Shown piece after piece: positions 1-64,000 of a DNA stretch of 64,000 bases (the first letter of the stretch is position 1; every line of letters begins with the position of its first letter). The DNA is taken from assembly GCA_029555025.1 (NCBI GenBank), contig JAKPTZ010000016.1, positions 1 through 64,000 on the forward strand. The letters run 5' to 3'. Source of the DNA: Deltaproteobacteria bacterium. Lineage in GTDB: Bacteria > Myxococcota_A > UBA9042 > DTJE01. Made by a program: the position numbers and the translations under genes. The notes below the pieces were generated by a model. It had not been told where the DNA came from and searched no databases. It saw only the letters and a program-made list of their open reading frames with translations.

Positions 1-1230
1 GCCGTCGGAATCGGCGTCGCCTTCCACAACCCAGCACCCGCAGACGCCGACCTTGCTCTTGTCGGGGTCGAGCGGACATTCGTCGATGCAATCGGGAACC
101 CCGTCCAGATCCCTGTCGTTGTCCGGAACACCACAGCCACATACACCGGGAACCGACTTGGAACCGTCCATCGGGCATTCGTCGGTGCAGTCGTACGCAT
201 TGTCGCCATCCGAATCCACGTCCGGCAGATCACATCCACACAGTCCGGGCACCAGCTTGTCCGGGTTTTCGTCGCAAAGATCCCAGCAGTCGGGAAGGCT
301 GTCGCCATCGGTGTTGGTATCGACCATTCCGCAACCGCACTCGCCGCGCAGGATTTTTTCCGGATCTTCGGGACACTCATCGACGCAATCGGGCATTCTG
401 TCACGGTCCGTGTCGTTTTCCCCGTTTCCGCAACCGCAGTAACCGACATTGGTCTTCTGGGGATCATCCGGGCACTCGTCCAGGCAGTCATCAACCCCGT
501 CATCGTCGCGATCGCCGTCAACGACGCCACATCCGCACGCGCCGGGGTCCGTCTTGGCAACATCGAACGGGCAACCATCGACACAGTTCGGAGTTCCGTC
601 CTGATCCGCGTCAACATCCGCCACCCCGCAACCGCAGACGCCGGGAACCTTCTTGAACGGGTCGTTGCTGCACGTATCGACGCAATCGGCCCACCCGTCC
701 ATATCCTTGTCCGTGTCGTAGGCACCACACCCGCACGCGCCCGGCTTCGTCTTCCTGCTGTCATTCGGACACTGATCATTGCAATCTGCCGTGCCGTCAC
801 TGTCGGAATCGGTGTCGGCAACAGCGCACCCGCACTGTCCTGGCCAGGTCTTGCCAGCGTTGGCTGGACACTCGTCGATGCAGTCAGCCCGCAGATCGCC
901 ATCGGTATCGGTATCCGGCTGATTGCAGCCACATGCGCCGGGATCGGTCTTTGCCGCATTGTTCGGACAGCGATCCAGGCAATCGGGTAATCCGTCATCA
1001 TCGGAATCGTCATCGGCCACGCCGCAACCGCACACACCCGCTTCCACCTTGTCAGGATCATTCGGGCATCCATCAACGCAGGACGGCCGGTCGTCCTGGT
1101 CGGGATCGAGATCCGGCAATTCGCAACCGCACACGCCGGCACGGATCTTGTTCGGATTCAAGGGGCAGTCGTCCAGGCAGTCAAGCACGCCGTCGCGATC
1201 GGAATCCATGTCCGGCACGGAACATCCGCA
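1..1230 (-). repeat. Tandem 99-bp coding repeats (33 aa, TSP3-like)
   Basis: Successive CGC...DxDxDG...CP units recur every 99 bp from 1230 down to the left edge, giving 12 complete units plus a partial one. The units are diverged at the DNA level but keep all Cys and most Asp positions, so this is an old protein-level repeat under selection rather than a recent DNA expansion. Confidence 0.85.
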
Positions 1231-1683
1231 CACCCCAGGTTCATGCTTGGGATTGTCGTCCGGGCACAAATCGCGACAGTTCACGGCGCCGTCCTGATCG
1301 GAATCCGTAATGCAGTTGACGTTGCAATTGGGATTTCCTTCCTCGCAGTCCGGCCCCAGGCAATCGACGCCCTGGCCATATCCATCACCGTCGGGATCGA
1401 TGCAGCCGGGATTGGATGCGTCGGCCCCGACATCAACGATGGAATCGCCGACAGTTTCGCCTTCAACGTCACGCGGAACATCTGCCGGCAATTCCCCGGC
1501 CGAATCCGGATTTGTGTCTTCCTGCGGCGTTTCATCGGACATGCTGTCGTGCTGGCCGTTGTCCCAGTCAACATCGATGGGCAGGTTATCCTCCCGCGTG
1601 TCCGAGACAGGATCCGAAGTTCCGCACGCGACAAGAAAAACGACCAATCCGGAAGCGACCAGAATCGACAAATTTGCGCGCAT
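1..1683 (-). CDS. Thrombospondin type 3-like repeat lipoprotein (3' end cut by window edge)
   Basis: The frame is open from the start to the left edge (561 codons), so the C-terminus is missing. The N-terminus has Arg, a hydrophobic stretch and a lipobox ending VACG, so it is predicted to be a lipoprotein. An Asp/Glu-rich spacer of about 70 residues follows. From about residue 152 come 33-residue repeats of the pattern CGCxxxDxDxDxDGxxDCxDxCP followed by a K..PG turn: 12 full copies and part of a thirteenth. Acidic DxDxDG loops with paired Cys are typical of calcium-binding thrombospondin type 3-like repeats of secreted bacterial proteins. An ATG two codons upstream (1689) is possible; 1683 is preferred because it sits at a better distance from the AAGG in the leader. 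The role is probably structural or adhesive on the cell surface (inference). Confidence 0.85.
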   Translation of the reverse strand, partial: MRANLSILVASGLVVFLVACGTSDPVSDTREDNLPIDVDWDNGQHDSMSDETPQEDTNPDSAGELPADVPRDVEGETVGDSIVDVGADASNPGCIDPDGDGYGQGVDCLGPDCEEGNPNCNVNCITDSDQDGAVNCRDLCPDDNPKHEPGVCGCSVPDMDSDRDGVLDCLDDCPLNPNKIRAGVCGCELPDLDPDQDDRPSCVDGCPNDPDKVEAGVCGCGVADDDSDDDGLPDCLDRCPNNAAKTDPGACGCNQPDTDTDGDLRADCIDECPANAGKTWPGQCGCAVADTDSDSDGTADCNDQCPNDSRKTKPGACGCGAYDTDKDMDGWADCVDTCSNDPFKKVPGVCGCGVADVDADQDGTPNCVDGCPFDVAKTDPGACGCGVVDGDRDDDGVDDCLDECPDDPQKTNVGYCGCGNGENDTDRDRMPDCVDECPEDPEKILRGECGCGMVDTNTDGDSLPDCWDLCDENPDKLVPGLCGCDLPDVDSDGDNAYDCTDECPMDGSKSVPGVCGCGVPDNDRDLDGVPDCIDECPLDPDKSKVGVCGCWVVEGDADSDG

Positions 1684-1689
1684 AAACAT

Positions 1690-2026
1690 CACCTTCGACA
1701 GCAGAAACATTACGGGCAGGGCCCGAAGCGGACAGATTGTACCAGAACGCCCCGCGCATGTGTGCGAGATATATGGGATGCCCACCGGGATTTGTACGGC
1801 GGTTCCACCACGTCCAGGCACCGAAGGAACCGGCACTGGCCAGAATTCCTGATTAAGGCGGTAACGACAGACTTACCCGGCCGTTACAAATCCCGGACGG
1901 GCCAATCCTGGCGATCAAGTTCGTGACTTGAACCACGCTGACTACTATCCGCCGGGCCCTGGACATCGCGCCGGCAATTACTGCTTACCTAACCCTTTGA
2001 AGGCTCATGGCAATGCAGGCCGGCAT
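1690..2026. other. Intergenic region between divergent genes
   Basis: About 340 bp lie between the divergent lipoprotein gene and the promoter of the outer-membrane protein gene. I see no convincing reading frame, tRNA or terminator. It presumably holds the promoter of the leftward lipoprotein gene, but no clear -35/-10 pair stands out. Confidence 0.5.
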
Positions 2027-2055
2027 TTGTCAAAATCCGTTTTCAGGGATAAAAT
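2027..2055 (+). promoter_or_regulatory. Sigma-70-type promoter with inverted repeat over the -10
   Basis: TTGTCA (2027-2032), a 17-bp spacer and TAAAAT (2050-2055) match the housekeeping consensus well. They lie about 75 bp before the outer-membrane protein start. A perfect inverted repeat GGGAT-AAA-ATCCC (2046-2058) is centred on the -10 box and could be an operator. Confidence 0.55.
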
Positions 2056-2131
2056 CCCGCTAAGAATAAGGCGTTGCGGGCATTTTTCCGTAAAGTCGCG
2101 ATAACAATTTTCTTCTTCTGGAGGATGTACG

Positions 2132-2800
2132 ATGAAGTCGATTTTCAGGACGTTGCTTGCAGTGGTCGCGGCGGTTTCGGTTATGTCAGCCACCTCGATG
2201 GCATCCGCCCAGTCCGGCGGTGGTGGCGGATGGATGACCCAGGGCGCCGAAATCCTGCCGGCGGGCAAGTATGCATTCGAGGCCCGCGTCGGCTGGCCGT
2301 CAACAGATCTGGGCGTTCACATTCCCGTAATGTCCAAGCTCGAGGTCACGCCGTTCCTGACCATGGATTACCTTGGCTATACCGTTCGTAACTGGGTTGG
2401 GACTTTCGGTGACACGTTCGGCGTTCAGTTGAAGGGAAACCTGTGGCAGCAGGGCCCGCACGCAATCTCCCTGGGCGCGGATCTCGGCATCGCGATGAGA
2501 TACACTTTTGGATTTGATGCAGCCTTCCAGATCGGCGGACCGGAACTGAAGTACAGCTACCGCTGGAACAACCCGCGCATCGCCGTTATCGCCGGCTTCC
2601 GGATGCCGATCCGCGTCTGGTTCCGTGCGGAATGCGCCGACATCCCGATGCTGTTCAACGCCGGATTTGAATACAACGTCATTCCGAACCTGAACATCCA
2701 CGCGAATCTGGAATTCGGGCCGTACGTCCTGGCGACCGCGGCCGGGGCCTTTGCTGACGGTTCGGTCGGCTTCCAGTTCGGTATTTCCTACCTCTGGTAG
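2132..2800 (+). CDS. Small outer-membrane beta-barrel protein
   Basis: The 222-residue protein starts with a clear Sec signal peptide (Lys-Ser, hydrophobic core, cleavage near ASA-QS at about residue 27) and then a Gly-rich stretch. The rest is alternating polar/hydrophobic strands rich in aromatic residues, ending in Trp (ISYLW), the usual C-terminal signature for BAM-inserted barrels. GGAGG lies just upstream of the ATG and a strong promoter candidate precedes it. I cannot assign a substrate or family. Eight or ten strands would fit the length. It stands alone, with a convergent gene downstream. Confidence 0.75.
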   Translation: MKSIFRTLLAVVAAVSVMSATSMASAQSGGGGGWMTQGAEILPAGKYAFEARVGWPSTDLGVHIPVMSKLEVTPFLTMDYLGYTVRNWVGTFGDTFGVQLKGNLWQQGPHAISLGADLGIAMRYTFGFDAAFQIGGPELKYSYRWNNPRIAVIAGFRMPIRVWFRAECADIPMLFNAGFEYNVIPNLNIHANLEFGPYVLATAAGAFADGSVGFQFGISYLW

Positions 2801-2875
2801 GATTTATCCGCCACTGACACAGAAGTCACACCGCCACCAGCACATAAAATCAACCGACAATATCGAAGAAAGGCC

Positions 2876-3859
2876 CTACTCGTGGCCGACGCTGAACTTC
2901 ATGAACTGCACGCGGTCGAACTGTGACTGATTTGTGGAGTAGTTGCGGCTGACCGAGCCACGGAAATCCTCGATTGACGAGAATCCGTGACGATCCATCC
3001 ATTCGGCAATCCCCTTGTTGATGGTTCCGACAGAATCGACACCGCCCTGGTAAAGTACCGAAGAAACCTGGACGGCCGAAGCGCCGGCAAGAATCATCTT
3101 CACGGCCACGTCCGCGGAATTTATGCCTGTCGATGCGGCGATGTCGCAACCAAGTACCCCGAAAAGCCCTGATACCCACCGCAGCGAAATCTCGTGTTCG
3201 TGTTTTTCGCTGTAAGGAACCGAAGGCACCAGCTTCATGGTCTCGGTGTCGATCGTCATGCGGAAGAAGCGGTTGAAAAGCACCAGGGCATCGACGTGCC
3301 CGGACAGCGCCTTCAGGAAATTCGCCATCCCGGTGAAGTGATAACCAATCTTCATCGACACCGGCACGGTGACCACGCGCCTTACGCTGTCCGCGATGTC
3401 GATGTAAAGCTGCTCGATCTGGCGCCCATCGACAGAGGCGTCAAAGGGCGGCACAAAGACGTTCAGTTCGATTCCCGAAGCGCCGGCCTGCTGCGCCTTC
3501 CGCGCAAAATCGACCCACTTACCCGCCTGGACGCAATGAATGCTTGCAATTACAGGAATCCTGACGGCAGCGACACTTTCGGTGATCCTTTCCAGGTAGT
3601 TTTCCTCGGCGTGGGCCGTGCCGTATGCCCGAATATATTCGGCCGCCTCCGGATGCGCATCGACCCCTGTTCCGGGACCAGCCATACCATCGACTTCATG
3701 CGTAACCTGCTCCTCGAAAATCGACTTCAGCACAACCGCGCCGATGCCTGCGCCTTCAAGCCTGGCCACGCCGGCCGCGTCGCGTGTCAGCCCGCTGCTG
3801 CCCGCGACAAGCGGACTGTCAATTTCGAGCCCCATGTACCTGGTCTTCAGATTTGCCAC
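2876..3859 (-). CDS. Dihydroorotate dehydrogenase-like protein
   Basis: A 327-residue FMN-dependent TIM-barrel protein resembling class 1 dihydroorotate dehydrogenases. It has an N-terminal LKTRYMGLEIDSPLVAGSSGLT segment, a central EQV..EVDGMAG region, and a C-terminal phosphate-binding part (TGINSADVAVKMILAGASAVQV). A longer frame opens at a TTG (3880), but the GTG at 3859 is preceded by a perfect GGAGGAA, so it is taken as the start. Such DHOD-like proteins often occur outside pyrimidine operons, and no pyr genes are nearby. Its electron acceptor and true substrate are unknown. It may be a genuine PyrD or a paralogue. Confidence 0.8.
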   Translation of the reverse strand: MANLKTRYMGLEIDSPLVAGSSGLTRDAAGVARLEGAGIGAVVLKSIFEEQVTHEVDGMAGPGTGVDAHPEAAEYIRAYGTAHAEENYLERITESVAAVRIPVIASIHCVQAGKWVDFARKAQQAGASGIELNVFVPPFDASVDGRQIEQLYIDIADSVRRVVTVPVSMKIGYHFTGMANFLKALSGHVDALVLFNRFFRMTIDTETMKLVPSVPYSEKHEHEISLRWVSGLFGVLGCDIAASTGINSADVAVKMILAGASAVQVSSVLYQGGVDSVGTINKGIAEWMDRHGFSSIEDFRGSVSRNYSTNQSQFDRVQFMKFSVGHE

Positions 3860-3934
3860 GATTCCTCCGGAGTTCGTCAAGATACCGGTCGAATCTTATC
3901 CAAAAAACCAAAAACTGGAATATGAAACTGAAAC

Positions 3935-3964
3935 ATGACAGATTTGCCTGAATGCGAATACAAT
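3935..3964 (+). promoter_or_regulatory. Promoter for the metallophosphoesterase, with -10-centred inverted repeat
   Basis: ATGACA (3935-3940), an 18-bp spacer and TACAAT (3959-3964) lie about 50 bp before the start codon. The perfect inverted repeat GCGAAT-ACA-ATTCGC (3954-3968) straddles the -10 hexamer and may be a repressor site. Confidence 0.5.
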
Positions 3965-4011
3965 TCGCTTCGTCCGGTGAATGCAACGTCTGGTTTCAAG
4001 CAGGGTGCGCG

Positions 4012-4743
4012 ATGAAGACAGCCATCATTTCCGACGTTCACGCAAACCTCGAGGCACTGACTTCGGTCATGGCCGAAATTGACCGGCTGGGTGTCGGGCG
4101 AATCATCTGCCTTGGTGACGTCGTCGGATACGGCGGAAGTCCAAACGAATGTGCCGACATCGTCCGCGAACGCTGTGAAGTGACGCTGATGGGCAACCAC
4201 GACGCCGCGGTGACCGGGGCCATGGATGTCGCCTATTATTATCAGGGTGCCCGCGACGCGATCGAATGGACAAGGGGCCAGCTTGCTGATCGGAACTATG
4301 ACTGGCTCTATTCCCTGCCCTATTCCTGGGCCGACCGGGACACGGCCTTCTACCATGCGGCACCGGTGATGCCGTCCGGCTTCTTCTACGTTGTCCAGGA
4401 GGCCGAAGCCCAGCCCCATGTGGAACTTGCGCCAAAGCTGAAAAAGGTGAACTTCATCGGGCACGCCCACCTGACGCTCATTTTCGGCCTGATTGACGGA
4501 CAGCCGGTCGAGGTCGATGCATCCAGGGTAACCGCCGCGTCGGAGGCCAGGTTCATCGTCAATGTCGGAAGCGTCGGCCAGCCGCGCGACCGCGATCCCA
4601 GAGCCTGCTTCGCGACATGGGATGACGAGGCATCAAGACTCGAGTATCACCGCGTGCAATACGACATCAAGAAGGCTGCCGGCAGGATCGTGGATGCCGG
4701 TCTTGAACAGAAGTTCGCGGAACGTCTTTTCATCGGCGTCTGA
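4012..4743 (+). CDS. Calcineurin-like metallophosphoesterase (YfcE/MJ0936-type)
   Basis: A 243-residue dinuclear-metal phosphoesterase. The ordered motifs are all present: SDVHANLEAL at residues 7-16 (first metal pair), GDVVGYGGSP, GNHDAAV, and GHAHLT near the C-terminus with NVGSVGQPRD after it. This arrangement is typical of small cytosolic phosphodiesterases/phosphatases acting on phosphodiesters or nucleotides. The physiological substrate cannot be read from sequence. An in-frame start 20 codons upstream overlaps the promoter, so the ATG at 4012 is used. The gene is convergent with the cysteine desulfurase, one base apart. Confidence 0.85.
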   Translation: MKTAIISDVHANLEALTSVMAEIDRLGVGRIICLGDVVGYGGSPNECADIVRERCEVTLMGNHDAAVTGAMDVAYYYQGARDAIEWTRGQLADRNYDWLYSLPYSWADRDTAFYHAAPVMPSGFFYVVQEAEAQPHVELAPKLKKVNFIGHAHLTLIFGLIDGQPVEVDASRVTAASEARFIVNVGSVGQPRDRDPRACFATWDDEASRLEYHRVQYDIKKAAGRIVDAGLEQKFAERLFIGV

Positions 4744-4744
4744 T

Positions 4745-5917
4745 TCATGATCGGGCTTCGGCGGCCTGCCGACCCGAAAGCAACTCACCCGCAAGCGACG
4801 TTGCCATTTGTTCCGCGTAAGCAATTTCTTCGGCCGTGGTGAATCTGCCAAGACCGAAACGCACTGTTCGCCGCGCCTCGGCCGCCGTCATCCCGATTGC
4901 CGTCAGCACATGCGACGGCGCCGCGGGATCCCCATGACATGCACTGCCCAGCGAAACCGCGACCCCCACGCGGGCCATCCTTGAAACGAATGTCTCGCCG
5001 GGGATACCTTCCAGCCTGATTGAAAGACAATGCGGAATCGACATTTCGCGGTCACCGACGACAACCGAACCGGGAAAGGCAGCCATCACGCCGCGGGCCA
5101 GTTCGGCGGACAGTCTGGCAACATGTGCCGAATCGACTTCCCGCCGCTTTACGGCACGATCCAGTGCCATGCCGAAAGCCAGCGCCGCATCGACATTGGC
5201 CGTCCCGGAGCAGATCCCGCCTTCCTGGCCACCCCCAAAGAACAGAGGCTTGATATTGATATCGCGACGACGCCGTATCATCAGCGCGCCGGCCCCGCGC
5301 GGGCCATGAACCTTGTGGGACGAAAGCGTGACCAGATCGGCATGCCGGACGAAATCAAGACCGATCCGCCCGGGGGCCTGCGAAGCGTCTGTGTGGAAAA
5401 AGGCGCCGCACCCCTTCGCCACCGACGCAATGGCCTGAATCGGCTGAATCGTCCCGATCTCATTGTTTACCGCCATGACCGAAACCAGCGTCGTGTCGGG
5501 CCGCAGAAGCGCCGCGACCGCTTCGGGCCTTACGATTCCGCCCTGATCGGGCATGACCAGATCTACCTCGAAATCCTCTTCCTGCCGAAGATGAAGCGCC
5601 GCCATCAGGACGGCCGGATGTTCGATGGCGCTCACGACGATGTGACGGCCGCGACGCTTCCTTGCCCGAGCGATTCCAAGGACGGCCAGGTTGTCGGCAA
5701 TCGTGGCCGAAGGCGTGAACACGATTTCGTCCGGCCTGGCCGATATCGCGCCCGCGACCAGAGCGCGTGCCTCGGACAGCACCGCCGCGGCCTCGCGGCC
5801 AAAAGGATGAAGGGTCGAATGCGGGTTTCCAAAAATACCGGCCAGCCTGGCTGCCGCGCGATTCATCACATCGGGATCGGCCGGAGTTGACGCCATGTTG
5901 TCCAGGTACGCCTTCAT
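4745..5917 (-). CDS. Cysteine desulfurase (NifS/IscS family)
   Basis: A 390-residue PLP aminotransferase-fold enzyme that would release sulfur from cysteine for Fe-S clusters and thiolation. It starts YLDNMASTP, has the NNEIGT loop, HTDASQ, the PLP-binding Lys (K202 in LSSHKVHGP) and the persulfide-carrying Cys (C327 in SLGSACHGD). The frame remains open far upstream to 6421 over the next gene, but homology to the family begins at MKAYLDN, so 5917 is taken. No IscU, IscA or IscR gene is adjacent, so whether it serves general or specialised sulfur transfer is undecided. Confidence 0.88.
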   Translation of the reverse strand: MKAYLDNMASTPADPDVMNRAAARLAGIFGNPHSTLHPFGREAAAVLSEARALVAGAISARPDEIVFTPSATIADNLAVLGIARARKRRGRHIVVSAIEHPAVLMAALHLRQEEDFEVDLVMPDQGGIVRPEAVAALLRPDTTLVSVMAVNNEIGTIQPIQAIASVAKGCGAFFHTDASQAPGRIGLDFVRHADLVTLSSHKVHGPRGAGALMIRRRRDINIKPLFFGGGQEGGICSGTANVDAALAFGMALDRAVKRREVDSAHVARLSAELARGVMAAFPGSVVVGDREMSIPHCLSIRLEGIPGETFVSRMARVGVAVSLGSACHGDPAAPSHVLTAIGMTAAEARRTVRFGLGRFTTAEEIAYAEQMATSLAGELLSGRQAAEARS

Positions 5918-6016
5918 GCCGCGGATTCTGCCAGAAACCGGCCCCATAGTGAAGCTTGCGAAATCCTGACAGGTGCTGCTATTGACCGGCGCCGCGTATT
6001 TTGCGATCCTTCGCCC

Positions 6017-7543
6017 ATGGCTGCCCCGAACCAATACATCGTCGATTTCACTTCGCCGGAAGCTCTGAAGGCGGTGTTGAACGAATACTTTGCCGTCGGC
6101 GTGGTTCCCGTCAGTTCCGACACGGCCCCGAAGGCCATGACCACCGTCAAGCTGCAAGTATTCCTGCCGCTCGAGCGCGAACTGTTCTTCACCGGGGTCG
6201 TCATCATGCTGCGGCCCGGCGGCTTCCTTGTGCAACTGGACACCCCGCCGGACATGGGCTTCCTTAACGGAACCTTGAGGGACGCCGCAATCTCGCACAC
6301 GCGTGAAGCGGCCCCGGCGCCGAAGCCGGTCGGTGACAACATCTTTGACGGGGCGGCGGCGGATCCTCTTCGAACAACGGCCCGCACGGAAAGGATGGGT
6401 GCCCTTACGGATCCGGGACACCGACAGGCCGACGACTCGGATTCACGCCAGACCGGCGATCGTGGTGGAACGATTTTCGGCCATTCCAGCATATCTGCGG
6501 CCGCGAAGGCGGTTCATGCCGCACAGCCGGCCGGCGGCGGCGACGAGACAGAGGCCCCGGCGACGGCGCGACGCGAAAAGACCCGCCCCGGTGTGCGGAA
6601 ACCGCCGCGACCGGTTCCGGGTGACGAGCCGCCGATTCCCGATGACGAATTCGACATTTCGATTTCCGCCGTCGATACGGTGACAGGCCAGCCGATTTCT
6701 TCCAGGGCGAAGACGGGCCGCCACAAGCGCCCATCGTTCGAAACCTATCAGTTCGGACGGGATCCGGCCCCCATTGACGAAGATATCCCTGTGCTTACCG
6801 AGGCTCCGCCGGTTACCCAGACCAGGCGCCAGGAATACCACGATGTCAACAGGACATCGAAGATGAAGGCGCTGAAGCCCGAAATTCCACAGCCGGCAAG
6901 CACCGTGGATGAACTGTTCGAGATGGCGGCGACCGCGGGCGGAACCGGGTTGATCGACGCGATCTCGGGGCCATCCCCGGAATTGGCGACGGACGATGAC
7001 ACCGCGGACGGACGAACCAGGGCCATTCGCACCCCGATTGACCGGGATTCGATGCCCGACCAGGAAGATTCAGCGCCCTCGGAACAGGATCCACAGGATC
7101 CGGATCCGTTCGACGACGACAAGTCCGGGCAGCTCGATCGTGAACTGGCCGTCAGCATCCGGGAAATGACCGTTCCGGAAAAGCAGCGCCTTGCCCGCCA
7201 GGGAAGACGCATCGCTCGGCGCATACTCATTCGCGACAACGACAAAACCGTTCACAAATTCGTCTTTTTCAACCCGGAAGTGAAAGTTGACGAGGTCGTC
7301 GAATACACGAGATCGAACTCGCTGGCATCCGACGCCATCGAATTCATCTGCACCAACAAGCAATGGATGGAGTCGCACGACGTAATCCTGAATATCGTGC
7401 GAAACAATTCGACGCCGCTTGAACTGGCCGTCAGGTTCGTCACCAAACTTACCCAGAATGACTGGCGCATGCTTGCAAGGCCCGGCGCGGCCAGGCCCGC
7501 CATCATGAACCAGGCACGCAGGCTTCTGCAGGGTTGTGAATAG
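6017..7543 (+). CDS. PilZ-type protein with long disordered linker and helical C-terminal domain
   Basis: 508 residues. Residues 1-90 look like a PilZ-like beta-barrel (LPLERELFFTGVVIMLRPGGFLVQLD), a fold that often binds c-di-GMP, but I do not see a clear RxxxR plus D/NxSxxG pair, so ligand binding is doubtful. Residues about 95-380 are Pro/Asp/Arg-rich and probably disordered. Residues about 385-508 form a helical domain (ARQGRRIARRILIRDNDKTV, then FFNPEVKVDEV and NKQWMESHDV) that I know from other delta-proteobacterial PilZ-associated proteins. It is divergent from the cysteine desulfurase by 100 bp and probably a regulatory or motility-related protein (inference). Confidence 0.65.
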   Translation: MAAPNQYIVDFTSPEALKAVLNEYFAVGVVPVSSDTAPKAMTTVKLQVFLPLERELFFTGVVIMLRPGGFLVQLDTPPDMGFLNGTLRDAAISHTREAAPAPKPVGDNIFDGAAADPLRTTARTERMGALTDPGHRQADDSDSRQTGDRGGTIFGHSSISAAAKAVHAAQPAGGGDETEAPATARREKTRPGVRKPPRPVPGDEPPIPDDEFDISISAVDTVTGQPISSRAKTGRHKRPSFETYQFGRDPAPIDEDIPVLTEAPPVTQTRRQEYHDVNRTSKMKALKPEIPQPASTVDELFEMAATAGGTGLIDAISGPSPELATDDDTADGRTRAIRTPIDRDSMPDQEDSAPSEQDPQDPDPFDDDKSGQLDRELAVSIREMTVPEKQRLARQGRRIARRILIRDNDKTVHKFVFFNPEVKVDEVVEYTRSNSLASDAIEFICTNKQWMESHDVILNIVRNNSTPLELAVRFVTKLTQNDWRMLARPGAARPAIMNQARRLLQGCE

Positions 7544-7608
7544 TCCCCGCCGAGCTTGACCCTTTTTTTCCTTTGCAGGAACATCACCCAGGCTCGCTCC
7601 GGACTGAA

Positions 7609-8817
7609 ATGATGAAGTTCCCATCCGCCCTGCGGACAACGGTCTTGAAGCTCATCGTGCTGGTGGTCGCGGCCGGCATTGCCGCAACGATGCACCTGGT
7701 TGTGCTTCCCGCCCCGCAGCCCGCCCCGACCGCCCCGCAGCCAGACGGCATCAGTTCGCCGCAACTCCTTGAAGCCGCGCGAAAATTTACCGAGTTTACG
7801 GTGGCCAGGCCATACAGCTTCAACGATCGCATTTCGGGAACGCGGCTTGTCGACGACAGCGATGCCACCGTGGGATATGTGATCGACACCACGTCATTGC
7901 CCGGCCTGGCTACCGGCTACAACGGAAAGGTTCCGGTCGCCATCGTCCTCGACGCGGACGGACTGGTTGCGGGCATCGCGCCGCTTGCCAACCTCGAGAC
8001 CCCATCCTACATGGATATCGTTGAATCCAGCGGCTTCCTTGATGTCCTGAAAGGTCGGACGATTGCCCAGGCATTGACCTCGACCGACGTTGATTCCGTT
8101 TCGGGCGCCACTTTCACAAGCCAGGCCATGATTTCAGCCACGCGTGCCGGGCTGGCCGCGGCCGGCGACTTCGAGCCGGCAAGGGGCCCGGACATCAAAA
8201 TTCTTCTGTCCCAGGTGCTTGTGGCCGTCGCCCTTCTTCTGGCCCTCGCATGCTTCGCGACTTCGGAAAAGCTCCGCAGGCTTCGACCCCTTCTGCTGAT
8301 TTCAAACGTGCTGATACTCGGGGTTCTGGGGGGCACCATGCTTTCAACCGCCCTTTTCGCGTCCTGGATTGCGGGCGGACCCAACCTTGGAAGACCTCTG
8401 CTGGTGATCGCGGCGCTGATGTCGATCGTGCTGCCCTTCGTGACCGGCCGGCAGTTCTGGTGCGCCTTCGCGTGTCCATTCGGATCGGCATGCGAACTGG
8501 CCTCAAGGATTCCGGCGCGTCGCGTGCCCCTTCCGCGAGCCGCGAGGGCCGCACTTGACATCGCGGGCTCGATCTTCCTTCTTTCGATTCCCGCAATACT
8601 GATTCTGAAGCCGACTTTCGACCTTTCCCTCCTGGAGCCATTCCCCGCGTTTTCGCTGCTTGCGGCTCCGCTTGTCCCGGTCGTTATCGCCGCCGTCTTC
8701 CTTGTCGCGTCCGTCTTCGTGCCCAAAGTCTGGTGCCGATTCCTTTGCCCGACGGGACGCGTTGTGAACTTTTTTACAACAGGCGGAAAAATCTTCGACC
8801 CGCCGGTGAAGAATTGA
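7609..8817 (+). CDS. Membrane FMN-binding, 4Fe-4S (NosR/RnfG-like) electron-transfer protein
   Basis: About 402 residues. A first transmembrane helix (residues about 10-30) is followed by a periplasmic FMN-binding domain ending in VDSVSGATFTS; the SGAT Thr is the covalent flavin attachment site in RnfG/NqrC/NosR. About five transmembrane helices follow, carrying two cysteine motifs, WCAFACPFGSAC and WCRFLCPTG, typical of the NosR/NapH-type membrane Fe-S module. There is no soluble ferredoxin domain at the C-terminus, so it is shorter than NosR. The ATG pair at 7609/7612 is preferred over an upstream TTG. It precedes the ATP synthase genes and probably moves electrons between the membrane and periplasm. 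Its partner is unknown. Confidence 0.78.
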   Translation: MMKFPSALRTTVLKLIVLVVAAGIAATMHLVVLPAPQPAPTAPQPDGISSPQLLEAARKFTEFTVARPYSFNDRISGTRLVDDSDATVGYVIDTTSLPGLATGYNGKVPVAIVLDADGLVAGIAPLANLETPSYMDIVESSGFLDVLKGRTIAQALTSTDVDSVSGATFTSQAMISATRAGLAAAGDFEPARGPDIKILLSQVLVAVALLLALACFATSEKLRRLRPLLLISNVLILGVLGGTMLSTALFASWIAGGPNLGRPLLVIAALMSIVLPFVTGRQFWCAFACPFGSACELASRIPARRVPLPRAARAALDIAGSIFLLSIPAILILKPTFDLSLLEPFPAFSLLAAPLVPVVIAAVFLVASVFVPKVWCRFLCPTGRVVNFFTTGGKIFDPPVKN

Positions 8818-8842
8818 CGCAACCATATTTCGCCAATAAAAC
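8814..8842 (+). promoter_or_regulatory. Candidate promoter of the ATP synthase operon
   Basis: TTGACG (8814-8819) overlaps the stop codon of the preceding gene and is followed after 17 bp by TAAAAC (8837-8842) in an AT-rich stretch. The first ATP synthase start lies about 215 bp further on. The -10 match is only moderate. Confidence 0.3.
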
Positions 8843-9057
8843 CAAATAATTATCGCGCCTGACATTTTCTCCGCGTGCCAACACCGCCCCAGGAAGCAAC
8901 CGTTATTTCGACCCTGAATTGCCGAAAATTGAATTTCCCTGATGACATGCGCGCCGAGTCAATCCATAATTCCATTGGCCGCGGATTACCCCGTTCGCGC
9001 CACGCGGTCCGGCCAGGCCCGGATAATGGCAGGAGACACCAGGAGGTTCGTTTCGAC

Positions 9058-9543
9058 ATGGGCGCCGACGCCTTGTTCCAACCGCCACCGCTGATGCTGG
9101 CTTCGGTCATCGACCTGGATCTCAGCTTCTTCATCCAGCTTGGCCTGTTCCTGCTTCTTTATGTGCTTCTGTCCCGTTTCTTCTTCCAGCCTTACGCGCG
9201 AATCCTGAAGGTGCGCGACGAAAGCACCAGGGGTATGCGGGAAGAGGCCGCCGAACTGGAAGCCCGCGCCGCCGTTCTCGAACAATCGACCGCATCCAGG
9301 CTCGAGGAGGCAAGAAAGGCCGGAAACGACGAAAGACGCCGCATCGCGGCCGAAGGGTCACGCATCCGCGCCGAATTGATTGCAAACGAGCGTGGCCGCC
9401 TTCAGGCCGTAATCGATGGTCAGGTCAGGGCAATCGAAGACAAGGCTGCCGCCTTCAGCGCGGCAAGCGAGCCGGCCGTCGCCGATCTTGCGGCCACAAT
9501 TCTTCGCCAGGCCGGATGGAACGGGGAACAGGAAACAAGATGA
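9058..9543 (+). CDS. ATP synthase F0 subunit b' (peripheral stalk)
   Basis: 161 residues with one N-terminal transmembrane helix (about residues 20-40, LSFFIQLGLFLLLYVLL), the FFQPYARILKVRDE junction and a long charged coiled coil to the C-terminus, as in b-type stalk subunits. AGGAGG lies 11 bp before the ATG. A longer frame back to 8875 has no homology and is not used. It overlaps the next gene by ATGA, and the tandem b'/b arrangement means a heterodimeric stalk. Confidence 0.85.
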   Translation: MGADALFQPPPLMLASVIDLDLSFFIQLGLFLLLYVLLSRFFFQPYARILKVRDESTRGMREEAAELEARAAVLEQSTASRLEEARKAGNDERRRIAAEGSRIRAELIANERGRLQAVIDGQVRAIEDKAAAFSAASEPAVADLAATILRQAGWNGEQETR

Positions 9544-10115
9544 CCAGGCTCGCGACAACCTTGATGATGTTGATGCTGTCGGCAACCGCGCTGGCCGGTC
9601 ACGGCCAGGACGCCGGCTCCCCGGGACACGGAACGCACGGCCCGCTCTTCTTCCATAAGCTTGGAATTCAAATCGGCGATTTCCTGGTCGTCATAATCCC
9701 GCTTCTTATCATTATGGTTCCTCTGGTTCGCCTGGCGCTTAAAAGGCGACATGAAGCGGTCGTCAAGATGATTGACGAGGCCAGGGCTGTCCACGATGCG
9801 GCGAAGGCCAGACTCGAAGCGGCCGAAGAGCACATGCGCCACATCGAGACCGAGATGGAAGACATCAGGAAGAGCTTCCGCGAAATGGGCGAATCGGAAA
9901 GAAAGTCATTTGAGACCGATGCCATCGCGACAATACAGAAGATGAACCGCGAGGCGGAAATGAGAATCAACCAGGCCGGACTTGCCATGCAGGCCAGCCT
10001 GACGGCAGATCTGGTTCAAAGGGCGCTCGACAGGGTGTCCGATGGTCTGCGGGCCGAAGGCGGCAAGCCGGTTCCGGCCGACGTCGTCAGGCGGCTGACC
10101 GATATCGACGCATGA
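9540..10115 (+). CDS. atpF: ATP synthase F0 subunit b with N-terminal signal-like segment
   Basis: 191 residues. The N-terminus is a signal-peptide-like segment (MTRLATTLMMLMLSATALAG), then a His/Gly-rich patch, a transmembrane helix (about residues 45-65, DFLVVIIPLLIIMVPLV) and a coiled coil of about 110 residues. Two hydrophobic N-terminal segments are seen in b subunits of some delta-proteobacteria and differ from the single helix of E. coli. The start overlaps the b' stop by ATGA. It forms the stator stalk with b' and delta. Confidence 0.85.
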   Translation: MTRLATTLMMLMLSATALAGHGQDAGSPGHGTHGPLFFHKLGIQIGDFLVVIIPLLIIMVPLVRLALKRRHEAVVKMIDEARAVHDAAKARLEAAEEHMRHIETEMEDIRKSFREMGESERKSFETDAIATIQKMNREAEMRINQAGLAMQASLTADLVQRALDRVSDGLRAEGGKPVPADVVRRLTDIDA

Positions 10116-10170
10116 TGATGTCAACCGGCATGCGTTGCCGGTTCCCGCTCGACGGGAAGGGGTTTTCACG

Positions 10171-10725
10171 ATGGCGCCGACAATTTCCGAAGTCGCGGCA
10201 AGGCGCTATGCAAGGGCGCTTATCGATATCGCGCAGGCCGACGGTCTGGGCGACCGTTGCATCCGGGATCTCGAAAGGTTCAGCAGTGCGGTTGCCGGCG
10301 TTCCCGACGCTCGCGAGATGTTCGACAACCCGACCGTCCCGGTTCAGGTTCTGAAGGCTTCGGTCGGCGAAATGGCGCGCAGGCTTGATCTTGATCAGAC
10401 GACCAGTGCTTTCCTTTCGCTTCTTGTCGTCCGGCGCAGGCTGGGCGGACTTGATCGAATTATCGACGAGTACCGGGGGCTTCAGGATGCGATCGCCGGA
10501 AGGATCCGGGGAAAGGTTCGGGCCGCCGGGCCTGTCGATCCGGAGATGATTGCCGCGATATCGACAAGGCTCGGGGAAAGGGTGGGCAAGAAACTTGTCC
10601 TGGCGGGTGAAACGGACGACAGGCTGATTGGTGGTTTGCAGGTGATTGTCGGCGACCGGGTCTATGACCTTTCGACGCGCACCTGGCTTGACTCGCTGCG
10701 CACCAGGCTGCTGCAGAACAGGTAA
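10171..10725 (+). CDS. atpH: ATP synthase F1 subunit delta
   Basis: 184 residues, the family's usual length. It starts [20 protein letters not shown], the standard delta N-terminus, and ends with the [18 protein letters not shown] segment close to the C-terminal signature. It links the b/b' stalk to the top of the alpha3-beta3 head. GAAGGGG is upstream of the ATG at 10171. The next gene, atpA, follows within 8 bp. Confidence 0.9.
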
Positions 10726-10732
10726 GGTGAAG

Positions 10733-12265
10733 ATGGAACTCCGCGTAGAGGAAGTAACAGAGATCCTGAAAAAGGAAATCCGCGAATTCGGCCGCAAGGT
10801 CGAGGTCAGGGAGACCGGAACCGTCATAACCGTCGGCGACGGCATCGCGCGTGTTTATGGCCTTTCGGGCGCCATGGCGGGCGAACTCCTGGACTTCCCG
10901 CACGGCGTGCAGGGACTGGTCCTGAACCTCGAGGAGTCGAACGTCGGCGTCGCGCTCCTTGGCGAAGTCAACAAGATCCGCGAAGGCGACGAATGCCGCC
11001 GAACCGGCCGCATCGCCAGCGTTCCGGTCGGCCCCGCGGTCAGGGGACGCGTCCTGAACGCGCTCGGGCAGCCGGTGGATGGCCTCGGGCCGATTGAATC
11101 GACCGAACTGCGGCCGATCGACGTCAAGGCTCCGGGCATCGTCGCGCGCCAGCCGGTCAAGGAACCGCTTCAAACCGGTCTGAAGTCGATCGACGCGATG
11201 ACCCCGATTGGACGTGGCCAGCGGGAACTGATCATCGGCGACCGCCAGACGGGAAAGACCGCCGTCGCCATCGACACGATCATCAACCAGAAGCCCCAGC
11301 GCGAAGGCGACCAGCCGGTATGGTGCATCTACGTCGCCATCGGCCAGAAGCGTTCAACGGTCGCCCAGGTGGTTGACAAGCTGCGACAGCACGGCGCGAT
11401 GGACTACACGACGGTCGTGATGGCAACCGCGTCGGAAACAGCCCCGATGCAGTATATCGCCCCGTTTGCAGGGTGCGCGATGGGTGAGTATTTCCGGGAC
11501 AACGGGCAGCACGCCCTGATTATCTATGACGACCTGTCGAAACACGCCGTCGCCTACAGGCAGCTTTCCCTGCTGCTTCGCCGTCCGCCGGGACGCGAGG
11601 CATATCCGGGCGACGTTTTCTATCTCCATTCCAGGCTGCTGGAACGCGCCGCGAAGATGAGCGCGGAACTGGGTGGCGGTTCCCTGACGGCGCTGCCAAT
11701 CATCGAGACCCAGGCCGGGGACGTTTCCGCCTATATCCCGACGAACGTCATTTCGATTACCGACGGCCAGATTTATCTTGAATCCGACCTTTTCTACAAG
11801 GGATTCCGGCCGGCCATCAACGTCGGTCTTTCGGTTTCCCGAGTCGGCGGGAACGCGCAGATCAAGGCGATGAAGAAGGTCGCCGGGACCTTGCGCCTGG
11901 AACTGGCCCAGTACCGCCAGATGGCTTCGTTCGCCCAGTTCGCGACGGATCTTGACAAGGCCACGAAGCGTCAGTTGGACAAGGGCGCCCGCATGATGGA
12001 GCTTCTCAAGCAGCGCCAGTACCGTCCCGAGGCGGTTGAACGCCAGATCGTCAGCCTGTTTGCCGCATCGGCCGACGAAGGCTTCCTGATGGACGTCGCG
12101 ATTCCGGACGTCGGCCGATTCGAACACGACCTGCTGGATTTCATCGATGCCAGGCATTCGGACATCTTCACCGACATCCGTGAAAAGAAGGTTCTGGACG
12201 ATGCCATCCGGGCACGCCTGGTCGCGGCAATCAACGAATTCAAGGCGCTTTTCAACTCGAAGTGA
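10733..12265 (+). CDS. atpA: ATP synthase F1 subunit alpha
   Basis: 510 residues, full length. It has the beta-barrel N-terminal domain ([11 protein letters not shown]), the P-loop [10 protein letters not shown] and the [16 protein letters not shown] segment, followed by [20 protein letters not shown], all as in alpha subunits. This subunit carries the non-catalytic nucleotide sites. The ATG at 10733 has AAGG just upstream; a GTG two codons earlier is a weaker alternative. It sits in the operon between delta and gamma. Confidence 0.96.
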
Positions 12266-12305
12266 TGGAAGGGGCGGCGCCTGAAGGGGCCGCAGGCAGG
12301 TTCGC

Positions 12306-14649
<2,344 letters not shown>

Positions 14650-14665
14650 TTGGAACGGGGTGAGC

Positions 14666-15085
14666 ATGTCGCTGAAGGTTGATGTTGTTGAATACGACGG
14701 GCTCCGGATTTCCGGCCTTGAAGTGACCGAAATCGCCCTTCCGGGCGCGGACGGTCAGCTTGGAATCCTGCCGGCCCACATCCAGATGATTTCGACCGTC
14801 GGAATCGGCCCCATGAGGCTGACCACCCCGGATGGCGGGGTCTTGCTGTTTTCACTTGCCGGGGGCTTCCTGGAAATCCTTGGCGACAACGTCAGAATTC
14901 TTACCGAGTCCTGCGAGGCGGCTGCCGACATCGATGTTGAACGCGCCGAAAAGGCCCTGAAGCGGGCTCTTGCCAAACTGGAAACAATCACGCCGATCAC
15001 CCATCCCGAGGAACACCGGGTCACCACCAATGCACTGAAGCGCGCCCAGACGCGACTTGCGGTCGCGTCCGGCAAGATTGTCTGA
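14666..15085 (+). CDS. atpC: ATP synthase F1 subunit epsilon
   Basis: 139 residues: an N-terminal beta-sandwich (GADGQLGILPAHIQMIS, the conserved segment) followed by two C-terminal helices (ERAEKALKRALAKLE). It links gamma to the c-ring and can inhibit ATP hydrolysis. It is the last gene of the operon. Genes for subunits a and c are not in this window and must be encoded elsewhere. A hairpin-repeat cluster follows. Confidence 0.92.
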   Translation: MSLKVDVVEYDGLRISGLEVTEIALPGADGQLGILPAHIQMISTVGIGPMRLTTPDGGVLLFSLAGGFLEILGDNVRILTESCEAAADIDVERAEKALKRALAKLETITPITHPEEHRVTTNALKRAQTRLAVASGKIV

Positions 15086-15100
15086 CACATTGCCTTCAAT

Positions 15101-15281
15101 CCCGCGGTCGGATTTTCATCCAGTCGGGCGAATTTTCATCCAGTCGGGCGAATTTTCATTCGCCCATACGGCGGATGGATTTCCGGTTCCACCCTTGTAC
15201 GTGCGGATTACATCCGCCCGCCGCGATCATGCACGCTCCCTTCCCTGTACGGGCGGATTACATCCGCCCGCCGCGGTCATG
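15101..15281. repeat. Hairpin-repeat cluster (two related palindrome types)
   Basis: Between atpC and the deacetylase gene, a 20-bp unit is tandemly repeated (a degenerate copy near 15105, then 15121-15140 and 15141-15160). Its last copy completes the hairpin GGGCGAAT-TTTC-ATTCGCCC at 15146-15165. Two copies of a second palindrome follow 50 bp apart: a one-mismatch copy at 15201-15219 and a perfect GGGCGGAT-TAC-ATCCGCCC at 15251-15269, both preceded by TGTAC. The same two palindromes recur near 23.2-23.5 kb. They resemble REP-like extragenic elements and could also act as transcription brakes. Confidence 0.8.
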
Positions 15282-15314
15282 CTAGAATCGCAGCCGCACG
15301 CTTCTTTCAGAACG

Positions 15315-16127
15315 ATGATGAAGTACACCGGTTACCGCATCGCAGCCATCTTCGCCCACCCCGACGACGAGGCTTACTCCTGCGCTGGCCTTCTGGCCAT
15401 GGCAGCGGAAGGCGGGGCCGTTGTCACGGTCGTATGCGCGACCCGGGGCGAAGCCGGTCGGGACCGCGAAGGCATCGTGCCGCCTGGCCCTGCCCTTGCA
15501 AGGCTCAGAACCGTCGAAATGGGACTGTCCTGCCGGGCTCTTGGCGTTCAGCCCCCGGTTTTCCTCGATCTGCCTGACGGCGCCCTTCAGGGACATCCCG
15601 AACTTGAACCCAGGATCCGGGACGTCTTTTCCAGGTTGCGCCCGAACGTGGTCATCACGCTTGGCATGGACGGGGCCTACGGCCACCGGGATCACATCGC
15701 GGTCACTGAAGCGGTAATCGCCCAGGTCATGTCCATGAGGGAAGGCAGCACAAGGCGCGCGCGCAGAGCCCCGGTTCGCCCAAGGCTGCTGCTGGTGCAG
15801 TTCCCGATGGGCCTTTTCGCGAAGGTCCGTTCTTTCATGGAACGCAACCTTCCCCATGCAATCGACACATCGGATCTACCCGCCGCGGACCGGATGGGAA
15901 TCGATCCGGAAGATGCCGATGCCAGGCTGGATGTCAGGCCGTGGCGTGGACACAAGCTCAGGGCCCTTGCCGCCCATCGTTCGCAACTGCGGGACGGGGA
16001 TCCGGAATCCTTCCTTCGGGACGGGCTGGCGACAGCCCTGCTTGATTTCGAGCTGTACACCTGCGCAGCCGGACCGCAACTGCCGGCCGCATCGGACAAT
16101 CCCCTTGACGGGATTGAAACCGAATGA
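15315..16127 (+). CDS. PIG-L/LmbE-family N-deacetylase
   Basis: 270 residues. Zn-binding HPDDE at residues 15-19 in IAAIFAHPDDEAYSCAG, the TRGEAGR loop and the downstream GHRDH motif are those of the GlcNAc-PI de-N-acetylase/LmbE fold, which removes acetyl groups from GlcNAc-type substrates. The frame runs upstream into the hairpin repeats to 15057, but the family domain begins at the ATG pair 15315/15318. It overlaps the glycosyltransferase gene by 4 bp (ATGA), so the two probably act on the same sugar conjugate. Confidence 0.82.
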   Translation: MMKYTGYRIAAIFAHPDDEAYSCAGLLAMAAEGGAVVTVVCATRGEAGRDREGIVPPGPALARLRTVEMGLSCRALGVQPPVFLDLPDGALQGHPELEPRIRDVFSRLRPNVVITLGMDGAYGHRDHIAVTEAVIAQVMSMREGSTRRARRAPVRPRLLLVQFPMGLFAKVRSFMERNLPHAIDTSDLPAADRMGIDPEDADARLDVRPWRGHKLRALAAHRSQLRDGDPESFLRDGLATALLDFELYTCAAGPQLPAASDNPLDGIETE

Positions 16128-17260
16128 ATATCCTCGTAATTACAAGGGACTATCCGCCGCACACCAATGGCGGCATATCAACAGCGGTCTGGTATGAAGT
16201 CCAGGGGCTTGTCGCGGCGGGGCATCGCTGCACCGTGGTGTCATTCGACGCGTTCAGGCCGGTGACGCAGGCCCTGCTGACCGATCAGGTGCCCCGCATC
16301 GATTTTTCCTGTTCGCCGGCAATGATCACGCTGTCCGCCCCGTCGGCCATCCCTGCCGCGCTTGAGGCGGCACGGCAGGCACGGCCGGACGTGATCCACC
16401 TGCATCATTCGACCCTTCTTGATTTCGCGCTGGACCTGTCGGGCGGGCATGTACCGATCGTCAAGACGGTGCACGTGATCCAGCACCAGATGAACTGGTA
16501 CAGGGGCCTTGAAAGCACAATCACGTCAAAGGCACAGGCACGAGCCGTCGCCACATGCTGGCGGGCCGTCGTAATGTCCAGGGCAGCCGCCCAGATGATG
16601 GCTGCGGAATTTCCGGAATTCTCCGATAAATTCCGGGTCATCGCTCCCGGCGTTCCCGACCAGCCGGGCGCGGCCGATGCATCGTGGCCGCGACCGGATC
16701 GAATCGCGGTTCATGCGGGGCGTTTCAGCGACATTAAGGGTACCGAAGTTCTGTTCGATGTCGCCCGGGGCCTGACGGCGGCGGATCCACGAAACCACGT
16801 CGTGATCGCGGGCGGACTTCCGGACGGCCAGCCGTCCGAGCGGCGATACATGCGCAAGTGGGCCCGCGGCGCGACGGGCCCGGATGATGAACGCGTGTCA
16901 TTTCCGGGCTGGCTGGACAGGTCGCAGCTTTCAGCACTGTTTCTGCAAAGTTCGGTTTATCTGGCGACAAGCGTGTTCGAGACTTTCGGACTGTCGATTG
17001 CCGAGGCCATGCTTCACGGCGTGCCGGTTGTCGCAACCGCCTGCGGCGGCCCGCAGGAAATCATTGAGCACGGCGTATCCGGCATGGTCGTTCCGGTTGG
17101 CGACACCCGGGCCATCGTCGCCGCGGCCTCTTCCATCCTGGATTCCCCGGATCGCTGCGCGGAAATGGGCCGTGCGGCCAGGCAGTCGATTCTGAAACGA
17201 TTCGACGTGCGAACGCACACCGAATCCCTTGAAGCCGTGTATCGGGAAGTCATTTCCTGA
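16124..17260 (+). CDS. GT4-family glycosyltransferase
   Basis: 378 residues with the GT-B two-domain fold. The N-terminal part has ITRDYPPHTNGGISTAVW and an HLHHST segment. The C-terminal donor-binding part has GRFSDIKGTEVL and FGLSIAEAMLHGVPVVATACGG, the E-x7-E-like region of group 1 retaining transferases that use NDP-sugars. It is translationally coupled to the upstream deacetylase. Transferase plus deacetylase is the pairing seen in low-molecular-weight thiol (BshA/BshB, MshA/MshB) and some surface-glycan pathways. The acceptor here is unknown. Confidence 0.82.
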   Translation: MNILVITRDYPPHTNGGISTAVWYEVQGLVAAGHRCTVVSFDAFRPVTQALLTDQVPRIDFSCSPAMITLSAPSAIPAALEAARQARPDVIHLHHSTLLDFALDLSGGHVPIVKTVHVIQHQMNWYRGLESTITSKAQARAVATCWRAVVMSRAAAQMMAAEFPEFSDKFRVIAPGVPDQPGAADASWPRPDRIAVHAGRFSDIKGTEVLFDVARGLTAADPRNHVVIAGGLPDGQPSERRYMRKWARGATGPDDERVSFPGWLDRSQLSALFLQSSVYLATSVFETFGLSIAEAMLHGVPVVATACGGPQEIIEHGVSGMVVPVGDTRAIVAAASSILDSPDRCAEMGRAARQSILKRFDVRTHTESLEAVYREVIS

Positions 17261-17262
17261 CC

Positions 17263-17268
17263 TATAAT
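17263..17268 (+). promoter_or_regulatory. Consensus -10 box for the following lipoprotein gene
   Basis: A perfect TATAAT lies just after the glycosyltransferase stop, 28 bp before the next start. The -35 region is poor (TATCGG at about 17 bp), so this is a tentative promoter, perhaps activator-dependent. Confidence 0.35.
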
Positions 17269-17295
17269 CCGCCTTGCCTTTCGCTGGAGTCCGGA

Positions 17296-19002
17296 ATGAA
17301 GCGTTTCCTCGTTTTATTGATGCTGGTGTTCGTCGCGTGCGGTTCAGGCGGCGGGAATCAAGCCGATTCGGGTGCGGATGTCGCGGACGACGCCGTATCC
17401 GACGTTTCCGGCGATGCCGTGAACGACACGGGAAGCAACGTTGATGCACGCGTGGATGCGGCCACGGACGCCGGAATCGACACCGTGGTCAAGCCGTCGT
17501 GCTTCGAAGACATCACGGATAACCTGCCCTTCCAGCTCTTTCCAGACGAAGGACGATTCGTGCTGCAGGTCGCATCGGCCTTTGACGGCGAGGCCGTCTG
17601 GCTGGCGTGGAGCGCGATGGACGAAAGGGGCACGCAGGATCCGGACGACGACGTTTCCACGATCAGGGCGGCAAGAATTGGTTGCGACAGAAAGATCCTT
17701 GTCGAACCGTTTTCGGTTTTTCCAACAGGTGAAGGCAACTGCTGGGAACCTGACATAGTCGTGTCCGGCGACACCGTGATGATCGTGTGGCACGAAGATT
17801 ACCAGGGTTACTACGCTCGCATGGGTGTCCTGCCGATCGCACCGATGCCGCCCGAACCGGTCCGCGCCGCGGCGCCCCTTGAGTCGATATCGCTCGAGGA
17901 AGCGGATCCGGACATCGTCGAACCGGACGACGATGCCGGCGATCCGGATGCAGATACATCGGATGCAGTTGACGATGTGGCCGACATTATCCAGGATGCC
18001 GCCAGCGACCAGGGTTCGGCCGATGCCGCGACCGATTCGGGACCGGTTGACGCCGGCACCGACGTACCGTATTACCCGAACGACAACATGCGGATTTATT
18101 TCAGGACTTTCAAGACCGACGGAACGCCGGTGATGGCAACCCAGTACAGGTGGATGCCCCCGGTTGACGGCGTCGCCGCGCCTGTTAACAACTGGATCCC
18201 GCGCGCGGCCGCGCTTCCTGACGGCCGCTTCGTCATCGCATCGACGTGGGCAAATCCGAACGCAAGCGTGTTCCAGGTCGTGGCCCAGCGCTTCAACGCC
18301 GACGGTTCACCGGAAGGCGACCTTATCTATCCGTGGCCCAGGCTGGATGAAGATCAGCAGAATGCCGACGTCGCGGTCGATTCCGACGGCAACATTCGAA
18401 TGACGTGGGGACATTCGATCAAGGAAGGCGAAGCCTGGAACACCAGGATCGCGTCCATGACGATTCCGGCCGGTTCAAGCCAGCCAATCGAAGACTCGCC
18501 CGTGTTCTTCGACGTCGCCGGCGATCTTCCAAACGTCGCCATCACGCCTCAGGACACGGTCTATACCGCGTTCATCGACTCAAGCGATCCGGTCAACGTG
18601 GTTCTGGTCGCGGAAACCGCCGGACGGGCATCTTCCGGCGGCAAGATGTTTGGAAACGACGGGGATGAAAAGAACTGGATCCATTTCAACCCGGTACTTA
18701 ACTGCAATGAATCCGGTAACGTTGTCGCGCTGTTCCGCGAACCGCCGTCAACCCTCCAGGACAAGCACACGGACCTGATGCTTTACCGGCTGGCGTACAA
18801 TGGAACGGGTGATATCGCCGCAATCGGCGCGGGGATCGAGGTGAACGCGCCGGATCAGGAAAGAACCCACGATGCCCAGGGATATTACAAGCCGTCCGTG
18901 ACACACGTCGGCGCGGGACATTACCTTGTCACCTGGGCCGAGCCGGAAAAGATCGGCGAAGTCTGGCACTACAAGACGTTCGCGCGGTTCCTGAAACCTT
19001 GA
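17296..19002 (+). CDS. Asp-rich-tethered lipoprotein of unknown function with a second internal Asp-rich segment
   Basis: 568 residues. A signal sequence ends in a lipobox at FVAC (Cys15), followed by an Asp/Ala/Val-rich tether to about residue 70. The body shows repeated WxxW/DGRFVIA/DGNIRMTWGHS-like short strands suggesting a beta-propeller or similar repeat fold. A second Asp-rich low-complexity stretch (about residues 198-257) interrupts it between two strand-like parts. GGAGT precedes the ATG. Gly at +2 after Cys argues for outer-membrane sorting. No enzymatic motif was recognised. Probably a surface lipoprotein. Confidence 0.7.
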   Translation: MKRFLVLLMLVFVACGSGGGNQADSGADVADDAVSDVSGDAVNDTGSNVDARVDAATDAGIDTVVKPSCFEDITDNLPFQLFPDEGRFVLQVASAFDGEAVWLAWSAMDERGTQDPDDDVSTIRAARIGCDRKILVEPFSVFPTGEGNCWEPDIVVSGDTVMIVWHEDYQGYYARMGVLPIAPMPPEPVRAAAPLESISLEEADPDIVEPDDDAGDPDADTSDAVDDVADIIQDAASDQGSADAATDSGPVDAGTDVPYYPNDNMRIYFRTFKTDGTPVMATQYRWMPPVDGVAAPVNNWIPRAAALPDGRFVIASTWANPNASVFQVVAQRFNADGSPEGDLIYPWPRLDEDQQNADVAVDSDGNIRMTWGHSIKEGEAWNTRIASMTIPAGSSQPIEDSPVFFDVAGDLPNVAITPQDTVYTAFIDSSDPVNVVLVAETAGRASSGGKMFGNDGDEKNWIHFNPVLNCNESGNVVALFREPPSTLQDKHTDLMLYRLAYNGTGDIAAIGAGIEVNAPDQERTHDAQGYYKPSVTHVGAGHYLVTWAEPEKIGEVWHYKTFARFLKP

Positions 19003-19008
19003 CCTGCA

Positions 19009-19866
19009 TCAGTTTCGCACGTCATCGACGTATTCCGCATCGATTATGACGGTTCTTGGATCCGGCCGGTTCGACCTCGGAACCTTCTTCACAACCTGGC
19101 GCGGCCCGAAGGCCTTCTTCAGCCAGCCTGCGGCGCGAGACATGGCGCGACCCGAAACGGCAAGGACGACCCCCGCGACAAAACCGCCGATATGGGCGCC
19201 GTATGCAACGCCGCTGTCGGCACCCAGAACCAGTGGCAGCAGGTTGTCCGCCAGCAGGTAAAGCGCAAGCACGATGCGCGCCGGAACATGCCAGACCGTA
19301 ACCAGCAGCGGGAAGAAAAAGACAAAAATCTTCACGCGGTTCTTCGGGAAAAGGATGAAGTACAACCCGAGAATGCCGGAAATCGCCCCGGAAGCCCCCA
19401 CAAGCGGGGTCATCGAATTCCCGGCCAGCGCCGCGTACGAAAGCGTGGCGGCAACACCGGTCACCAGATAGGCGACCAAAAAGCCGAGACGGCCGAGCTT
19501 GTGTTCAACGTTGTCGCCGTATATCCATAGAAACAGCATGTTGCCAAGCAGGTGCAGCAGGCCGCCGTGCAGGAAAATGCTGAACAGGAGATCCTGGATC
19601 GAGGGCGAGCCGGGCTGGAAGCCATGCGCGAAGGTGTAAAGGTCGTATCTTGTGATGCCGGAAATCACTTCCGGGGTCAGGGCGCCCAGGTGACCGGCAA
19701 GAAACTCCAGATAGGCAAGCCAGCCCGGATCCGCCGCACTGGCCTGCTGTCCCGCCAACGGGCTTGAAATAAGGAAATATACCGCGAAGTTGGCAAGGAT
19801 CAGCAGCCTGGTCATCCAGGGCTTGAAGCCTCGGGGATTCGGGGTGTCACCGTATGGAAAAAACAT
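19009..19866 (-). CDS. Rhomboid-family intramembrane serine protease
   Basis: 285 residues with six or seven transmembrane helices. The rhomboid hallmarks are present: HGGLLHLLGNMLFLW (oxyanion-hole Asn109), GASGAISG with catalytic Ser159, and GAHIGGFVAG with catalytic His225. It has the general bacterial rhomboid size rather than the short rhombosortase form. It overlaps the upstream SUMF1-type gene by one base (TAATG), so the two are co-translated. Substrates are unknown. Likely roles are membrane-protein cleavage or quality control. Confidence 0.9.
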   Translation of the reverse strand: MFFPYGDTPNPRGFKPWMTRLLILANFAVYFLISSPLAGQQASAADPGWLAYLEFLAGHLGALTPEVISGITRYDLYTFAHGFQPGSPSIQDLLFSIFLHGGLLHLLGNMLFLWIYGDNVEHKLGRLGFLVAYLVTGVAATLSYAALAGNSMTPLVGASGAISGILGLYFILFPKNRVKIFVFFFPLLVTVWHVPARIVLALYLLADNLLPLVLGADSGVAYGAHIGGFVAGVVLAVSGRAMSRAAGWLKKAFGPRQVVKKVPRSNRPDPRTVIIDAEYVDDVRN

Positions 19867-21164
19867 TACTTGACGATGTCCTGGACGACCCGGAAACCGA
19901 CGTCGGAATCACGGTAACCGCAACCGATGAAACCACGGCCGGTCGTCGTTATCCGTTCCGAGCCGGTGCGCCAGCTTCCGCCGCGAAGCACCTGCCTGCC
20001 GGAATCGACCGCGGCGACCATTTCCCAGACGTTGCCGGCCATGTCGCAAAGACCGGCCGTGGAATTGCCGACGGCGACCGAACAGACCTTGCGCGGCTTG
20101 TCCCGCTCGCAGCCTGTCGATGGGTCGGTCATGACGGCAAGGTCGCAGTTCGGACGGGCATCGCCCCACGGGAACGGACGCACCAGACCGCCGCCACGCG
20201 CCGCGTATTCCCATTCCTGCTCGGTCGGCAGACGGCCGCCGGCCCATGCCGCGAATGATTCGGCCTGCTTCCTGTCGATGCATGCGACGGGAAAATTGTT
20301 GACCCTGGACTCATTTGGAAGGTACCCGGTCCGCCAGCGACCTTCAATCCACATGTAACAGGTCAGGTCGTCCCAGTGCGGCGCGGTGCAGGCACCGGCC
20401 TTCACGCATGCCAGGTACTGCCCGTTCGTGACCTCGGTTTCGGACATCCTGAAGCCCGGCACGGCAACCCGTGAAGAAACCAGGGAATCACCGTCCGGAC
20501 CGCGCACCGCGCGCCCCATGTCGAAAGAACCGCCGGCGATCTCGACCCAGGCCAGCGGGCGCGGCGGTTCATCGACCTTCTTCTTTTCGGACTTCTTCGT
20601 GCCATCGGCGTCGCCTTCCCCGGCGTCCCGGATGTCCGACTGGTCAACGACCCATCCCTCGCCGGCGGCCTGGTCGCCAAGCATCCTGGCAACACCCTTC
20701 AGCGCGGCCTTCAACCTGGCCGGAGCGCATTCGGTCGATGCCGAGCCGGAAGAAAGCACCGAACCTGTCCTGACTTCACGAAGGGCAACCGAAATCCGGC
20801 AGCCGCCATCCACGCCACTGATCGACGTCTCGACGAACGAATCGACGGACATCTGCTTACCAATCAGGATCCGGCACTTTCTGGCCGCACACGAATCGAA
20901 CTCGCCATCATCAAGGCTTTCACGCGCCTTGTCCCCGGACACGACGTCCAGCACGCCCTCGGCCGCGAGCCTGGCTTCCAGGAAATTCTGAAGCGACACC
21001 AGGGTTGCGCCGGTAACGCCGGCATTCTCGACGGTTATCGGGAAAACTATTACGGAGAGGCTGCCGCCCTCTTCCGCCCCAGCCAAAGGCGACGTGACGG
21101 AAAATCCAGCCGCGAAGGCAACAATGGCGCAAACACGGATGTAACCGCTGGATGACAAAATCAC
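19866..21164 (-). CDS. SUMF1/FGE-fold protein with N-terminal CsgG/LpoB-like domain
   Basis: 432 residues from a GTG start (a TTG at 21158 has better spacing to the AGAGG and is an alternative). A signal peptide ends about residue 30 (SPLAGAEE). Residues about 35-165 resemble the periplasmic CsgG/LpoB/TolB-N-type fold. A charged linker leads to a SUMF1-type domain (about 205-432) with WVEIAGGSFDMG, RLPTEQEWEYAARGG, GNVWEM and VLRGGSW. The paired active-site cysteines of true formylglycine-generating enzymes are not in the expected place, so it is probably not a sulfatase activator. Such exported SUMF1 proteins are common in myxobacteria and often of unknown role. Confidence 0.75.
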   Translation of the reverse strand: MILSSSGYIRVCAIVAFAAGFSVTSPLAGAEEGGSLSVIVFPITVENAGVTGATLVSLQNFLEARLAAEGVLDVVSGDKARESLDDGEFDSCAARKCRILIGKQMSVDSFVETSISGVDGGCRISVALREVRTGSVLSSGSASTECAPARLKAALKGVARMLGDQAAGEGWVVDQSDIRDAGEGDADGTKKSEKKKVDEPPRPLAWVEIAGGSFDMGRAVRGPDGDSLVSSRVAVPGFRMSETEVTNGQYLACVKAGACTAPHWDDLTCYMWIEGRWRTGYLPNESRVNNFPVACIDRKQAESFAAWAGGRLPTEQEWEYAARGGGLVRPFPWGDARPNCDLAVMTDPSTGCERDKPRKVCSVAVGNSTAGLCDMAGNVWEMVAAVDSGRQVLRGGSWRTGSERITTTGRGFIGCGYRDSDVGFRVVQDIVK

Positions 21165-21302
21165 ACCTCTTCAACCGCCGGCGGCGGCCACGGGGAACCG
21201 GGGAATCGAAGCCAACGCTTGTTATAACATCCGCAGGCCCGTTTTGTAAGTCCGGCGAACCGTCAAATTCCGCGTCCGGGTCGCGGGGTTGGACAATTTA
21301 TG

Positions 21303-21330
21303 CTGACCAATTCGACCTTGCATGTAAAAT
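21303..21330 (+). promoter_or_regulatory. Candidate promoter for the lipoprotein at 21361
   Basis: CTGACC (21303-21308), a 16-bp spacer and TAAAAT (21325-21330) lie 31 bp before the ATG. The -10 is good and the -35 moderate. Confidence 0.35.
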
Positions 21331-21360
21331 GTCGTGTCTTTGTCGGCCAGGAGCCCAATC

Positions 21361-23169
21361 ATGAAACGGAGCCTGATCGTTGCAGTTGCAACAACCTTCC
21401 TGCTTGCGGCCGCCGCCGGATGTGGCGGCGGGTCTGGTGAATACGATGTCATCGCCGACGTCCCGGCGGGCGACATCCCGGCCGATCTGGCGATGCCGGA
21501 CACGACACCGGCCGACGTCCAGGATCCGGACGCCGGCGCCGACGCGACCGAGCCCGACGGAGCGACCGGCGAGCTTCCCGACCAGGAAGTATCAACGAAC
21601 GACGCGACCGACGACGGCTTGGCGACGGACACCGTCGGGGATGCCTTCGTCAAACCCGACCATCTTCCGACCGCACTTCCGGTGGAATTCACCCGGCCGC
21701 AGGTCGGGGATCCGCTTTCGGCTGACGAAGTGACCGAGTTTACCGTTCGGTTCACCGGATTCCTGAAGGACACCGGATACTTCAAGTGGGTGTACGACAC
21801 ATCCCACGGATACGACGCATCAACCGGCAAGCCGGACTGGATGGTCTGGTGGCAGGACGTCGATCTTATCAAGGAAGATGGCAAGCTGACTTTCTATCAT
21901 GGCGACGCGGGCGGCGCCCACAACGTCATGATACCGACCACAGAAATCCTCAGCGCGGCCCAGGCCCTGTACATGCAGACTGGCGACGAATGGGCGGCCC
22001 GCGTGGCCGAGCAGTACTGCAAGGGAATCACCGCTACGATGACCGGCTTCCTGTACGACGAAAACGACGAAAACATCTATGTCATGGCGCGAAATATCAT
22101 CGGCCAGAACCACGAATGGACAGACATCAACGGCCATTCCAAGGCAGTTGATTTCTCACATTGGTACACGACGTATTCCGACTGGAATGCCGAACGTTTT
22201 GAATACGCGTCCAACCCGGTCTTCGGCGACATCTGGGTGACCAACCTGCGCAGCAAGGACGACGTATGCCACATGTTCAGGACGATGGCCCTGCTTCCGT
22301 ACCTGGTCCAGTCCGAGGAGTCCGGCCCGGTCCACGAAGCCTGTTCGGAAACTCTTGAATACATGAAGGGCTTCGCCCGGGACATCGTCGATTTCGATTA
22401 CAACATCAGGACGAAGGATTCGCTTGGCGTCGCATACCTGCCCGGCTGCGAGAATGAAAAGGATCTTTCGTCGTTCGTGTGCTTCGTCGGGATGGACGAC
22501 CAGAACGAATGCACTGCACGGGCCTCGGCCGCGCTTGTCGCGTATGGGGACACCAGGGACGTTGACTGCAAGTCCGGATTCAACTCGGTCTATGATCAGT
22601 TCAGCCAGATAACCCACTGTTTCAATTACCATATCAACTGGAACTTCCACATGGCGGCTGTGGCCAACGCCCTGGTCAACTGGGAACTCGATTATGCAAT
22701 GGGCCTGATGGCCGGACTGGCGAAGCGCATGGACTCCGTCCTGCATCCGACCGATGACGAGCCCGGCCCGAAAAACTGCACCGATTACGAGATCGAGGGT
22801 GCCCAGATGCTGGCCATGACAGCACCAATCGGAATGCCGCTGACCAACGAGGAAGTCCGCCACATTCACAAGATCTGGGATCGCAGCATCGCAAGCTATG
22901 AAAGCTGGCCGCGCTGGGACATGTGGGCCGAGACCGTTCCGGACGGAACTTACAAGTACCACGGCGGCGACAACTCATCGCGCCCCAAGGCGCGCGATTT
23001 CGTCAACGAAGACGGCAAGACAGAACGTCTGGAGCTTGATATCCAGGCCATTCCGATGCTGCTGGAATACTGCAACTCCCCGCTGCTGAACCCGTCCGGC
23101 GCCGTACTGCTCGATTGCGACATCGTCCGCGACCCGGCCCGCTGGGGAGTCATGCCCGACGCCACCTGA
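21361..23169 (+). CDS. Large lipoprotein, possible alpha-helical-barrel enzyme fold
   Basis: 602 residues. A signal sequence ends with lipobox AAAGCGG, followed by an Asp/Thr-rich tether to about residue 105. The body is rich in Trp, His and acidic residues with helical periodicity (HNVMIPTTEILSAAQALYMQTGDEW and similar), reminiscent of (alpha/alpha)6-barrel glycan-active proteins. I find no decisive catalytic motif, so no function is claimed. It has several Cys pairs in the mature part. GGAG precedes the ATG at 21361; an earlier GTG (21334) lacks a ribosome site and would spoil the signal peptide. Confidence 0.65.
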   Translation: MKRSLIVAVATTFLLAAAAGCGGGSGEYDVIADVPAGDIPADLAMPDTTPADVQDPDAGADATEPDGATGELPDQEVSTNDATDDGLATDTVGDAFVKPDHLPTALPVEFTRPQVGDPLSADEVTEFTVRFTGFLKDTGYFKWVYDTSHGYDASTGKPDWMVWWQDVDLIKEDGKLTFYHGDAGGAHNVMIPTTEILSAAQALYMQTGDEWAARVAEQYCKGITATMTGFLYDENDENIYVMARNIIGQNHEWTDINGHSKAVDFSHWYTTYSDWNAERFEYASNPVFGDIWVTNLRSKDDVCHMFRTMALLPYLVQSEESGPVHEACSETLEYMKGFARDIVDFDYNIRTKDSLGVAYLPGCENEKDLSSFVCFVGMDDQNECTARASAALVAYGDTRDVDCKSGFNSVYDQFSQITHCFNYHINWNFHMAAVANALVNWELDYAMGLMAGLAKRMDSVLHPTDDEPGPKNCTDYEIEGAQMLAMTAPIGMPLTNEEVRHIHKIWDRSIASYESWPRWDMWAETVPDGTYKYHGGDNSSRPKARDFVNEDGKTERLELDIQAIPMLLEYCNSPLLNPSGAVLLDCDIVRDPARWGVMPDAT

Positions 23170-23190
23170 TCCACCCGACGACTTCATCGA

Positions 23191-23465
23191 CACGCAGGCC
23201 GGCGAATTATCACGCAGGCGGGCGAATTTTCATTCGCCCGTACGGATCGCGGGGCGGGCAACCGACGGACGCGATGGACAGCATTTTGCTGGACCGCAGC
23301 GGGCGGATGTAATCCGCCCGTACAATGAGGCGGCAGACGGCGCGGATGGGCAACTGGCAGGACCGCAGCGGGCGGATGTAATCCGCCCGTACAATGAGGC
23401 GGCAGACGGCGCGGGTGGGCAACTGGCAGGACCGCAGCGGGCGGATGTAATCCGCCCGTACAAGG
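23191..23465. repeat. Hairpin-repeat cluster with three 69-bp tandem periods
   Basis: The intergenic stretch 23170-23479 is filled by repeats. A half copy (23191-23210) precedes the hairpin GGGCGAAT-TTTC-ATTCGCCC (23220-23239), as at 15.1 kb. The palindrome GGGCGGAT-GTA-ATCCGCCC then occurs at 23301, 23370 and 23439, exactly 69 bp apart, with the whole period (including GTACAATGAGGCGG and GGCAACTGGCAGGACCGC) nearly identical and the last copy truncated. The palindrome is the reverse orientation of the one near 15.2 kb. Confidence 0.85.
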
Positions 23466-23479
23466 AAGGGCGGTGTGCT

Positions 23480-24151
23480 TCAGACCCTGAATCCGGTGGA
23501 TTCGGCGTGACACTCGGACTTCAGCAGGTCGGCGAACATGGCGCACCACTTCTCGAGTTCTTCCGGTTCATAATCGTTCGGCGCATAGATGACCGCCAGC
23601 ACATTCGTCGTCCGTTCATTCACCTTGGTCGCCATCGAGTCCTTCACCGGATTTCCGCACGGCTCCCAGCCGCCACGACCGTCGCGCCGGCACACGACAA
23701 TCAGATCCTGCAGGTCGATTGACTGGCCTGCGCGGTTGAAGACGTATGATTCGCCGGGATATCCCCATCGAAGCAGCAGTTCCGGGCCGGTCAGATCCGC
23801 GTCGAAAACCGAAATCGGAAGCCCGGACTGAAGGCTTATCGCATTGTTGATGTTGACCGGCCCGCAGATGGCCGGAAACGCCCCATCGACGGCCGCCTTC
23901 AGCAGAAATTCGCTGGCCGGCTTGCTGCGCCCCGAAGGATGGTACCGACCATGACGAACCATGTCGCGCACGCGGGCCTTGATGCCCCGTGGCCAGAAAT
24001 CCTCACCCATCCAGGATGCCTTCTGGACATGCGGCGCCAAAAAACCGGGAAGTTCATCGGAAAACACCGGGTCGATGCCCGTGGCCCAGACGAAACCGGC
24101 AATCAACGGCGTCGGGGCAAGATCGCTCGAGATAGTGAGTTCGTATTCCAT
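23480..24151 (-). CDS. B3/B4 tRNA-binding-domain protein (PheT-like)
   Basis: 223 residues similar to the B3/B4 domain of the phenylalanyl-tRNA synthetase beta chain, the fold that edits or recognises substrates. It is a stand-alone protein of the kind annotated as a B3/B4 domain-containing protein. Segments supporting this are GPVNINNAISLQSGLPISVFDAD, GESYVFNRAGQSIDLQDLIVV and a C-terminal helix with NVLAVIYAPNDYEPEEL. The ATG at 24151 fits the domain start; a longer frame to 24289 overlaps the divergent promoter region. Stand-alone B3/B4 proteins are thought to act in aminoacyl-tRNA or amino-acid editing (inference). Confidence 0.75.
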   Translation of the reverse strand: MEYELTISSDLAPTPLIAGFVWATGIDPVFSDELPGFLAPHVQKASWMGEDFWPRGIKARVRDMVRHGRYHPSGRSKPASEFLLKAAVDGAFPAICGPVNINNAISLQSGLPISVFDADLTGPELLLRWGYPGESYVFNRAGQSIDLQDLIVVCRRDGRGGWEPCGNPVKDSMATKVNERTTNVLAVIYAPNDYEPEELEKWCAMFADLLKSECHAESTGFRV

Positions 24152-24273
24152 CCTGATTTCCGCAAGGATTATGCTGCCCGCACCCATCGTGCCGACCGCG
24201 GCCGATTTTATCACATTGAAATCGGGTCCGGTCTGATAGGATAGGCTCAAAATCCGCGATCCGGAGGCTGGCC

Positions 24274-25482
24274 ATGCACCCCGTTCCACGTCACAACATA
24301 AACCTGGATCAGAAGGAAATGGTTGCCGTCATCACCGAGATCCTTACTGGAACGGTGACTGCCGGGCCCGGTGATGTCGCGGCCTTCGAACGGGAAATTG
24401 CTTCATATCACAATGTTTCCCAGGCCGTTGCCGTATCCTCGGGCCGCGCCGCCCAGTGCGCCGTGATGAAGGCGATGAACCTTGCCCCAGGTTCGGAAGT
24501 GATCGTTCCATCGTATTCCTTCTTCACGGTTCCCGGCGTGGTTCGTGCGCTTGGCCACGTACCGGTGTTCGCGCCGTGCGACCCGGGAACCTTCGCGATT
24601 GATCCCGCAAGGCTGGAATCGGTCATCACCGACAGGACATCGGCGGTCATCGTCATTCACCCGTTCGGCCAGCCGGCGCCAGTCGATCAAATCGCCCAGA
24701 TCTGCGGGCGCCGCGGAATTCACCTTATCGAGGACGCATCCCAGTCGATCGGCGCGACTCTGCGCCAAAGACGCGTCGGTTCGTTCGGCCATGCGTCCTG
24801 CATGAGCCTTGTGCACGGCAAGAACCTGATGACTTTCGGTGGCGGCGTCGTCCTGACCGATGACGACAGGCTCGCGTCGGCTATCAGGTCGATAGTTGCA
24901 AGGAATCGCCCCGAAAAATCCATCGAGACCAGAAAAAAGGCGTTGGCCGGCCTGGCAAACTGGGCTCTGACGACAAAGCCGGGCTTCGCCGTCGGGCTTC
25001 TTCCCCCTTTCTGGCTGCTGAACTTCGTAAGCCGGGAAAGACTTGACTCCATTTTCGTCGAAAAGGAAGCCCCGTTCGACCCAGACTCGATTCGCCCGCT
25101 TTCACCGTTCCAGGCAAGGCTGGGAATGATGCAGCTCGGCCATCTGGACGCCAGGAACGCCGTCCGCCGCCACAATGCCGAACGACTGATCCGGGGCCTG
25201 TCCGACATCGACTGGATGACCTTGCCCGAGTGCATGCCGGGGGCGTCGTGCACCTTCAACGCGGTTCCCGTCCGCGTGGCGAACCCGACCGACGTCCAGC
25301 GCGAGCTCCTGATGCACGGAATCGATACCCGCGCCGATTACATGACGGTTTATGACGACCATGAAGCCTGGAAACAGGCCGGGGAAATCTTCTATCTTCC
25401 AAACCATCCAGGCATGAACGACGCGGATATCGACGCGGTCATCCGTCAGGTACGCGCGATCGCCAGGCCCAGGAAGGCCTAG
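24274..25482 (+). CDS. DegT/DnrJ/EryC1/StrS-family PLP aminotransferase
   Basis: 402 residues. The family's fold is indicated by TGTVTAGPGDVAAFE near the start, AVSSGRAAQ, PSYSFFTVPGVV, IEDASQSIGA and the PLP-lysine segment LVHGKNLMTFGGGVV. These enzymes aminate keto-sugars for nucleotide-sugar or antibiotic biosynthesis. No sugar-nucleotide genes adjoin it, so the substrate is open. It starts divergently from the B3/B4 gene and converges on the MscS gene (4-bp overlap of the ends). Confidence 0.85.
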   Translation: MHPVPRHNINLDQKEMVAVITEILTGTVTAGPGDVAAFEREIASYHNVSQAVAVSSGRAAQCAVMKAMNLAPGSEVIVPSYSFFTVPGVVRALGHVPVFAPCDPGTFAIDPARLESVITDRTSAVIVIHPFGQPAPVDQIAQICGRRGIHLIEDASQSIGATLRQRRVGSFGHASCMSLVHGKNLMTFGGGVVLTDDDRLASAIRSIVARNRPEKSIETRKKALAGLANWALTTKPGFAVGLLPPFWLLNFVSRERLDSIFVEKEAPFDPDSIRPLSPFQARLGMMQLGHLDARNAVRRHNAERLIRGLSDIDWMTLPECMPGASCTFNAVPVRVANPTDVQRELLMHGIDTRADYMTVYDDHEAWKQAGEIFYLPNHPGMNDADIDAVIRQVRAIARPRKA

Positions 25483-26420
25483 TCCTTCGAATCCGCCTCG
25501 ACGACGCGATCCTTGAGGATCTTTTCGGCAACCGGGCTCATGGCGGAATCCGCCAGCATCAGGGTTCGATGCGGGAAAGGAATCTCAATGCCAAGCCTGT
25601 CGAACTCGTGTTTGACCCGCTTCAGGAACTCGCGACCGACCACCCACTGATTGCCGGGCAGAGTCCGGATGCGGCCACGGATTTCCACGGACGACTCGCC
25701 AAGCCGGGACACGCCGAATATCTCGGGCTTCCCGTTCAGCTTCGGCCCGAACTCGGGATCATCCACGATTCCGTCAAGAATCCCGGAAATCACGCCGGTT
25801 ACCTTGTCCGTGTCTTCCTTGTAAGCGACGCCGACATCAAAGACATAGGCCGAAACACCCTTCGTCTGGTTGGCAAGGGTCGTGATCATTCCGTTCGGAA
25901 AAATGTGAACAACGTCGCCGACATCTCGCAGCACGACGGTCCGCATGTTGATCTGCTCAACCACCCCGGACGTGCCGTTGATCACGACGGTATCGCCCAC
26001 GCGTATCTGGTTTTCCATGATCATGAAAAACCCGGAAATGATATCCCGCACCAGGTTCTGCGCGCCAAAACCGACGGCGACGCCGACGATCCCGGCGCCG
26101 GCCAGGATCGGTCGCATGTCGATGCCGATTTCGGCCAGAATCATCAGGCCAACCACAACCCATATCGCGATCGACGCGGCCTGCCGGAACAGTCTCACCA
26201 GCGTCTGAATCCTCTTGTCGTGCTCGCTCGGGGAGCCGTCGGGCAGGTCTTCATCCGCCGCCATCAATCTCGCCTCGAACCGCTTCAATGCCCGTCTCAG
26301 CAACTTGAAGATGACAAGGGCAAGCAACAGGGTCATCAGAACCTTTATCCCGGATTCGATAATCTTTTCCAGTTCCGACTGGCTCAACCACTGATTCAGG
26401 AACCCCGCGATGCTGTCCAT
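25479..26420 (-). CDS. Small-conductance mechanosensitive channel (MscS family)
   Basis: 313 residues with the MscS core. After two or three N-terminal helices comes the pore helix with GAGIVGVAVGFGAQNLVRDI, then the beta-domain NQIRVGDTVVINGTSGVVEQINMRTVVLRD and VHIFPNGMITTLANQT. The protein opens on membrane tension to release solutes. A perfect GGAGG four bases before the ATG at 26420 decides the start over an upstream in-frame ATG at 26525. Confidence 0.9.
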   Translation of the reverse strand: MDSIAGFLNQWLSQSELEKIIESGIKVLMTLLLALVIFKLLRRALKRFEARLMAADEDLPDGSPSEHDKRIQTLVRLFRQAASIAIWVVVGLMILAEIGIDMRPILAGAGIVGVAVGFGAQNLVRDIISGFFMIMENQIRVGDTVVINGTSGVVEQINMRTVVLRDVGDVVHIFPNGMITTLANQTKGVSAYVFDVGVAYKEDTDKVTGVISGILDGIVDDPEFGPKLNGKPEIFGVSRLGESSVEIRGRIRTLPGNQWVVGREFLKRVKHEFDRLGIEIPFPHRTLMLADSAMSPVAEKILKDRVVEADSKD

Positions 26421-26579
26421 CGGCACCTCCATCCACGATTTGAAAGCGTCCGCAAGGAGACAATATATCCCGAAACACGGGTTTCGTGCCCCAGGGTTCG
26501 GAACCTGCGGCGATTTCATTATCACGCGGACGCGAAATAAATAATAATTGGCTGTCTCGTTTGACCAGGGGGTCCAGCC

Positions 26580-27539
26580 GTGAACGCGAAACGATTCCAG
26601 CAGATTCTGATTGGCGTGCTGTCTTTCGTCGCGGTCGTTTCGACCGTGCTTCTTTTTCAGACAAGGAGCGCCATGTCAAGCAAACCAGAATGTCCGGCCT
26701 GTCCGGAGCAGGCTCCAGCGGTTCAGATCCCGGCATCAAGGTGCGATGCGGGCGGTCCCGGGGCAAATGACGCCCTGGCGGTGATCCACGCACGAACCAG
26801 CGTGCGCGCATACAAGGATCAGCCGGTTTCACTGGATCAGGTCGAGAAGATGTTAAAGGCCGGCATGGCCGCGCCGACGGCCGGAAACCGACAGCCATGG
26901 TACTTCGTGGCAACCACCGACAGAGCCGTCATGGACAAGCTTGCCGAAGCGAATGAACACGGCGCGATGCTCAAGTCGGCGGGCGCGGCAATCGTGGTCG
27001 TTGGTTCACCTCCTGAAGGCCTGCGCGGCGAATCCGGTGAGATGTGGGTTCAGGACTGCGCCGCGGCAACCCAGAATATCCTGCTTGCCGCGACCGCCCA
27101 GGGCCTGGGTGCGGTCTGGATCGGCATCCACCCGGTGACCGATCGCGTGGCCGCCGTCAGGAACATCCTTGAAATACCGCAGGACAAGACCCCGTTCAGC
27201 ATCGTTTCGATTGGCTGGCCCGAAGGCACCCCGACACCAAAAGACAAGTTCAAGCCGGAAAAGGTGTTCAACGGCAAGTGGGGAACGGCCTTCGAGTTCT
27301 CGAAGCCGGCGGCGACGCCGCCTGACGCGATTGATGCCCCGGCTGTTCAGGCTCCGGAACCGGCCCCGGCCGCGGATGAAACCGGCACGGTTCCAGTTCC
27401 GCCCCCGGATGCGGCACCCGCTGCCGAACCGGCCGCCGTCAAGCCCCCGGCCCCGGTGATTCCCGGTCTTCCCGCCGACACGATGCCACGCGCGGCGGCA
27501 GAAGCGGCACCGGAGCAGCCCGCACCGACGCAGAACTGA
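26580..27539 (+). CDS. Membrane-anchored nitroreductase-family protein with Pro/Ala-rich tail
   Basis: 319 residues from a GTG preceded by AGGGGG. Residues 8-26 form a signal anchor, followed by a CPAC motif. Residues about 60-240 are a nitroreductase/FMN fold: ARTSVRAYKD, AAPTAGNRQPWYF, GLGAVWIGIHP and SIVSIGWP. From about residue 245 to the end (about 75 residues) the protein is Pro/Ala/Glu-rich, TonB-like. The family is usually cytosolic and works with NAD(P)H, so an envelope-anchored copy with a CxxC and a Pro-rich extension is unusual. The real electron donor is unknown. Confidence 0.78.
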   Translation: MNAKRFQQILIGVLSFVAVVSTVLLFQTRSAMSSKPECPACPEQAPAVQIPASRCDAGGPGANDALAVIHARTSVRAYKDQPVSLDQVEKMLKAGMAAPTAGNRQPWYFVATTDRAVMDKLAEANEHGAMLKSAGAAIVVVGSPPEGLRGESGEMWVQDCAAATQNILLAATAQGLGAVWIGIHPVTDRVAAVRNILEIPQDKTPFSIVSIGWPEGTPTPKDKFKPEKVFNGKWGTAFEFSKPAATPPDAIDAPAVQAPEPAPAADETGTVPVPPPDAAPAAEPAAVKPPAPVIPGLPADTMPRAAAEAAPEQPAPTQN

Positions 27540-27645
27540 CAGGCACAGCAAGGCGGCAGGTACAGCCCGCATCCACCCGGAACTGACAGGAATCACGAAG
27601 ACGCGGTAAAAGTCGGCGCGATGAACAGACCGGAAATCGGTTCCG

Positions 27646-30600
27646 TCACCGTCTGGACATGCGGCGCGACCGTGCGATGACGAAGGCGGCAAAAACCATC
27701 ATGAACAGGATTCCAAAGGGGACTGTCTGATTCCGGCCGGCACCGGTGCTGCAACCGCCTGACGGGGTCGTGACGACATCGTCCCCGACCGCATCGGCCT
27801 GGCCGACTGCATCTTCCGCATCACCCTCGACAACGTCATCCACCACGACGACCGGTTCCCGGGCGACCTGGACCAGCACGCCCGCCGGGCTTGTTTCATC
27901 CATCCGGAAGACCCCCAGCAGAACGGACGGCCTGAATCCGGGCGCGCCCAGCGCTATCGTTTCGGTTCCCGCGCCCTCGAAGGCATTCACGAATCCGTCG
28001 CATGCATCCGAATCGCAATCCTGCATAAAGGAAACCGCAACGTCGGCGCCGTCCGGCGAACTGACATCGATCGTGTACGAGTACCCTTCCTGCGTCGGGA
28101 ATTCGAACCACAGCGCCCTGACACCGCCGGACATGCAGTCGCCATGCGGGTGACCAAAGTTGCCCCGCTCCAGGCTTCCCGCGCCATCGGTGTTCTGTCC
28201 CCCGTCCTCATCCGTCCAGCGCAGAGAGAACGCGGTTTCGCACTGGGCTTGCCGCTGGTAAGGCACACACTGGCCGGCGAAGCACTCGTTGCCTTCGCCC
28301 TCGCACGCTTCGCCATCCGGCAGGAATCCATCTTCCGGACAGGCGCCGGCGCCGTCGCAGAACTCGGCCCGATCACACGGACCGGCCGCCTGCCGACACT
28401 CGATCCCGGAATCGAAATGGTTCGGCTGACAGACGCCCGACGCATCGCACACGTCCTGCCCGCTGCAATCCGATGGACCGCTGCCGCAAAGTTGTCCGGC
28501 CTTCGCCGCCTTGTCCTGGTCACACCGGAAGGAATTGCTGCTGCGGCTGGTGCACTTTCCGACCGCGCATTCGGAATCCCTTGACGAACAGTCGGCAGGC
28601 GTCCCGACGATGCACTCGCCACCGACGCAGGCATCCCCGACGGTACAGCCGTTGCTGTCAAAATTGCACAGGGTTCCGTCTTCCTTCATCGTCTCGGGAC
28701 ACAATCCGGTCTGGGGTTCACACTTCCCGGCCGTGTAACACTGACTGGTCGGCTTGCAAACCACCGGCTCAGTTCCAGTGCATGTCCCGGCGACGCATCG
28801 ATCAACGGCGGTGCACAGGTTGTCGTCACTGCACACGTTGGCATCATCCGCGGACCACCCCCCGAAGTTCACCAGCGGCCTGCATTCCATGCATGGATTG
28901 TCCGGATCAACCGTTCCTGCTTCGACGCACTCGCCGTCCATCAGGCAATTGCCACTCTTCGGCCTGTTGACGCACTGCCAGGGATCGGGGGTATAGGCCA
29001 GCGTCATTCCCGATCGCAGCACCCGCTGGTTGAACCCGAACTTCACGGCGCCAGTCCCGTCGACGCCCTCGATACCCACTGTGGCCGAGGCACCCTGTTC
29101 GTGCCCCATCGTCCCGTAACGCAACTCGATGCGTCCGCTCTCGAAAAGGGCCGCCTGGAACCGCATCAACCAACCGGGATGCTCGACCCTGCGAACCTTG
29201 TTGTACTGGACAATCAGCCGTCTGTCGGGTGCCTGGCCCAGAACCTTGTACGCGACCACGCACTTGTCGGCCAGCCTGCATTCCAGGTCGTCCCAGAAAA
29301 GCGCGATGAAATTGTCCGGCCTCAGTTCCGAAGGAATATCCTGATTCAACGCCGATTCCGCGGCCACCAGTTCGTCATCTTCGTCAACCACTCCGTCCCT
29401 TGACAACTGGATCAATCCGTTATCAAAGACCTTCACCCATCCGAAAGAATCACCCATGAACGGAAAATCGAAGCCGATCGAGATGTTGCCCGCGACCACC
29501 TGATCCCCGTCAATGCCGGCGGACAACGCATCTGTCGGCATCACGTCCTCGAAGCGATCCACACCCAGATCCACGAACTTGCCGCCGTCGGCGCACAAAT
29601 CCATCGTGCAGTCGTTTCCGTCATCACACTCTGCCGGCACGTCGGCCACGCAGACGCCGGAACCGTCGCAGACGCCGCCATTGATGCAGAGTTCGCCAAG
29701 ACCGCACGGCGATGCGGGCGGAGCGAACTGAAATACGCAGCGGCCCTCCACGCACTGATCAAGCGTGCAGTCATTCCCGTCATCGCAGTCGCCACACGAC
29801 CCGCCGCAGCCGTCGTCGCCGCATTCGATTCCAAGGCAGTCCGGTATATCTGGACACACGCTGAAGGAAACCGAGTCGCCGTCGAATTCGATGTCGTAAA
29901 TGCGAATCCCGATCGGATCCCCGTTCTGCTGGAAAAGATAAGGATTACTTTCCGGGGTGATAGAAGCCGGAAGTTCGTCGGCGGAAATCGCGGCCTCGCC
30001 AACCTCACCGTTAACGGCCGGCGATCCCCCCGGCCTGAAGATATAGACCTCATCCGGCGGCCCCTGGGCGTTCCCATTGTTCGCATCATCGATTCGATAT
30101 GCAAGAAGACCGGAATCCGGCAGGCCGCCCTCGAACACCCCGTCCTTTACCCTGTATTCCAGCGCGACGTACTGGAACTTCTGCCCGGGCACTGGAATCC
30201 TGACCACATTGTCGGTGGCGTTCTGCAGGGACTTGATCGTGTATCGTCCAGGCTCGGTAACAACTGGCACTTCGTCGATGAAGAAGCCGTACTTGTACTT
30301 CATCCAGGCCATCATGTGCTGGGGCGGCTCGGCGGTGTGTTCCATCAGATCCCACGGACCTGCCGGGTCGATCCCGTCATGGGAATAGTGATAAAGATCC
30401 GGGGCGCCGATAGCGTGGAAGAATTCATGGGCAAGCACGCCGACAGCCCTTTCAAGCAACCAGTCCCGGAACTGCAGGTTGTACTGGAACAGCCTGGCCC
30501 CGTTGATGCTGTTTTCGTACATCAGGATTGAACTGTGCGGCCACAGGACGTCGGCCCATTCGTCGGCGTCTCCGGAAAGAATGAAGACCACGTTTTCGGC

Positions 30601-31392
30601 CAGACCGTCGTTGTCCAGATCCAGATCCAGATTCGAGGGAATCTGTGGCTTAATCGCCTCGATGGCGCGATTCAGCATCGCTGACAGCCGGTTGTAGCCT
30701 TCCCCCTGGTTCGTGTAGCCGTCCGGATTGCGGGCGCTGCGGATCTGAAAATATCTCCGTGGCTTGCTATCCTGGTAGGAAGCGACCGCCTCGCCGGATG
30801 AACCGGGATAGAGGTGTCCCCTGACATCCAGGCGTCCGTACGAGACCTCGGAAAAATAGCGGCTCATCGACGAGTCTTCCGGGTCTGAAGCATTGAACAT
30901 GTCATCGAACGTCAGTGAAAGATCCTCGAACTCCGCTTCGCCCGCGAAGCGGACAAAAATCACGACCTCGTTGATGGTACCGCGGAAAGGTCCGCCAAGC
31001 CTTTTGACGCCGACGGAAGCGGATTCGCGGATCGCGGCCTTGACGGCCAGATGGCCTTGCACGATTTCACGGATCTCGGCCGGCCGATCCGGCGGGCCGG
31101 GCACGGCGCGGATGCCGGAGATGGATGGATCGCCAAGTCCCACCGGCAGTTCCGACAATCCGCGCCCATCAGAGTTCTCGATGTAAAGGTACCAGCCATC
31201 CTCATCCTGGCCGACCGGATACCCCGCCGCGTCATGAACATACCGATAATACTCATCCCCGGTCACGAACAGTTCGACCGGACTTCCGTCGGGCTGGACG
31301 GCGTCGATTGGCTTGAAATTGACAGGCGATGCCATGACCTGGGGCGCCAGCAACACGGAAATCACGATTATCAAGGGAGCAAAACGATTCAT
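27646..31392 (-). CDS. Secreted M6-family metalloprotease with Cys-rich domains and MYXO-CTERM-like tail
   Basis: 1248 residues from the ATG at 31392 (GGAGG lies about 11 bp upstream). A signal peptide ends near QVMAS. The M6 (immune-inhibitor-A-like) metalloprotease domain has zinc-binding HEFFH at about residue 322 in VLAHEFFHAIGAPD, with GPWDLMEH downstream. A C-terminal half of several hundred residues follows, with repeated CxxGxC-type cysteine clusters (CGDDGCGGSCGDCDDGNDC and similar) and a jelly-roll-like region. The end is GGCSTGAGRN, a hydrophobic helix and an Arg cluster, like the MYXO-CTERM sorting signals trimmed by myxosortases. Likely a surface or secreted predatory or scavenging protease (inference). 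Confidence 0.83.
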   Translation of the reverse strand: MNRFAPLIIVISVLLAPQVMASPVNFKPIDAVQPDGSPVELFVTGDEYYRYVHDAAGYPVGQDEDGWYLYIENSDGRGLSELPVGLGDPSISGIRAVPGPPDRPAEIREIVQGHLAVKAAIRESASVGVKRLGGPFRGTINEVVIFVRFAGEAEFEDLSLTFDDMFNASDPEDSSMSRYFSEVSYGRLDVRGHLYPGSSGEAVASYQDSKPRRYFQIRSARNPDGYTNQGEGYNRLSAMLNRAIEAIKPQIPSNLDLDLDNDGLAENVVFILSGDADEWADVLWPHSSILMYENSINGARLFQYNLQFRDWLLERAVGVLAHEFFHAIGAPDLYHYSHDGIDPAGPWDLMEHTAEPPQHMMAWMKYKYGFFIDEVPVVTEPGRYTIKSLQNATDNVVRIPVPGQKFQYVALEYRVKDGVFEGGLPDSGLLAYRIDDANNGNAQGPPDEVYIFRPGGSPAVNGEVGEAAISADELPASITPESNPYLFQQNGDPIGIRIYDIEFDGDSVSFSVCPDIPDCLGIECGDDGCGGSCGDCDDGNDCTLDQCVEGRCVFQFAPPASPCGLGELCINGGVCDGSGVCVADVPAECDDGNDCTMDLCADGGKFVDLGVDRFEDVMPTDALSAGIDGDQVVAGNISIGFDFPFMGDSFGWVKVFDNGLIQLSRDGVVDEDDELVAAESALNQDIPSELRPDNFIALFWDDLECRLADKCVVAYKVLGQAPDRRLIVQYNKVRRVEHPGWLMRFQAALFESGRIELRYGTMGHEQGASATVGIEGVDGTGAVKFGFNQRVLRSGMTLAYTPDPWQCVNRPKSGNCLMDGECVEAGTVDPDNPCMECRPLVNFGGWSADDANVCSDDNLCTAVDRCVAGTCTGTEPVVCKPTSQCYTAGKCEPQTGLCPETMKEDGTLCNFDSNGCTVGDACVGGECIVGTPADCSSRDSECAVGKCTSRSSNSFRCDQDKAAKAGQLCGSGPSDCSGQDVCDASGVCQPNHFDSGIECRQAAGPCDRAEFCDGAGACPEDGFLPDGEACEGEGNECFAGQCVPYQRQAQCETAFSLRWTDEDGGQNTDGAGSLERGNFGHPHGDCMSGGVRALWFEFPTQEGYSYTIDVSSPDGADVAVSFMQDCDSDACDGFVNAFEGAGTETIALGAPGFRPSVLLGVFRMDETSPAGVLVQVAREPVVVVDDVVEGDAEDAVGQADAVGDDVVTTPSGGCSTGAGRNQTVPFGILFMMVFAAFVIARSRRMSRR

Positions 31393-31554
31393 CTGGTTGG
31401 AAGCCCTCCGCGGCGACGTCATATTCGACATCAAACGGACTTTGTGATCAATGGCTTTTCCGTCGTCCTGTTCAGGCATACAATGCCGGTTGCAGGCAAT
31501 CGCTTCCGCGCTCCAGTTTTCCGGACGGCGGGCCCGCCAGAGTCGAGGGAGCAG

Positions 31555-34500
31555 ATGGAATCACGCAAGTTGACGGATGGCGGCAACCAGGCCGCCGTTG
31601 ACAGGCTGCTTCGGGAAAGTCCGATCCTGACATCCATGCTCAACCACCTTTCCGACGTAATCTTCTACAAGGACGCCAAATGCCGTTACGTCCTTGTCAA
31701 CCGTGCGTTTGCCGATCTTGTCGCCCGCGAGATCAACGACATTCCGGGCGGGGATGACTTCGACTTTTTCGATAAATCCGTCGCGTCAGCGTTCCGGAAG
31801 GAGGATCTTCAGGTTCTTGAAAGCGGCCAGCCCCTTTTCATCGACAGCCCGGCGTACGCGCCAGGTGGCCTGCGCCGGATATTCGAGACCGTGAAGCTTC
31901 CATTCAAGGACGCCGACGGGACAATCCAGGGCGTCATCGGCGTTGCCCGCGACATCACGGCAAGAAAGGCTTACCAGGCCGAGGTGGAAGACCACGCCAG
32001 GGAAATGGGCTGCCTGGTGTCGCTGCTTCAGTACTTTGCCACCTTCGACGTCGGGCTGTCTTCGATGATGAAGCACGCCGTCCAGGTCATCCCGACCGCG
32101 TGGGCCGTGCCCGATGACATCAAGGTTCGAATCATGCTGGACGGCGCGGTCGAGGAGACGCCCGGCACCCTCGAGGACATGCAGGAACTGACGGCGGACA
32201 TCCAGTTCGACAGGCACTATTACGGATACGTGTCCCTGGGATACTATGGACTGGACAGGGCCACTCACAAGGACTTCCGGGTCGGCAGGGGGCCAAGGCT
32301 GCTTGACGTCCTGGCGAACCAGCTCGCCCAGGTGGCATACCGCGTCGGGGTTCACCGGGCCTTGATTGAAAGCGAATATCGCCACCGCATCCTTACGGAG
32401 CATTCGCCCGTCGGACTCCTTCGAACCGACGACCAGGGCCAGATCATCGACTGCAACCAGGCTGCCGCCACCATATTCGAAACCACGGCGGATCGCCTTC
32501 GCGGCCTGAACTGTTTTGACGACGTGACCGAATCCGGCTTGAAGCAGGTCATCCCGATTGCACTTGCCGGCAACAGGGCCGAGTTCGAGGGGCCTTTCCG
32601 ATCCGCTTACGGACACACAAGGTACCTGCGAATAGTGTCCATGCCGCTGAAGTCCCCGTCGGGAAGCCCGGAAACGATTTCAACCCTTGAAGACGTGTCC
32701 GAGCGGAAAAGGAACGAGGAAGCGCTTGCCGCCAGTCAGGCATCTCTTGCTGAAGCCCAGAGGATCGCGCATGTGGGAAGCTGGGAAATCGACTTCACCA
32801 CGGGAAGGCTTCGGGCAAGCGCCGAATGCAAACGCATCTTCCAGGTCGATCAGTCGGTCGGTGAAGTTGAATCACATCAGTTTCTGAAATTCTTCAAGGG
32901 TGACTTCAGGGATCAGATTGAGGCCCGTCTGAAAAGGGCCGCGAACCCCGACACCGAAACCCGGCTTTATTCACATGTCGCCCTTGAACTGCCTGACGGT
33001 TCCGAGAAGTGGGTAAACATTCACTCGGAGGTGGAAAAGGACAGCCTCGGCATCCCGAAGCGGATTTTCGGAATCGTTCACGACGTGACCCAGGCACATC
33101 GGACGGAAGCCGAACTGCGGGATGCCAGGGATCAGGCCGAGGCCGCGAGCAGGGCCAAAAGCGCCTTCATGGCCAATGTCAGCCACGAAATCCGTACCCC
33201 GATGAATGCAATCATCGGAATGACCAGCCTGGTGCTGGACAGCCGTCTCAGCGATCGCCAGCGCGACTACCTGAACAAGATCAACGGCGCCTCCAGGGCA
33301 CTTCTGGGAATCATCGACGATATCCTGGATTTCTCCCGGATCGAGGCTGACCGAATGGTTCTGCAGAACGTCGATTTCTCTGTGGAAAACGTCCTTACCG
33401 AAGTCATCGACATCAACGAACAGCGCATCGAAAAGAAGGGCATCGAACTGCACACCGATTTCGATTGCGACATTCCCCAGCTTGTCCGGGGCGACCCGCT
33501 TCGCCTGCACCAGGTTCTGAACAATCTCGTGGGGAACGCGGCCAAGTTCACGATGCACGGCGACATCATCGTGAAGGTGTCCCAGCAGGCACGGTCAACC
33601 GATAACGGAACGGACGGCCGCATCTTCCTTCAGTTCGACATAATCGACACCGGCATCGGAATGACCAGGGAACAGATAGCCGACCTTTTCATGCCGTTTT
33701 CACAGCTTGACGGTTCGACGACGCGCGAGTTCGGTGGAACCGGCCTTGGACTGGCGCTCTGCAGGAAGCTGGTGGCCCTTATGAAGGGAACCATCTCGGT
33801 TGAAAGCGAGCCGGGCGAAGGCAGCACGTTCTCGGTCAGGATCCCGTTCGACCAGGCATCCAGTGGTATTCAGGAAGGTTCCGGCCCGGCGCCTTCTCCG
33901 GCCCTTGCCGGCAGGCGGGCTCTGATAATCGATGACAACCCGACCTTCCGGAAAATAATCACAAGACGCCTTGAACACTGCTCGATGGCAACGGCAACAG
34001 CCGTGTCGGGCGAGGACGCAATCGAGACCGTCAAGAAGGCCAGCGCCGAAGGCAAACCTTTCGACATCATCCTGGTCGATCTGGAAATGCCCGGAATCGA
34101 TGGAATCGCGACGGCGCGAGAACTGATGATCAGGACCGGAACCAGGACGCCGATGGTTCTGATGACCACCGCGTACATGTTCAACGACCAGATCCAGGCC
34201 CAGGCGGCCAGGGTGTTCGACAGCGTCCTTTTCAAACCCCTTCTTCCAACGTCCCTCGGGGCCGCGCTTGGCAAGGTTCTCCTGAAATCGGCCAGTGAAA
34301 TTGAACCCGACCGGAAAAGGTCATACAACTTCGAAGGACGCCACATCCTCCTGGTCGAGGACAACAGGATCAATCAGCAGGTGGCGCTTGAGCTCATTCG
34401 TAAGACCGGGGCCAGGGTTTCCCTTGCGGAAAACGGCCGCGAGGCCCTCGCGATGGCCGGGCGGGAGCAGTTCGACCTGATTCTGATGGATATCCAGATG

Positions 34501-35427
34501 CCGGAAATGGACGGACTGGACGCAACCATGCAGATACGAAGACTTAATCGGGACTGGATCGCGCAGGTGCCGATTATCGCCATGACGGCACACGGAATGT
34601 CGCAGCACGTCGAAAACAGCATACGCGCGGGAATGAACGCCCATCTCACCAAGCCGGTACACCCGGATCAGCTTTTCGAAACGCTTGCAAGGTGGCTGAA
34701 GGGGGCAAGTTCAGTGGTGACCACTGCGGCGCCGCGGCAGTCCTCGATCGATCTTCAGCCGCCGCGATTCCAGCACGATATTGACGTTCCCGGCCTGAAC
34801 GTTGGAACCGGACTCAGTTACGTCGGCGGCAACATTAACCTTTACCGCAAACTCCTTCGCAAATTCGTCGAGGAATACCACGGACGCGATGCGTGCCTGG
34901 AGCCGGCCGCTCTTAACAACAATCCGGAGGAATCCTTCAGGTTTGTCCATTCGGTCAAGGGCCTGGCGGGAACGCTTGGAGCCACCGGCCTGCAGGATAA
35001 GGCGGCTGTTCTTGAAAAGGCGCTTCATGACAGGGACTACTTCCAGAGCGGCCTGATAGAGGAATTCCGTTCCATGTTCACCCAGCTTCTGTCGGATATC
35101 AGAACCAGGACGGGGCTCTTTGACCCGGTCGAGCCGGCGGCGCAGGCGACGGCGGCGCCGGTCAGGAAATCAAGCGAGGATCCGGCCAGGGTGTTCGCGT
35201 CCCTGTCGGAATCGCTTGAACTGCTGCAGCCTCGTCAGTCCGCCAGGTACATCGCCACGCTGATGACGATGGAGTGGCCTTCCGATGTCGGCCTGCAACT
35301 TGGACGGGTACAGGACGAAATCCGCAACTATCGCCTGACCGCCGCTCTTGCAATGCTGAAGGCTCTGGAACCGAAACTTGCGACACAGCAGGGCACGTCC
35401 GCGGCCGCGGGGGAAAACGCAAGATGA
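31555..35427 (+). CDS. Hybrid sensor histidine kinase (PAS-rich, two receivers, HPt)
   Basis: 1290 residues, cytosolic (no transmembrane segment seen). In order: PAS domain (about 20-140), a GAF-like region (about 150-285), two more PAS domains (about 290-530), HisKA with phospho-His544 in NVSHEIRTPMNAIIG, HATPase with NLVGNAAKF and GGTGLGLALCRKL, receiver 1 (phospho-Asp842 in IILVDLEMPG), receiver 2 (Asp979 in LILMDIQMPE) and an HPt domain (His1132 in FVHSVKGLAG). A full phosphorelay is thus in one chain. GGGAG precedes the ATG at 31555. The gene overlaps the HD-GYP regulator by ATGA, its probable output partner. Confidence 0.93.
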   Translation: MESRKLTDGGNQAAVDRLLRESPILTSMLNHLSDVIFYKDAKCRYVLVNRAFADLVAREINDIPGGDDFDFFDKSVASAFRKEDLQVLESGQPLFIDSPAYAPGGLRRIFETVKLPFKDADGTIQGVIGVARDITARKAYQAEVEDHAREMGCLVSLLQYFATFDVGLSSMMKHAVQVIPTAWAVPDDIKVRIMLDGAVEETPGTLEDMQELTADIQFDRHYYGYVSLGYYGLDRATHKDFRVGRGPRLLDVLANQLAQVAYRVGVHRALIESEYRHRILTEHSPVGLLRTDDQGQIIDCNQAAATIFETTADRLRGLNCFDDVTESGLKQVIPIALAGNRAEFEGPFRSAYGHTRYLRIVSMPLKSPSGSPETISTLEDVSERKRNEEALAASQASLAEAQRIAHVGSWEIDFTTGRLRASAECKRIFQVDQSVGEVESHQFLKFFKGDFRDQIEARLKRAANPDTETRLYSHVALELPDGSEKWVNIHSEVEKDSLGIPKRIFGIVHDVTQAHRTEAELRDARDQAEAASRAKSAFMANVSHEIRTPMNAIIGMTSLVLDSRLSDRQRDYLNKINGASRALLGIIDDILDFSRIEADRMVLQNVDFSVENVLTEVIDINEQRIEKKGIELHTDFDCDIPQLVRGDPLRLHQVLNNLVGNAAKFTMHGDIIVKVSQQARSTDNGTDGRIFLQFDIIDTGIGMTREQIADLFMPFSQLDGSTTREFGGTGLGLALCRKLVALMKGTISVESEPGEGSTFSVRIPFDQASSGIQEGSGPAPSPALAGRRALIIDDNPTFRKIITRRLEHCSMATATAVSGEDAIETVKKASAEGKPFDIILVDLEMPGIDGIATARELMIRTGTRTPMVLMTTAYMFNDQIQAQAARVFDSVLFKPLLPTSLGAALGKVLLKSASEIEPDRKRSYNFEGRHILLVEDNRINQQVALELIRKTGARVSLAENGREALAMAGREQFDLILMDIQMPEMDGLDATMQIRRLNRDWIAQVPIIAMTAHGMSQHVENSIRAGMNAHLTKPVHPDQLFETLARWLKGASSVVTTAAPRQSSIDLQPPRFQHDIDVPGLNVGTGLSYVGGNINLYRKLLRKFVEEYHGRDACLEPAALNNNPEESFRFVHSVKGLAGTLGATGLQDKAAVLEKALHDRDYFQSGLIEEFRSMFTQLLSDIRTRTGLFDPVEPAAQATAAPVRKSSEDPARVFASLSESLELLQPRQSARYIATLMTMEWPSDVGLQLGRVQDEIRNYRLTAALAMLKALEPKLATQQGTSAAAGENAR

Positions 35428-36533
35428 TTGACCGCCGAAGACGCCAGACCATTCTGATTGCGGAAGACACTCCGGCCAATATCGACATCCTTATCGAGGC
35501 ACTGGCGGATCGGTACGACATCAGCGTTGCCATCGATGGCGAAACGGTTCTGAATTCAGTGCGCAGGATTAACCCGGACCTGATACTGCTTGACGTCGTG
35601 ATGCCCGGGATCGACGGATACGAAGTCTGCCGCAGGTTGAAGGAAGACCAGGCCACGAAGAACATACCGGTGATCTTCCTGACATCCCTGTCACTTACGG
35701 ACAACGAGGAGCGCGGCCTGAACCTTGGGGCGGTCGATTACATCACCCGCCCGTTCAACCCAAGGATTGTCGAGGCCCGGGTGCATACCCACCTGGAACT
35801 GAACCGATACCGGGTACACCTGGAAAACATCGTGGCCGAACGGACAGCCGACCTGAACGCGACCCGTGAAGCGACCATCCAGAGCATGGCAATCCTTGCG
35901 GAGTTCAGGGACACCGACACCGGCGGGCACATCCGCAGAACCAGGGAATATGTTCGGATTCTTCTGACTTATCTCCACGCAAGGGGACGTCATCGGGACG
36001 AACTGACCCACAAGTCGATCGAACAGATTGCCCAGTCGGCACCACTGCACGACATCGGAAAGGTCGGGGTGCCGGACAGAATCCTTCGCAAGCCTTCCGA
36101 GCTCAGCCCCGAGGAATACGAGGAAATGAAGCGACATCCTCTGTATGGCGGGGAAGCCATCAGGCGCGCCGAGGAATCGCTGGGTGAAAACTCGTTCCTG
36201 CGATACGCCCGTGAAATTGCGGAAAGCCACCACGAAAACTGGGATGGATCCGGTTATCCCCTTGGACTGGCGGGCGAACAGATCCCGATATCGGCACGCG
36301 CCATGGCGGTTGCGGACGTATACGACGCACTTGTCAGCGCCCGCGCCTATAAACAGGGCATGTCGCACGAAGAGGCCCTTCGGATGATCCGGGAAAAGAG
36401 CGGAACCAAGTTCGACCCGGAAATGGTCGAGGCCCTTGTCGCGACGCAGCACGAATTCCACAAGGTTTCGGACAGGTTCAAGGATGGGGAAGTTGAGACG
36501 GCGTCGCCGGAAGGGACGCCCGACGCGCACTGA
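35424..36533 (+). CDS. Response regulator with HD-GYP c-di-GMP phosphodiesterase domain
   Basis: 369 residues. The receiver domain (about 8-125) has phospho-Asp57 in LILLDVVMPG. After a short coiled linker comes an HD-GYP domain with HDIGK (H209-D210) and the HHENWDGSGYP signature, so c-di-GMP hydrolysis is predicted. The start is fixed by the ATGA overlap with the hybrid kinase, and an upstream frame back to 35274 is inside that gene. Together they make a signal-to-c-di-GMP pathway; motility or biofilm targets are inferred only. Confidence 0.93.
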   Translation: MIDRRRRQTILIAEDTPANIDILIEALADRYDISVAIDGETVLNSVRRINPDLILLDVVMPGIDGYEVCRRLKEDQATKNIPVIFLTSLSLTDNEERGLNLGAVDYITRPFNPRIVEARVHTHLELNRYRVHLENIVAERTADLNATREATIQSMAILAEFRDTDTGGHIRRTREYVRILLTYLHARGRHRDELTHKSIEQIAQSAPLHDIGKVGVPDRILRKPSELSPEEYEEMKRHPLYGGEAIRRAEESLGENSFLRYAREIAESHHENWDGSGYPLGLAGEQIPISARAMAVADVYDALVSARAYKQGMSHEEALRMIREKSGTKFDPEMVEALVATQHEFHKVSDRFKDGEVETASPEGTPDAH

Positions 36534-37340
36534 TCAGACCTGAACCCACCTTTCGTCAAGGATGTCGCCCTTCAGGCTGATCTTGACCATTTTCAACGGA
36601 ATCTTTCTTTCCGCCGCCTGGACGGCCCGCATGGCCAGGTGCAAAAGTCCGCCGCAGCAGGGAACCTCCATGATGACGACCGTCAACGTATTGATGCCGC
36701 CGTGGTCAATCATGCCGGTCAACTTCTGAAGGTACTCATCCAGGCCGCTGTCAAGCTTGGGACAGGCTATCGCCAGCGAACGGCCGCGAATAAACCGGTT
36801 GTGAAAATCGCCAAACGCGAACGCCGCGCAGTCCGCGGCAAGAACAAGATCGCTGTCCCGCAGGAAGGGCGCGGTCGGGGGAAGAAGATGAAGCTGAACC
36901 GGCCACTGGCCGAGCCGCGACGGAACCTGGCCGGCCACGTCACCGACTGCCGGCGTGCCCGTGCGTGCAAAACTGTGAAGCCGGGAACCGGGACAGCCAC
37001 CGCCATGGTGGTGACCGTCGGCCACGCCGTGCGTGGAAGCGGCCTGGGGCTTGACTCCAGCGCCAATCGGCTCATCGCGGTGCCCGCCGGCAGCGTCCCC
37101 GGCGGCCCTTGCCAGGCGGACGGCCTCCTCGTCAAATTCGGCGGCCTCGCGCTCGGTAACGGTTATCGCGCCCTGCGGACACTCCCCGAGACAGGCTCCA
37201 AGACCGTCACAAAGGTTATCCCCGACCAGCCTTGCCTTCCCGTCGATGATGCGTATCGCACCCTCGGCGCACGACGGCACGCACAGCCCGCATCCGTCAC
37301 ACAGTTCCTCGTCAATGCTGACAATCTTTCTTACCGCCAT
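36534..37340 (-). CDS. 4Fe-4S ferredoxin-domain iron-sulfur protein
   Basis: 268 residues. The N-terminal ferredoxin has LCDGCGLCVPSC and LCDGLGACLGECPQGA, i.e. two CxxCxxCxxxC-type cluster sets, the second with Gly in place of one Cys (so possibly one intact and one altered cluster). A Gly/His-rich middle with HHHGGGC follows. The C-terminal region carries a VPCCGGLLHL motif. Proteins of this shape are common in anaerobes and delta-proteobacteria as redox or nucleotide-binding Fe-S proteins; a precise role is unknown. The second ATG (37340) is preferred because GGAGA is correctly spaced from it. Confidence 0.78.
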   Translation of the reverse strand: MAVRKIVSIDEELCDGCGLCVPSCAEGAIRIIDGKARLVGDNLCDGLGACLGECPQGAITVTEREAAEFDEEAVRLARAAGDAAGGHRDEPIGAGVKPQAASTHGVADGHHHGGGCPGSRLHSFARTGTPAVGDVAGQVPSRLGQWPVQLHLLPPTAPFLRDSDLVLAADCAAFAFGDFHNRFIRGRSLAIACPKLDSGLDEYLQKLTGMIDHGGINTLTVVIMEVPCCGGLLHLAMRAVQAAERKIPLKMVKISLKGDILDERWVQV

Positions 37341-37408
37341 GATCATTCTCCAAGCGCGAATTTGCCTTGATGCCCGGTTTCAAAGGCCAGACCGGCTGAC
37401 CGGATGCG

Positions 37409-37439
37409 ATTATAGCAGAAGGAAAGTAAAATAGGACAA
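37409..37439 (-). promoter_or_regulatory. Candidate promoter of the ferredoxin gene
   Basis: On the minus strand a perfect TATAAT (37414-37409) lies about 70 bp before the start. TTGTCC (37439-37434) is a -35 candidate at a longer than ideal 19-bp spacing. Confidence 0.4.
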
Positions 37440-37480
37440 AAATTATCTTTGTTAGACGTCAGACCAACAAAATTAAAGAC

Positions 37481-38122
37481 TTATCTCTTCACACCACTCG
37501 TTTCAAGCAGAAGTTCCCGAACCGCGTCCTCGATGTCGGGACGCATGGTGATGGCGGTCACGACGGCAACTCCGGAAGCGCCGGCCGCGATGACGGCGGC
37601 GGCGTTGAAGACGTTGATTCCACCGATTCCAACCACCGGAATATGGACTGCCCGACATATTTCGGTCACCCGGGCCAGGCCAAGACCCGCAGAATCCGCG
37701 AAATGCTTGGTACCGGTTGGAAATACGCCATTGACGGCGACATAGGTGGCCCCGTCGTTTTCAGCCTGCCGCGCCTGATGTGCGTCGAAGACCGACACCC
37801 CGACGATGCAGTCGGGATCGACCAATTTCCTGACCTGTGCCGCCGACATGTCATCCTGGCCGACATGGATCCCGTCGGCACCGACTGAACGGACCGCCGT
37901 GACGTGATCGTTCAGAATCAGTGGAACGCCGTGTCGGGACGTAATGCACTTCAACTTCCGGGCCGTCAGGATGTATTGTTCCAGCGGACAATCCTTGTCG
38001 CGGTACTGGACTGCGGAAACCCCAGCGGAGCAGGCCCTGTCAACGATTTCGCAGACTTCCAGGCCCGGCGTCTTCAGTACCGGATCGGTGACCAGATAAA
38101 CAGAAAGATTGATCCCGCTCAT
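37481..38122 (-). CDS. thiE: Thiamine-phosphate synthase
   Basis: 213 residues, standard ThiE length. It has the TIM-barrel segments YLVTDPVLK, VSAVQYRDKD, GADGIHVGQDD, the TGTKHF loop and VVGIGGINVFNAA. It joins hydroxymethylpyrimidine diphosphate to thiazole phosphate to make thiamine phosphate. It starts in an ATGA overlap with the end of thiM, so the two are translationally coupled. A longer frame back to 38437 lies inside thiM and is not real. Confidence 0.93.
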   Translation of the reverse strand: MSGINLSVYLVTDPVLKTPGLEVCEIVDRACSAGVSAVQYRDKDCPLEQYILTARKLKCITSRHGVPLILNDHVTAVRSVGADGIHVGQDDMSAAQVRKLVDPDCIVGVSVFDAHQARQAENDGATYVAVNGVFPTGTKHFADSAGLGLARVTEICRAVHIPVVGIGGINVFNAAAVIAAGASGVAVVTAITMRPDIEDAVRELLLETSGVKR

Positions 38123-38925
38123 GGGCGCCTGACCTTCACGCCGGCGCGAACCTGTTCCTCTTCGACCGACCAGAGGAAATCTCGCAGCGCGATCTCGAAG
38201 CTGCCGGGCCCGCGGGCACCCTGGGCCGCAAGCTCTCCGCACATGCCGAAAAGGCCAAGGGCCCCGGCCGCGGCGCGCGTCACGTCCGGGTTGACCGCCA
38301 GGAAGGCCCCGACCAGCGCGGTAACCGTGCAACCGGTTCCGGTGACGGCCTGAAGCAATGGATGTCCATTGTCGCAAAGCCAGGTCTGGCTGCCGTCCGT
38401 TATCACATCCGTGCGGCCTGTTACCGCCACCGGACATCCGATGCCTTCGGCAATCCGAATCGCAATATCCGTGAATTCACCGATGTCATCGACGGAATCG
38501 ACCCCACGCACCCTCGATTCGAGACCGGCCACCGCCATCGCCTCGCCCTGGTTCGCCCGAAGGATGGTCACATCGACTTCCGACAGGATCCTGCGGGCCG
38601 AATCGGTGCGCAACCTTGTCGCACCCGCCCCCACCGGATCGAGCACGACCGGAATCCCCTTCCTGTTGGCAGCCCTGCCAGCCTCGACCATGGAATCGAC
38701 CGACCGCGGATACAGCGTTCCGATGTTCAGCACCAGCGCGCTGGATATGCCGGCCATCTCGACCGCTTCCTCGATTGCATCGGACATGACCGGCGACGCC
38801 CCGACCGCGAGCAGGGCGTTGGCCGTCTCGTTCATCACCACGAAATTGGTCATGCTGAACACAAGCGGCCTTCGCCTGCGAATCTCGAGCATGTCCAGAA
38901 CAAGCCCATCGACAAACTGTTTCAT
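38119..38925 (-). CDS. thiM: Hydroxyethylthiazole kinase
   Basis: 268 residues. Ribokinase-like ThiM with PLVFSMTNFVVMNETANALLAVGASPVM at the N-terminus, VVLDPVGAGATRLR, and the catalytic anion-hole/Cys region AVTGTGCTVTALVGAF. It phosphorylates thiazole alcohol salvaged by the cell, and its product is used by ThiE. The start MKQFVDG (38925) follows GGTGAAG. There is no thiC or thiD beside it, and no TPP riboswitch was recognised in the 130-bp leader. Confidence 0.93.
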   Translation of the reverse strand: MKQFVDGLVLDMLEIRRRRPLVFSMTNFVVMNETANALLAVGASPVMSDAIEEAVEMAGISSALVLNIGTLYPRSVDSMVEAGRAANRKGIPVVLDPVGAGATRLRTDSARRILSEVDVTILRANQGEAMAVAGLESRVRGVDSVDDIGEFTDIAIRIAEGIGCPVAVTGRTDVITDGSQTWLCDNGHPLLQAVTGTGCTVTALVGAFLAVNPDVTRAAAGALGLFGMCGELAAQGARGPGSFEIALRDFLWSVEEEQVRAGVKVRRP

Positions 38926-39054
38926 TGCTTCACCATGACCTGACACGGACGTTTTGCCACACTGACTGCAATTTCCGGACGGCCGACCGACCATCCGAAG
39001 GCACGAAGCATAACCCATGAAGTCGCGGCTGGAAAAGATTCGGCCGGCTGCCGC

Positions 39055-40857
39055 TCAACCCTGGATGGCGGGAACATCGATAACGAACTGGCTCCCGACC
39101 CCGGGCTCGCTGGTGACCCTGACCTTGCCGCCGTGAATCGTCGCGACATGGCGCACGATTGAGAGCCCCAGGCCGGTTCCGCCCTGCGATCTGCTGCGCC
39201 CCTTGTCAACACGATAGAATCGTTCAAAAATCCTGGGAAGGTGCTCTCTTGGAATGCCGCATCCGTCGTCCGAAACCGACAGCGTCAGCCTCCCGTCCAC
39301 AACGCTGGCCGCCACATCCACATGCCCGCCCTGATCCGTGTATTTGACGGCGTTCTCCACAAGATTCAAAAGGGCCTGCTCCATCAAGGGCTGATTGACG
39401 AACGCCACGGCATCCGGCTGCACCGTCGCCAGAATCCGGATGTCCTTCCGTGACGCCCTGGGCTCGCAGACCATCATCACCGACTCGACGATGGACGAAA
39501 CAAGCACGTTCTCGCGGGCCATTCCCGGGTCTTCGCCATCCTTGTCACGCCCCAGGTTTTCCGCCTGCTCGATCCTGGAAAGGACAAGCAGATCCTCGAT
39601 GATTGAATTCAGGCGATCGGTATGCCTGGCGATGATATCGAGGAAACGGCGAACGGTTTCGGGGTCATGATCCGTATCCGAACGCAGCGTCTCGACAAAC
39701 CCCTTGATGGAGGTAATCGGAGTCTTCAACTCGTGACTGACGTTTGCGACAAAATCACGTCGAATCGCTTCAAGACGCTTCAAGCGCGTGATGTCATGAA
39801 GCACCAGCAAGGTGCCCCTGCTTGAACCCTGATCATCCGGGATTGAAGTTCGAAAGGCGTGCACATAAGTCGGCTTGTCGCCTTCGATGCTGATTTCCTC
39901 CTCAATCGCTTCCTCCTGGGACATCGGCCTGGAGACGAACTCAAAAAGCGGCCCGTCCCGAAGAATGTCGAATATCCGCAGTCCCGTTGACGAGCCGTGT
40001 CTCAGCCGCAGAAGCCTTTCGGCGGCGGGATTGATGATCCTGATGCGATCGGCCGCGTCCATCAGGAGTACGGCCTCGCTCATTCCGGAAAGCGTCGTCT
40101 CGAGTTCCCTCTGTTGCGCCCCGGTTGCGACAAGCCGCTCTCGCAGACCGTCGGCCATCATGTTCATCGTGCCGGCAAGGGTTGAAAACTCATGAATATT
40201 TGGCGGCTTGAGCCTGGTTTCGGATCCCTCGGAAATCATTTCCTTGACTTCGGCCGCCATCTCCTCCACCGGTCGCGCGACCCGTCTGGAAACCAGCCAG
40301 GAAAGGAAGGCGGCCAGCACGGCGGCCACAAGCCCGCCAGCCATGGTCTTTACGGCCAGATCGAGCAGCGCGGCATCCACTTCGTGCTCGGGCAGCCCCA
40401 CCCTCACGACCGCCAGCGGCCGCCCCTCGCGAACGATGGATCTTGCGTGATATATCGTGTCCCTGCCCTGGGTCGGACTTCTACGGCGCGCCGTTCCCTC
40501 GCCAAGCGCCAGGGCGTCACGAATCTCGGGACGATCAAGGTGATTCTGCATCGCGGCCGGCTCCTCCTGGGAATCGGCAACGACCTTTCCATCGGGCAGG
40601 ATCAGGGTCACCCGGGTCGCAAGGTTGATTCCGGCCGCACTGACCAGGCGTTCAGCCATTTCCATCTGGCCGGGAATGAACTCCGCCAGCAGTTCGGAGA
40701 GCAGGTGAACCCGCCCCCGCAGACGCTCGGTGGTTTCCCTTACAAACATGGCGCGGACGGATATGACCGTCGAAGTACCGACAAACAGCAGACAGACCGA
40801 TATGACAACCAGGAAGGACGGATAAAGAACCCATTGAAGCTTTCTAGTCCTGGACAT
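39055..40857 (-). CDS. PhoR-like membrane sensor histidine kinase
   Basis: 600 residues. Two N-terminal transmembrane helices (about 10-35 and 165-190) flank a periplasmic sensor region. HAMP, PAS, HisKA (phospho-His375 in ANVSHELKTPITS) and HATPase (NLVENAVKYTDQGG, GCGIPREHLPRIFERFYRVDKGRSR, GGTGLGLSIVRH) follow. It is 14 bp overlapped with the response regulator upstream. The layout is PhoR-like; phosphate sensing is plausible but no pst/phoU genes are near, so it may answer another envelope signal. Confidence 0.88.
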   Translation of the reverse strand: MSRTRKLQWVLYPSFLVVISVCLLFVGTSTVISVRAMFVRETTERLRGRVHLLSELLAEFIPGQMEMAERLVSAAGINLATRVTLILPDGKVVADSQEEPAAMQNHLDRPEIRDALALGEGTARRRSPTQGRDTIYHARSIVREGRPLAVVRVGLPEHEVDAALLDLAVKTMAGGLVAAVLAAFLSWLVSRRVARPVEEMAAEVKEMISEGSETRLKPPNIHEFSTLAGTMNMMADGLRERLVATGAQQRELETTLSGMSEAVLLMDAADRIRIINPAAERLLRLRHGSSTGLRIFDILRDGPLFEFVSRPMSQEEAIEEEISIEGDKPTYVHAFRTSIPDDQGSSRGTLLVLHDITRLKRLEAIRRDFVANVSHELKTPITSIKGFVETLRSDTDHDPETVRRFLDIIARHTDRLNSIIEDLLVLSRIEQAENLGRDKDGEDPGMARENVLVSSIVESVMMVCEPRASRKDIRILATVQPDAVAFVNQPLMEQALLNLVENAVKYTDQGGHVDVAASVVDGRLTLSVSDDGCGIPREHLPRIFERFYRVDKGRSRSQGGTGLGLSIVRHVATIHGGKVRVTSEPGVGSQFVIDVPAIQG

Positions 40858-41548
40858 TGGAATCGTCTTTCATCCGGTAGCCGACACCCCGGACCGTTTC
40901 AATCATCGTTCCGGCGGTCCCCAGCTTGCGCCGAAGTCCGACTATCTGCACATCGACCGAACGATCCGTCACCGGATAGTCCGATCCCTTGACCGCGTCG
41001 ATTATCTGATCCCTGGTGAAGACCCAGCCACGATGCCGGGCCAGGAAAAGAAGAACCCCGAACTCGGTCGCGGTCAGATCGACTTCCACGTCCCCGACGC
41101 GGACTATGTGCCGTTCGACATCGATTCCGATCGGACCGATTTCAAGCACCCTGGACTCGTCGGCCCGGCTGCGACGACCACGACGAAGGACACTCCTGAC
41201 GCGGGCCGTGACCACGCGGGGACTGAAGGGCTTCGAAACGTAGTCATCGGCGCCAAGCTCAAGACCGGCAACGATGTCCGCCTCCTCGGCGCGGGCCGTC
41301 AGGATGACGATCGGAATCATCGCTGTCCTGTCGTCGCGTGACAGTTGGCGGCACACGTCAAGTCCGTTCATGCCGGGAAGCATCAGGTCAAGAAGGATCA
41401 GGTCGGGCCGTGCGGACAAGGCAAGCTCGACGGCGACCTCGCCCGATTCCGCCGTGATTACGGCGTACCCTTCCCTTTCAAGGTTGTACCTGAGCAGTTC
41501 GAGAATGTCTTCCTCGTCATCGACAACAAGCAGCCTTTCCTTTCCCAT
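40844..41548 (-). CDS. PhoB/OmpR-family response regulator
   Basis: 234 residues. The receiver domain has the acidic pair in VVDDEED, phospho-Asp54 in LILLDLMLPG and the conserved Lys in DDYVSKPF. The winged-helix DNA-binding domain has LTATEFGVLLFLARHRGWVFTRDQIIDAV and VDVQIVGLRRKLG. It pairs with the overlapping kinase and would be a transcriptional activator/repressor. Its leader between 41549 and 41641 shows no clear promoter. Confidence 0.93.
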   Translation of the reverse strand: MGKERLLVVDDEEDILELLRYNLEREGYAVITAESGEVAVELALSARPDLILLDLMLPGMNGLDVCRQLSRDDRTAMIPIVILTARAEEADIVAGLELGADDYVSKPFSPRVVTARVRSVLRRGRRSRADESRVLEIGPIGIDVERHIVRVGDVEVDLTATEFGVLLFLARHRGWVFTRDQIIDAVKGSDYPVTDRSVDVQIVGLRRKLGTAGTMIETVRGVGYRMKDDSNVQD

Positions 41549-41741
41549 CGGGCCCCCTTCGACGTCCTGCGATCAATCGCCAGAAACCGCGGCACCTGCC
41601 CGAGGATGATGATACCCGACAATCAGTGGTGGAATCACGTTAGTTTCCGGTAAGAACCGATTCCTTCGGGGATATCGCGGCTTCCCTGCAAGACGCCTGA
41701 AGCAATAACTGACGAGATCCTCATCAATTACTAATATATGC

Positions 41742-41770
41742 TTGACACATGGCCGCCCAAGTCATTGAAT
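41742..41770 (+). promoter_or_regulatory. Candidate sigma-70 promoter for the PHP-domain lipoprotein
   Basis: A perfect -35 TTGACA (41742-41747), a 17-bp spacer and TTGAAT (41765-41770) lie about 65 bp before the start at 41836. An AT-rich TTACTAATATATG stretch is just upstream. Confidence 0.4.
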
Positions 41771-41835
41771 CCCCGATACCACACACGGTTTATTCCGACG
41801 GCGTGGTAAATGCCTTCATGATGGAGTTCAAAAAA

Positions 41836-44511
41836 ATGAAAAGACTGCTTGCAGTTGCGATTATTCCGCTTTTCCTGGCGGCCTGCGGCGGGGACGGGAA
41901 TCCCGGTACCGACGACGGCATGCCGGATGTCGTTGGACAGGACATTCCAGCAACGGACACCCCGAATGTCGATGTGCCGCCGGAAGATAACGGCACCGAC
42001 AGCGGCACGGAACTGCCTTCCGACAACGGCGGCGGTGATGGCGATGCGACGACCGAGCCATACGAGAACGGCGCCACCGCCCTGGTGGCGGCCCAGGCCG
42101 ACCTGATTGCGGGCCCGAATGCAACCGCGGTTCCTGGCGACATACTGATCAGGAACAAGCACGTCAGGTTCGTCATAAGGAACCAGGAGCACAGCCTTTA
42201 TTCCCCGTACGGCGGCGCCATCGTCGATGCCGATATCGCGCGGGAACCCGGCGACGAAGGCCACGAAAAATTCCACGAGCTGTTCCCGATGACCGGATTC
42301 GCCAGGATCTTCAATCCGAATCAGATGGAAATCGTCGATGACGGCACATATTCCGGAACGGCAATCGTGCGCTTCAAGGGAACGGACGGTGGCATGGCCC
42401 TGGTCGATTCGGTTCTGCCGACGTTTGCCCTGGGACTGGACGTCACGACCGACTACATTCTGGGTCCGGACGACAACTTCGTCGAAATCAGGACGACGAT
42501 CAAGGATCCGAACAACTCCGGAATGACATTCGACGTCGGGCAGTTCCTTCAGTTCGGCAATCGCGCCACGACGTTCTTCGATCGCTGCGGCGTCGATCCC
42601 GACTGCCTGGCCGGAAAGAAGAACGTCAGGTGGCTGGCGTCCGCCGCCGGCGACGTGTCCTACGCGCTGACCGTTCCTGGAACCGACTTCGTCAGCCTGC
42701 TGCTTGCCCAGAGCGAGCTTCTGATCCTGGCTTCCGGACAGTTCGAAATCCCGAAGAACGGTGAAATCGTCACTCGCAGCTTCCTGATCGTTGACAAGGG
42801 AACCATCGACGACGTCGCCAGAACCGCGCGACGCATCCGCGGAGAGGCCGAAGGCATCGAAGTGACGATCAACGTCACCCTTTCCGACACCTTCTCCGAC
42901 ATGAAGGACGTTTTCATCAAGGCAAAAATCGCCGAGGAAAGCAATTCCGTCGGATGGCGCTCGGCCACCGCCCCGGACGCCGAAGGCAAGGCGGTCATCA
43001 GCCTGGAACCCGGCGTCTATGACATCACCGTGTCGCTCCCGGGCGCGCCGGACGCGCTCCTGGACGACGTAACGGTAAGCGCCGACGGCCTTAATGAATT
43101 CGACGTGACGATGGCCGCGGCCGGCCGCGTTCACGTGGCTGTCGCCGATGGCGACGACCAGCCCATCAACGCCGCGATCACATTCCAGAACGGCGCCGAC
43201 GCACCGTGGACGAACGGAGTGGCCAGGTACGAGGCAGTCCACAACGGGGACAGGACATTCCCGATACTTCCCGGAACTTACACGGCAACAATCGGCCGCG
43301 GCCTGGCATACACGATTGACCGGAAGAACGTCACCGTGACGGCCGGCGAAATCACCGATATCGTTGGGTCAATCGATGCCGCGTACGACGTGTCCGGATT
43401 CGTGATGATGAACAGCCACGAGCACAGCGAGCACAGCATCGACAGCGCCGTTCTGGTCGAGGATCGCGTCTGGAACGCCCTTGCAAACGGCATTCAGGTA
43501 ATGAACCCGACGGATCACGACTTCTTCGGAACCAGGATGGACACGATCCAGAACCTTGACGTTCAGGAGCTTGTCACCAGCGCACTCAGTTGCGAGGTCA
43601 GTCCAATCTGGGGCCACACGACCGCGGCCGACTGCTCGAATCCGCCGCCGTACCCGACGTACTTCGCCGTTAATTACACGCTTTACAACGAATCCGGCGC
43701 TGCCGAACGCGCAATGACCGCCACGGAGATCTATAACCAGGTCAGGAACGAACTGCAGTGCAACTTCCTGGCAATCAACCATCCCTACAGGGGCGGCCCG
43801 ACTTTTGAAACCTATGGAATCGGGGCTGACACCGACCCGAAGATCGCGCTTCCGGATCTGGATATCAACCTTGTCAATGCCCTGGAAATCATCAACAAGG
43901 ACGACTCGCTGGACAGCATCCTGAACGAAAACCTGCCGGCATGGTTCAACCTGCTCAATCGAGGTTATGTCGTGGCCGGCATCGGCGGTTCGGACGAACA
44001 CCACTACCGCGGCAACTACGGCAACCCGCGCAACGCGGTCATGCTTGACGCGACCGACATGTCCCAGGTCGATGTCAGCGACGTATTCAATAACGTGAAG
44101 GGTTTCAAGAACCTGGTCATGAGCGGCCCGATGGTTCGCCTGACAGTTGACGGATACGGAATGGGCGACGTTGTAACGATGGCCGGGGAGACCGTTGAAG
44201 TCCACCTGCTCATCGAAGCACCGGAATGGATGGGCCTGAACTTCTGCAAGGTCTTCATGAACGGCGAATTGATCAGGGAGTTCACTCCCGTCGTTGACGG
44301 CGCCGTGCTTCGCCTGGACGAAACATTCACCGTCACCCCGGAATCCGACGCATGGATCGTCGCGTACGCCGGCTCGAACCTTCCGGAGCACGAGATGACC
44401 CCGGTCGCCGACAAGCAGCCGCTGTCAATCACCAACCCGGTGTTCATCGATGCTGATGGAAACGGTTACGAGGCGATTTACAAGAACGGCGCCCCCTGGG
44501 ATGCCGAGTGA
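41836..44511 (+). CDS. CehA/McbA-like PHP-domain lipoprotein
   Basis: 891 residues. Signal sequence with lipobox FLAACGG at the start, then an Asp-rich tether to about residue 75. A large beta-rich region (about 80-520) ends in carboxypeptidase-regulatory-like strands. The C-terminal PHP metallohydrolase domain has its metal-binding set in order: HEH at about 528-530, TDHD at about 559-562, LAINHPY at about 649 and GGSDEHH at about 718-723. CehA/McbA-type proteins are metallohydrolases of the PHP superfamily, many of unknown physiological substrate. A longer frame to 41749 exists but adds an N-terminus that would destroy the signal peptide. Confidence 0.8.
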   Translation: MKRLLAVAIIPLFLAACGGDGNPGTDDGMPDVVGQDIPATDTPNVDVPPEDNGTDSGTELPSDNGGGDGDATTEPYENGATALVAAQADLIAGPNATAVPGDILIRNKHVRFVIRNQEHSLYSPYGGAIVDADIAREPGDEGHEKFHELFPMTGFARIFNPNQMEIVDDGTYSGTAIVRFKGTDGGMALVDSVLPTFALGLDVTTDYILGPDDNFVEIRTTIKDPNNSGMTFDVGQFLQFGNRATTFFDRCGVDPDCLAGKKNVRWLASAAGDVSYALTVPGTDFVSLLLAQSELLILASGQFEIPKNGEIVTRSFLIVDKGTIDDVARTARRIRGEAEGIEVTINVTLSDTFSDMKDVFIKAKIAEESNSVGWRSATAPDAEGKAVISLEPGVYDITVSLPGAPDALLDDVTVSADGLNEFDVTMAAAGRVHVAVADGDDQPINAAITFQNGADAPWTNGVARYEAVHNGDRTFPILPGTYTATIGRGLAYTIDRKNVTVTAGEITDIVGSIDAAYDVSGFVMMNSHEHSEHSIDSAVLVEDRVWNALANGIQVMNPTDHDFFGTRMDTIQNLDVQELVTSALSCEVSPIWGHTTAADCSNPPPYPTYFAVNYTLYNESGAAERAMTATEIYNQVRNELQCNFLAINHPYRGGPTFETYGIGADTDPKIALPDLDINLVNALEIINKDDSLDSILNENLPAWFNLLNRGYVVAGIGGSDEHHYRGNYGNPRNAVMLDATDMSQVDVSDVFNNVKGFKNLVMSGPMVRLTVDGYGMGDVVTMAGETVEVHLLIEAPEWMGLNFCKVFMNGELIREFTPVVDGAVLRLDETFTVTPESDAWIVAYAGSNLPEHEMTPVADKQPLSITNPVFIDADGNGYEAIYKNGAPWDAE

Positions 44512-44517
44512 CAACGT

Positions 44518-45927
44518 TCAGTCCGCGGTGACCGCCGTCCTGATATCCACCCCGAGTTCCCGGTTCAGCTTCAGAAGACCGACCTGATACTCCCAGGTGG
44601 CGGTGGCCAGTTCCACGTGGGCGGACTGCGATGTGCGACGCGCGTCGGTGACCGCGATGGCAAGCCCGGTTCCGTTCGCGTAGTCGGCCTCGGCAAGCGA
44701 CAGCAGGTCATCGGCGATGGCGGCCTTCACGCGGGCTGCAGCCATCATCCGCCCCAGCTTCACGACCTTCCTTGCGGACTCCGACACGGCCTTCCGACCT
44801 TCGGCCCTCAATTCGTCGATGCGCAGTTCGGTCTGCCTGATCGCGGCACGCTTCTGGCGAAGTCCCGGGTAAATCGAATAGTCGAACAACGGGATGGACA
44901 ACGAAAGTCCAAGACGCCACGAATTGCGGTCATAGTTCGGAATGGACGAATCGCCCAGGATATCGACGTCGTAATTGAAAAAGCCGTTCAAACGCGGAAC
45001 GAACGGCATGTATCCCGCCTTCAACTCGGATCGCTGCAACTCCTTCTGCATGGCCAGGACTTTCATATCCCATCGCGAATCGACCGCATCGCGATCAAAA
45101 GACGGAAGCTCGACTTCCCGCGCCAGTTCCTGAACCGCCTGGTCGATATCCAGCCCCTTTCCCGATGCATCCGGACTTGAGACCGGCATGGGAAGGTCGT
45201 CGCGACCGATAAGCAGCGCCAGGGCCTCGCGGGCGTCCGACAGGGAATATCCGGCCTGGACCATTCCCGTCCATGCGGCAATCATGTCCGCCTGGGCGCT
45301 GCGCACGTCCATTATGTTTCCGACCCCGGCCGAAAGACGCCCCTCGGCCAGCTTCATATGTTCGGCGGCGGCATCGTACTGTGCGCGATAGACATCGATA
45401 AGGGAAAGGGCCGTTGCGGCCTGGTAGTATGCCTCGGCCACCGAATACAGCAGGATCTGCCTGGACTCCTCAACCTGAAGGCCGACCAGGTCGGATTCGA
45501 CTTCCGCGGTCTTCATCCCGAGCCATTTCTGGGCGTCGATAAGCGGAACGGTCAGCGTCAGGCCGGCACCAAGCTGATGCCCGGTCGAACTGCCGCCGGT
45601 CTGCGTCTGCCTGGTACCGAAGGCCCAATCCATGTTCCCGTACAGCATGGGAAGAAGACCGGACCAGCTTGATCGCAACTTTTCAGATGCGATGACAATG
45701 TCCTGGCGCAGCGCCAGAATCGAACGGTTGCCTGAATCGGCCAGCCCCACGGCGTCGTTCAAGGTCATGACCGGCCCCGGGGCGGGAGCCTCGATCTGCG
45801 GCAGAGTGAATTCCTGCGCGGCCGCCGGTTCAACGGCCGAAAAAGCCATTGCCGCCAACGCCACCGTAAACGCCGCGATCCCGGTCTGCAGGCCGCGGCC
45901 CGCAAGCTCAACTGATTTCATCATCAT
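44518..45927 (-). CDS. TolC-family outer-membrane efflux protein
   Basis: 469 residues. Signal peptide to about residue 37 (PAAAQ) then the TolC duplicated helical/strand pattern: LNDAVGLADSGNRSILALR, GAGLTLTVPLIDAQKW, SLSIPLFDYSIYPGLRQK and a C-terminal ARRTSQSAHVELATATWEYQVG. GAGG is well placed before the ATG trio at 45927. It is the last gene of the four-gene efflux operon and would form the outer-membrane channel. Confidence 0.9.
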   Translation of the reverse strand: MMMKSVELAGRGLQTGIAAFTVALAAMAFSAVEPAAAQEFTLPQIEAPAPGPVMTLNDAVGLADSGNRSILALRQDIVIASEKLRSSWSGLLPMLYGNMDWAFGTRQTQTGGSSTGHQLGAGLTLTVPLIDAQKWLGMKTAEVESDLVGLQVEESRQILLYSVAEAYYQAATALSLIDVYRAQYDAAAEHMKLAEGRLSAGVGNIMDVRSAQADMIAAWTGMVQAGYSLSDAREALALLIGRDDLPMPVSSPDASGKGLDIDQAVQELAREVELPSFDRDAVDSRWDMKVLAMQKELQRSELKAGYMPFVPRLNGFFNYDVDILGDSSIPNYDRNSWRLGLSLSIPLFDYSIYPGLRQKRAAIRQTELRIDELRAEGRKAVSESARKVVKLGRMMAAARVKAAIADDLLSLAEADYANGTGLAIAVTDARRTSQSAHVELATATWEYQVGLLKLNRELGVDIRTAVTAD

Positions 45928-45933
45928 GAAGCC

Positions 45934-47163
45934 TCACTCGAATCTCAGAGCCTGAATCGGATCAAGGCGCGACGCCTTCCATGCCGGGTAAAGGCCGAAA
46001 ACCACTCCGACGATACCGCTGAACCCGACCGCAATCACGGAAAACATCGGTTCAATCAATAATGGCCAGTCAAACGTGGTCACCAGGTACCTGGCCGCGC
46101 CAATTCCGGCGGCGACACCAAGCAGTCCGCCGATGACTGACAGCACGACGGCTTCGGTCACGAACTGGATCAGGATGGCCGCCGGCTTGGCGCCGAGAGC
46201 CATTCGAAGGCCGATTTCCCTGGTTCGCTCGGTCACGCTGACGAGCATGATGTTCATGATGCCGATGCCGCCGACAATCAGGCTGACCAGCGCAATTCCG
46301 GCCAGCAGCGACGTCATCGTCCGCGCGCCTTCCTGCTGCGCCGATGCCATCTCGGACATATTCCGGACTGTGAAGTCGTCCTCGTTGCCGGGCCGAATCC
46401 TGTGACGTTCACGAAGAAGCTTCTCGATCGCGGTCTTGGCGCTTCCGGTTGCCTCCTGCGACACGGCCCCGACCATGATTGTCCCGGGGATGAACTGCTG
46501 CAGTCCGCCCTGCAATTTCGCCCTGAAGGTCGATGACGGCACGAAAACGACATCGTCCTCGTCGCTGCCCCACGCGTTGTTACCCTTCTTCGCGGCGACC
46601 CCGATTATGGAAAACGGTATGTTGTTGATTCGAATCAACTGGCCGACCGGGTTGTAGTCCTCGCCGAAAAGATTGTTCACCACGGTCTGGCCGACGACGG
46701 CCACCTTGGCGCCGGCGTCCTCATCGACATCACCGAAGATTTCACCGCTGGCGGCGGGCCAGTTCCGAATGCCGAAGTAATCGGCGGTGGTTCCCCTTAC
46801 CTGCGTCTGCCAGTTCTGGCCCTCGGCCATGACCTGGGCACCGATTCCCATCATCGGTGCCGCATACCGGACATCGGGAATGTCTTCACGGATTCTGTCA
46901 AGATCGGCCCAGGTCAGTGTCGGCTGGGATCCCTGGCCGCCGCGCATGCCTCCCTGCCGGGAAGATCCGGAAAAGACTATCAGGATGTTGGCACCCATGC
47001 TCTCGAACATGGAAGAGACACGGGCGCGCGCGCCGGCGCCAATCGCCGACATCGAGATCACGGCCGCCACGCCGATTACAATGCCAAGCGTCGTCAGGAA
47101 GCTGCGCATCTTGTTCCGCAGCAGGGCGCGGCAAGCCACCCAGATTGTCTGGACGGTTGTCAT
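45934..47163 (-). CDS. MacB/FtsX-type ABC transporter permease
   Basis: 409 residues with four transmembrane helices: one near the N-terminus (ALLRNKMRSFLTTLGIVIGVAAVISM) and three at the C-terminus (IALVSLIVGGIGIMNIMLVSVTERTREIGLRMALGAK and after). The large periplasmic domain between them (about 50-260) is typical of MacB. ATPase and permease are separate genes here, unlike E. coli MacB. The start overlaps the ATPase stop by ATGA. Confidence 0.92.
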   Translation of the reverse strand: MTTVQTIWVACRALLRNKMRSFLTTLGIVIGVAAVISMSAIGAGARARVSSMFESMGANILIVFSGSSRQGGMRGGQGSQPTLTWADLDRIREDIPDVRYAAPMMGIGAQVMAEGQNWQTQVRGTTADYFGIRNWPAASGEIFGDVDEDAGAKVAVVGQTVVNNLFGEDYNPVGQLIRINNIPFSIIGVAAKKGNNAWGSDEDDVVFVPSSTFRAKLQGGLQQFIPGTIMVGAVSQEATGSAKTAIEKLLRERHRIRPGNEDDFTVRNMSEMASAQQEGARTMTSLLAGIALVSLIVGGIGIMNIMLVSVTERTREIGLRMALGAKPAAILIQFVTEAVVLSVIGGLLGVAAGIGAARYLVTTFDWPLLIEPMFSVIAVGFSGIVGVVFGLYPAWKASRLDPIQALRFE

Positions 47164-47879
47164 GCGGTGACCTCCGAAGGCGACGTGCCCTGGTCGCGTA
47201 ACCTGTCACGAACTATCAGCCCGTCCTTCATTTCAACCATCCTGTCGGCCCAGGCCGCGATGTCGGGCTCATGGGTAACCAGTACGAGCGTAACGCCGGT
47301 GTCATCCACAAGGCCCCGGAAGAACTGCATGATTTCAACACTGGTTTTGGAATCCAGGTTTCCGGTCGGCTCGTCCGCCAGTATCACCGACGGCGATCCG
47401 ACCAGCGCCCGGGCTATCGCGACCCGCTGCTGCTGACCGCCGGAAAGCTGGCTCGGGCCATGGTGCATCCTGTCGGCAAGACCGACCCGCTCCAGGGCAG
47501 AGGCGGCCAACCGACGCCGGTCGCGCGCGGAAACACCCCTGTAAAGCAACGGAAGCTCGACATTTTCAAGTGCCGAGGTCCGGGCCAGCAGGTTGAAATT
47601 CTGGAATACGAAACCGATCGTCCTATTACGGATCTGTGCGAGCTGGTTCCTGGAAAGCCTGGCGACATCCTCGCCCACCAGGTGGTACGAACCGGAGGAC
47701 GGCCGATCCAGGCAGCCGAGAATGTTCATCAATGTCGATTTGCCGGATCCGGATGCGCCCATGATGGCAAGACAGTCGCCGGGCGACACCTGAAGGGATA
47801 CCCCGCGCAGGGCGTGTACCTGCACGTCGCCCGTGTCGAATACCCTGGTGATTTCTTCAAGCCTGATTACCGGATCCAT
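47160..47879 (-). CDS. MacB/LolD-type ABC transporter ATP-binding protein
   Basis: 239 residues. Walker A GASGSGKST, Q-loop FVFQNFNLLARTSALENVELPL, signature LSGGQQQRVA, Walker B VILADEPTGNLD and switch His in VTHEPDIA. It powers export by the adjacent permease and sits between the adaptor and permease genes. The sequence class includes LolD, FtsE and MacB; the operon context with an adaptor and TolC favours MacAB-type efflux. Confidence 0.94.
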   Translation of the reverse strand: MDPVIRLEEITRVFDTGDVQVHALRGVSLQVSPGDCLAIMGASGSGKSTLMNILGCLDRPSSGSYHLVGEDVARLSRNQLAQIRNRTIGFVFQNFNLLARTSALENVELPLLYRGVSARDRRRLAASALERVGLADRMHHGPSQLSGGQQQRVAIARALVGSPSVILADEPTGNLDSKTSVEIMQFFRGLVDDTGVTLVLVTHEPDIAAWADRMVEMKDGLIVRDRLRDQGTSPSEVTA

Positions 47880-47885
47880 GAACGG

Positions 47886-49169
47886 TCACATCCTCCCGCT
47901 GCCCGGCTGGCCTTTTGCCGCACCGGATGCTCCGCTTTCAACGCCGGTGATCACAAGGTCGTCCTCTTTCAACCCGGAAAGCACTTCGGTAATCCTGCCA
48001 TCGGTTATTCCGGCCTCGATCGCGACCTGGACGGCATCGCCCGCGGGGCCGGGAACCCATACGGTCCGCCGGCCGGCGGTCTTTTTCGCCATTTCGGTCT
48101 CGTCGGTTTCCGACGGCTTCTGCTGCATCGGCCTTGGCATGAATCCAAACAGGCTGCCACCTGACTGCCTGGGCGGGGATTTGGGATCGGGCTCGGCGAC
48201 CGACGGCGGCTTGAAGCGCAAGGCGGTATTCGACACCACAAGGGCATTTGTGCTTTTCGAAACGATGAAGCTGACATCGGCCGTCATGCCGGGTCGAAGT
48301 TGCAGATCCTCGTTGTCAACCGAAACGACCGCATCATACGTCACAACGTTCTGAACCGTTGTCGGGGAGTACCTGACCTGCTTCACTTCCCCCTTGAATA
48401 CCCTGGAAGGAAACGCATCCACGGTAAACTCGACCGGCATGCCGTCATGCACCTGTCCTACATCGGATTCCGCCAGGCTCGTGTGAACCTCCATCTTTCG
48501 AAGGTCACCCGCAATCTGGAAAAGGACCGGGGCCTGGAAGGACGCCGCCACCGTCTGCCCCACGTCAATCTGCCGGGAAATCACCACCCCATCAATCGGG
48601 GAAACAATCTTCGTGTAGCCCAGGTTCGTTTGGGCCTGCTTCAACATGGCCTGGGCCTGGGCAAGCTGTGCCCTTGCTGAAAGAAGTTCGGCCCTGGCGC
48701 TTTCCAGCGCAGCCGCCGCGGAATCCGCCTCCATGTCGGTTGCCAGGCGCCGGTCACGCAGCACGGACGTACGATCGCTTACCTGCTTCCTGTCGGAAAC
48801 GACCGCCGAAGCCTTCGCGATGCCGGCACGCGCCGTCTGAACCGACGCCCTGGCCCGCTGAACCTCGAGTTCGGTGATGCTTGGATCGATTACCGCAATC
48901 AACTGACCGGCCTTGACCGGGGAATTGAAGTCAACCAGGATTTCCTGCAGCCGGCCGGAGACCTGGCTGCCGACATTCACGGTGACCAGTGGTGAAAGCG
49001 TCCCGGAGGCGGTGACCTTGTAAGCGACATCGCCACGATGAACCTTCGTGGTCTGCCAGACAGGCTTCCCGGCCGCATCATCCCTGCCCTTGAAAACCAG
49101 CAGGATCACAATCGCGGCAACCACCGCTGCCACTACCGGGATCACGACGAATCTTGTGCCCTTCTTCAT
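47886..49169 (-). CDS. MacA/HlyD-family periplasmic adaptor
   Basis: 427 residues. An N-terminal membrane anchor (about 5-27), lipoyl-like half motif (VNVGSQVSGRLQEILVDFNSPVKAGQLIAVID), a helical hairpin of about 90 residues, the second lipoyl half (SPIDGVVISRQIDVGQTV), the beta-barrel domain and a membrane-proximal domain follow. A low-complexity insert (about 325-375, PKSPPRQSGGS and acidic stretch) lies near the C-terminus. It bridges the permease to TolC. The ATG at 49169 follows AGGGG. Confidence 0.9.
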   Translation of the reverse strand: MKKGTRFVVIPVVAAVVAAIVILLVFKGRDDAAGKPVWQTTKVHRGDVAYKVTASGTLSPLVTVNVGSQVSGRLQEILVDFNSPVKAGQLIAVIDPSITELEVQRARASVQTARAGIAKASAVVSDRKQVSDRTSVLRDRRLATDMEADSAAAALESARAELLSARAQLAQAQAMLKQAQTNLGYTKIVSPIDGVVISRQIDVGQTVAASFQAPVLFQIAGDLRKMEVHTSLAESDVGQVHDGMPVEFTVDAFPSRVFKGEVKQVRYSPTTVQNVVTYDAVVSVDNEDLQLRPGMTADVSFIVSKSTNALVVSNTALRFKPPSVAEPDPKSPPRQSGGSLFGFMPRPMQQKPSETDETEMAKKTAGRRTVWVPGPAGDAVQVAIEAGITDGRITEVLSGLKEDDLVITGVESGASGAAKGQPGSGRM

Positions 49170-49396
49170 GTGCAAGCCCCTTGTGCAGCCGCCGGAACGA
49201 CAGCCGGCCCGATCAATGCACCGGCGTCACAACTGTTACCAGCGAATGTAAAGGGAATGCTATTCCCCGGACGTCATAATGTATCGGTAATTCTTCACCA
49301 GGTACAAGGTGGAACGCCTGTGCCCGACCTGAGTCATCCCCTCATAGGAAAGGGAGTACGCCCCGTGATGGTTGGCGGTCGGCGGTACCCGACAGT

Positions 49397-49425
49397 TTGA
49401 CATCGGATTCGACAATCTGCATATT
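49397..49425 (+). promoter_or_regulatory. Candidate promoter of the metal-efflux operon
   Basis: TTGACA (49397-49402), a 17-bp spacer and CATATT (49420-49425) precede the small His-rich gene by 36 bp. The region 49170-49460 between the two divergent efflux operons holds no other gene. A metal-responsive operator such as a MerR-type dyad was not recognised. Confidence 0.4.
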
Positions 49426-49460
49426 GTCCGGTGACCCGGCCGCGCTGAAAGGTGGCTCTG

Positions 49461-49853
49461 GTGGCGATAGTAAAATCAAAACGCGTGCTCGCGCTTGTCA
49501 CCGCGACGGTATTCATGGCCGGAACGGTCAGCGTCTGCCTGCACGGGCCGGACGATCAGCACGCTTCGTGCGGCGGCCACGATCATTTCCACATGACTGG
49601 ACAGGATTCGCCGGGCGACGATCATCACGATGTTGGGGCGCATGGCCCGTCGGTTTCATGCGACAGCCATTTCCCGTCCGGTGACAATCATTCGGATATC
49701 CACATGTGTCCGTGCGTCAGTCACATTCAGTGCGACTCGATCGCGGGCAATCCCGTTCCGACCGGCCAGATCGTCTCGATGCGTCCATTGGAGGATCCTG
49801 TTCCGATGCCCAGCGGATTCAGCGATCTTCCTTACCGTCCCCCCGTCTGCTGA
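49461..49853 (+). CDS. Small secreted His/Cys-rich protein, CzcI-like
   Basis: About 130 residues from GTG 49461 (AAAGG at 8 bp; GTG 49452 is an alternative). A signal-like N-terminus (VLALVTATVFMAGTVSV) is followed by a mature part with more than ten His (HDHFHM, DDHHD, DNHSDIHMC) and six Cys. The C-terminus ends YRPPVC. Being first in a CzcCBA-like operon, it resembles CzcI/CopL-type small metal-binding regulatory proteins. No homolog can be confirmed without a database search. Confidence 0.6.
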   Translation: MAIVKSKRVLALVTATVFMAGTVSVCLHGPDDQHASCGGHDHFHMTGQDSPGDDHHDVGAHGPSVSCDSHFPSGDNHSDIHMCPCVSHIQCDSIAGNPVPTGQIVSMRPLEDPVPMPSGFSDLPYRPPVC

Positions 49854-49929
49854 TTCCATCGACAACCGAACCCCGTGACTGAATGACGTCGGCACCGCGC
49901 CTGGCGCGACCGGCATGAAAGGAGCCATC

Positions 49930-51165
49930 ATGAAGCTGTCATACGCTTCCTGTGCCGCAATCATCCTGGCACTGGCCGCACCGGCGCAGGCACGTGGCCG
50001 GGAGGCCGGGCCGGTGACGTTGACATGGCCGGACATACTTGCCGCGATCGACGGTCACCCGGCCATGGCGCTGGCCAGCGCACGAACCCGGCACGCCAGG
50101 GCGGGGGCAGACGAATCCCCGGTGGGAAACCCCGAAATATCCGGAAGCGTCGGCATGGGTGTCTCGGCCGACGGACGGGAAAGGGCCGTGACATGGGCCA
50201 TCGACGTGGGAATCGCCCTGGACGAAATCCCCACAAGGATTGCGATGCGACGGGCGGCGCTGGCGGACGCGCAGGTGGAACAGGCGAAGGCGGCGCAGAT
50301 ACGAAGCGAAGTCGTCGCGATGCTTCACGAAGCCTTCATCAACGCGTCCATCCGACGAGAAATTGAAGTCGCGTCACGCGAGGCGGCCGCGGCGGCAACG
50401 GAACTGGCGGAAGTCGCGAAATCCCGCCACCAGGCCGGGGAAGGCCGCAAGATCGATGTCATGCGGCTTGAGTACGATGCCGAAATTTCCAAAGGAAGGC
50501 TTTCCGGGGCCGTTCTTGAGCGTCAGGCTGCCTTCGGGCGCCTGAACCGCCTTCTTGGTTCGCGGCTGCCGGAATCCTTTGATATCGACTGCGACTGGGC
50601 GGCCCTGCCGGAAATCGCCGGCCTCGATGATCTCCTGGCTGCCGGTATCGATTCAAACCCTGCGGTTCGCGCGGCAAACGCCGACGCAAGGGCCGGACAG
50701 GCCGTCCTTTCGGCCGAACGGGCAAGGCTGGTTCCCGGCTTCCGAATCGGCGGCTTTTATGAAAGGGAACTGGATTCCGACAAATACGGCGCAAGCCTGT
50801 CGATGACCATTCCCCTGTGGGATCACAATCGAAAGGGAATCAACCAGGCCGCCGCAAGAGTTGCCGCAGCCAGGGCCGAAGCGGATCTTGCAAGGCTGGA
50901 TTATTCCGACAGGCTCGCGTCGGCGCACGCACGGGCATCAATTTCGCGGGAAACCGCCATCAGGTACCGCGATGTCGTCCTTCCGTTGGCCGAGCAGGCC
51001 TCAGCCATGGCAGTTGCCCTTTACAAGGCCGGCGAGAATGGACTGGTCGAAACAATCGACGCGCGTGCCGCCTGCGCCCAGGCCCGGATGCAGATGCTTG
51101 ATGCCTTCCTCGAGGGATGGCGCGCCGCAATCGAATTGCAGGCGATAACGGGGGTTACACCATGA
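49930..51165 (+). CDS. CzcC-like outer-membrane factor of RND metal efflux
   Basis: 411 residues, TolC superfamily: signal peptide (ALAAPAQA), then the duplicated layout with LTWPDILAAIDGHPAMALASAR, a long helical region with EVAKSRHQAGEGRKIDVMRLEYD, GGFYERELDSDKYGASLSMTIPLWDHNRK and a C-terminal YKAGENGLVETIDARAAC. The ATG at 49930 with AAAGGAG is preferred over one five codons upstream. It couples to the adaptor gene by ATGA overlap and would carry metal ions across the outer membrane. Confidence 0.88.
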   Translation: MKLSYASCAAIILALAAPAQARGREAGPVTLTWPDILAAIDGHPAMALASARTRHARAGADESPVGNPEISGSVGMGVSADGRERAVTWAIDVGIALDEIPTRIAMRRAALADAQVEQAKAAQIRSEVVAMLHEAFINASIRREIEVASREAAAAATELAEVAKSRHQAGEGRKIDVMRLEYDAEISKGRLSGAVLERQAAFGRLNRLLGSRLPESFDIDCDWAALPEIAGLDDLLAAGIDSNPAVRAANADARAGQAVLSAERARLVPGFRIGGFYERELDSDKYGASLSMTIPLWDHNRKGINQAAARVAAARAEADLARLDYSDRLASAHARASISRETAIRYRDVVLPLAEQASAMAVALYKAGENGLVETIDARAACAQARMQMLDAFLEGWRAAIELQAITGVTP

Positions 51166-52613
51166 CAAGGATATATCCTGCCGCAATCTTCCTGGCGACC
51201 GCCATTTTCGTGATTTCCGGCTGCGCCCGGGACGGAAGTCCCCAGGGGCGCGGCGTCGCGACGGAAAAGGCCGCCGATCGGCATCGGCATCCCGCGGATG
51301 AGCCAGCGGGCCACGACCATCCGGCCAATGCACATGAACACGACGAACACGGCGCGGCCAGCGACCATCCGGCCAGTGCCGATGAACACGACGAACACGC
51401 GACGGGCCACGACCATCCGGCCCATGCCCATGAACACGACGGGCCCGGCGATCTTGATCGGTCGATTCCGGAGCTTCTTGAAATGGACTGCGAACACGGA
51501 ATTAAGGCGGTCAACTGCGATGAATGCCGGTACGAGTCCGGGTTCGTCAAGGTCGATCCGGATCTGTTTGAAAAGGGCTTGATGAAGACCGTTACGGCAG
51601 AAGAGACCACGATCGCTTCGGGAATGACCCTTTACGGAGAGACGCGCCTTTCCGAACGCAGAATCGCCAGACTCAGCCCCCGGACGTCAGGCCAGGTGGC
51701 ATCCGTCGGGGTTGCACCCGGCGATCATGTCCGCCGCGGCCAGGTACTTGTCGAAATTGAAAGCACCGCATTTGCCGGCGCCGCCGCGGAATGGCTTGCC
51801 GCCGAGGCGACATTCAGGCTTGCAGACATTTCTGCCAGGCGTCACCAGGATCTGAACCGCCAGGGGCTGAACTCGACACGGGAATTCCAGGAGGCCCAGT
51901 CTGCCGTCGAGGCGGCCAGGATTCGCCTTGACGCGGCGGCTCTGGGCCTGAAGGCGGCGGGAATGACCAGGGCGGATGCAAGGGCGCTGTCCTCGGGTGC
52001 CAGGAACCGGGTTGCCATCAGGGCTCCGTTTGACGGTGAAGTGTTCGAAGTCAACGCAACCCGCGGCGCGTTCATCGAGCCGGGACAGGAGACGGTCGTC
52101 ATGGGCGATCGCGGCACCCTTGAAGTAATGGTCGATCTTCGCGAAAGCGACCTGGAAACGGTTTCGACCGCTTTCGGCCCGTCGGGGATACCCGCATCGG
52201 TGACGGTGGCGGCATGGCCTGGACGCAGTTTTTCCGGGATCCTGGACCTGATCGAACCCACGATGTCCCGCCAGACAAGGACGATCCGCGCAAGGGTAAC
52301 CGTCACGAATGACGGGCTCCTGCTTCGTCCGGGCATGTTCGCGACGGTCCGTCCGCAAATCAGGGGTGACGGGGTGCTCGCGATCACCGTGCCGGCGGAA
52401 GCGGTCCTGACGGACGAGGGCCGTCAGTTCGTGTTCGTGCACCACGATGGGCCGCTTTTCATGCGCCGGCCCGTTAAGGCCGGAAAGCCGGAGAACGGGA
52501 TTGTCGAAGTGACGTCCGGACTGGCTCCGGGACAGACCGTGGTGACCACCGGTGCCTTCCTGCTGAAGTCGGATGTCCTGAAGGCAAAGATGGGCGAAGG
52601 ATGCGCGCACTAG
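51162..52613 (+). CDS. CzcB/CusB-like periplasmic adaptor lipoprotein, His-rich N-terminus
   Basis: 483 residues. Signal sequence with lipobox VISGCAR. Residues about 40-95 hold three 16-residue His-rich units (DHPA...EHDEH). A short Cys-rich segment follows with DCEHGIKAVNCDECR, like the metal-binding N-termini of CzcB-type adaptors. Then come the lipoyl, hairpin and barrel domains (QVASVGVAPGDHVRRGQVLVEIES, IRAPFDGEVFEVNATRGAFI). His-rich repeats suggest metal handover to the pump, such as Zn, Ni or Cu; the metal is not determined. Confidence 0.87.
   Translation: MTRIYPAAIFLATAIFVISGCARDGSPQGRGVATEKAADRHRHPADEPAGHDHPANAHEHDEHGAASDHPASADEHDEHATGHDHPAHAHEHDGPGDLDRSIPELLEMDCEHGIKAVNCDECRYESGFVKVDPDLFEKGLMKTVTAEETTIASGMTLYGETRLSERRIARLSPRTSGQVASVGVAPGDHVRRGQVLVEIESTAFAGAAAEWLAAEATFRLADISARRHQDLNRQGLNSTREFQEAQSAVEAARIRLDAAALGLKAAGMTRADARALSSGARNRVAIRAPFDGEVFEVNATRGAFIEPGQETVVMGDRGTLEVMVDLRESDLETVSTAFGPSGIPASVTVAAWPGRSFSGILDLIEPTMSRQTRTIRARVTVTNDGLLLRPGMFATVRPQIRGDGVLAITVPAEAVLTDEGRQFVFVHHDGPLFMRRPVKAGKPENGIVEVTSGLAPGQTVVTTGAFLLKSDVLKAKMGEGCAH
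51312..51444 (+). repeat. 48-bp tandem coding repeat, His-rich
   Basis: Three units begin at Asp codons 51315, 51363 and 51411, exactly 48 bp apart, each encoding DHPA-x-A-(H/D)-EHDE/G. They are nearly identical at the DNA level (GACCATCCGGCC recurring), which indicates recent duplication within the metal-binding region of the adaptor. Confidence 0.85.
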
Positions 52614-52628
52614 CCGCGGGGGTGACCA

Positions 52629-55600
52629 ATGATTGACTTCATCGTGAAAAACAGGACGGCGGTCATTCTGGCAACCGCACTCATGTCCGCGGCCGGCCTG
52701 TTCGCCTGGCACCGGATGCCGATTGATGCCTTTCCCGACGCCACAAACCAGCAGGTAATGATCCTTACCGCGGCCGACGGCCTTGGTCCGGTCGATGTCG
52801 AGCGACAGGTCACGATTCCGGTGGAATCGGCCATGGGCGGACTGCCACACGTGACCATGGTCAGATCGACATCGAAGACGTCTCTTTCGCAAGTGGTCGT
52901 CATCTTTGAAGACCACGTCGGCACATGGTTCGCGCGCCAGCTTGTGTCGGAGCGCCTCTCGATGATCGCCGGAACGCTTCCGGCCGGCGCAATCCCGAAA
53001 ATGGGGCCGGCAACCACCGGCTTGGGGGAGGTGTTCCAATATACGCTTGAAAGCCCGGAACGGACGTTGACCGAACTGCGCACGATGCAGGATCGCATCG
53101 TCGCGCCCCGCCTGAGATCCATAAGCGGAGTCAACGAAGTCAACAGCTTCGGCGGAAAGGTCCGGCAGGTCGAGGTCCTGCTGGATCCCAACAGGCTTGC
53201 CGCCTTCGGCATCGCGCCGACCGACGTGGTTGAAGCGCTGGCGGCCGACAACGCCAACGTGACGGGTGGTTTTATCGTGCGCGGCTGGGAACAGGAGAAC
53301 GTCAGAACAGTCGGCCTCTTCGGCGACATCGAGGAAATCGGGAAGGTCGTCCTTAAGTCCGAGAACGGGATCCCTGTGACGATCGACCAGGTCGCCGCCA
53401 TCGTCGAGGGCTCCCTGCCGCGCTTCGGCGCGGTGACCCGCGACGGCAGGGGCGAGGCCGTTGCCGGAATGGTCATCATGCTGCAGGGCGAAAACGCGGC
53501 TGAAGTGGTCGGCAGGGTCAGGGCTGCTCTGCCGTCCATACGGCAGGCATTGCCCGCGGACGTTGAAATCAACGTCTATTACGACCGCGTCGAACTTGTC
53601 GATGCGGTCATCGGCACAATCCAGGGCGCGCTCCTGCAGGGCGGGCTGCTGGTCATTCTGCTGCTTTTCCTGCTTCTGGGAAGCCTGCGTTCCGCAGTGG
53701 TGACCGCGATCAGCATTCCCGTCACGACGCTGGGGGCATTCATCCTGATGAAGGCCGCCGGCCTGAGCGCGAACCTTATGACCATCGGCGGGCTGGCGAT
53801 CGCCATCGGAATCGTGGTTGACGGCCCGATCGTGGTTGTTGAAAACGTCGTGCGGCGCGTGCGCCAGTCCGGAAGCGCCCCGACCACGCGGACGATCGTG
53901 TCCGCAACCGCCGAAGTGGCGCGCCCAATCCTGTTTTCGATGCTGATTATTCTGATTGTGTTCGTCCCGCTGTTCACGCTGGACGGCATGGCGGGAAAGA
54001 TGTTCGGGCCGCTGGCACTTACCATGGTGCTTTCGATGGCCGTTTCGATTGTGGTAACGCTTGTGGTCACGCCGGCGGTTCTGGCCGCAGTCCGCCTTCC
54101 CAGGGGGGCGACGGCGTCATCGTCCATCGTTTCCATTCTTTCTTCCGTCTACGGGCGCAGCCTGGACTTCACGTTCAGGCATCGCTGGCTGCCGCTTACG
54201 GTGTCGGCGGTCGGCCTTGCCGCCGGCATCGCGGTGCTGCCCGGACTTGGAATGGAGTTCCTTCCGCGCCTTGATGAAGGCGCCCTGGCGATTAACGTTG
54301 TCCGCCTGCCGAACGCCGGCCTGGACGGTTCGGTGGCCACCGCGGATTATCTTGAAGATGCCCTGACTCAATTCCCGGAAGTCCGCGCCGTCGTGTCGAA
54401 AACCGGGCGGGCCGAAATATCGGAAGACCCGATGGGCCCCGAACAGACCGACATCATGGTCATGCTGCACCCTGAATCTGAATGGAATTCCGGACGGACA
54501 CCGGAGCAGCTTGTCGAAGCAATCAGGCAGAAGTTGCAGGCAGTGCCGGGGATACGCCTGGCATTCAGCCAGCCGATCGCCCTGCGGGTCAACGAACTGG
54601 TTTCCGGCGTCAAGAGCGACCTGGCAGTCAAGATTTTCGGCCTTGATATCGAATCGCTGAAATCCACGGCGGATCGGGTGGCCGACGAAATCCGGTCAAT
54701 CCCTGGCGCCGCCGACGTGAACGTCGAGCAGGTCGCGGGGTTCAGCCAGATCGACATCGTTCCGGACCGCCAGGAGATGGCCAGGCACGGCCTGCGGATC
54801 GGTGACATCAACGGCCTGGTTGGAACCGCGGTGGGGGGAACGGTCGCAACCGAAATGATCGACGGCCAGGCTTCGGTTCCGGTTTCGGTCCGAATGGCAC
54901 AGGAGTACCGTTCCGACCCCGACACAATCATGAACCTGCTGCTGCGAACGCCGGCCGGAAACGACGTCAGGCTTGGCAGTGTCGCGTCCGCGCGCGGTGT
55001 TGAAGGACCGGCGCAGATAAGCCGCGAGGGCTTCACGCGTCGGGTCGTGGTCGAGGTGAACGTGTCCGGGCGGGATCTGGGCGGCTTCGTGTCGGACGTC
55101 AGGACCGCCCTTGCGCCGGTCGTGGCCGGACTGCCGGAAGGATACTGGATCGATCTTGGCGGAACATGGGAAAGCCAGCAGCGCGCCATGTCCAGGCTGG
55201 CAATCGTGATCCCGCTCTCGATCCTGCTGATTTTCATGCTGCTGGTCGCCGCGCAGCAAAGCGTCCGATCCGCCTTCCTCGTGCTTGCAAACCTTCCTTT
55301 CGCCGTGGTCGGCGGGCTCATCTCGATGGCGATTTTCAAAATTCCATTCAACGTCCCGGCAACAATCGGTTTCATCGCGCTTTTCGGGGTCGCCGTTCAA
55401 AACGGCATGGTGTTGCTTGCCTTCGAACGGCAACTGCGCGATTCCGGGCAGACGCCTGCCCAGGCCATGAAGGCAGCCTGCCTGGGACGCGTCCGGCCAC
55501 TCCTGATGACGGCCCTGACGACCTCGTTCGGCCTTATTCCCATGATTTGGGCGTCCGGGCCGGGTGCCGATGTTGAACGGCCGCTGGCAATCGTGATGAA

Positions 55601-55706
55601 CGGCGGTGTCATCACTTCCACGATTCTTACGCTGTTCATACTGCCGTCAATTCATGTGATGGTGATGGAAAGGAAGTCTGTGCCGGCGAAAATCACCGGA
55701 AAATGA
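52629..55706 (+). CDS. Heavy-metal RND efflux pump (CusA/CzcA family)
   Basis: 1025 residues, full length for the HME-RND family with 12 transmembrane helices. The N-terminus (VKNRTAVILATALMSAAGL then FPDATNQQVMI) and AIAIGIVVDGPIVVVENVVRR in helix 4 are characteristic. CzcA-type DFG at this site is absent (AIG instead), so the copper/silver-like CusA branch or an unassigned HME subgroup is more likely than classic CzcA. GGGGGTG lies before the ATG. It is the third efflux gene of the operon and uses proton motive force. Confidence 0.9.
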   Translation: MIDFIVKNRTAVILATALMSAAGLFAWHRMPIDAFPDATNQQVMILTAADGLGPVDVERQVTIPVESAMGGLPHVTMVRSTSKTSLSQVVVIFEDHVGTWFARQLVSERLSMIAGTLPAGAIPKMGPATTGLGEVFQYTLESPERTLTELRTMQDRIVAPRLRSISGVNEVNSFGGKVRQVEVLLDPNRLAAFGIAPTDVVEALAADNANVTGGFIVRGWEQENVRTVGLFGDIEEIGKVVLKSENGIPVTIDQVAAIVEGSLPRFGAVTRDGRGEAVAGMVIMLQGENAAEVVGRVRAALPSIRQALPADVEINVYYDRVELVDAVIGTIQGALLQGGLLVILLLFLLLGSLRSAVVTAISIPVTTLGAFILMKAAGLSANLMTIGGLAIAIGIVVDGPIVVVENVVRRVRQSGSAPTTRTIVSATAEVARPILFSMLIILIVFVPLFTLDGMAGKMFGPLALTMVLSMAVSIVVTLVVTPAVLAAVRLPRGATASSSIVSILSSVYGRSLDFTFRHRWLPLTVSAVGLAAGIAVLPGLGMEFLPRLDEGALAINVVRLPNAGLDGSVATADYLEDALTQFPEVRAVVSKTGRAEISEDPMGPEQTDIMVMLHPESEWNSGRTPEQLVEAIRQKLQAVPGIRLAFSQPIALRVNELVSGVKSDLAVKIFGLDIESLKSTADRVADEIRSIPGAADVNVEQVAGFSQIDIVPDRQEMARHGLRIGDINGLVGTAVGGTVATEMIDGQASVPVSVRMAQEYRSDPDTIMNLLLRTPAGNDVRLGSVASARGVEGPAQISREGFTRRVVVEVNVSGRDLGGFVSDVRTALAPVVAGLPEGYWIDLGGTWESQQRAMSRLAIVIPLSILLIFMLLVAAQQSVRSAFLVLANLPFAVVGGLISMAIFKIPFNVPATIGFIALFGVAVQNGMVLLAFERQLRDSGQTPAQAMKAACLGRVRPLLMTALTTSFGLIPMIWASGPGADVERPLAIVMNGGVITSTILTLFILPSIHVMVMERKSVPAKITGK

Positions 55707-55760
55707 AAGCACCTGGAATTGACGACTTGCGGAAAAAGAACATTCACCGAACTGAGACCG

Positions 55761-57410
55761 TCAGATAGTGACACCTCGATCGATGTAAAGATACTGAACC
55801 TGGGGTGTAAGGGTCACTTCGATAAGGGGCCCGGTGCCCGGCAATTCCGTCTGTGACCCGGCCTGATCGAAAAGCACCGTATTGACCGTGTCATCCGGCA
55901 GCTCAAGCAAAAGGTCGAAGGAAGTTCCCGGGCCGCCGGGGGCCGACTTGCCATAAGTCACGTCCGGCTGGTCGCGACCATCCCACATGGCAAGGGTCAG
56001 GATATCGTCGTCGGTGACGAACGCCAGGACATAGACGTCATCAGGCAGATCCATGATGCGGCTGACCTCGGCCGCAAACCGGAAAGGCCCGACCATGTCC
56101 AGCATGGAAACCAGCATCGTCCAGGCAGGCTTCGGCGTGAAATTCCAGGGCTCGGCATTTCCCGCCCATTCGAACAGCCCGAAGTGGTTTTCATGCGGGC
56201 GGATCGGGTTCGAATCGGAAGGATCGTCGTCATAGAAAGTGTACCAGTACCATCCGGTCACGCCGTCGCGCGCGGCAAGAAGCATGCTGCGCACCGCATA
56301 TGTCGCGACAGTTTCCCTGGACAGGTCGTACGTGGGCCACCCCAGTTCGGTGTAATAGATGCCCTTCTCGCCGCATCCCGCATCGGCCAGCATCTGGCGG
56401 GCAATGTCGGTCTGCATCGTCTGGCCGGGCTTCCTGAAGCCGAAATCGATCTCGTCGTATTCGGGCGAATCGAACTGAAGGAACGTATATGGATGAAGCG
56501 CGACGCCATCGAAGTAGTCGCACAGGTCGGGACGCGCCTGAAGGCTGCGCCGAAGAAAATTCCACGTATCGAACATATCGACGTCGTCGTACGACGCCAT
56601 TCCGCCGAACACGACACTCGCGTCCGGGCAGGCCGCCTTAATCTTAAGGGAGGCCGCGACGACCATCTCGGCGTACTTGGCAGGGTCGGGCGGAAGATGC
56701 CAGAACCTGGTGATGTTCTGTTCGTTCCACAACTCGTATTCCTTGATGGAATCGCAATACTGGGTTGCCATCGCGCCGGCGTAGTTGGCGTACTTCGACA
56801 CGTCCAGGGTTCCGTACTTGTCCGGATCCGACTCGGCCCAGTCATTCCCGTAATAGACAACCGGCATCAAGTTGACGCCATGCTCGACAGAGCGAACAAC
56901 GGCCCCGTTCGTCTTTTCCCACAGGAACACGCCCTCCTCCGGCTCGACGTTGCTCCAGCGGAAGCCGCGACGGGCCCGCAGACCGCCGATTCCCTGATAA
57001 GTGTCGAATTCGAACTCGGTTTCCGGGTCGCCGGCCTCGGATGTTTCCATGTGGGAGGCGACCCCGAAGATCTCGCGAACCTTCTGGCCCGACGGCGCCA
57101 ACTGCTGGTACCAGGGAACCTGCGGGCCATCATCGGTTCCGGCATCCATCACGTCGGCGGCGTCGGCCGCATCGACTTCCTCCGCATCGGGAGTCTCGAC
57201 GTCATCGACATCAACCGAATCGGGATCTTCAAGATCGATGGCGGTGCGATCCTCGACAAGATCCGGGCCGGACAAATCAATAAGGCCGGAATCGGCGATA
57301 TCGACCGCGACCGCGTCATCAACGTCAAAAACCGATGAGTCGGGTGATCCCGAACCCTGGGAACAGGCCACCATCAGGACGGAAATAAACAGACATGCAA
57401 ACTTTCTCAC
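55761..57410 (-). CDS. Clan GH-A-type glycosidase lipoprotein
   Basis: 549 residues from GTG 57410 (57458 ATG is an alternative). Lipobox LMVACS and an Asp/Val-rich tether to about residue 105 precede a TIM-barrel glycosidase-like domain. Catalytic residue candidates are Glu230 (acid/base in ELWNEQN) and Glu355 (nucleophile in YTELGWP), in the clan GH-A arrangement. A beta-sandwich about 450-549 follows. Retaining cleavage of beta-glycosidic bonds is predicted (xylan, glucan or similar), but the family within the clan is undecided. Anchored on the envelope, facing outward. Confidence 0.75.
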   Translation of the reverse strand: MRKFACLFISVLMVACSQGSGSPDSSVFDVDDAVAVDIADSGLIDLSGPDLVEDRTAIDLEDPDSVDVDDVETPDAEEVDAADAADVMDAGTDDGPQVPWYQQLAPSGQKVREIFGVASHMETSEAGDPETEFEFDTYQGIGGLRARRGFRWSNVEPEEGVFLWEKTNGAVVRSVEHGVNLMPVVYYGNDWAESDPDKYGTLDVSKYANYAGAMATQYCDSIKEYELWNEQNITRFWHLPPDPAKYAEMVVAASLKIKAACPDASVVFGGMASYDDVDMFDTWNFLRRSLQARPDLCDYFDGVALHPYTFLQFDSPEYDEIDFGFRKPGQTMQTDIARQMLADAGCGEKGIYYTELGWPTYDLSRETVATYAVRSMLLAARDGVTGWYWYTFYDDDPSDSNPIRPHENHFGLFEWAGNAEPWNFTPKPAWTMLVSMLDMVGPFRFAAEVSRIMDLPDDVYVLAFVTDDDILTLAMWDGRDQPDVTYGKSAPGGPGTSFDLLLELPDDTVNTVLFDQAGSQTELPGTGPLIEVTLTPQVQYLYIDRGVTI

Positions 57411-57504
57411 GTTGGCACCACGGCAAGACTGAAATGAATTTGCACTTTGACGCATCGCGCCGTCAACAAAAATGTGCCTTCGGGTGTAAAATCCCCGCGT
57501 CTTG

Positions 57505-59163
57505 ATGCCGGGACGACCAGACATGATTGGAACCCAGAACGCCAGATTGAAGACGATTCCCGAATGGCGCGCACTTCAGCGTCACTTCGATGAAATCCGG
57601 GATGTGCACCTTCGCGACCTTTTCGAGGCCGACCCCGGACGCGCCGACTTCATGACCATCGAAGACGTTGGAATCATTTTTGATTATTCGAAGAACCGGG
57701 CAACTCGACAGACGATTGACCTGCTGATTCACCTGGCCAGCGCAAGGTCGCTGCAGGAACGAATCCACGCGATGTTTTCGGGACAGAAGATCAACACCAC
57801 CGAGAACCGCGCCGTCCTGCACACGGCACTCAGGGCTCCCGCATCCGAACGGATTTTCGTTGACGGCGAGAACGTGATTCCCGAAGTTCACCTGGTCCTG
57901 GAACGAATGGCCGACTTCTGCGTCAAGGTAAGAAGCGGTCAGTGGCCGGGACATACCGGGCTTCCGATCCGCAATGTCGTAAACATCGGCATCGGCGGTT
58001 CCGACCTTGGTCCGGTCATGGCGTACGAGGCCCTCCGCCACTACTCCCTGCGGGACATGACTTTCAGGTTCGTTTCCAATGTTGACGGCACCGACTTCGC
58101 CGAGGCAGTCAGGGATCTTGATCCGGCCCGAACCATGTTCATCGTAAGCAGCAAGACCTTTACAACCCTTGAGACGATGACCAATGCCAGAAGCGCCCGC
58201 GAATGGCTTGTCGGCGCGCTGGGCGATCCGGCCGCGGTATCGCGCCATTTCGTGGCCGTTTCCACGAATGCGCGCGCCGTATCCGAGTTCGGCATCGACA
58301 CAGCAAACATGTTCGGTTTCCGCGACTGGGTGGGCGGCAGGTTCTCGATGGACTCGGCCATCGGGCTTTCAACCATGCTGGCCGTCGGGCCGGATCGCTT
58401 CCACCAGATGCTTGGCGGATTCCGCGCCATGGACGATCATTTCCGCAACGCCCCGCTTGAACGAAACATCCCGGTTATCATGGGCCTTCTGTCGGTCTGG
58501 TACTCGGACTTCTTTGGCGCCCCGGCGACCGCGATCCTTCCATATGACCAGTACATGAAGCGCTTCCCTGCCTATCTTCAGCAACTCGTGATGGAAAGCA
58601 ACGGCAAGTCGGTGACAACGGACGGCTGGCCGGTCGATTACGAGACTTCGTCGATCTACTGGGGGGAACCGGGCACCAACGGCCAGCATTCGTTCTATCA
58701 GCTTCTGCACCAGGGCACGCGACTGATTCCAGTCGATTTCATCGGTTTCGCCAACTCCCTGAACCCCGTTCGCCGACATCACGACCTTCTGATGGCAAAC
58801 ATGCTAGCCCAGGCCGAGGCGCTTGCCTTCGGACGCACACCCGACCAGGTGCGCGCGTCCGGGGTTCCGGAACGCCTTGTTCCACACAGGACGTTCGCCG
58901 GGAACCGCCCGTCATCGACCATTCTCCTCGACCACCTTGACCCGGCCGCCCTCGGGTCGCTCGTTGCCCTTTACGAGCATTCGGTCTTCGTCCAGGGGGT
59001 CATCTGGGACATCAATCCTTTCGATCAGTGGGGCGTCGAGCTGGGCAAGGCACTTGCCGAAAAGATCATCCCGGAACTTGAATCGGAAGAAGAATCAACG
59101 CTTTGCCACGACGCCTCGACCAACGCGCTTATCAGGAAGTATCGGAAGATGAAAGTGTCCTGA
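57505..59163 (+). CDS. pgi: Glucose-6-phosphate isomerase
   Basis: About 552 residues. The PGI signatures are present: [32 protein letters not shown] (slightly altered from the usual GGRYSLWSAIGL) and [15 protein letters not shown] near the C-terminus. The enzyme interconverts glucose-6-phosphate and fructose-6-phosphate in glycolysis. The start is uncertain: ATG 57505 and 57523 are both possible and neither has a strong ribosome site. It is divergent from the glycosidase lipoprotein. Confidence 0.93.
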
Positions 59164-59305
59164 GGCCGCCGGCGCCACCGCATGGCAACCTCATGACTGT
59201 CGGATGTGGCGTTGCACCCCCCTGCACGCGGCATGTGGAGCCACCCGCCAGGCGACGGCCTGCAAAAACTGAAGATAATTGAATTAAATCAGGGATTTGA
59301 TCGGA

Positions 59306-60403
59306 CTACTGGCGCTTCAGAACCATGGTGTCCTTATAGGTCACGTCCGGCTGGCCGTCGTCGTTGGTGTCCTTCTCCTCGCTGTGCTGAACCGTCAACG
59401 TATTGCCGCTGACGCAGTACGGGACGGTTTCGTCGTCATCGTTCATGCGCAGTTCGTTGCCGACCTTTTCCCATGTGCCGGTGGTGGGCTCATCCCAATC
59501 CTCGCCCTGATCCATCGTAATGGTGCACTTTCCACCCTTGTACTGGACTTCCGCGCCATCGTCGGCGGCCTGCTGCCCCAGCACATCACACATCTGGGCG
59601 GCCGAAACCTGACCCTGCCCCATCGCCTTCAGACACTTGTCATTGAGCGTGGCAATCATCTTCGCATGATGCCCCATGTGGGTCGCCGTGGTTCCATCCG
59701 CATTCACGTTGATCGTGCCGAGCCATTCGATATCGACCACGAAAGTCGAATTGCCGTTGGCGCAATCTGGCACTTCCTCGTACGGATTGTCCATGTTGTT
59801 TTCGCGGCGGGTATCGAAGCAGTATGCCTGGATTGCCCATTCGCCAACCGGATCGCCCCCGCAGGCACTGAACGACAGATCCTTGCATTCCTCGTCGCCG
59901 TTTTCGATGACGACTTCCTTGTCGGTGAAGTAAATGACGAACTTGGTGAAGTGATTGACGTCGCCAACAACCTTGCCGTCAACTTCCTTGCTGCCGGGGA
60001 CTTCCTTCCACTTGTCGCCGTCCAGCCAGGCCAGCTTCGCTTCCTTGCCGCTTGGCGTGCTGCCGCCGGTCTTCAGGGTGATCGTGACGTTCGCGCCAAA
60101 GGTCGTGCCATCCGGCCCGAAATCAAACACGAATGATCCAAGCCTGTCCTCGTCGGCCATTCCGACGCTGTCCAGCGTGTTGATTGAAATCGTCGTGTCG
60201 GCAGCCAGCGCACCTGCAGGAATCGCGATTCCGGCCGCCTTGGACGCAACCTCCACCACGCCGCCATCCTGGGCCGTGATCGCCAGAGAAGCGGATTCCC
60301 CGACTTGACCCACGGGAACGATATCGTTGTCCGAACCGCAGGAGACCAGGCCGAAAACGGCCACCATGCCGACGACGCCGGCAAACTTCTGAAGCATGCG
60401 CAT
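59306..60403 (-). CDS. Lipoprotein with ZU5-like domain, unknown function
   Basis: 365 residues. GGAGG lies six bases before the ATG. Lipobox LVSCGS. Residues about 40-115 (GGVVEVASKAAGIAIPAGALAADTTISI) look like a ZU5-type beta domain as seen in bacterial surface proteins. Residues about 165-365 are a Cys-rich part with SACGGD, FDTRRENN, DCANGNSTF, CDVLGQQA and PYCVSGNTLTV, of unknown fold; a lipocalin-like or META-like module is possible. It faces the TetR gene across a 266-bp region. Confidence 0.65.
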   Translation of the reverse strand: MRMLQKFAGVVGMVAVFGLVSCGSDNDIVPVGQVGESASLAITAQDGGVVEVASKAAGIAIPAGALAADTTISINTLDSVGMADEDRLGSFVFDFGPDGTTFGANVTITLKTGGSTPSGKEAKLAWLDGDKWKEVPGSKEVDGKVVGDVNHFTKFVIYFTDKEVVIENGDEECKDLSFSACGGDPVGEWAIQAYCFDTRRENNMDNPYEEVPDCANGNSTFVVDIEWLGTINVNADGTTATHMGHHAKMIATLNDKCLKAMGQGQVSAAQMCDVLGQQAADDGAEVQYKGGKCTITMDQGEDWDEPTTGTWEKVGNELRMNDDDETVPYCVSGNTLTVQHSEEKDTNDDGQPDVTYKDTMVLKRQ

Positions 60404-60482
60404 CTGAAACCTCCAAAGTTTCTGGTTAATAATATCAGCCGGCCACAGGCAAATAGTTCCGTTCCGGCAAGTGTAATTCGCT

Positions 60483-60510
60483 ATTTAACGCCAGGCTTGC
60501 AGGCCGTCAA
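60483..60510 (-). promoter_or_regulatory. Weak candidate promoter of the ZU5-like lipoprotein
   Basis: On the minus strand TTGACG (60510-60505) and TTAAAT (60488-60483) are separated by 16 bp, about 80 bp before the start. The match is modest. Confidence 0.25.
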
Positions 60511-60581
60511 CAACATTGCCGGAACAGTTCCAATCCATTCGATTATCCACGCGCAGCAAAAATTGACGCTTCACTGTGGAT

Positions 60582-60619
60582 ATTTCGTTTGCTAGACTAA
60601 TTTCGTTTGCTAGACTAGC
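60582..60619 (+). promoter_or_regulatory. Tandem 18-bp repeat and palindrome, candidate TetR operator
   Basis: ATTTCGTTTGCTAGACTA occurs twice in direct tandem (60582-60599 and 60600-60617). The second copy ends in the perfect palindrome GCTAG-A-CTAGC (60609-60619). It lies 51 bp before the TetR start and about 200 bp before the divergent lipoprotein gene, a typical position for an autoregulatory operator. Confidence 0.5.
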
Positions 60620-60669
60620 AGCGATTCACTCTGAAATGTGACAGTGGCCATCCAGACGGTGATTTTGAC

Positions 60670-61296
60670 TTGAAAGCCGACTCATTGAGACAACTGAAAA
60701 AGGAAGCCACCAGGAAGCGGCTGATCGACGTATCCCTCAGGCTGTTCCAGGAAAAGGGCTTCGACAATACTACCATCGACGAAATCGTTCACCACGCGGA
60801 TGTGTCCCAGCGAACCTTTTTCCGGCACTTCCCGACCAAGGAAGCCATTGTTTTTTCAGAGGTACGCGGGCGACAGGCAAGGTTCAGGCAATTGCTCGAG
60901 GCGGATTCCGAGACGGTCGAACCGTTTGACCGGGTCAAGCACGCCCTTGTGAAGACCGCGGCCGAGTATGATCGAATGTCCGACCAGTTACTGGTCGAGT
61001 ACAGGATGGTGACTTCCTCGAAATACCTGACGACCAGGGACATCGAGTTCGATGCCGTCCTTGAAAAGACTTTGGTAAACACCCTTCTTACGTACCGCGG
61101 ATCCAGATACCTTTCCCGCAAGGAGGCCCGAATCGCCGCGGCCGCCATTTTCGGCGCGGTCAGGGTACTGATGGACGAATGGTTCCAGAAGGAATGCAGG
61201 CACAGCCTGAAGAGCCATGCCAGGCTTTGTCTTTCCATCGTCGATATGCTTGCCCAGGGCTTCAACGCGCGCGGCGCCGGACCCCAAAACAGATAA
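60670..61296 (+). CDS. TetR-family transcriptional regulator
   Basis: About 208 residues. The N-terminal helix-turn-helix (about 15-60: RLIDVSLRLFQEKGFDNTTIDEIVHHADVSQRTFFRHFPTKEAIV) is the classic TetR DNA-binding domain. The C-terminal part is all-helical and would bind an effector. The only in-frame starts before the domain are TTG (60670 or 60685), and 60670 is used. It is divergent from the ZU5-like lipoprotein and may repress it and itself through the 18-bp repeats. No efflux gene adjoins. Confidence 0.85.
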   Translation: MKADSLRQLKKEATRKRLIDVSLRLFQEKGFDNTTIDEIVHHADVSQRTFFRHFPTKEAIVFSEVRGRQARFRQLLEADSETVEPFDRVKHALVKTAAEYDRMSDQLLVEYRMVTSSKYLTTRDIEFDAVLEKTLVNTLLTYRGSRYLSRKEARIAAAAIFGAVRVLMDEWFQKECRHSLKSHARLCLSIVDMLAQGFNARGAGPQNR

Positions 61297-61437
61297 ATCC
61301 ATCCCCGTTCCCGCCTTCTGCCGCAACCGTTGATCCACGGTTCGGCCATGATCCGATGGCCAGACGTCGACGACCGGAAGCTAGGGATTGACTCGTCTGA
61401 AAGCTGCCTGAATCAGAGTGGAATGAATCGGCCGGGA

Positions 61438-63525
61438 CTAGCGCCTGGGGCATTCGCCCTGGGAGACGATCTTGACGCCGGCGCACGCCGCCATGCACTT
61501 GTTGCTGTAGGTTCGACCATCCTCGCCGCAGACCGGCGCGTACATCATATCGCAGACGCATTCATCGGGAACCGCATAGCAGTGGCCCATGCAGTCGGCG
61601 CCACCGGCATCGGGGCTGCAGTTCGGATCATCGAATTGACAGACCATGCCTGCCGGGCAGGCGAAGCCGGCAAATCCGCCGCACATGCACATGCCGCTGT
61701 CGTCCCTGGCACAATCATCGCCCTTGAACTGGCAGAGGCCGTCGATGCAGACAAGACCGTCGGCGCAGTCGGAATCGGAAGAACAAGCGGGCTGTTCATA
61801 CACGCACACGCCGTTGATGCAGACTTCGCCGTCGGCGCATTCACGGGCAGATGTGCAGTAGGGAGGTTCCTCGATCGGGACGCACATCGTCATTTCGCAG
61901 CACCATCCGGCCGGGTCGCACCATGACGTGACCGTGCAGAACATGCCGTCGCCACAATCCGCGTCGGATGTGCACTGCATCTGTCCGCATTCCTGCCTGG
62001 CCTGGCAGAAACCATCGACGCACGCCCACTCAACCGGCATTCCGGTCGCGGGATCGCTTGAATCGCCGAACATGTTGTAGCAGTCCTCGTCGGACGAGCA
62101 TTCCTGGGGCTGCTGGGTCGGGACGCAACAGGCCATGCCCTTGCCGCAGAAAGATGACCCGTCCTCGTAAATCCCGTCCGTGATCCATTCATGGCCTTCC
62201 GGGCAGCCATGATTGGATTCAAGGCCGATGCAGAACCCGCCCATGCTTTCGCAGGACTGGATTTCCTTCGGGATGCACTGTCCCATGCACCAGGTCGGAT
62301 CGATGACGCCATCCTGGTCGTAATCCACGCCGGCGCACCAGTCGGTCATCTGGCAGTAATATCCGTCCGGGCAGTCATAATCGGAATAACATCCCGGCTG
62401 CTGGTCGGCCACGCAGTAACCGATACCCTGGCCACCCTGGCATTCGCCCTCGTAGATCACTTCGACGCCGGAGCACTTCGCGAAGCAGTAGTTTGAATAC
62501 GTGACGCCGTTGGCTCCGCAAACGGGGGCCCATTCCTCGGTGCAGTAGCATTCCGGAACCGGCATCGGATCGGCCGGTGCCGCGGCATCGCCTTCGGCCG
62601 CGCCACCGTTGACGGGAACCGGGTAATAGAACTCGCAGTGATAACCGGATCCGCAGTCCGCGTCGGAACGGCACTCGTTGTTGATCACGATCGGCTCGCA
62701 ATAACCCTCGGTCGGCCATACCTGTCCGCCGGTGCAGTATCCATAGGGATAGCAGTCACAATCGGCCCCGGGCGGGCACGCGCAGTCGGTCATCTCGCAG
62801 ACCATGCCTTCCGGGCAGTCTTCGTTGCTCTTGCACTCGTACGCCATCATGCGCTGGGCCATCGTGCCGTCTGGACTGGTCTCGGCCGATCCGCCCCCGT
62901 TGCTGTAGAACACGCACTGGAAGCCTTCCGGACAATCGTAATCGCTGGTGCATCCGGGATCGTAGGGTTCGCAGGCGTAATTGCACAGCCCCTTGATACA
63001 GGCCCACCGGCCCTCGCAGTCGAGACGCGGCAGATCCGGATAGGCCCAGCAATCCTCGTCCGTGACGCACTGCTCGTTGCAGTCGCCCAGATCGACGGTG
63101 ACTTCGCCGAACATCCTGGTCTGGAACTCATCCCAGACCTGAATCGTGTACTTGCCGCCGGCGGCCAGGTTTTCAATCGTGGTCGAAAGATCCATCGGGC
63201 ACATGCACCTGGTCACGACCGTCGATTTATCGACCTCGCGCAGGATCAGCGTGGTGCCGTTGACTTCCAGTTCCCAGCCGATTTCGGCGTTGCACTGGTA
63301 CTGGGCATCATGATGAATGATGGTCACCGACGTCTCAAAGACGACGGCCTCGATCATGTTGCCGTCCATCAGCGAACGCTGACTGGCATTGTCCAGCTTG
63401 CATCCGGACGTATTGAAGGTTCCCAGCGCCGGCCCATCCACACCATCCTGAACCGTCGGATACTCGCAACCGGCAAAGGTCGCGACGACGGACAGCGAAA
63501 GAAGCGCCAACAGTACGTTTCGCAT
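61438..63525 (-). CDS. Cys-rich lipoprotein with two Kazal-type domains
   Basis: 695 residues. GGAGG is seven bases before the ATG at 63525 (an upstream ATG at 63564 is not used). Lipobox FAGC (Cys20). Residues about 30-180 form a beta domain. Then many short Cys modules of the form C-SD-x-DC-x-DG-x-C, and two Kazal-like inhibitor modules: about 323-359 (APVCGANGVTYSNYCFAKC) and about 654-693 (APVCGEDGRTYSNKCMAAC). Kazal domains block serine proteases. A surface protease-inhibitor or adhesion role is inferred. Confidence 0.82.
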   Translation of the reverse strand: MRNVLLALLSLSVVATFAGCEYPTVQDGVDGPALGTFNTSGCKLDNASQRSLMDGNMIEAVVFETSVTIIHHDAQYQCNAEIGWELEVNGTTLILREVDKSTVVTRCMCPMDLSTTIENLAAGGKYTIQVWDEFQTRMFGEVTVDLGDCNEQCVTDEDCWAYPDLPRLDCEGRWACIKGLCNYACEPYDPGCTSDYDCPEGFQCVFYSNGGGSAETSPDGTMAQRMMAYECKSNEDCPEGMVCEMTDCACPPGADCDCYPYGYCTGGQVWPTEGYCEPIVINNECRSDADCGSGYHCEFYYPVPVNGGAAEGDAAAPADPMPVPECYCTEEWAPVCGANGVTYSNYCFAKCSGVEVIYEGECQGGQGIGYCVADQQPGCYSDYDCPDGYYCQMTDWCAGVDYDQDGVIDPTWCMGQCIPKEIQSCESMGGFCIGLESNHGCPEGHEWITDGIYEDGSSFCGKGMACCVPTQQPQECSSDEDCYNMFGDSSDPATGMPVEWACVDGFCQARQECGQMQCTSDADCGDGMFCTVTSWCDPAGWCCEMTMCVPIEEPPYCTSARECADGEVCINGVCVYEQPACSSDSDCADGLVCIDGLCQFKGDDCARDDSGMCMCGGFAGFACPAGMVCQFDDPNCSPDAGGADCMGHCYAVPDECVCDMMYAPVCGEDGRTYSNKCMAACAGVKIVSQGECPRR

Positions 63526-63588
63526 CCCGAACCTCCATGAACGCCCCGCACGGGGGCAATTCAAAAAAATTAAAGGAACTTACGTCCT

Positions 63589-63618
63589 ATTGTAAAGACT
63601 TCCTGAAACAGTTTTCAA
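63589..63618 (-). promoter_or_regulatory. Sigma-70-type promoter for the Kazal lipoprotein
   Basis: On the minus strand TTGAAA (63618-63613), an 18-bp spacer and TACAAT (63594-63589) each match the consensus at 5 of 6 positions and lie about 65 bp before the start. A GC hairpin (GCCCC/GGGGC, 63543-63557) sits in the leader just ahead of the ribosome site. Confidence 0.5.
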
Positions 63619-63695
63619 GGTCGTCTCGAAATAATGTTTTCAGTGGTGACACTTGCCGGCGCGAAGGCATCCGGCCTGCCCGAACGGCCTGATGG

Positions 63696-64000
63696 TTACT
63701 TCGACCCGGCCGGTTCAATCTCGATCCAGGTCATGAACGTGAACGATTCACCCGGCGCCAGCGTAACCGCCCTGGCAAACACTTCCATTTCCAGTTCGCC
63801 GTCGCGGGCTGGATAGGCGTAAAGCCACGTGTAATCAACCAGGTTTTCATCGAACCCATAGGTAAGACGCAATCCCTTTGAACCAGTGAAGGACCATTTT
63901 CCGTCGGGGGCCTTCTGGTCATAGAAGTGCTCGCCCTGGCGCATTCCCGCGATCACGCCGTCCATGTTCCGGGAAACCGTCGTTCCGTCCCGCGCGACAA
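63696..64000 (-). CDS. C-terminal part of an unknown protein, truncated by right edge
   Basis: The frame is open through the right edge (about 101 residues visible), so the N-terminus is missing; an internal ATG at 63965 is not the start. The visible end has beta-strand character (WSFTGSKGLRLTYGFDE, LVDYTWLYAYPARDGELEMEVFARAVTLAPGESFTFMTWIEIEP), compatible with a galactose-mutarotase-like or other beta-sandwich sugar-binding domain. This is inference only. Confidence 0.45.
   Translation of the reverse strand, partial: VARDGTTVSRNMDGVIAGMRQGEHFYDQKAPDGKWSFTGSKGLRLTYGFDENLVDYTWLYAYPARDGELEMEVFARAVTLAPGESFTFMTWIEIEPAGSK

Follow-up and report, generated by a model that had tools for sequence, protein, structure and literature searches.

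A tandem hairpin array in a Myxococcota genome: a likely REP cluster grown by local duplication

What does a hairpin repeated in tandem between two converging genes represent? The question is raised by an intergenic gap of 310 bp (positions 23170-23479) in a 64,000-nucleotide stretch of DNA, here called the window, from a MAG of 3.49 Mb in 158 contigs that is 97.6% complete. In our view the array hairpin very likely belongs to a lineage-specific REP family, with the 69-bp array being a REP cluster that has grown by local tandem duplication.

The array (Table 1) matches its period at 99% of positions and carries the exact palindrome GGGCGGATGTAATCCGCCC at three starts; on the minus strand the hairpin reads GTAC-GGGCGGATTACATCCGCCC. 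It holds three palindromes but just 2.5 periods. The preliminary description took all three copies to be nearly identical over the whole 69 bp, which is true of full units 1 and 2 (68/69 positions the same, 98.6%) but not of copy 3, which is common to the other units over 35 bp only (23429-23463) and then diverges. The recurrence of the palindrome does exceed chance, with five matches in the window at ≤3 mismatches against a shuffle mean of 1.04 and a maximum of 3 (100 shuffles). The 30-nt hairpin, folded as single-stranded DNA, has energies of -11.9 kcal/mol (plus) and -11.8 kcal/mol (minus), with z of -4.9 and -5.3, values that none of 200 shuffles equalled. A second palindrome, GGGCGAATTTTCATTCGCCC, occupies 23220-23239 of the same gap and defines family B, that of the array being family A; a 20-bp tandem of the B arm also falls within the interval first described. 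The three A elements and the one B element of this cluster are all oriented alike.

Table 1. Positions of the repeats, REP-like elements and reading frames in the window.
Feature	Coordinates	Strand	Remarks
20-bp tandem of family B arm	15106..15165		Ends in complete B palindrome, 15146-15165
REP-like element A	15201..15219	+	1 mismatch; orientation opposite to array
REP-like element A	15251..15269	+	Exact; orientation opposite to array
Upstream gene, putative lipoprotein, 611 aa	21334..23169	+	3' end toward cluster; ortholog in congener L073
Spurious 121-aa ORF arising from repeat	23184..23549	-	Codon score -40.0
20-bp tandem, 2.1 copies	23191..23232		Partial palindrome B arm plus flank
REP-like element B	23220..23243	-	Core 23220-23239, GTAC head 23240-23243
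69-bp tandem array, 2.5 periods	23291..23463	-	TRF
REP-like element A, copy 1	23301..23323	-	Core 23301-23319, GTAC head 23320-23323
Inner spacer	23329..23360		Second instance 23398-23429
REP-like element A, copy 2	23370..23392	-	
REP-like element A, copy 3	23439..23461	-	Followed by usual A flank CCTTGTAC (minus-strand reading)
Convergent downstream gene, B3/4-domain protein, 269 aa	23480..24289	-	Ortholog in congener

A second REP cluster, made up of a 20-bp B-arm tandem and two A elements, lies at 15106-15269 of the window. The palindrome of the array is inverted relative to it, as had been noted, the loop reading GTA at 23.3 kb and TAC at 15201 and 15251. At the equivalent of 15.1-15.3 kb the congener compared below has an extra 198-aa gene (L149:902-1498) and no hairpin. 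The window also contains an exact 18-bp tandem duplication in two copies (60582-60617) and a 48-bp tandem of 2.8 copies (51307-51441). The latter lies within a 498-aa plus-strand ORF (51117-52613), to which it gives a His/Asp-rich repeat, and the protein resembles an efflux periplasmic adaptor by eye.

The location first given for the array, downstream of a lipoprotein gene, is right in position (the stop ends at 23169), but the lipoprotein identity was read from the N-terminus by eye, and the 611-aa product has no NCBIfam or Pfam match. The warning that the repeat creates false long reading frames is borne out: three ORFs on the minus strand (121, 77 and 70 aa) run across the array with codon scores of -40.0, -23.1 and -1.2, compared with +179 and +40 for the flanking genes on the same codon-usage model. 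We rejected a coding minisatellite because the array ORFs score negative and because array periods elsewhere include 64, 71 and 79, which are not multiples of 3.

Searches of the whole MAG at ≤1 mismatch placed palindrome A at 56 positions and palindrome B at 110; the reversed patterns had none. The element survey covered the listed A places (50 of the 56) together with those listed B places that the A loci did not include, a selection that is not random, with element orientation set by the loop. At ≤2 mismatches it yielded 138 elements (56 A and 82 B) in 68 clusters, 38 of which hold at least two elements within 160 bp. The core is identical in 37/56 A and 63/82 B elements. The four-base head of A is GTAC in 43 of the 56, with GTAG absent among the heads listed, and that of B is GTAC in 31, GTAA in 27 and GTAG in 12 of the 82. 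Elements of family A furthermore have a common 3' flank past the stem, of the GCYGCGGTC type. Like neighbours are arranged head-to-tail in 26/27 cases, and unlike A/B neighbours are inverted in 28/43.

The context of 64 clusters was classified with a simple codon model, for which 28 ORFs of the window provided the training set; the clusters of the window, C6, C37 and C34:19 kb were omitted. Of these, 22 are convergent, 20 co-directional and 2 divergent, 13 have a gene on one side, and 7 overlap a predicted ORF; 57/64 are extragenic in that they overlap a predicted ORF by ≤15 bp. By its sequence, the array hairpin belongs to one of two related, lineage-specific REP-like families. This genome-wide membership is not visible from the window alone, hence its absence from the preliminary description.

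Within the phylum, the general hairpin pattern matches 12 of 377 genomes, with 140 places in the source MAG, 172 in a congener (G001, the only additional genome of its genus in the comparison), 23 in G211, 16 in G092 and a single place in each of eight others. G211 and G092 are from other families of the phylum, their hairpin loops differ, and the spread is patchy. The exact A 24-mer had no match in 84,980 genomes plus viral contigs, a search that may omit the source genome. The congener is very probably the MAG Go_SlDig_bin_368, to judge from its locus L073, which matches L084 of JAGOFO010000077.1 (the record of Myxococcota bacterium isolate Go_SlDig_bin_368) without a difference along 3331 bp. 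Its heads are GTAG in 52/55 elements examined, in a count where orientation was picked by GTAG likeness, which favours GTAG, although a chance GTAG is rare.

The orthologous junction in the congener is particularly informative. There the lipoprotein ortholog has its stop at L073:1479 and the gene facing it has its stop at 1498, so that 18 bp stand in place of 310 bp, and these 18 bp hold no hairpin. Such a hairpin-free junction suggests that the cluster is specific to the lineage of the window and is not a conserved terminator, unless the congener, in this comparison of two genomes, has undergone a deletion, which could in principle account for the difference.

That the hairpin element underwent recent tandem duplication, as first proposed, is supported by the comparison of units. 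The full units of the array are 98.6% alike, against 61-77% between the window units and A-to-A units at C145, C37, C6 and C116; units are homogeneous within the array and divergent between loci. On its outer sides the array is bordered by the sequence that normally flanks A elements, and the inner spacer has two places in the genome (≤3 mismatches), both in the array. The composite arrangement of the cluster recurs elsewhere. A B-A-spacer-A composite at C145 matches the window cluster at 83.6% over 183 columns, a longer version at C37 at 76.3% over 215 columns, and A-B alone at C136 at 87.7% over 130 columns. Head-to-tail amplification also recurs at other loci, with periods of 27, 48, 60, 64 and 79 bp. 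The MAG has arrays of 27 bp in 3.9 copies (C34) and of 64 bp in 2.8 copies with units 96.9% alike (C6), and the congener has arrays of 48 bp in 9.8 copies (L066), 60 bp at 100% (L065) and 79 bp at 96.2% (L067). The L066 array (G001:C90, 502-970) is composed of GTAG-headed hairpins and exceeds any array of the window.

The dispersal of the elements, the existence of two families, the recurrence of the composite elsewhere in the genome, the empty site in the congener and the recent local duplication are all supported directly. A plausible chronology would begin with the dispersal of A and B REPs, most likely by a RAYT/TnpA-REP recognising the hairpin in single-stranded form together with its basal tetranucleotide. 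Next, the gap between the lipoprotein gene and the B3/4-domain gene facing it would have received a composite with one B element and two A elements. Finally, the two direct A repeats would have slipped or recombined unequally, adding one spacer-plus-A unit.

A candidate for the dispersing enzyme was found in the congener. There, a minus-strand gene (L089:1450-1977) encodes a 175-aa protein that matches the NF047646 REP-associated tyrosine transposase model (E 4.5e-19), with 68.8 bits, below the cut-off of 80, and gives only 16.6 bits with PF01797. Its best solved structure is the E. coli TnpA-REP 4er8, a weak match (E 0.0074) in which HMH and YxxxNP stretches align; we take these to be the HUH motif and the tyrosine motif. 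Hairpins flank the gene, seven at 961-1461 and three at 2052-2195, one of which (1443-1461) overlaps the 3' end of the gene. Since PF01797 missed this hairpin-flanked gene, it was replaced as a detector by NF047646 and by the protein itself as a query. The one IS200-like gene that PF01797 does find in G001 (L060) was set aside as a partner, there being no family hairpin within 3.5 kb and AATCAACCTGGGTGG-type repeats of its own nearby. These repeats occur on both sides of this RAYT-like gene (G001:C96; gene 278-1249, minus; repeats at 1-60, 1251-1300 and 2624-2717), and the two are perhaps a second transposase-repeat pair.

In the MAG of the window, a PF01797 profile search found no transposase, the best NF047646 match (13.8 bits, E 0.088, with an internal stop) is not credible, and neither of the two RAYT-like proteins of the congener has a credible match. 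A RAYT flanked by these REPs is thus present in the congener and none was detected in the MAG; because the latter is 97.6% complete, this non-detection does not settle absence. It nevertheless counts against a REP cluster grown by duplication, as do the heads of A, which are GTAC and not GTAG, and the direct repetition of like neighbours.

Other origins for the array must be weighed against these data. An array between convergent 3' ends could be a functional RNA, a bidirectional terminator or mRNA-stabilising hairpin for the convergent genes that was multiplied since more copies work better. The transcript fold that had been proposed as a check speaks for it in one respect, RNA of 23180-23479 folding at -140.7 kcal/mol (z -3.78), and the avoidance of divergent regions by the clusters (2 against 22 convergent) fits as well. 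However, no stem is followed by a T-run and 23000-23700 holds no terminator-like site; the congener has the same genes 18 bp apart without a hairpin; the same element sits at dozens of unrelated loci; and no Rfam family falls on the array, a lone sub-threshold match (17.8 bits, gathering 70) lying outside it. An intrinsic terminator is accordingly rejected, the initial suggestion of a terminator or attenuator is not sustained, and we regard a functional RNA of any of these kinds as improbable.

The copy number might instead be an artefact, a single hairpin expanded during the assembly of a short-read MAG. The 158 contigs and the presence of REP clusters near some contig ends (C18, C23, C36) are compatible with this, yet the copies are distinguishable, since a single-base difference separates the full units and the sequence on either side of the array is unlike the inner spacer. 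Arrays with different periods are present elsewhere in the MAG and also in the congener, whose assembly is independent, and assemblers usually collapse such repeats rather than expand them. We consider such an artefact very improbable. Replication slippage on a chance hairpin, with no link to a mobile element, would explain why arrays consist of hairpin plus flank and why the period differs from locus to locus. It does not explain why the palindrome stands at many loci with a common head and a common GCYGCGGTC-type 3' flank; slippage at one locus is therefore insufficient. Refuted by this dispersal as a full account, and the least probable of all, slippage may describe the last step of local copying. 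The evidence taken together favours a REP of a dispersed family that was duplicated in place.

The heads of the two genomes invite a more tentative reading. It is possible, although we hold it doubtful, that within the genus the REP head, the guide to the cleavage site in TnpA-REP, switched from GTAG (congener) to GTAC in A and GTAC or GTAA in B while the stem stayed nearly constant, and that the GTAC version has recently spread as many identical cores. The cognate transposase would then have changed its recognition and would cut GT or GA, not CT or CA, making the switch a natural counterpart of the engineered Marinomonas Mb change in PMC8266576. According to that paper, the S. maltophilia enzyme no longer cleaves when the head is GTAC, the E. 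coli enzyme accepts no alteration of GTAG, and the Marinomonas Mb enzyme is redirected by GTAC to sites of GA and GT. Of 30 distinct 3' flanks of GTAC-headed A elements, 13 have GA or GT at +6 and 12 have it at +7; of 25 distinct flanks of congener GTAG elements (20-nt class), 9 have it at +6 and 6 at +7, and 9 have CA at +8. GA and GT are thus frequent beside GTAG heads as well, and the flanks show no clean switch. PMC6006769 records classes that are without the GT[AG]G head. Natural GTAC-headed REPs do not appear in the text of PMC3733652 or PMC6006769 ('GTAC' occurs 0 times), and the literature search showed only the engineered variants of PMC8266576; natural ones may nonetheless have been published. 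If the switch is real, this pair of sister species would allow the joint change of a domesticated transposase and its hairpin specificity to be tested.

The hairpin tandem that seemed odd at first is a single locus within a larger REP population, in a lineage of Myxococcota that has received little study, and a congener provides a clean empty site for it. It can be set beside known systems. It is no CRISPR array, as the spacers are near-identical and the repeat is dispersed. PMC3733652 (Di Nocera and colleagues) describes GTAG-tagged REPs, clusters tandemly reiterated with flanking DNA, and REPtrons and their occasional loss. Like that superfamily, the elements described here have a short perfect stem, a small loop, a four-base head at the foot and tens to hundreds of copies, and they are intergenic, between co-directional and convergent genes, as our context counts agree. 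Unlike it, they bear heads of GTAC in most A and of GTAC, GTAA or GTAG in B. The window species thus lies outside the superfamily in the strict sense, which has GTAG or GTGG at the stem foot. Given these heads we class the array as REP only in the wider meaning of the term, a high-copy, mainly extragenic short palindrome, and as sister to the GTAG-tagged family.

Mosaics and arrays of REPs offer further parallels. PMC2817692 ties REPs to RAYTs and presents the Escherichia coli BIME-2 as a REP mosaic with conserved inter-REP sequence. The present cluster likewise combines several REPs in a mosaic with conserved sequence between them; however, BIME-2 units alternate in REP orientation and the elements of array A all share one. 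As in a REPtron, with its RAYT (TnpA-REP; NF047646), the RAYT-type gene of the congener has hairpins on both sides, but it scores below the NF047646 cut-off and the MAG of the window has no detected counterpart. In Pseudomonas fluorescens SBW25, PMC3116915 reports ordered tandem REP/REPIN arrays of near-identical units with flanks, from which a second, local mechanism was inferred. Our array resembles these in order, in the near-identity of its units and in the inclusion of flanking sequence. The mobile unit in SBW25 is an inverted pair, the REPIN, and inverted pairs are usual in published REP families, whereas like neighbours here are direct repeats and form no dispersed inverted unit. Since dispersed hairpins and tandem REP arrays are already in print (PMC3116915, PMC3733652), the tandem hairpin array is a new example of a phenomenon known in other bacteria, and the difference in heads between congeners could be the one feature that goes beyond it.
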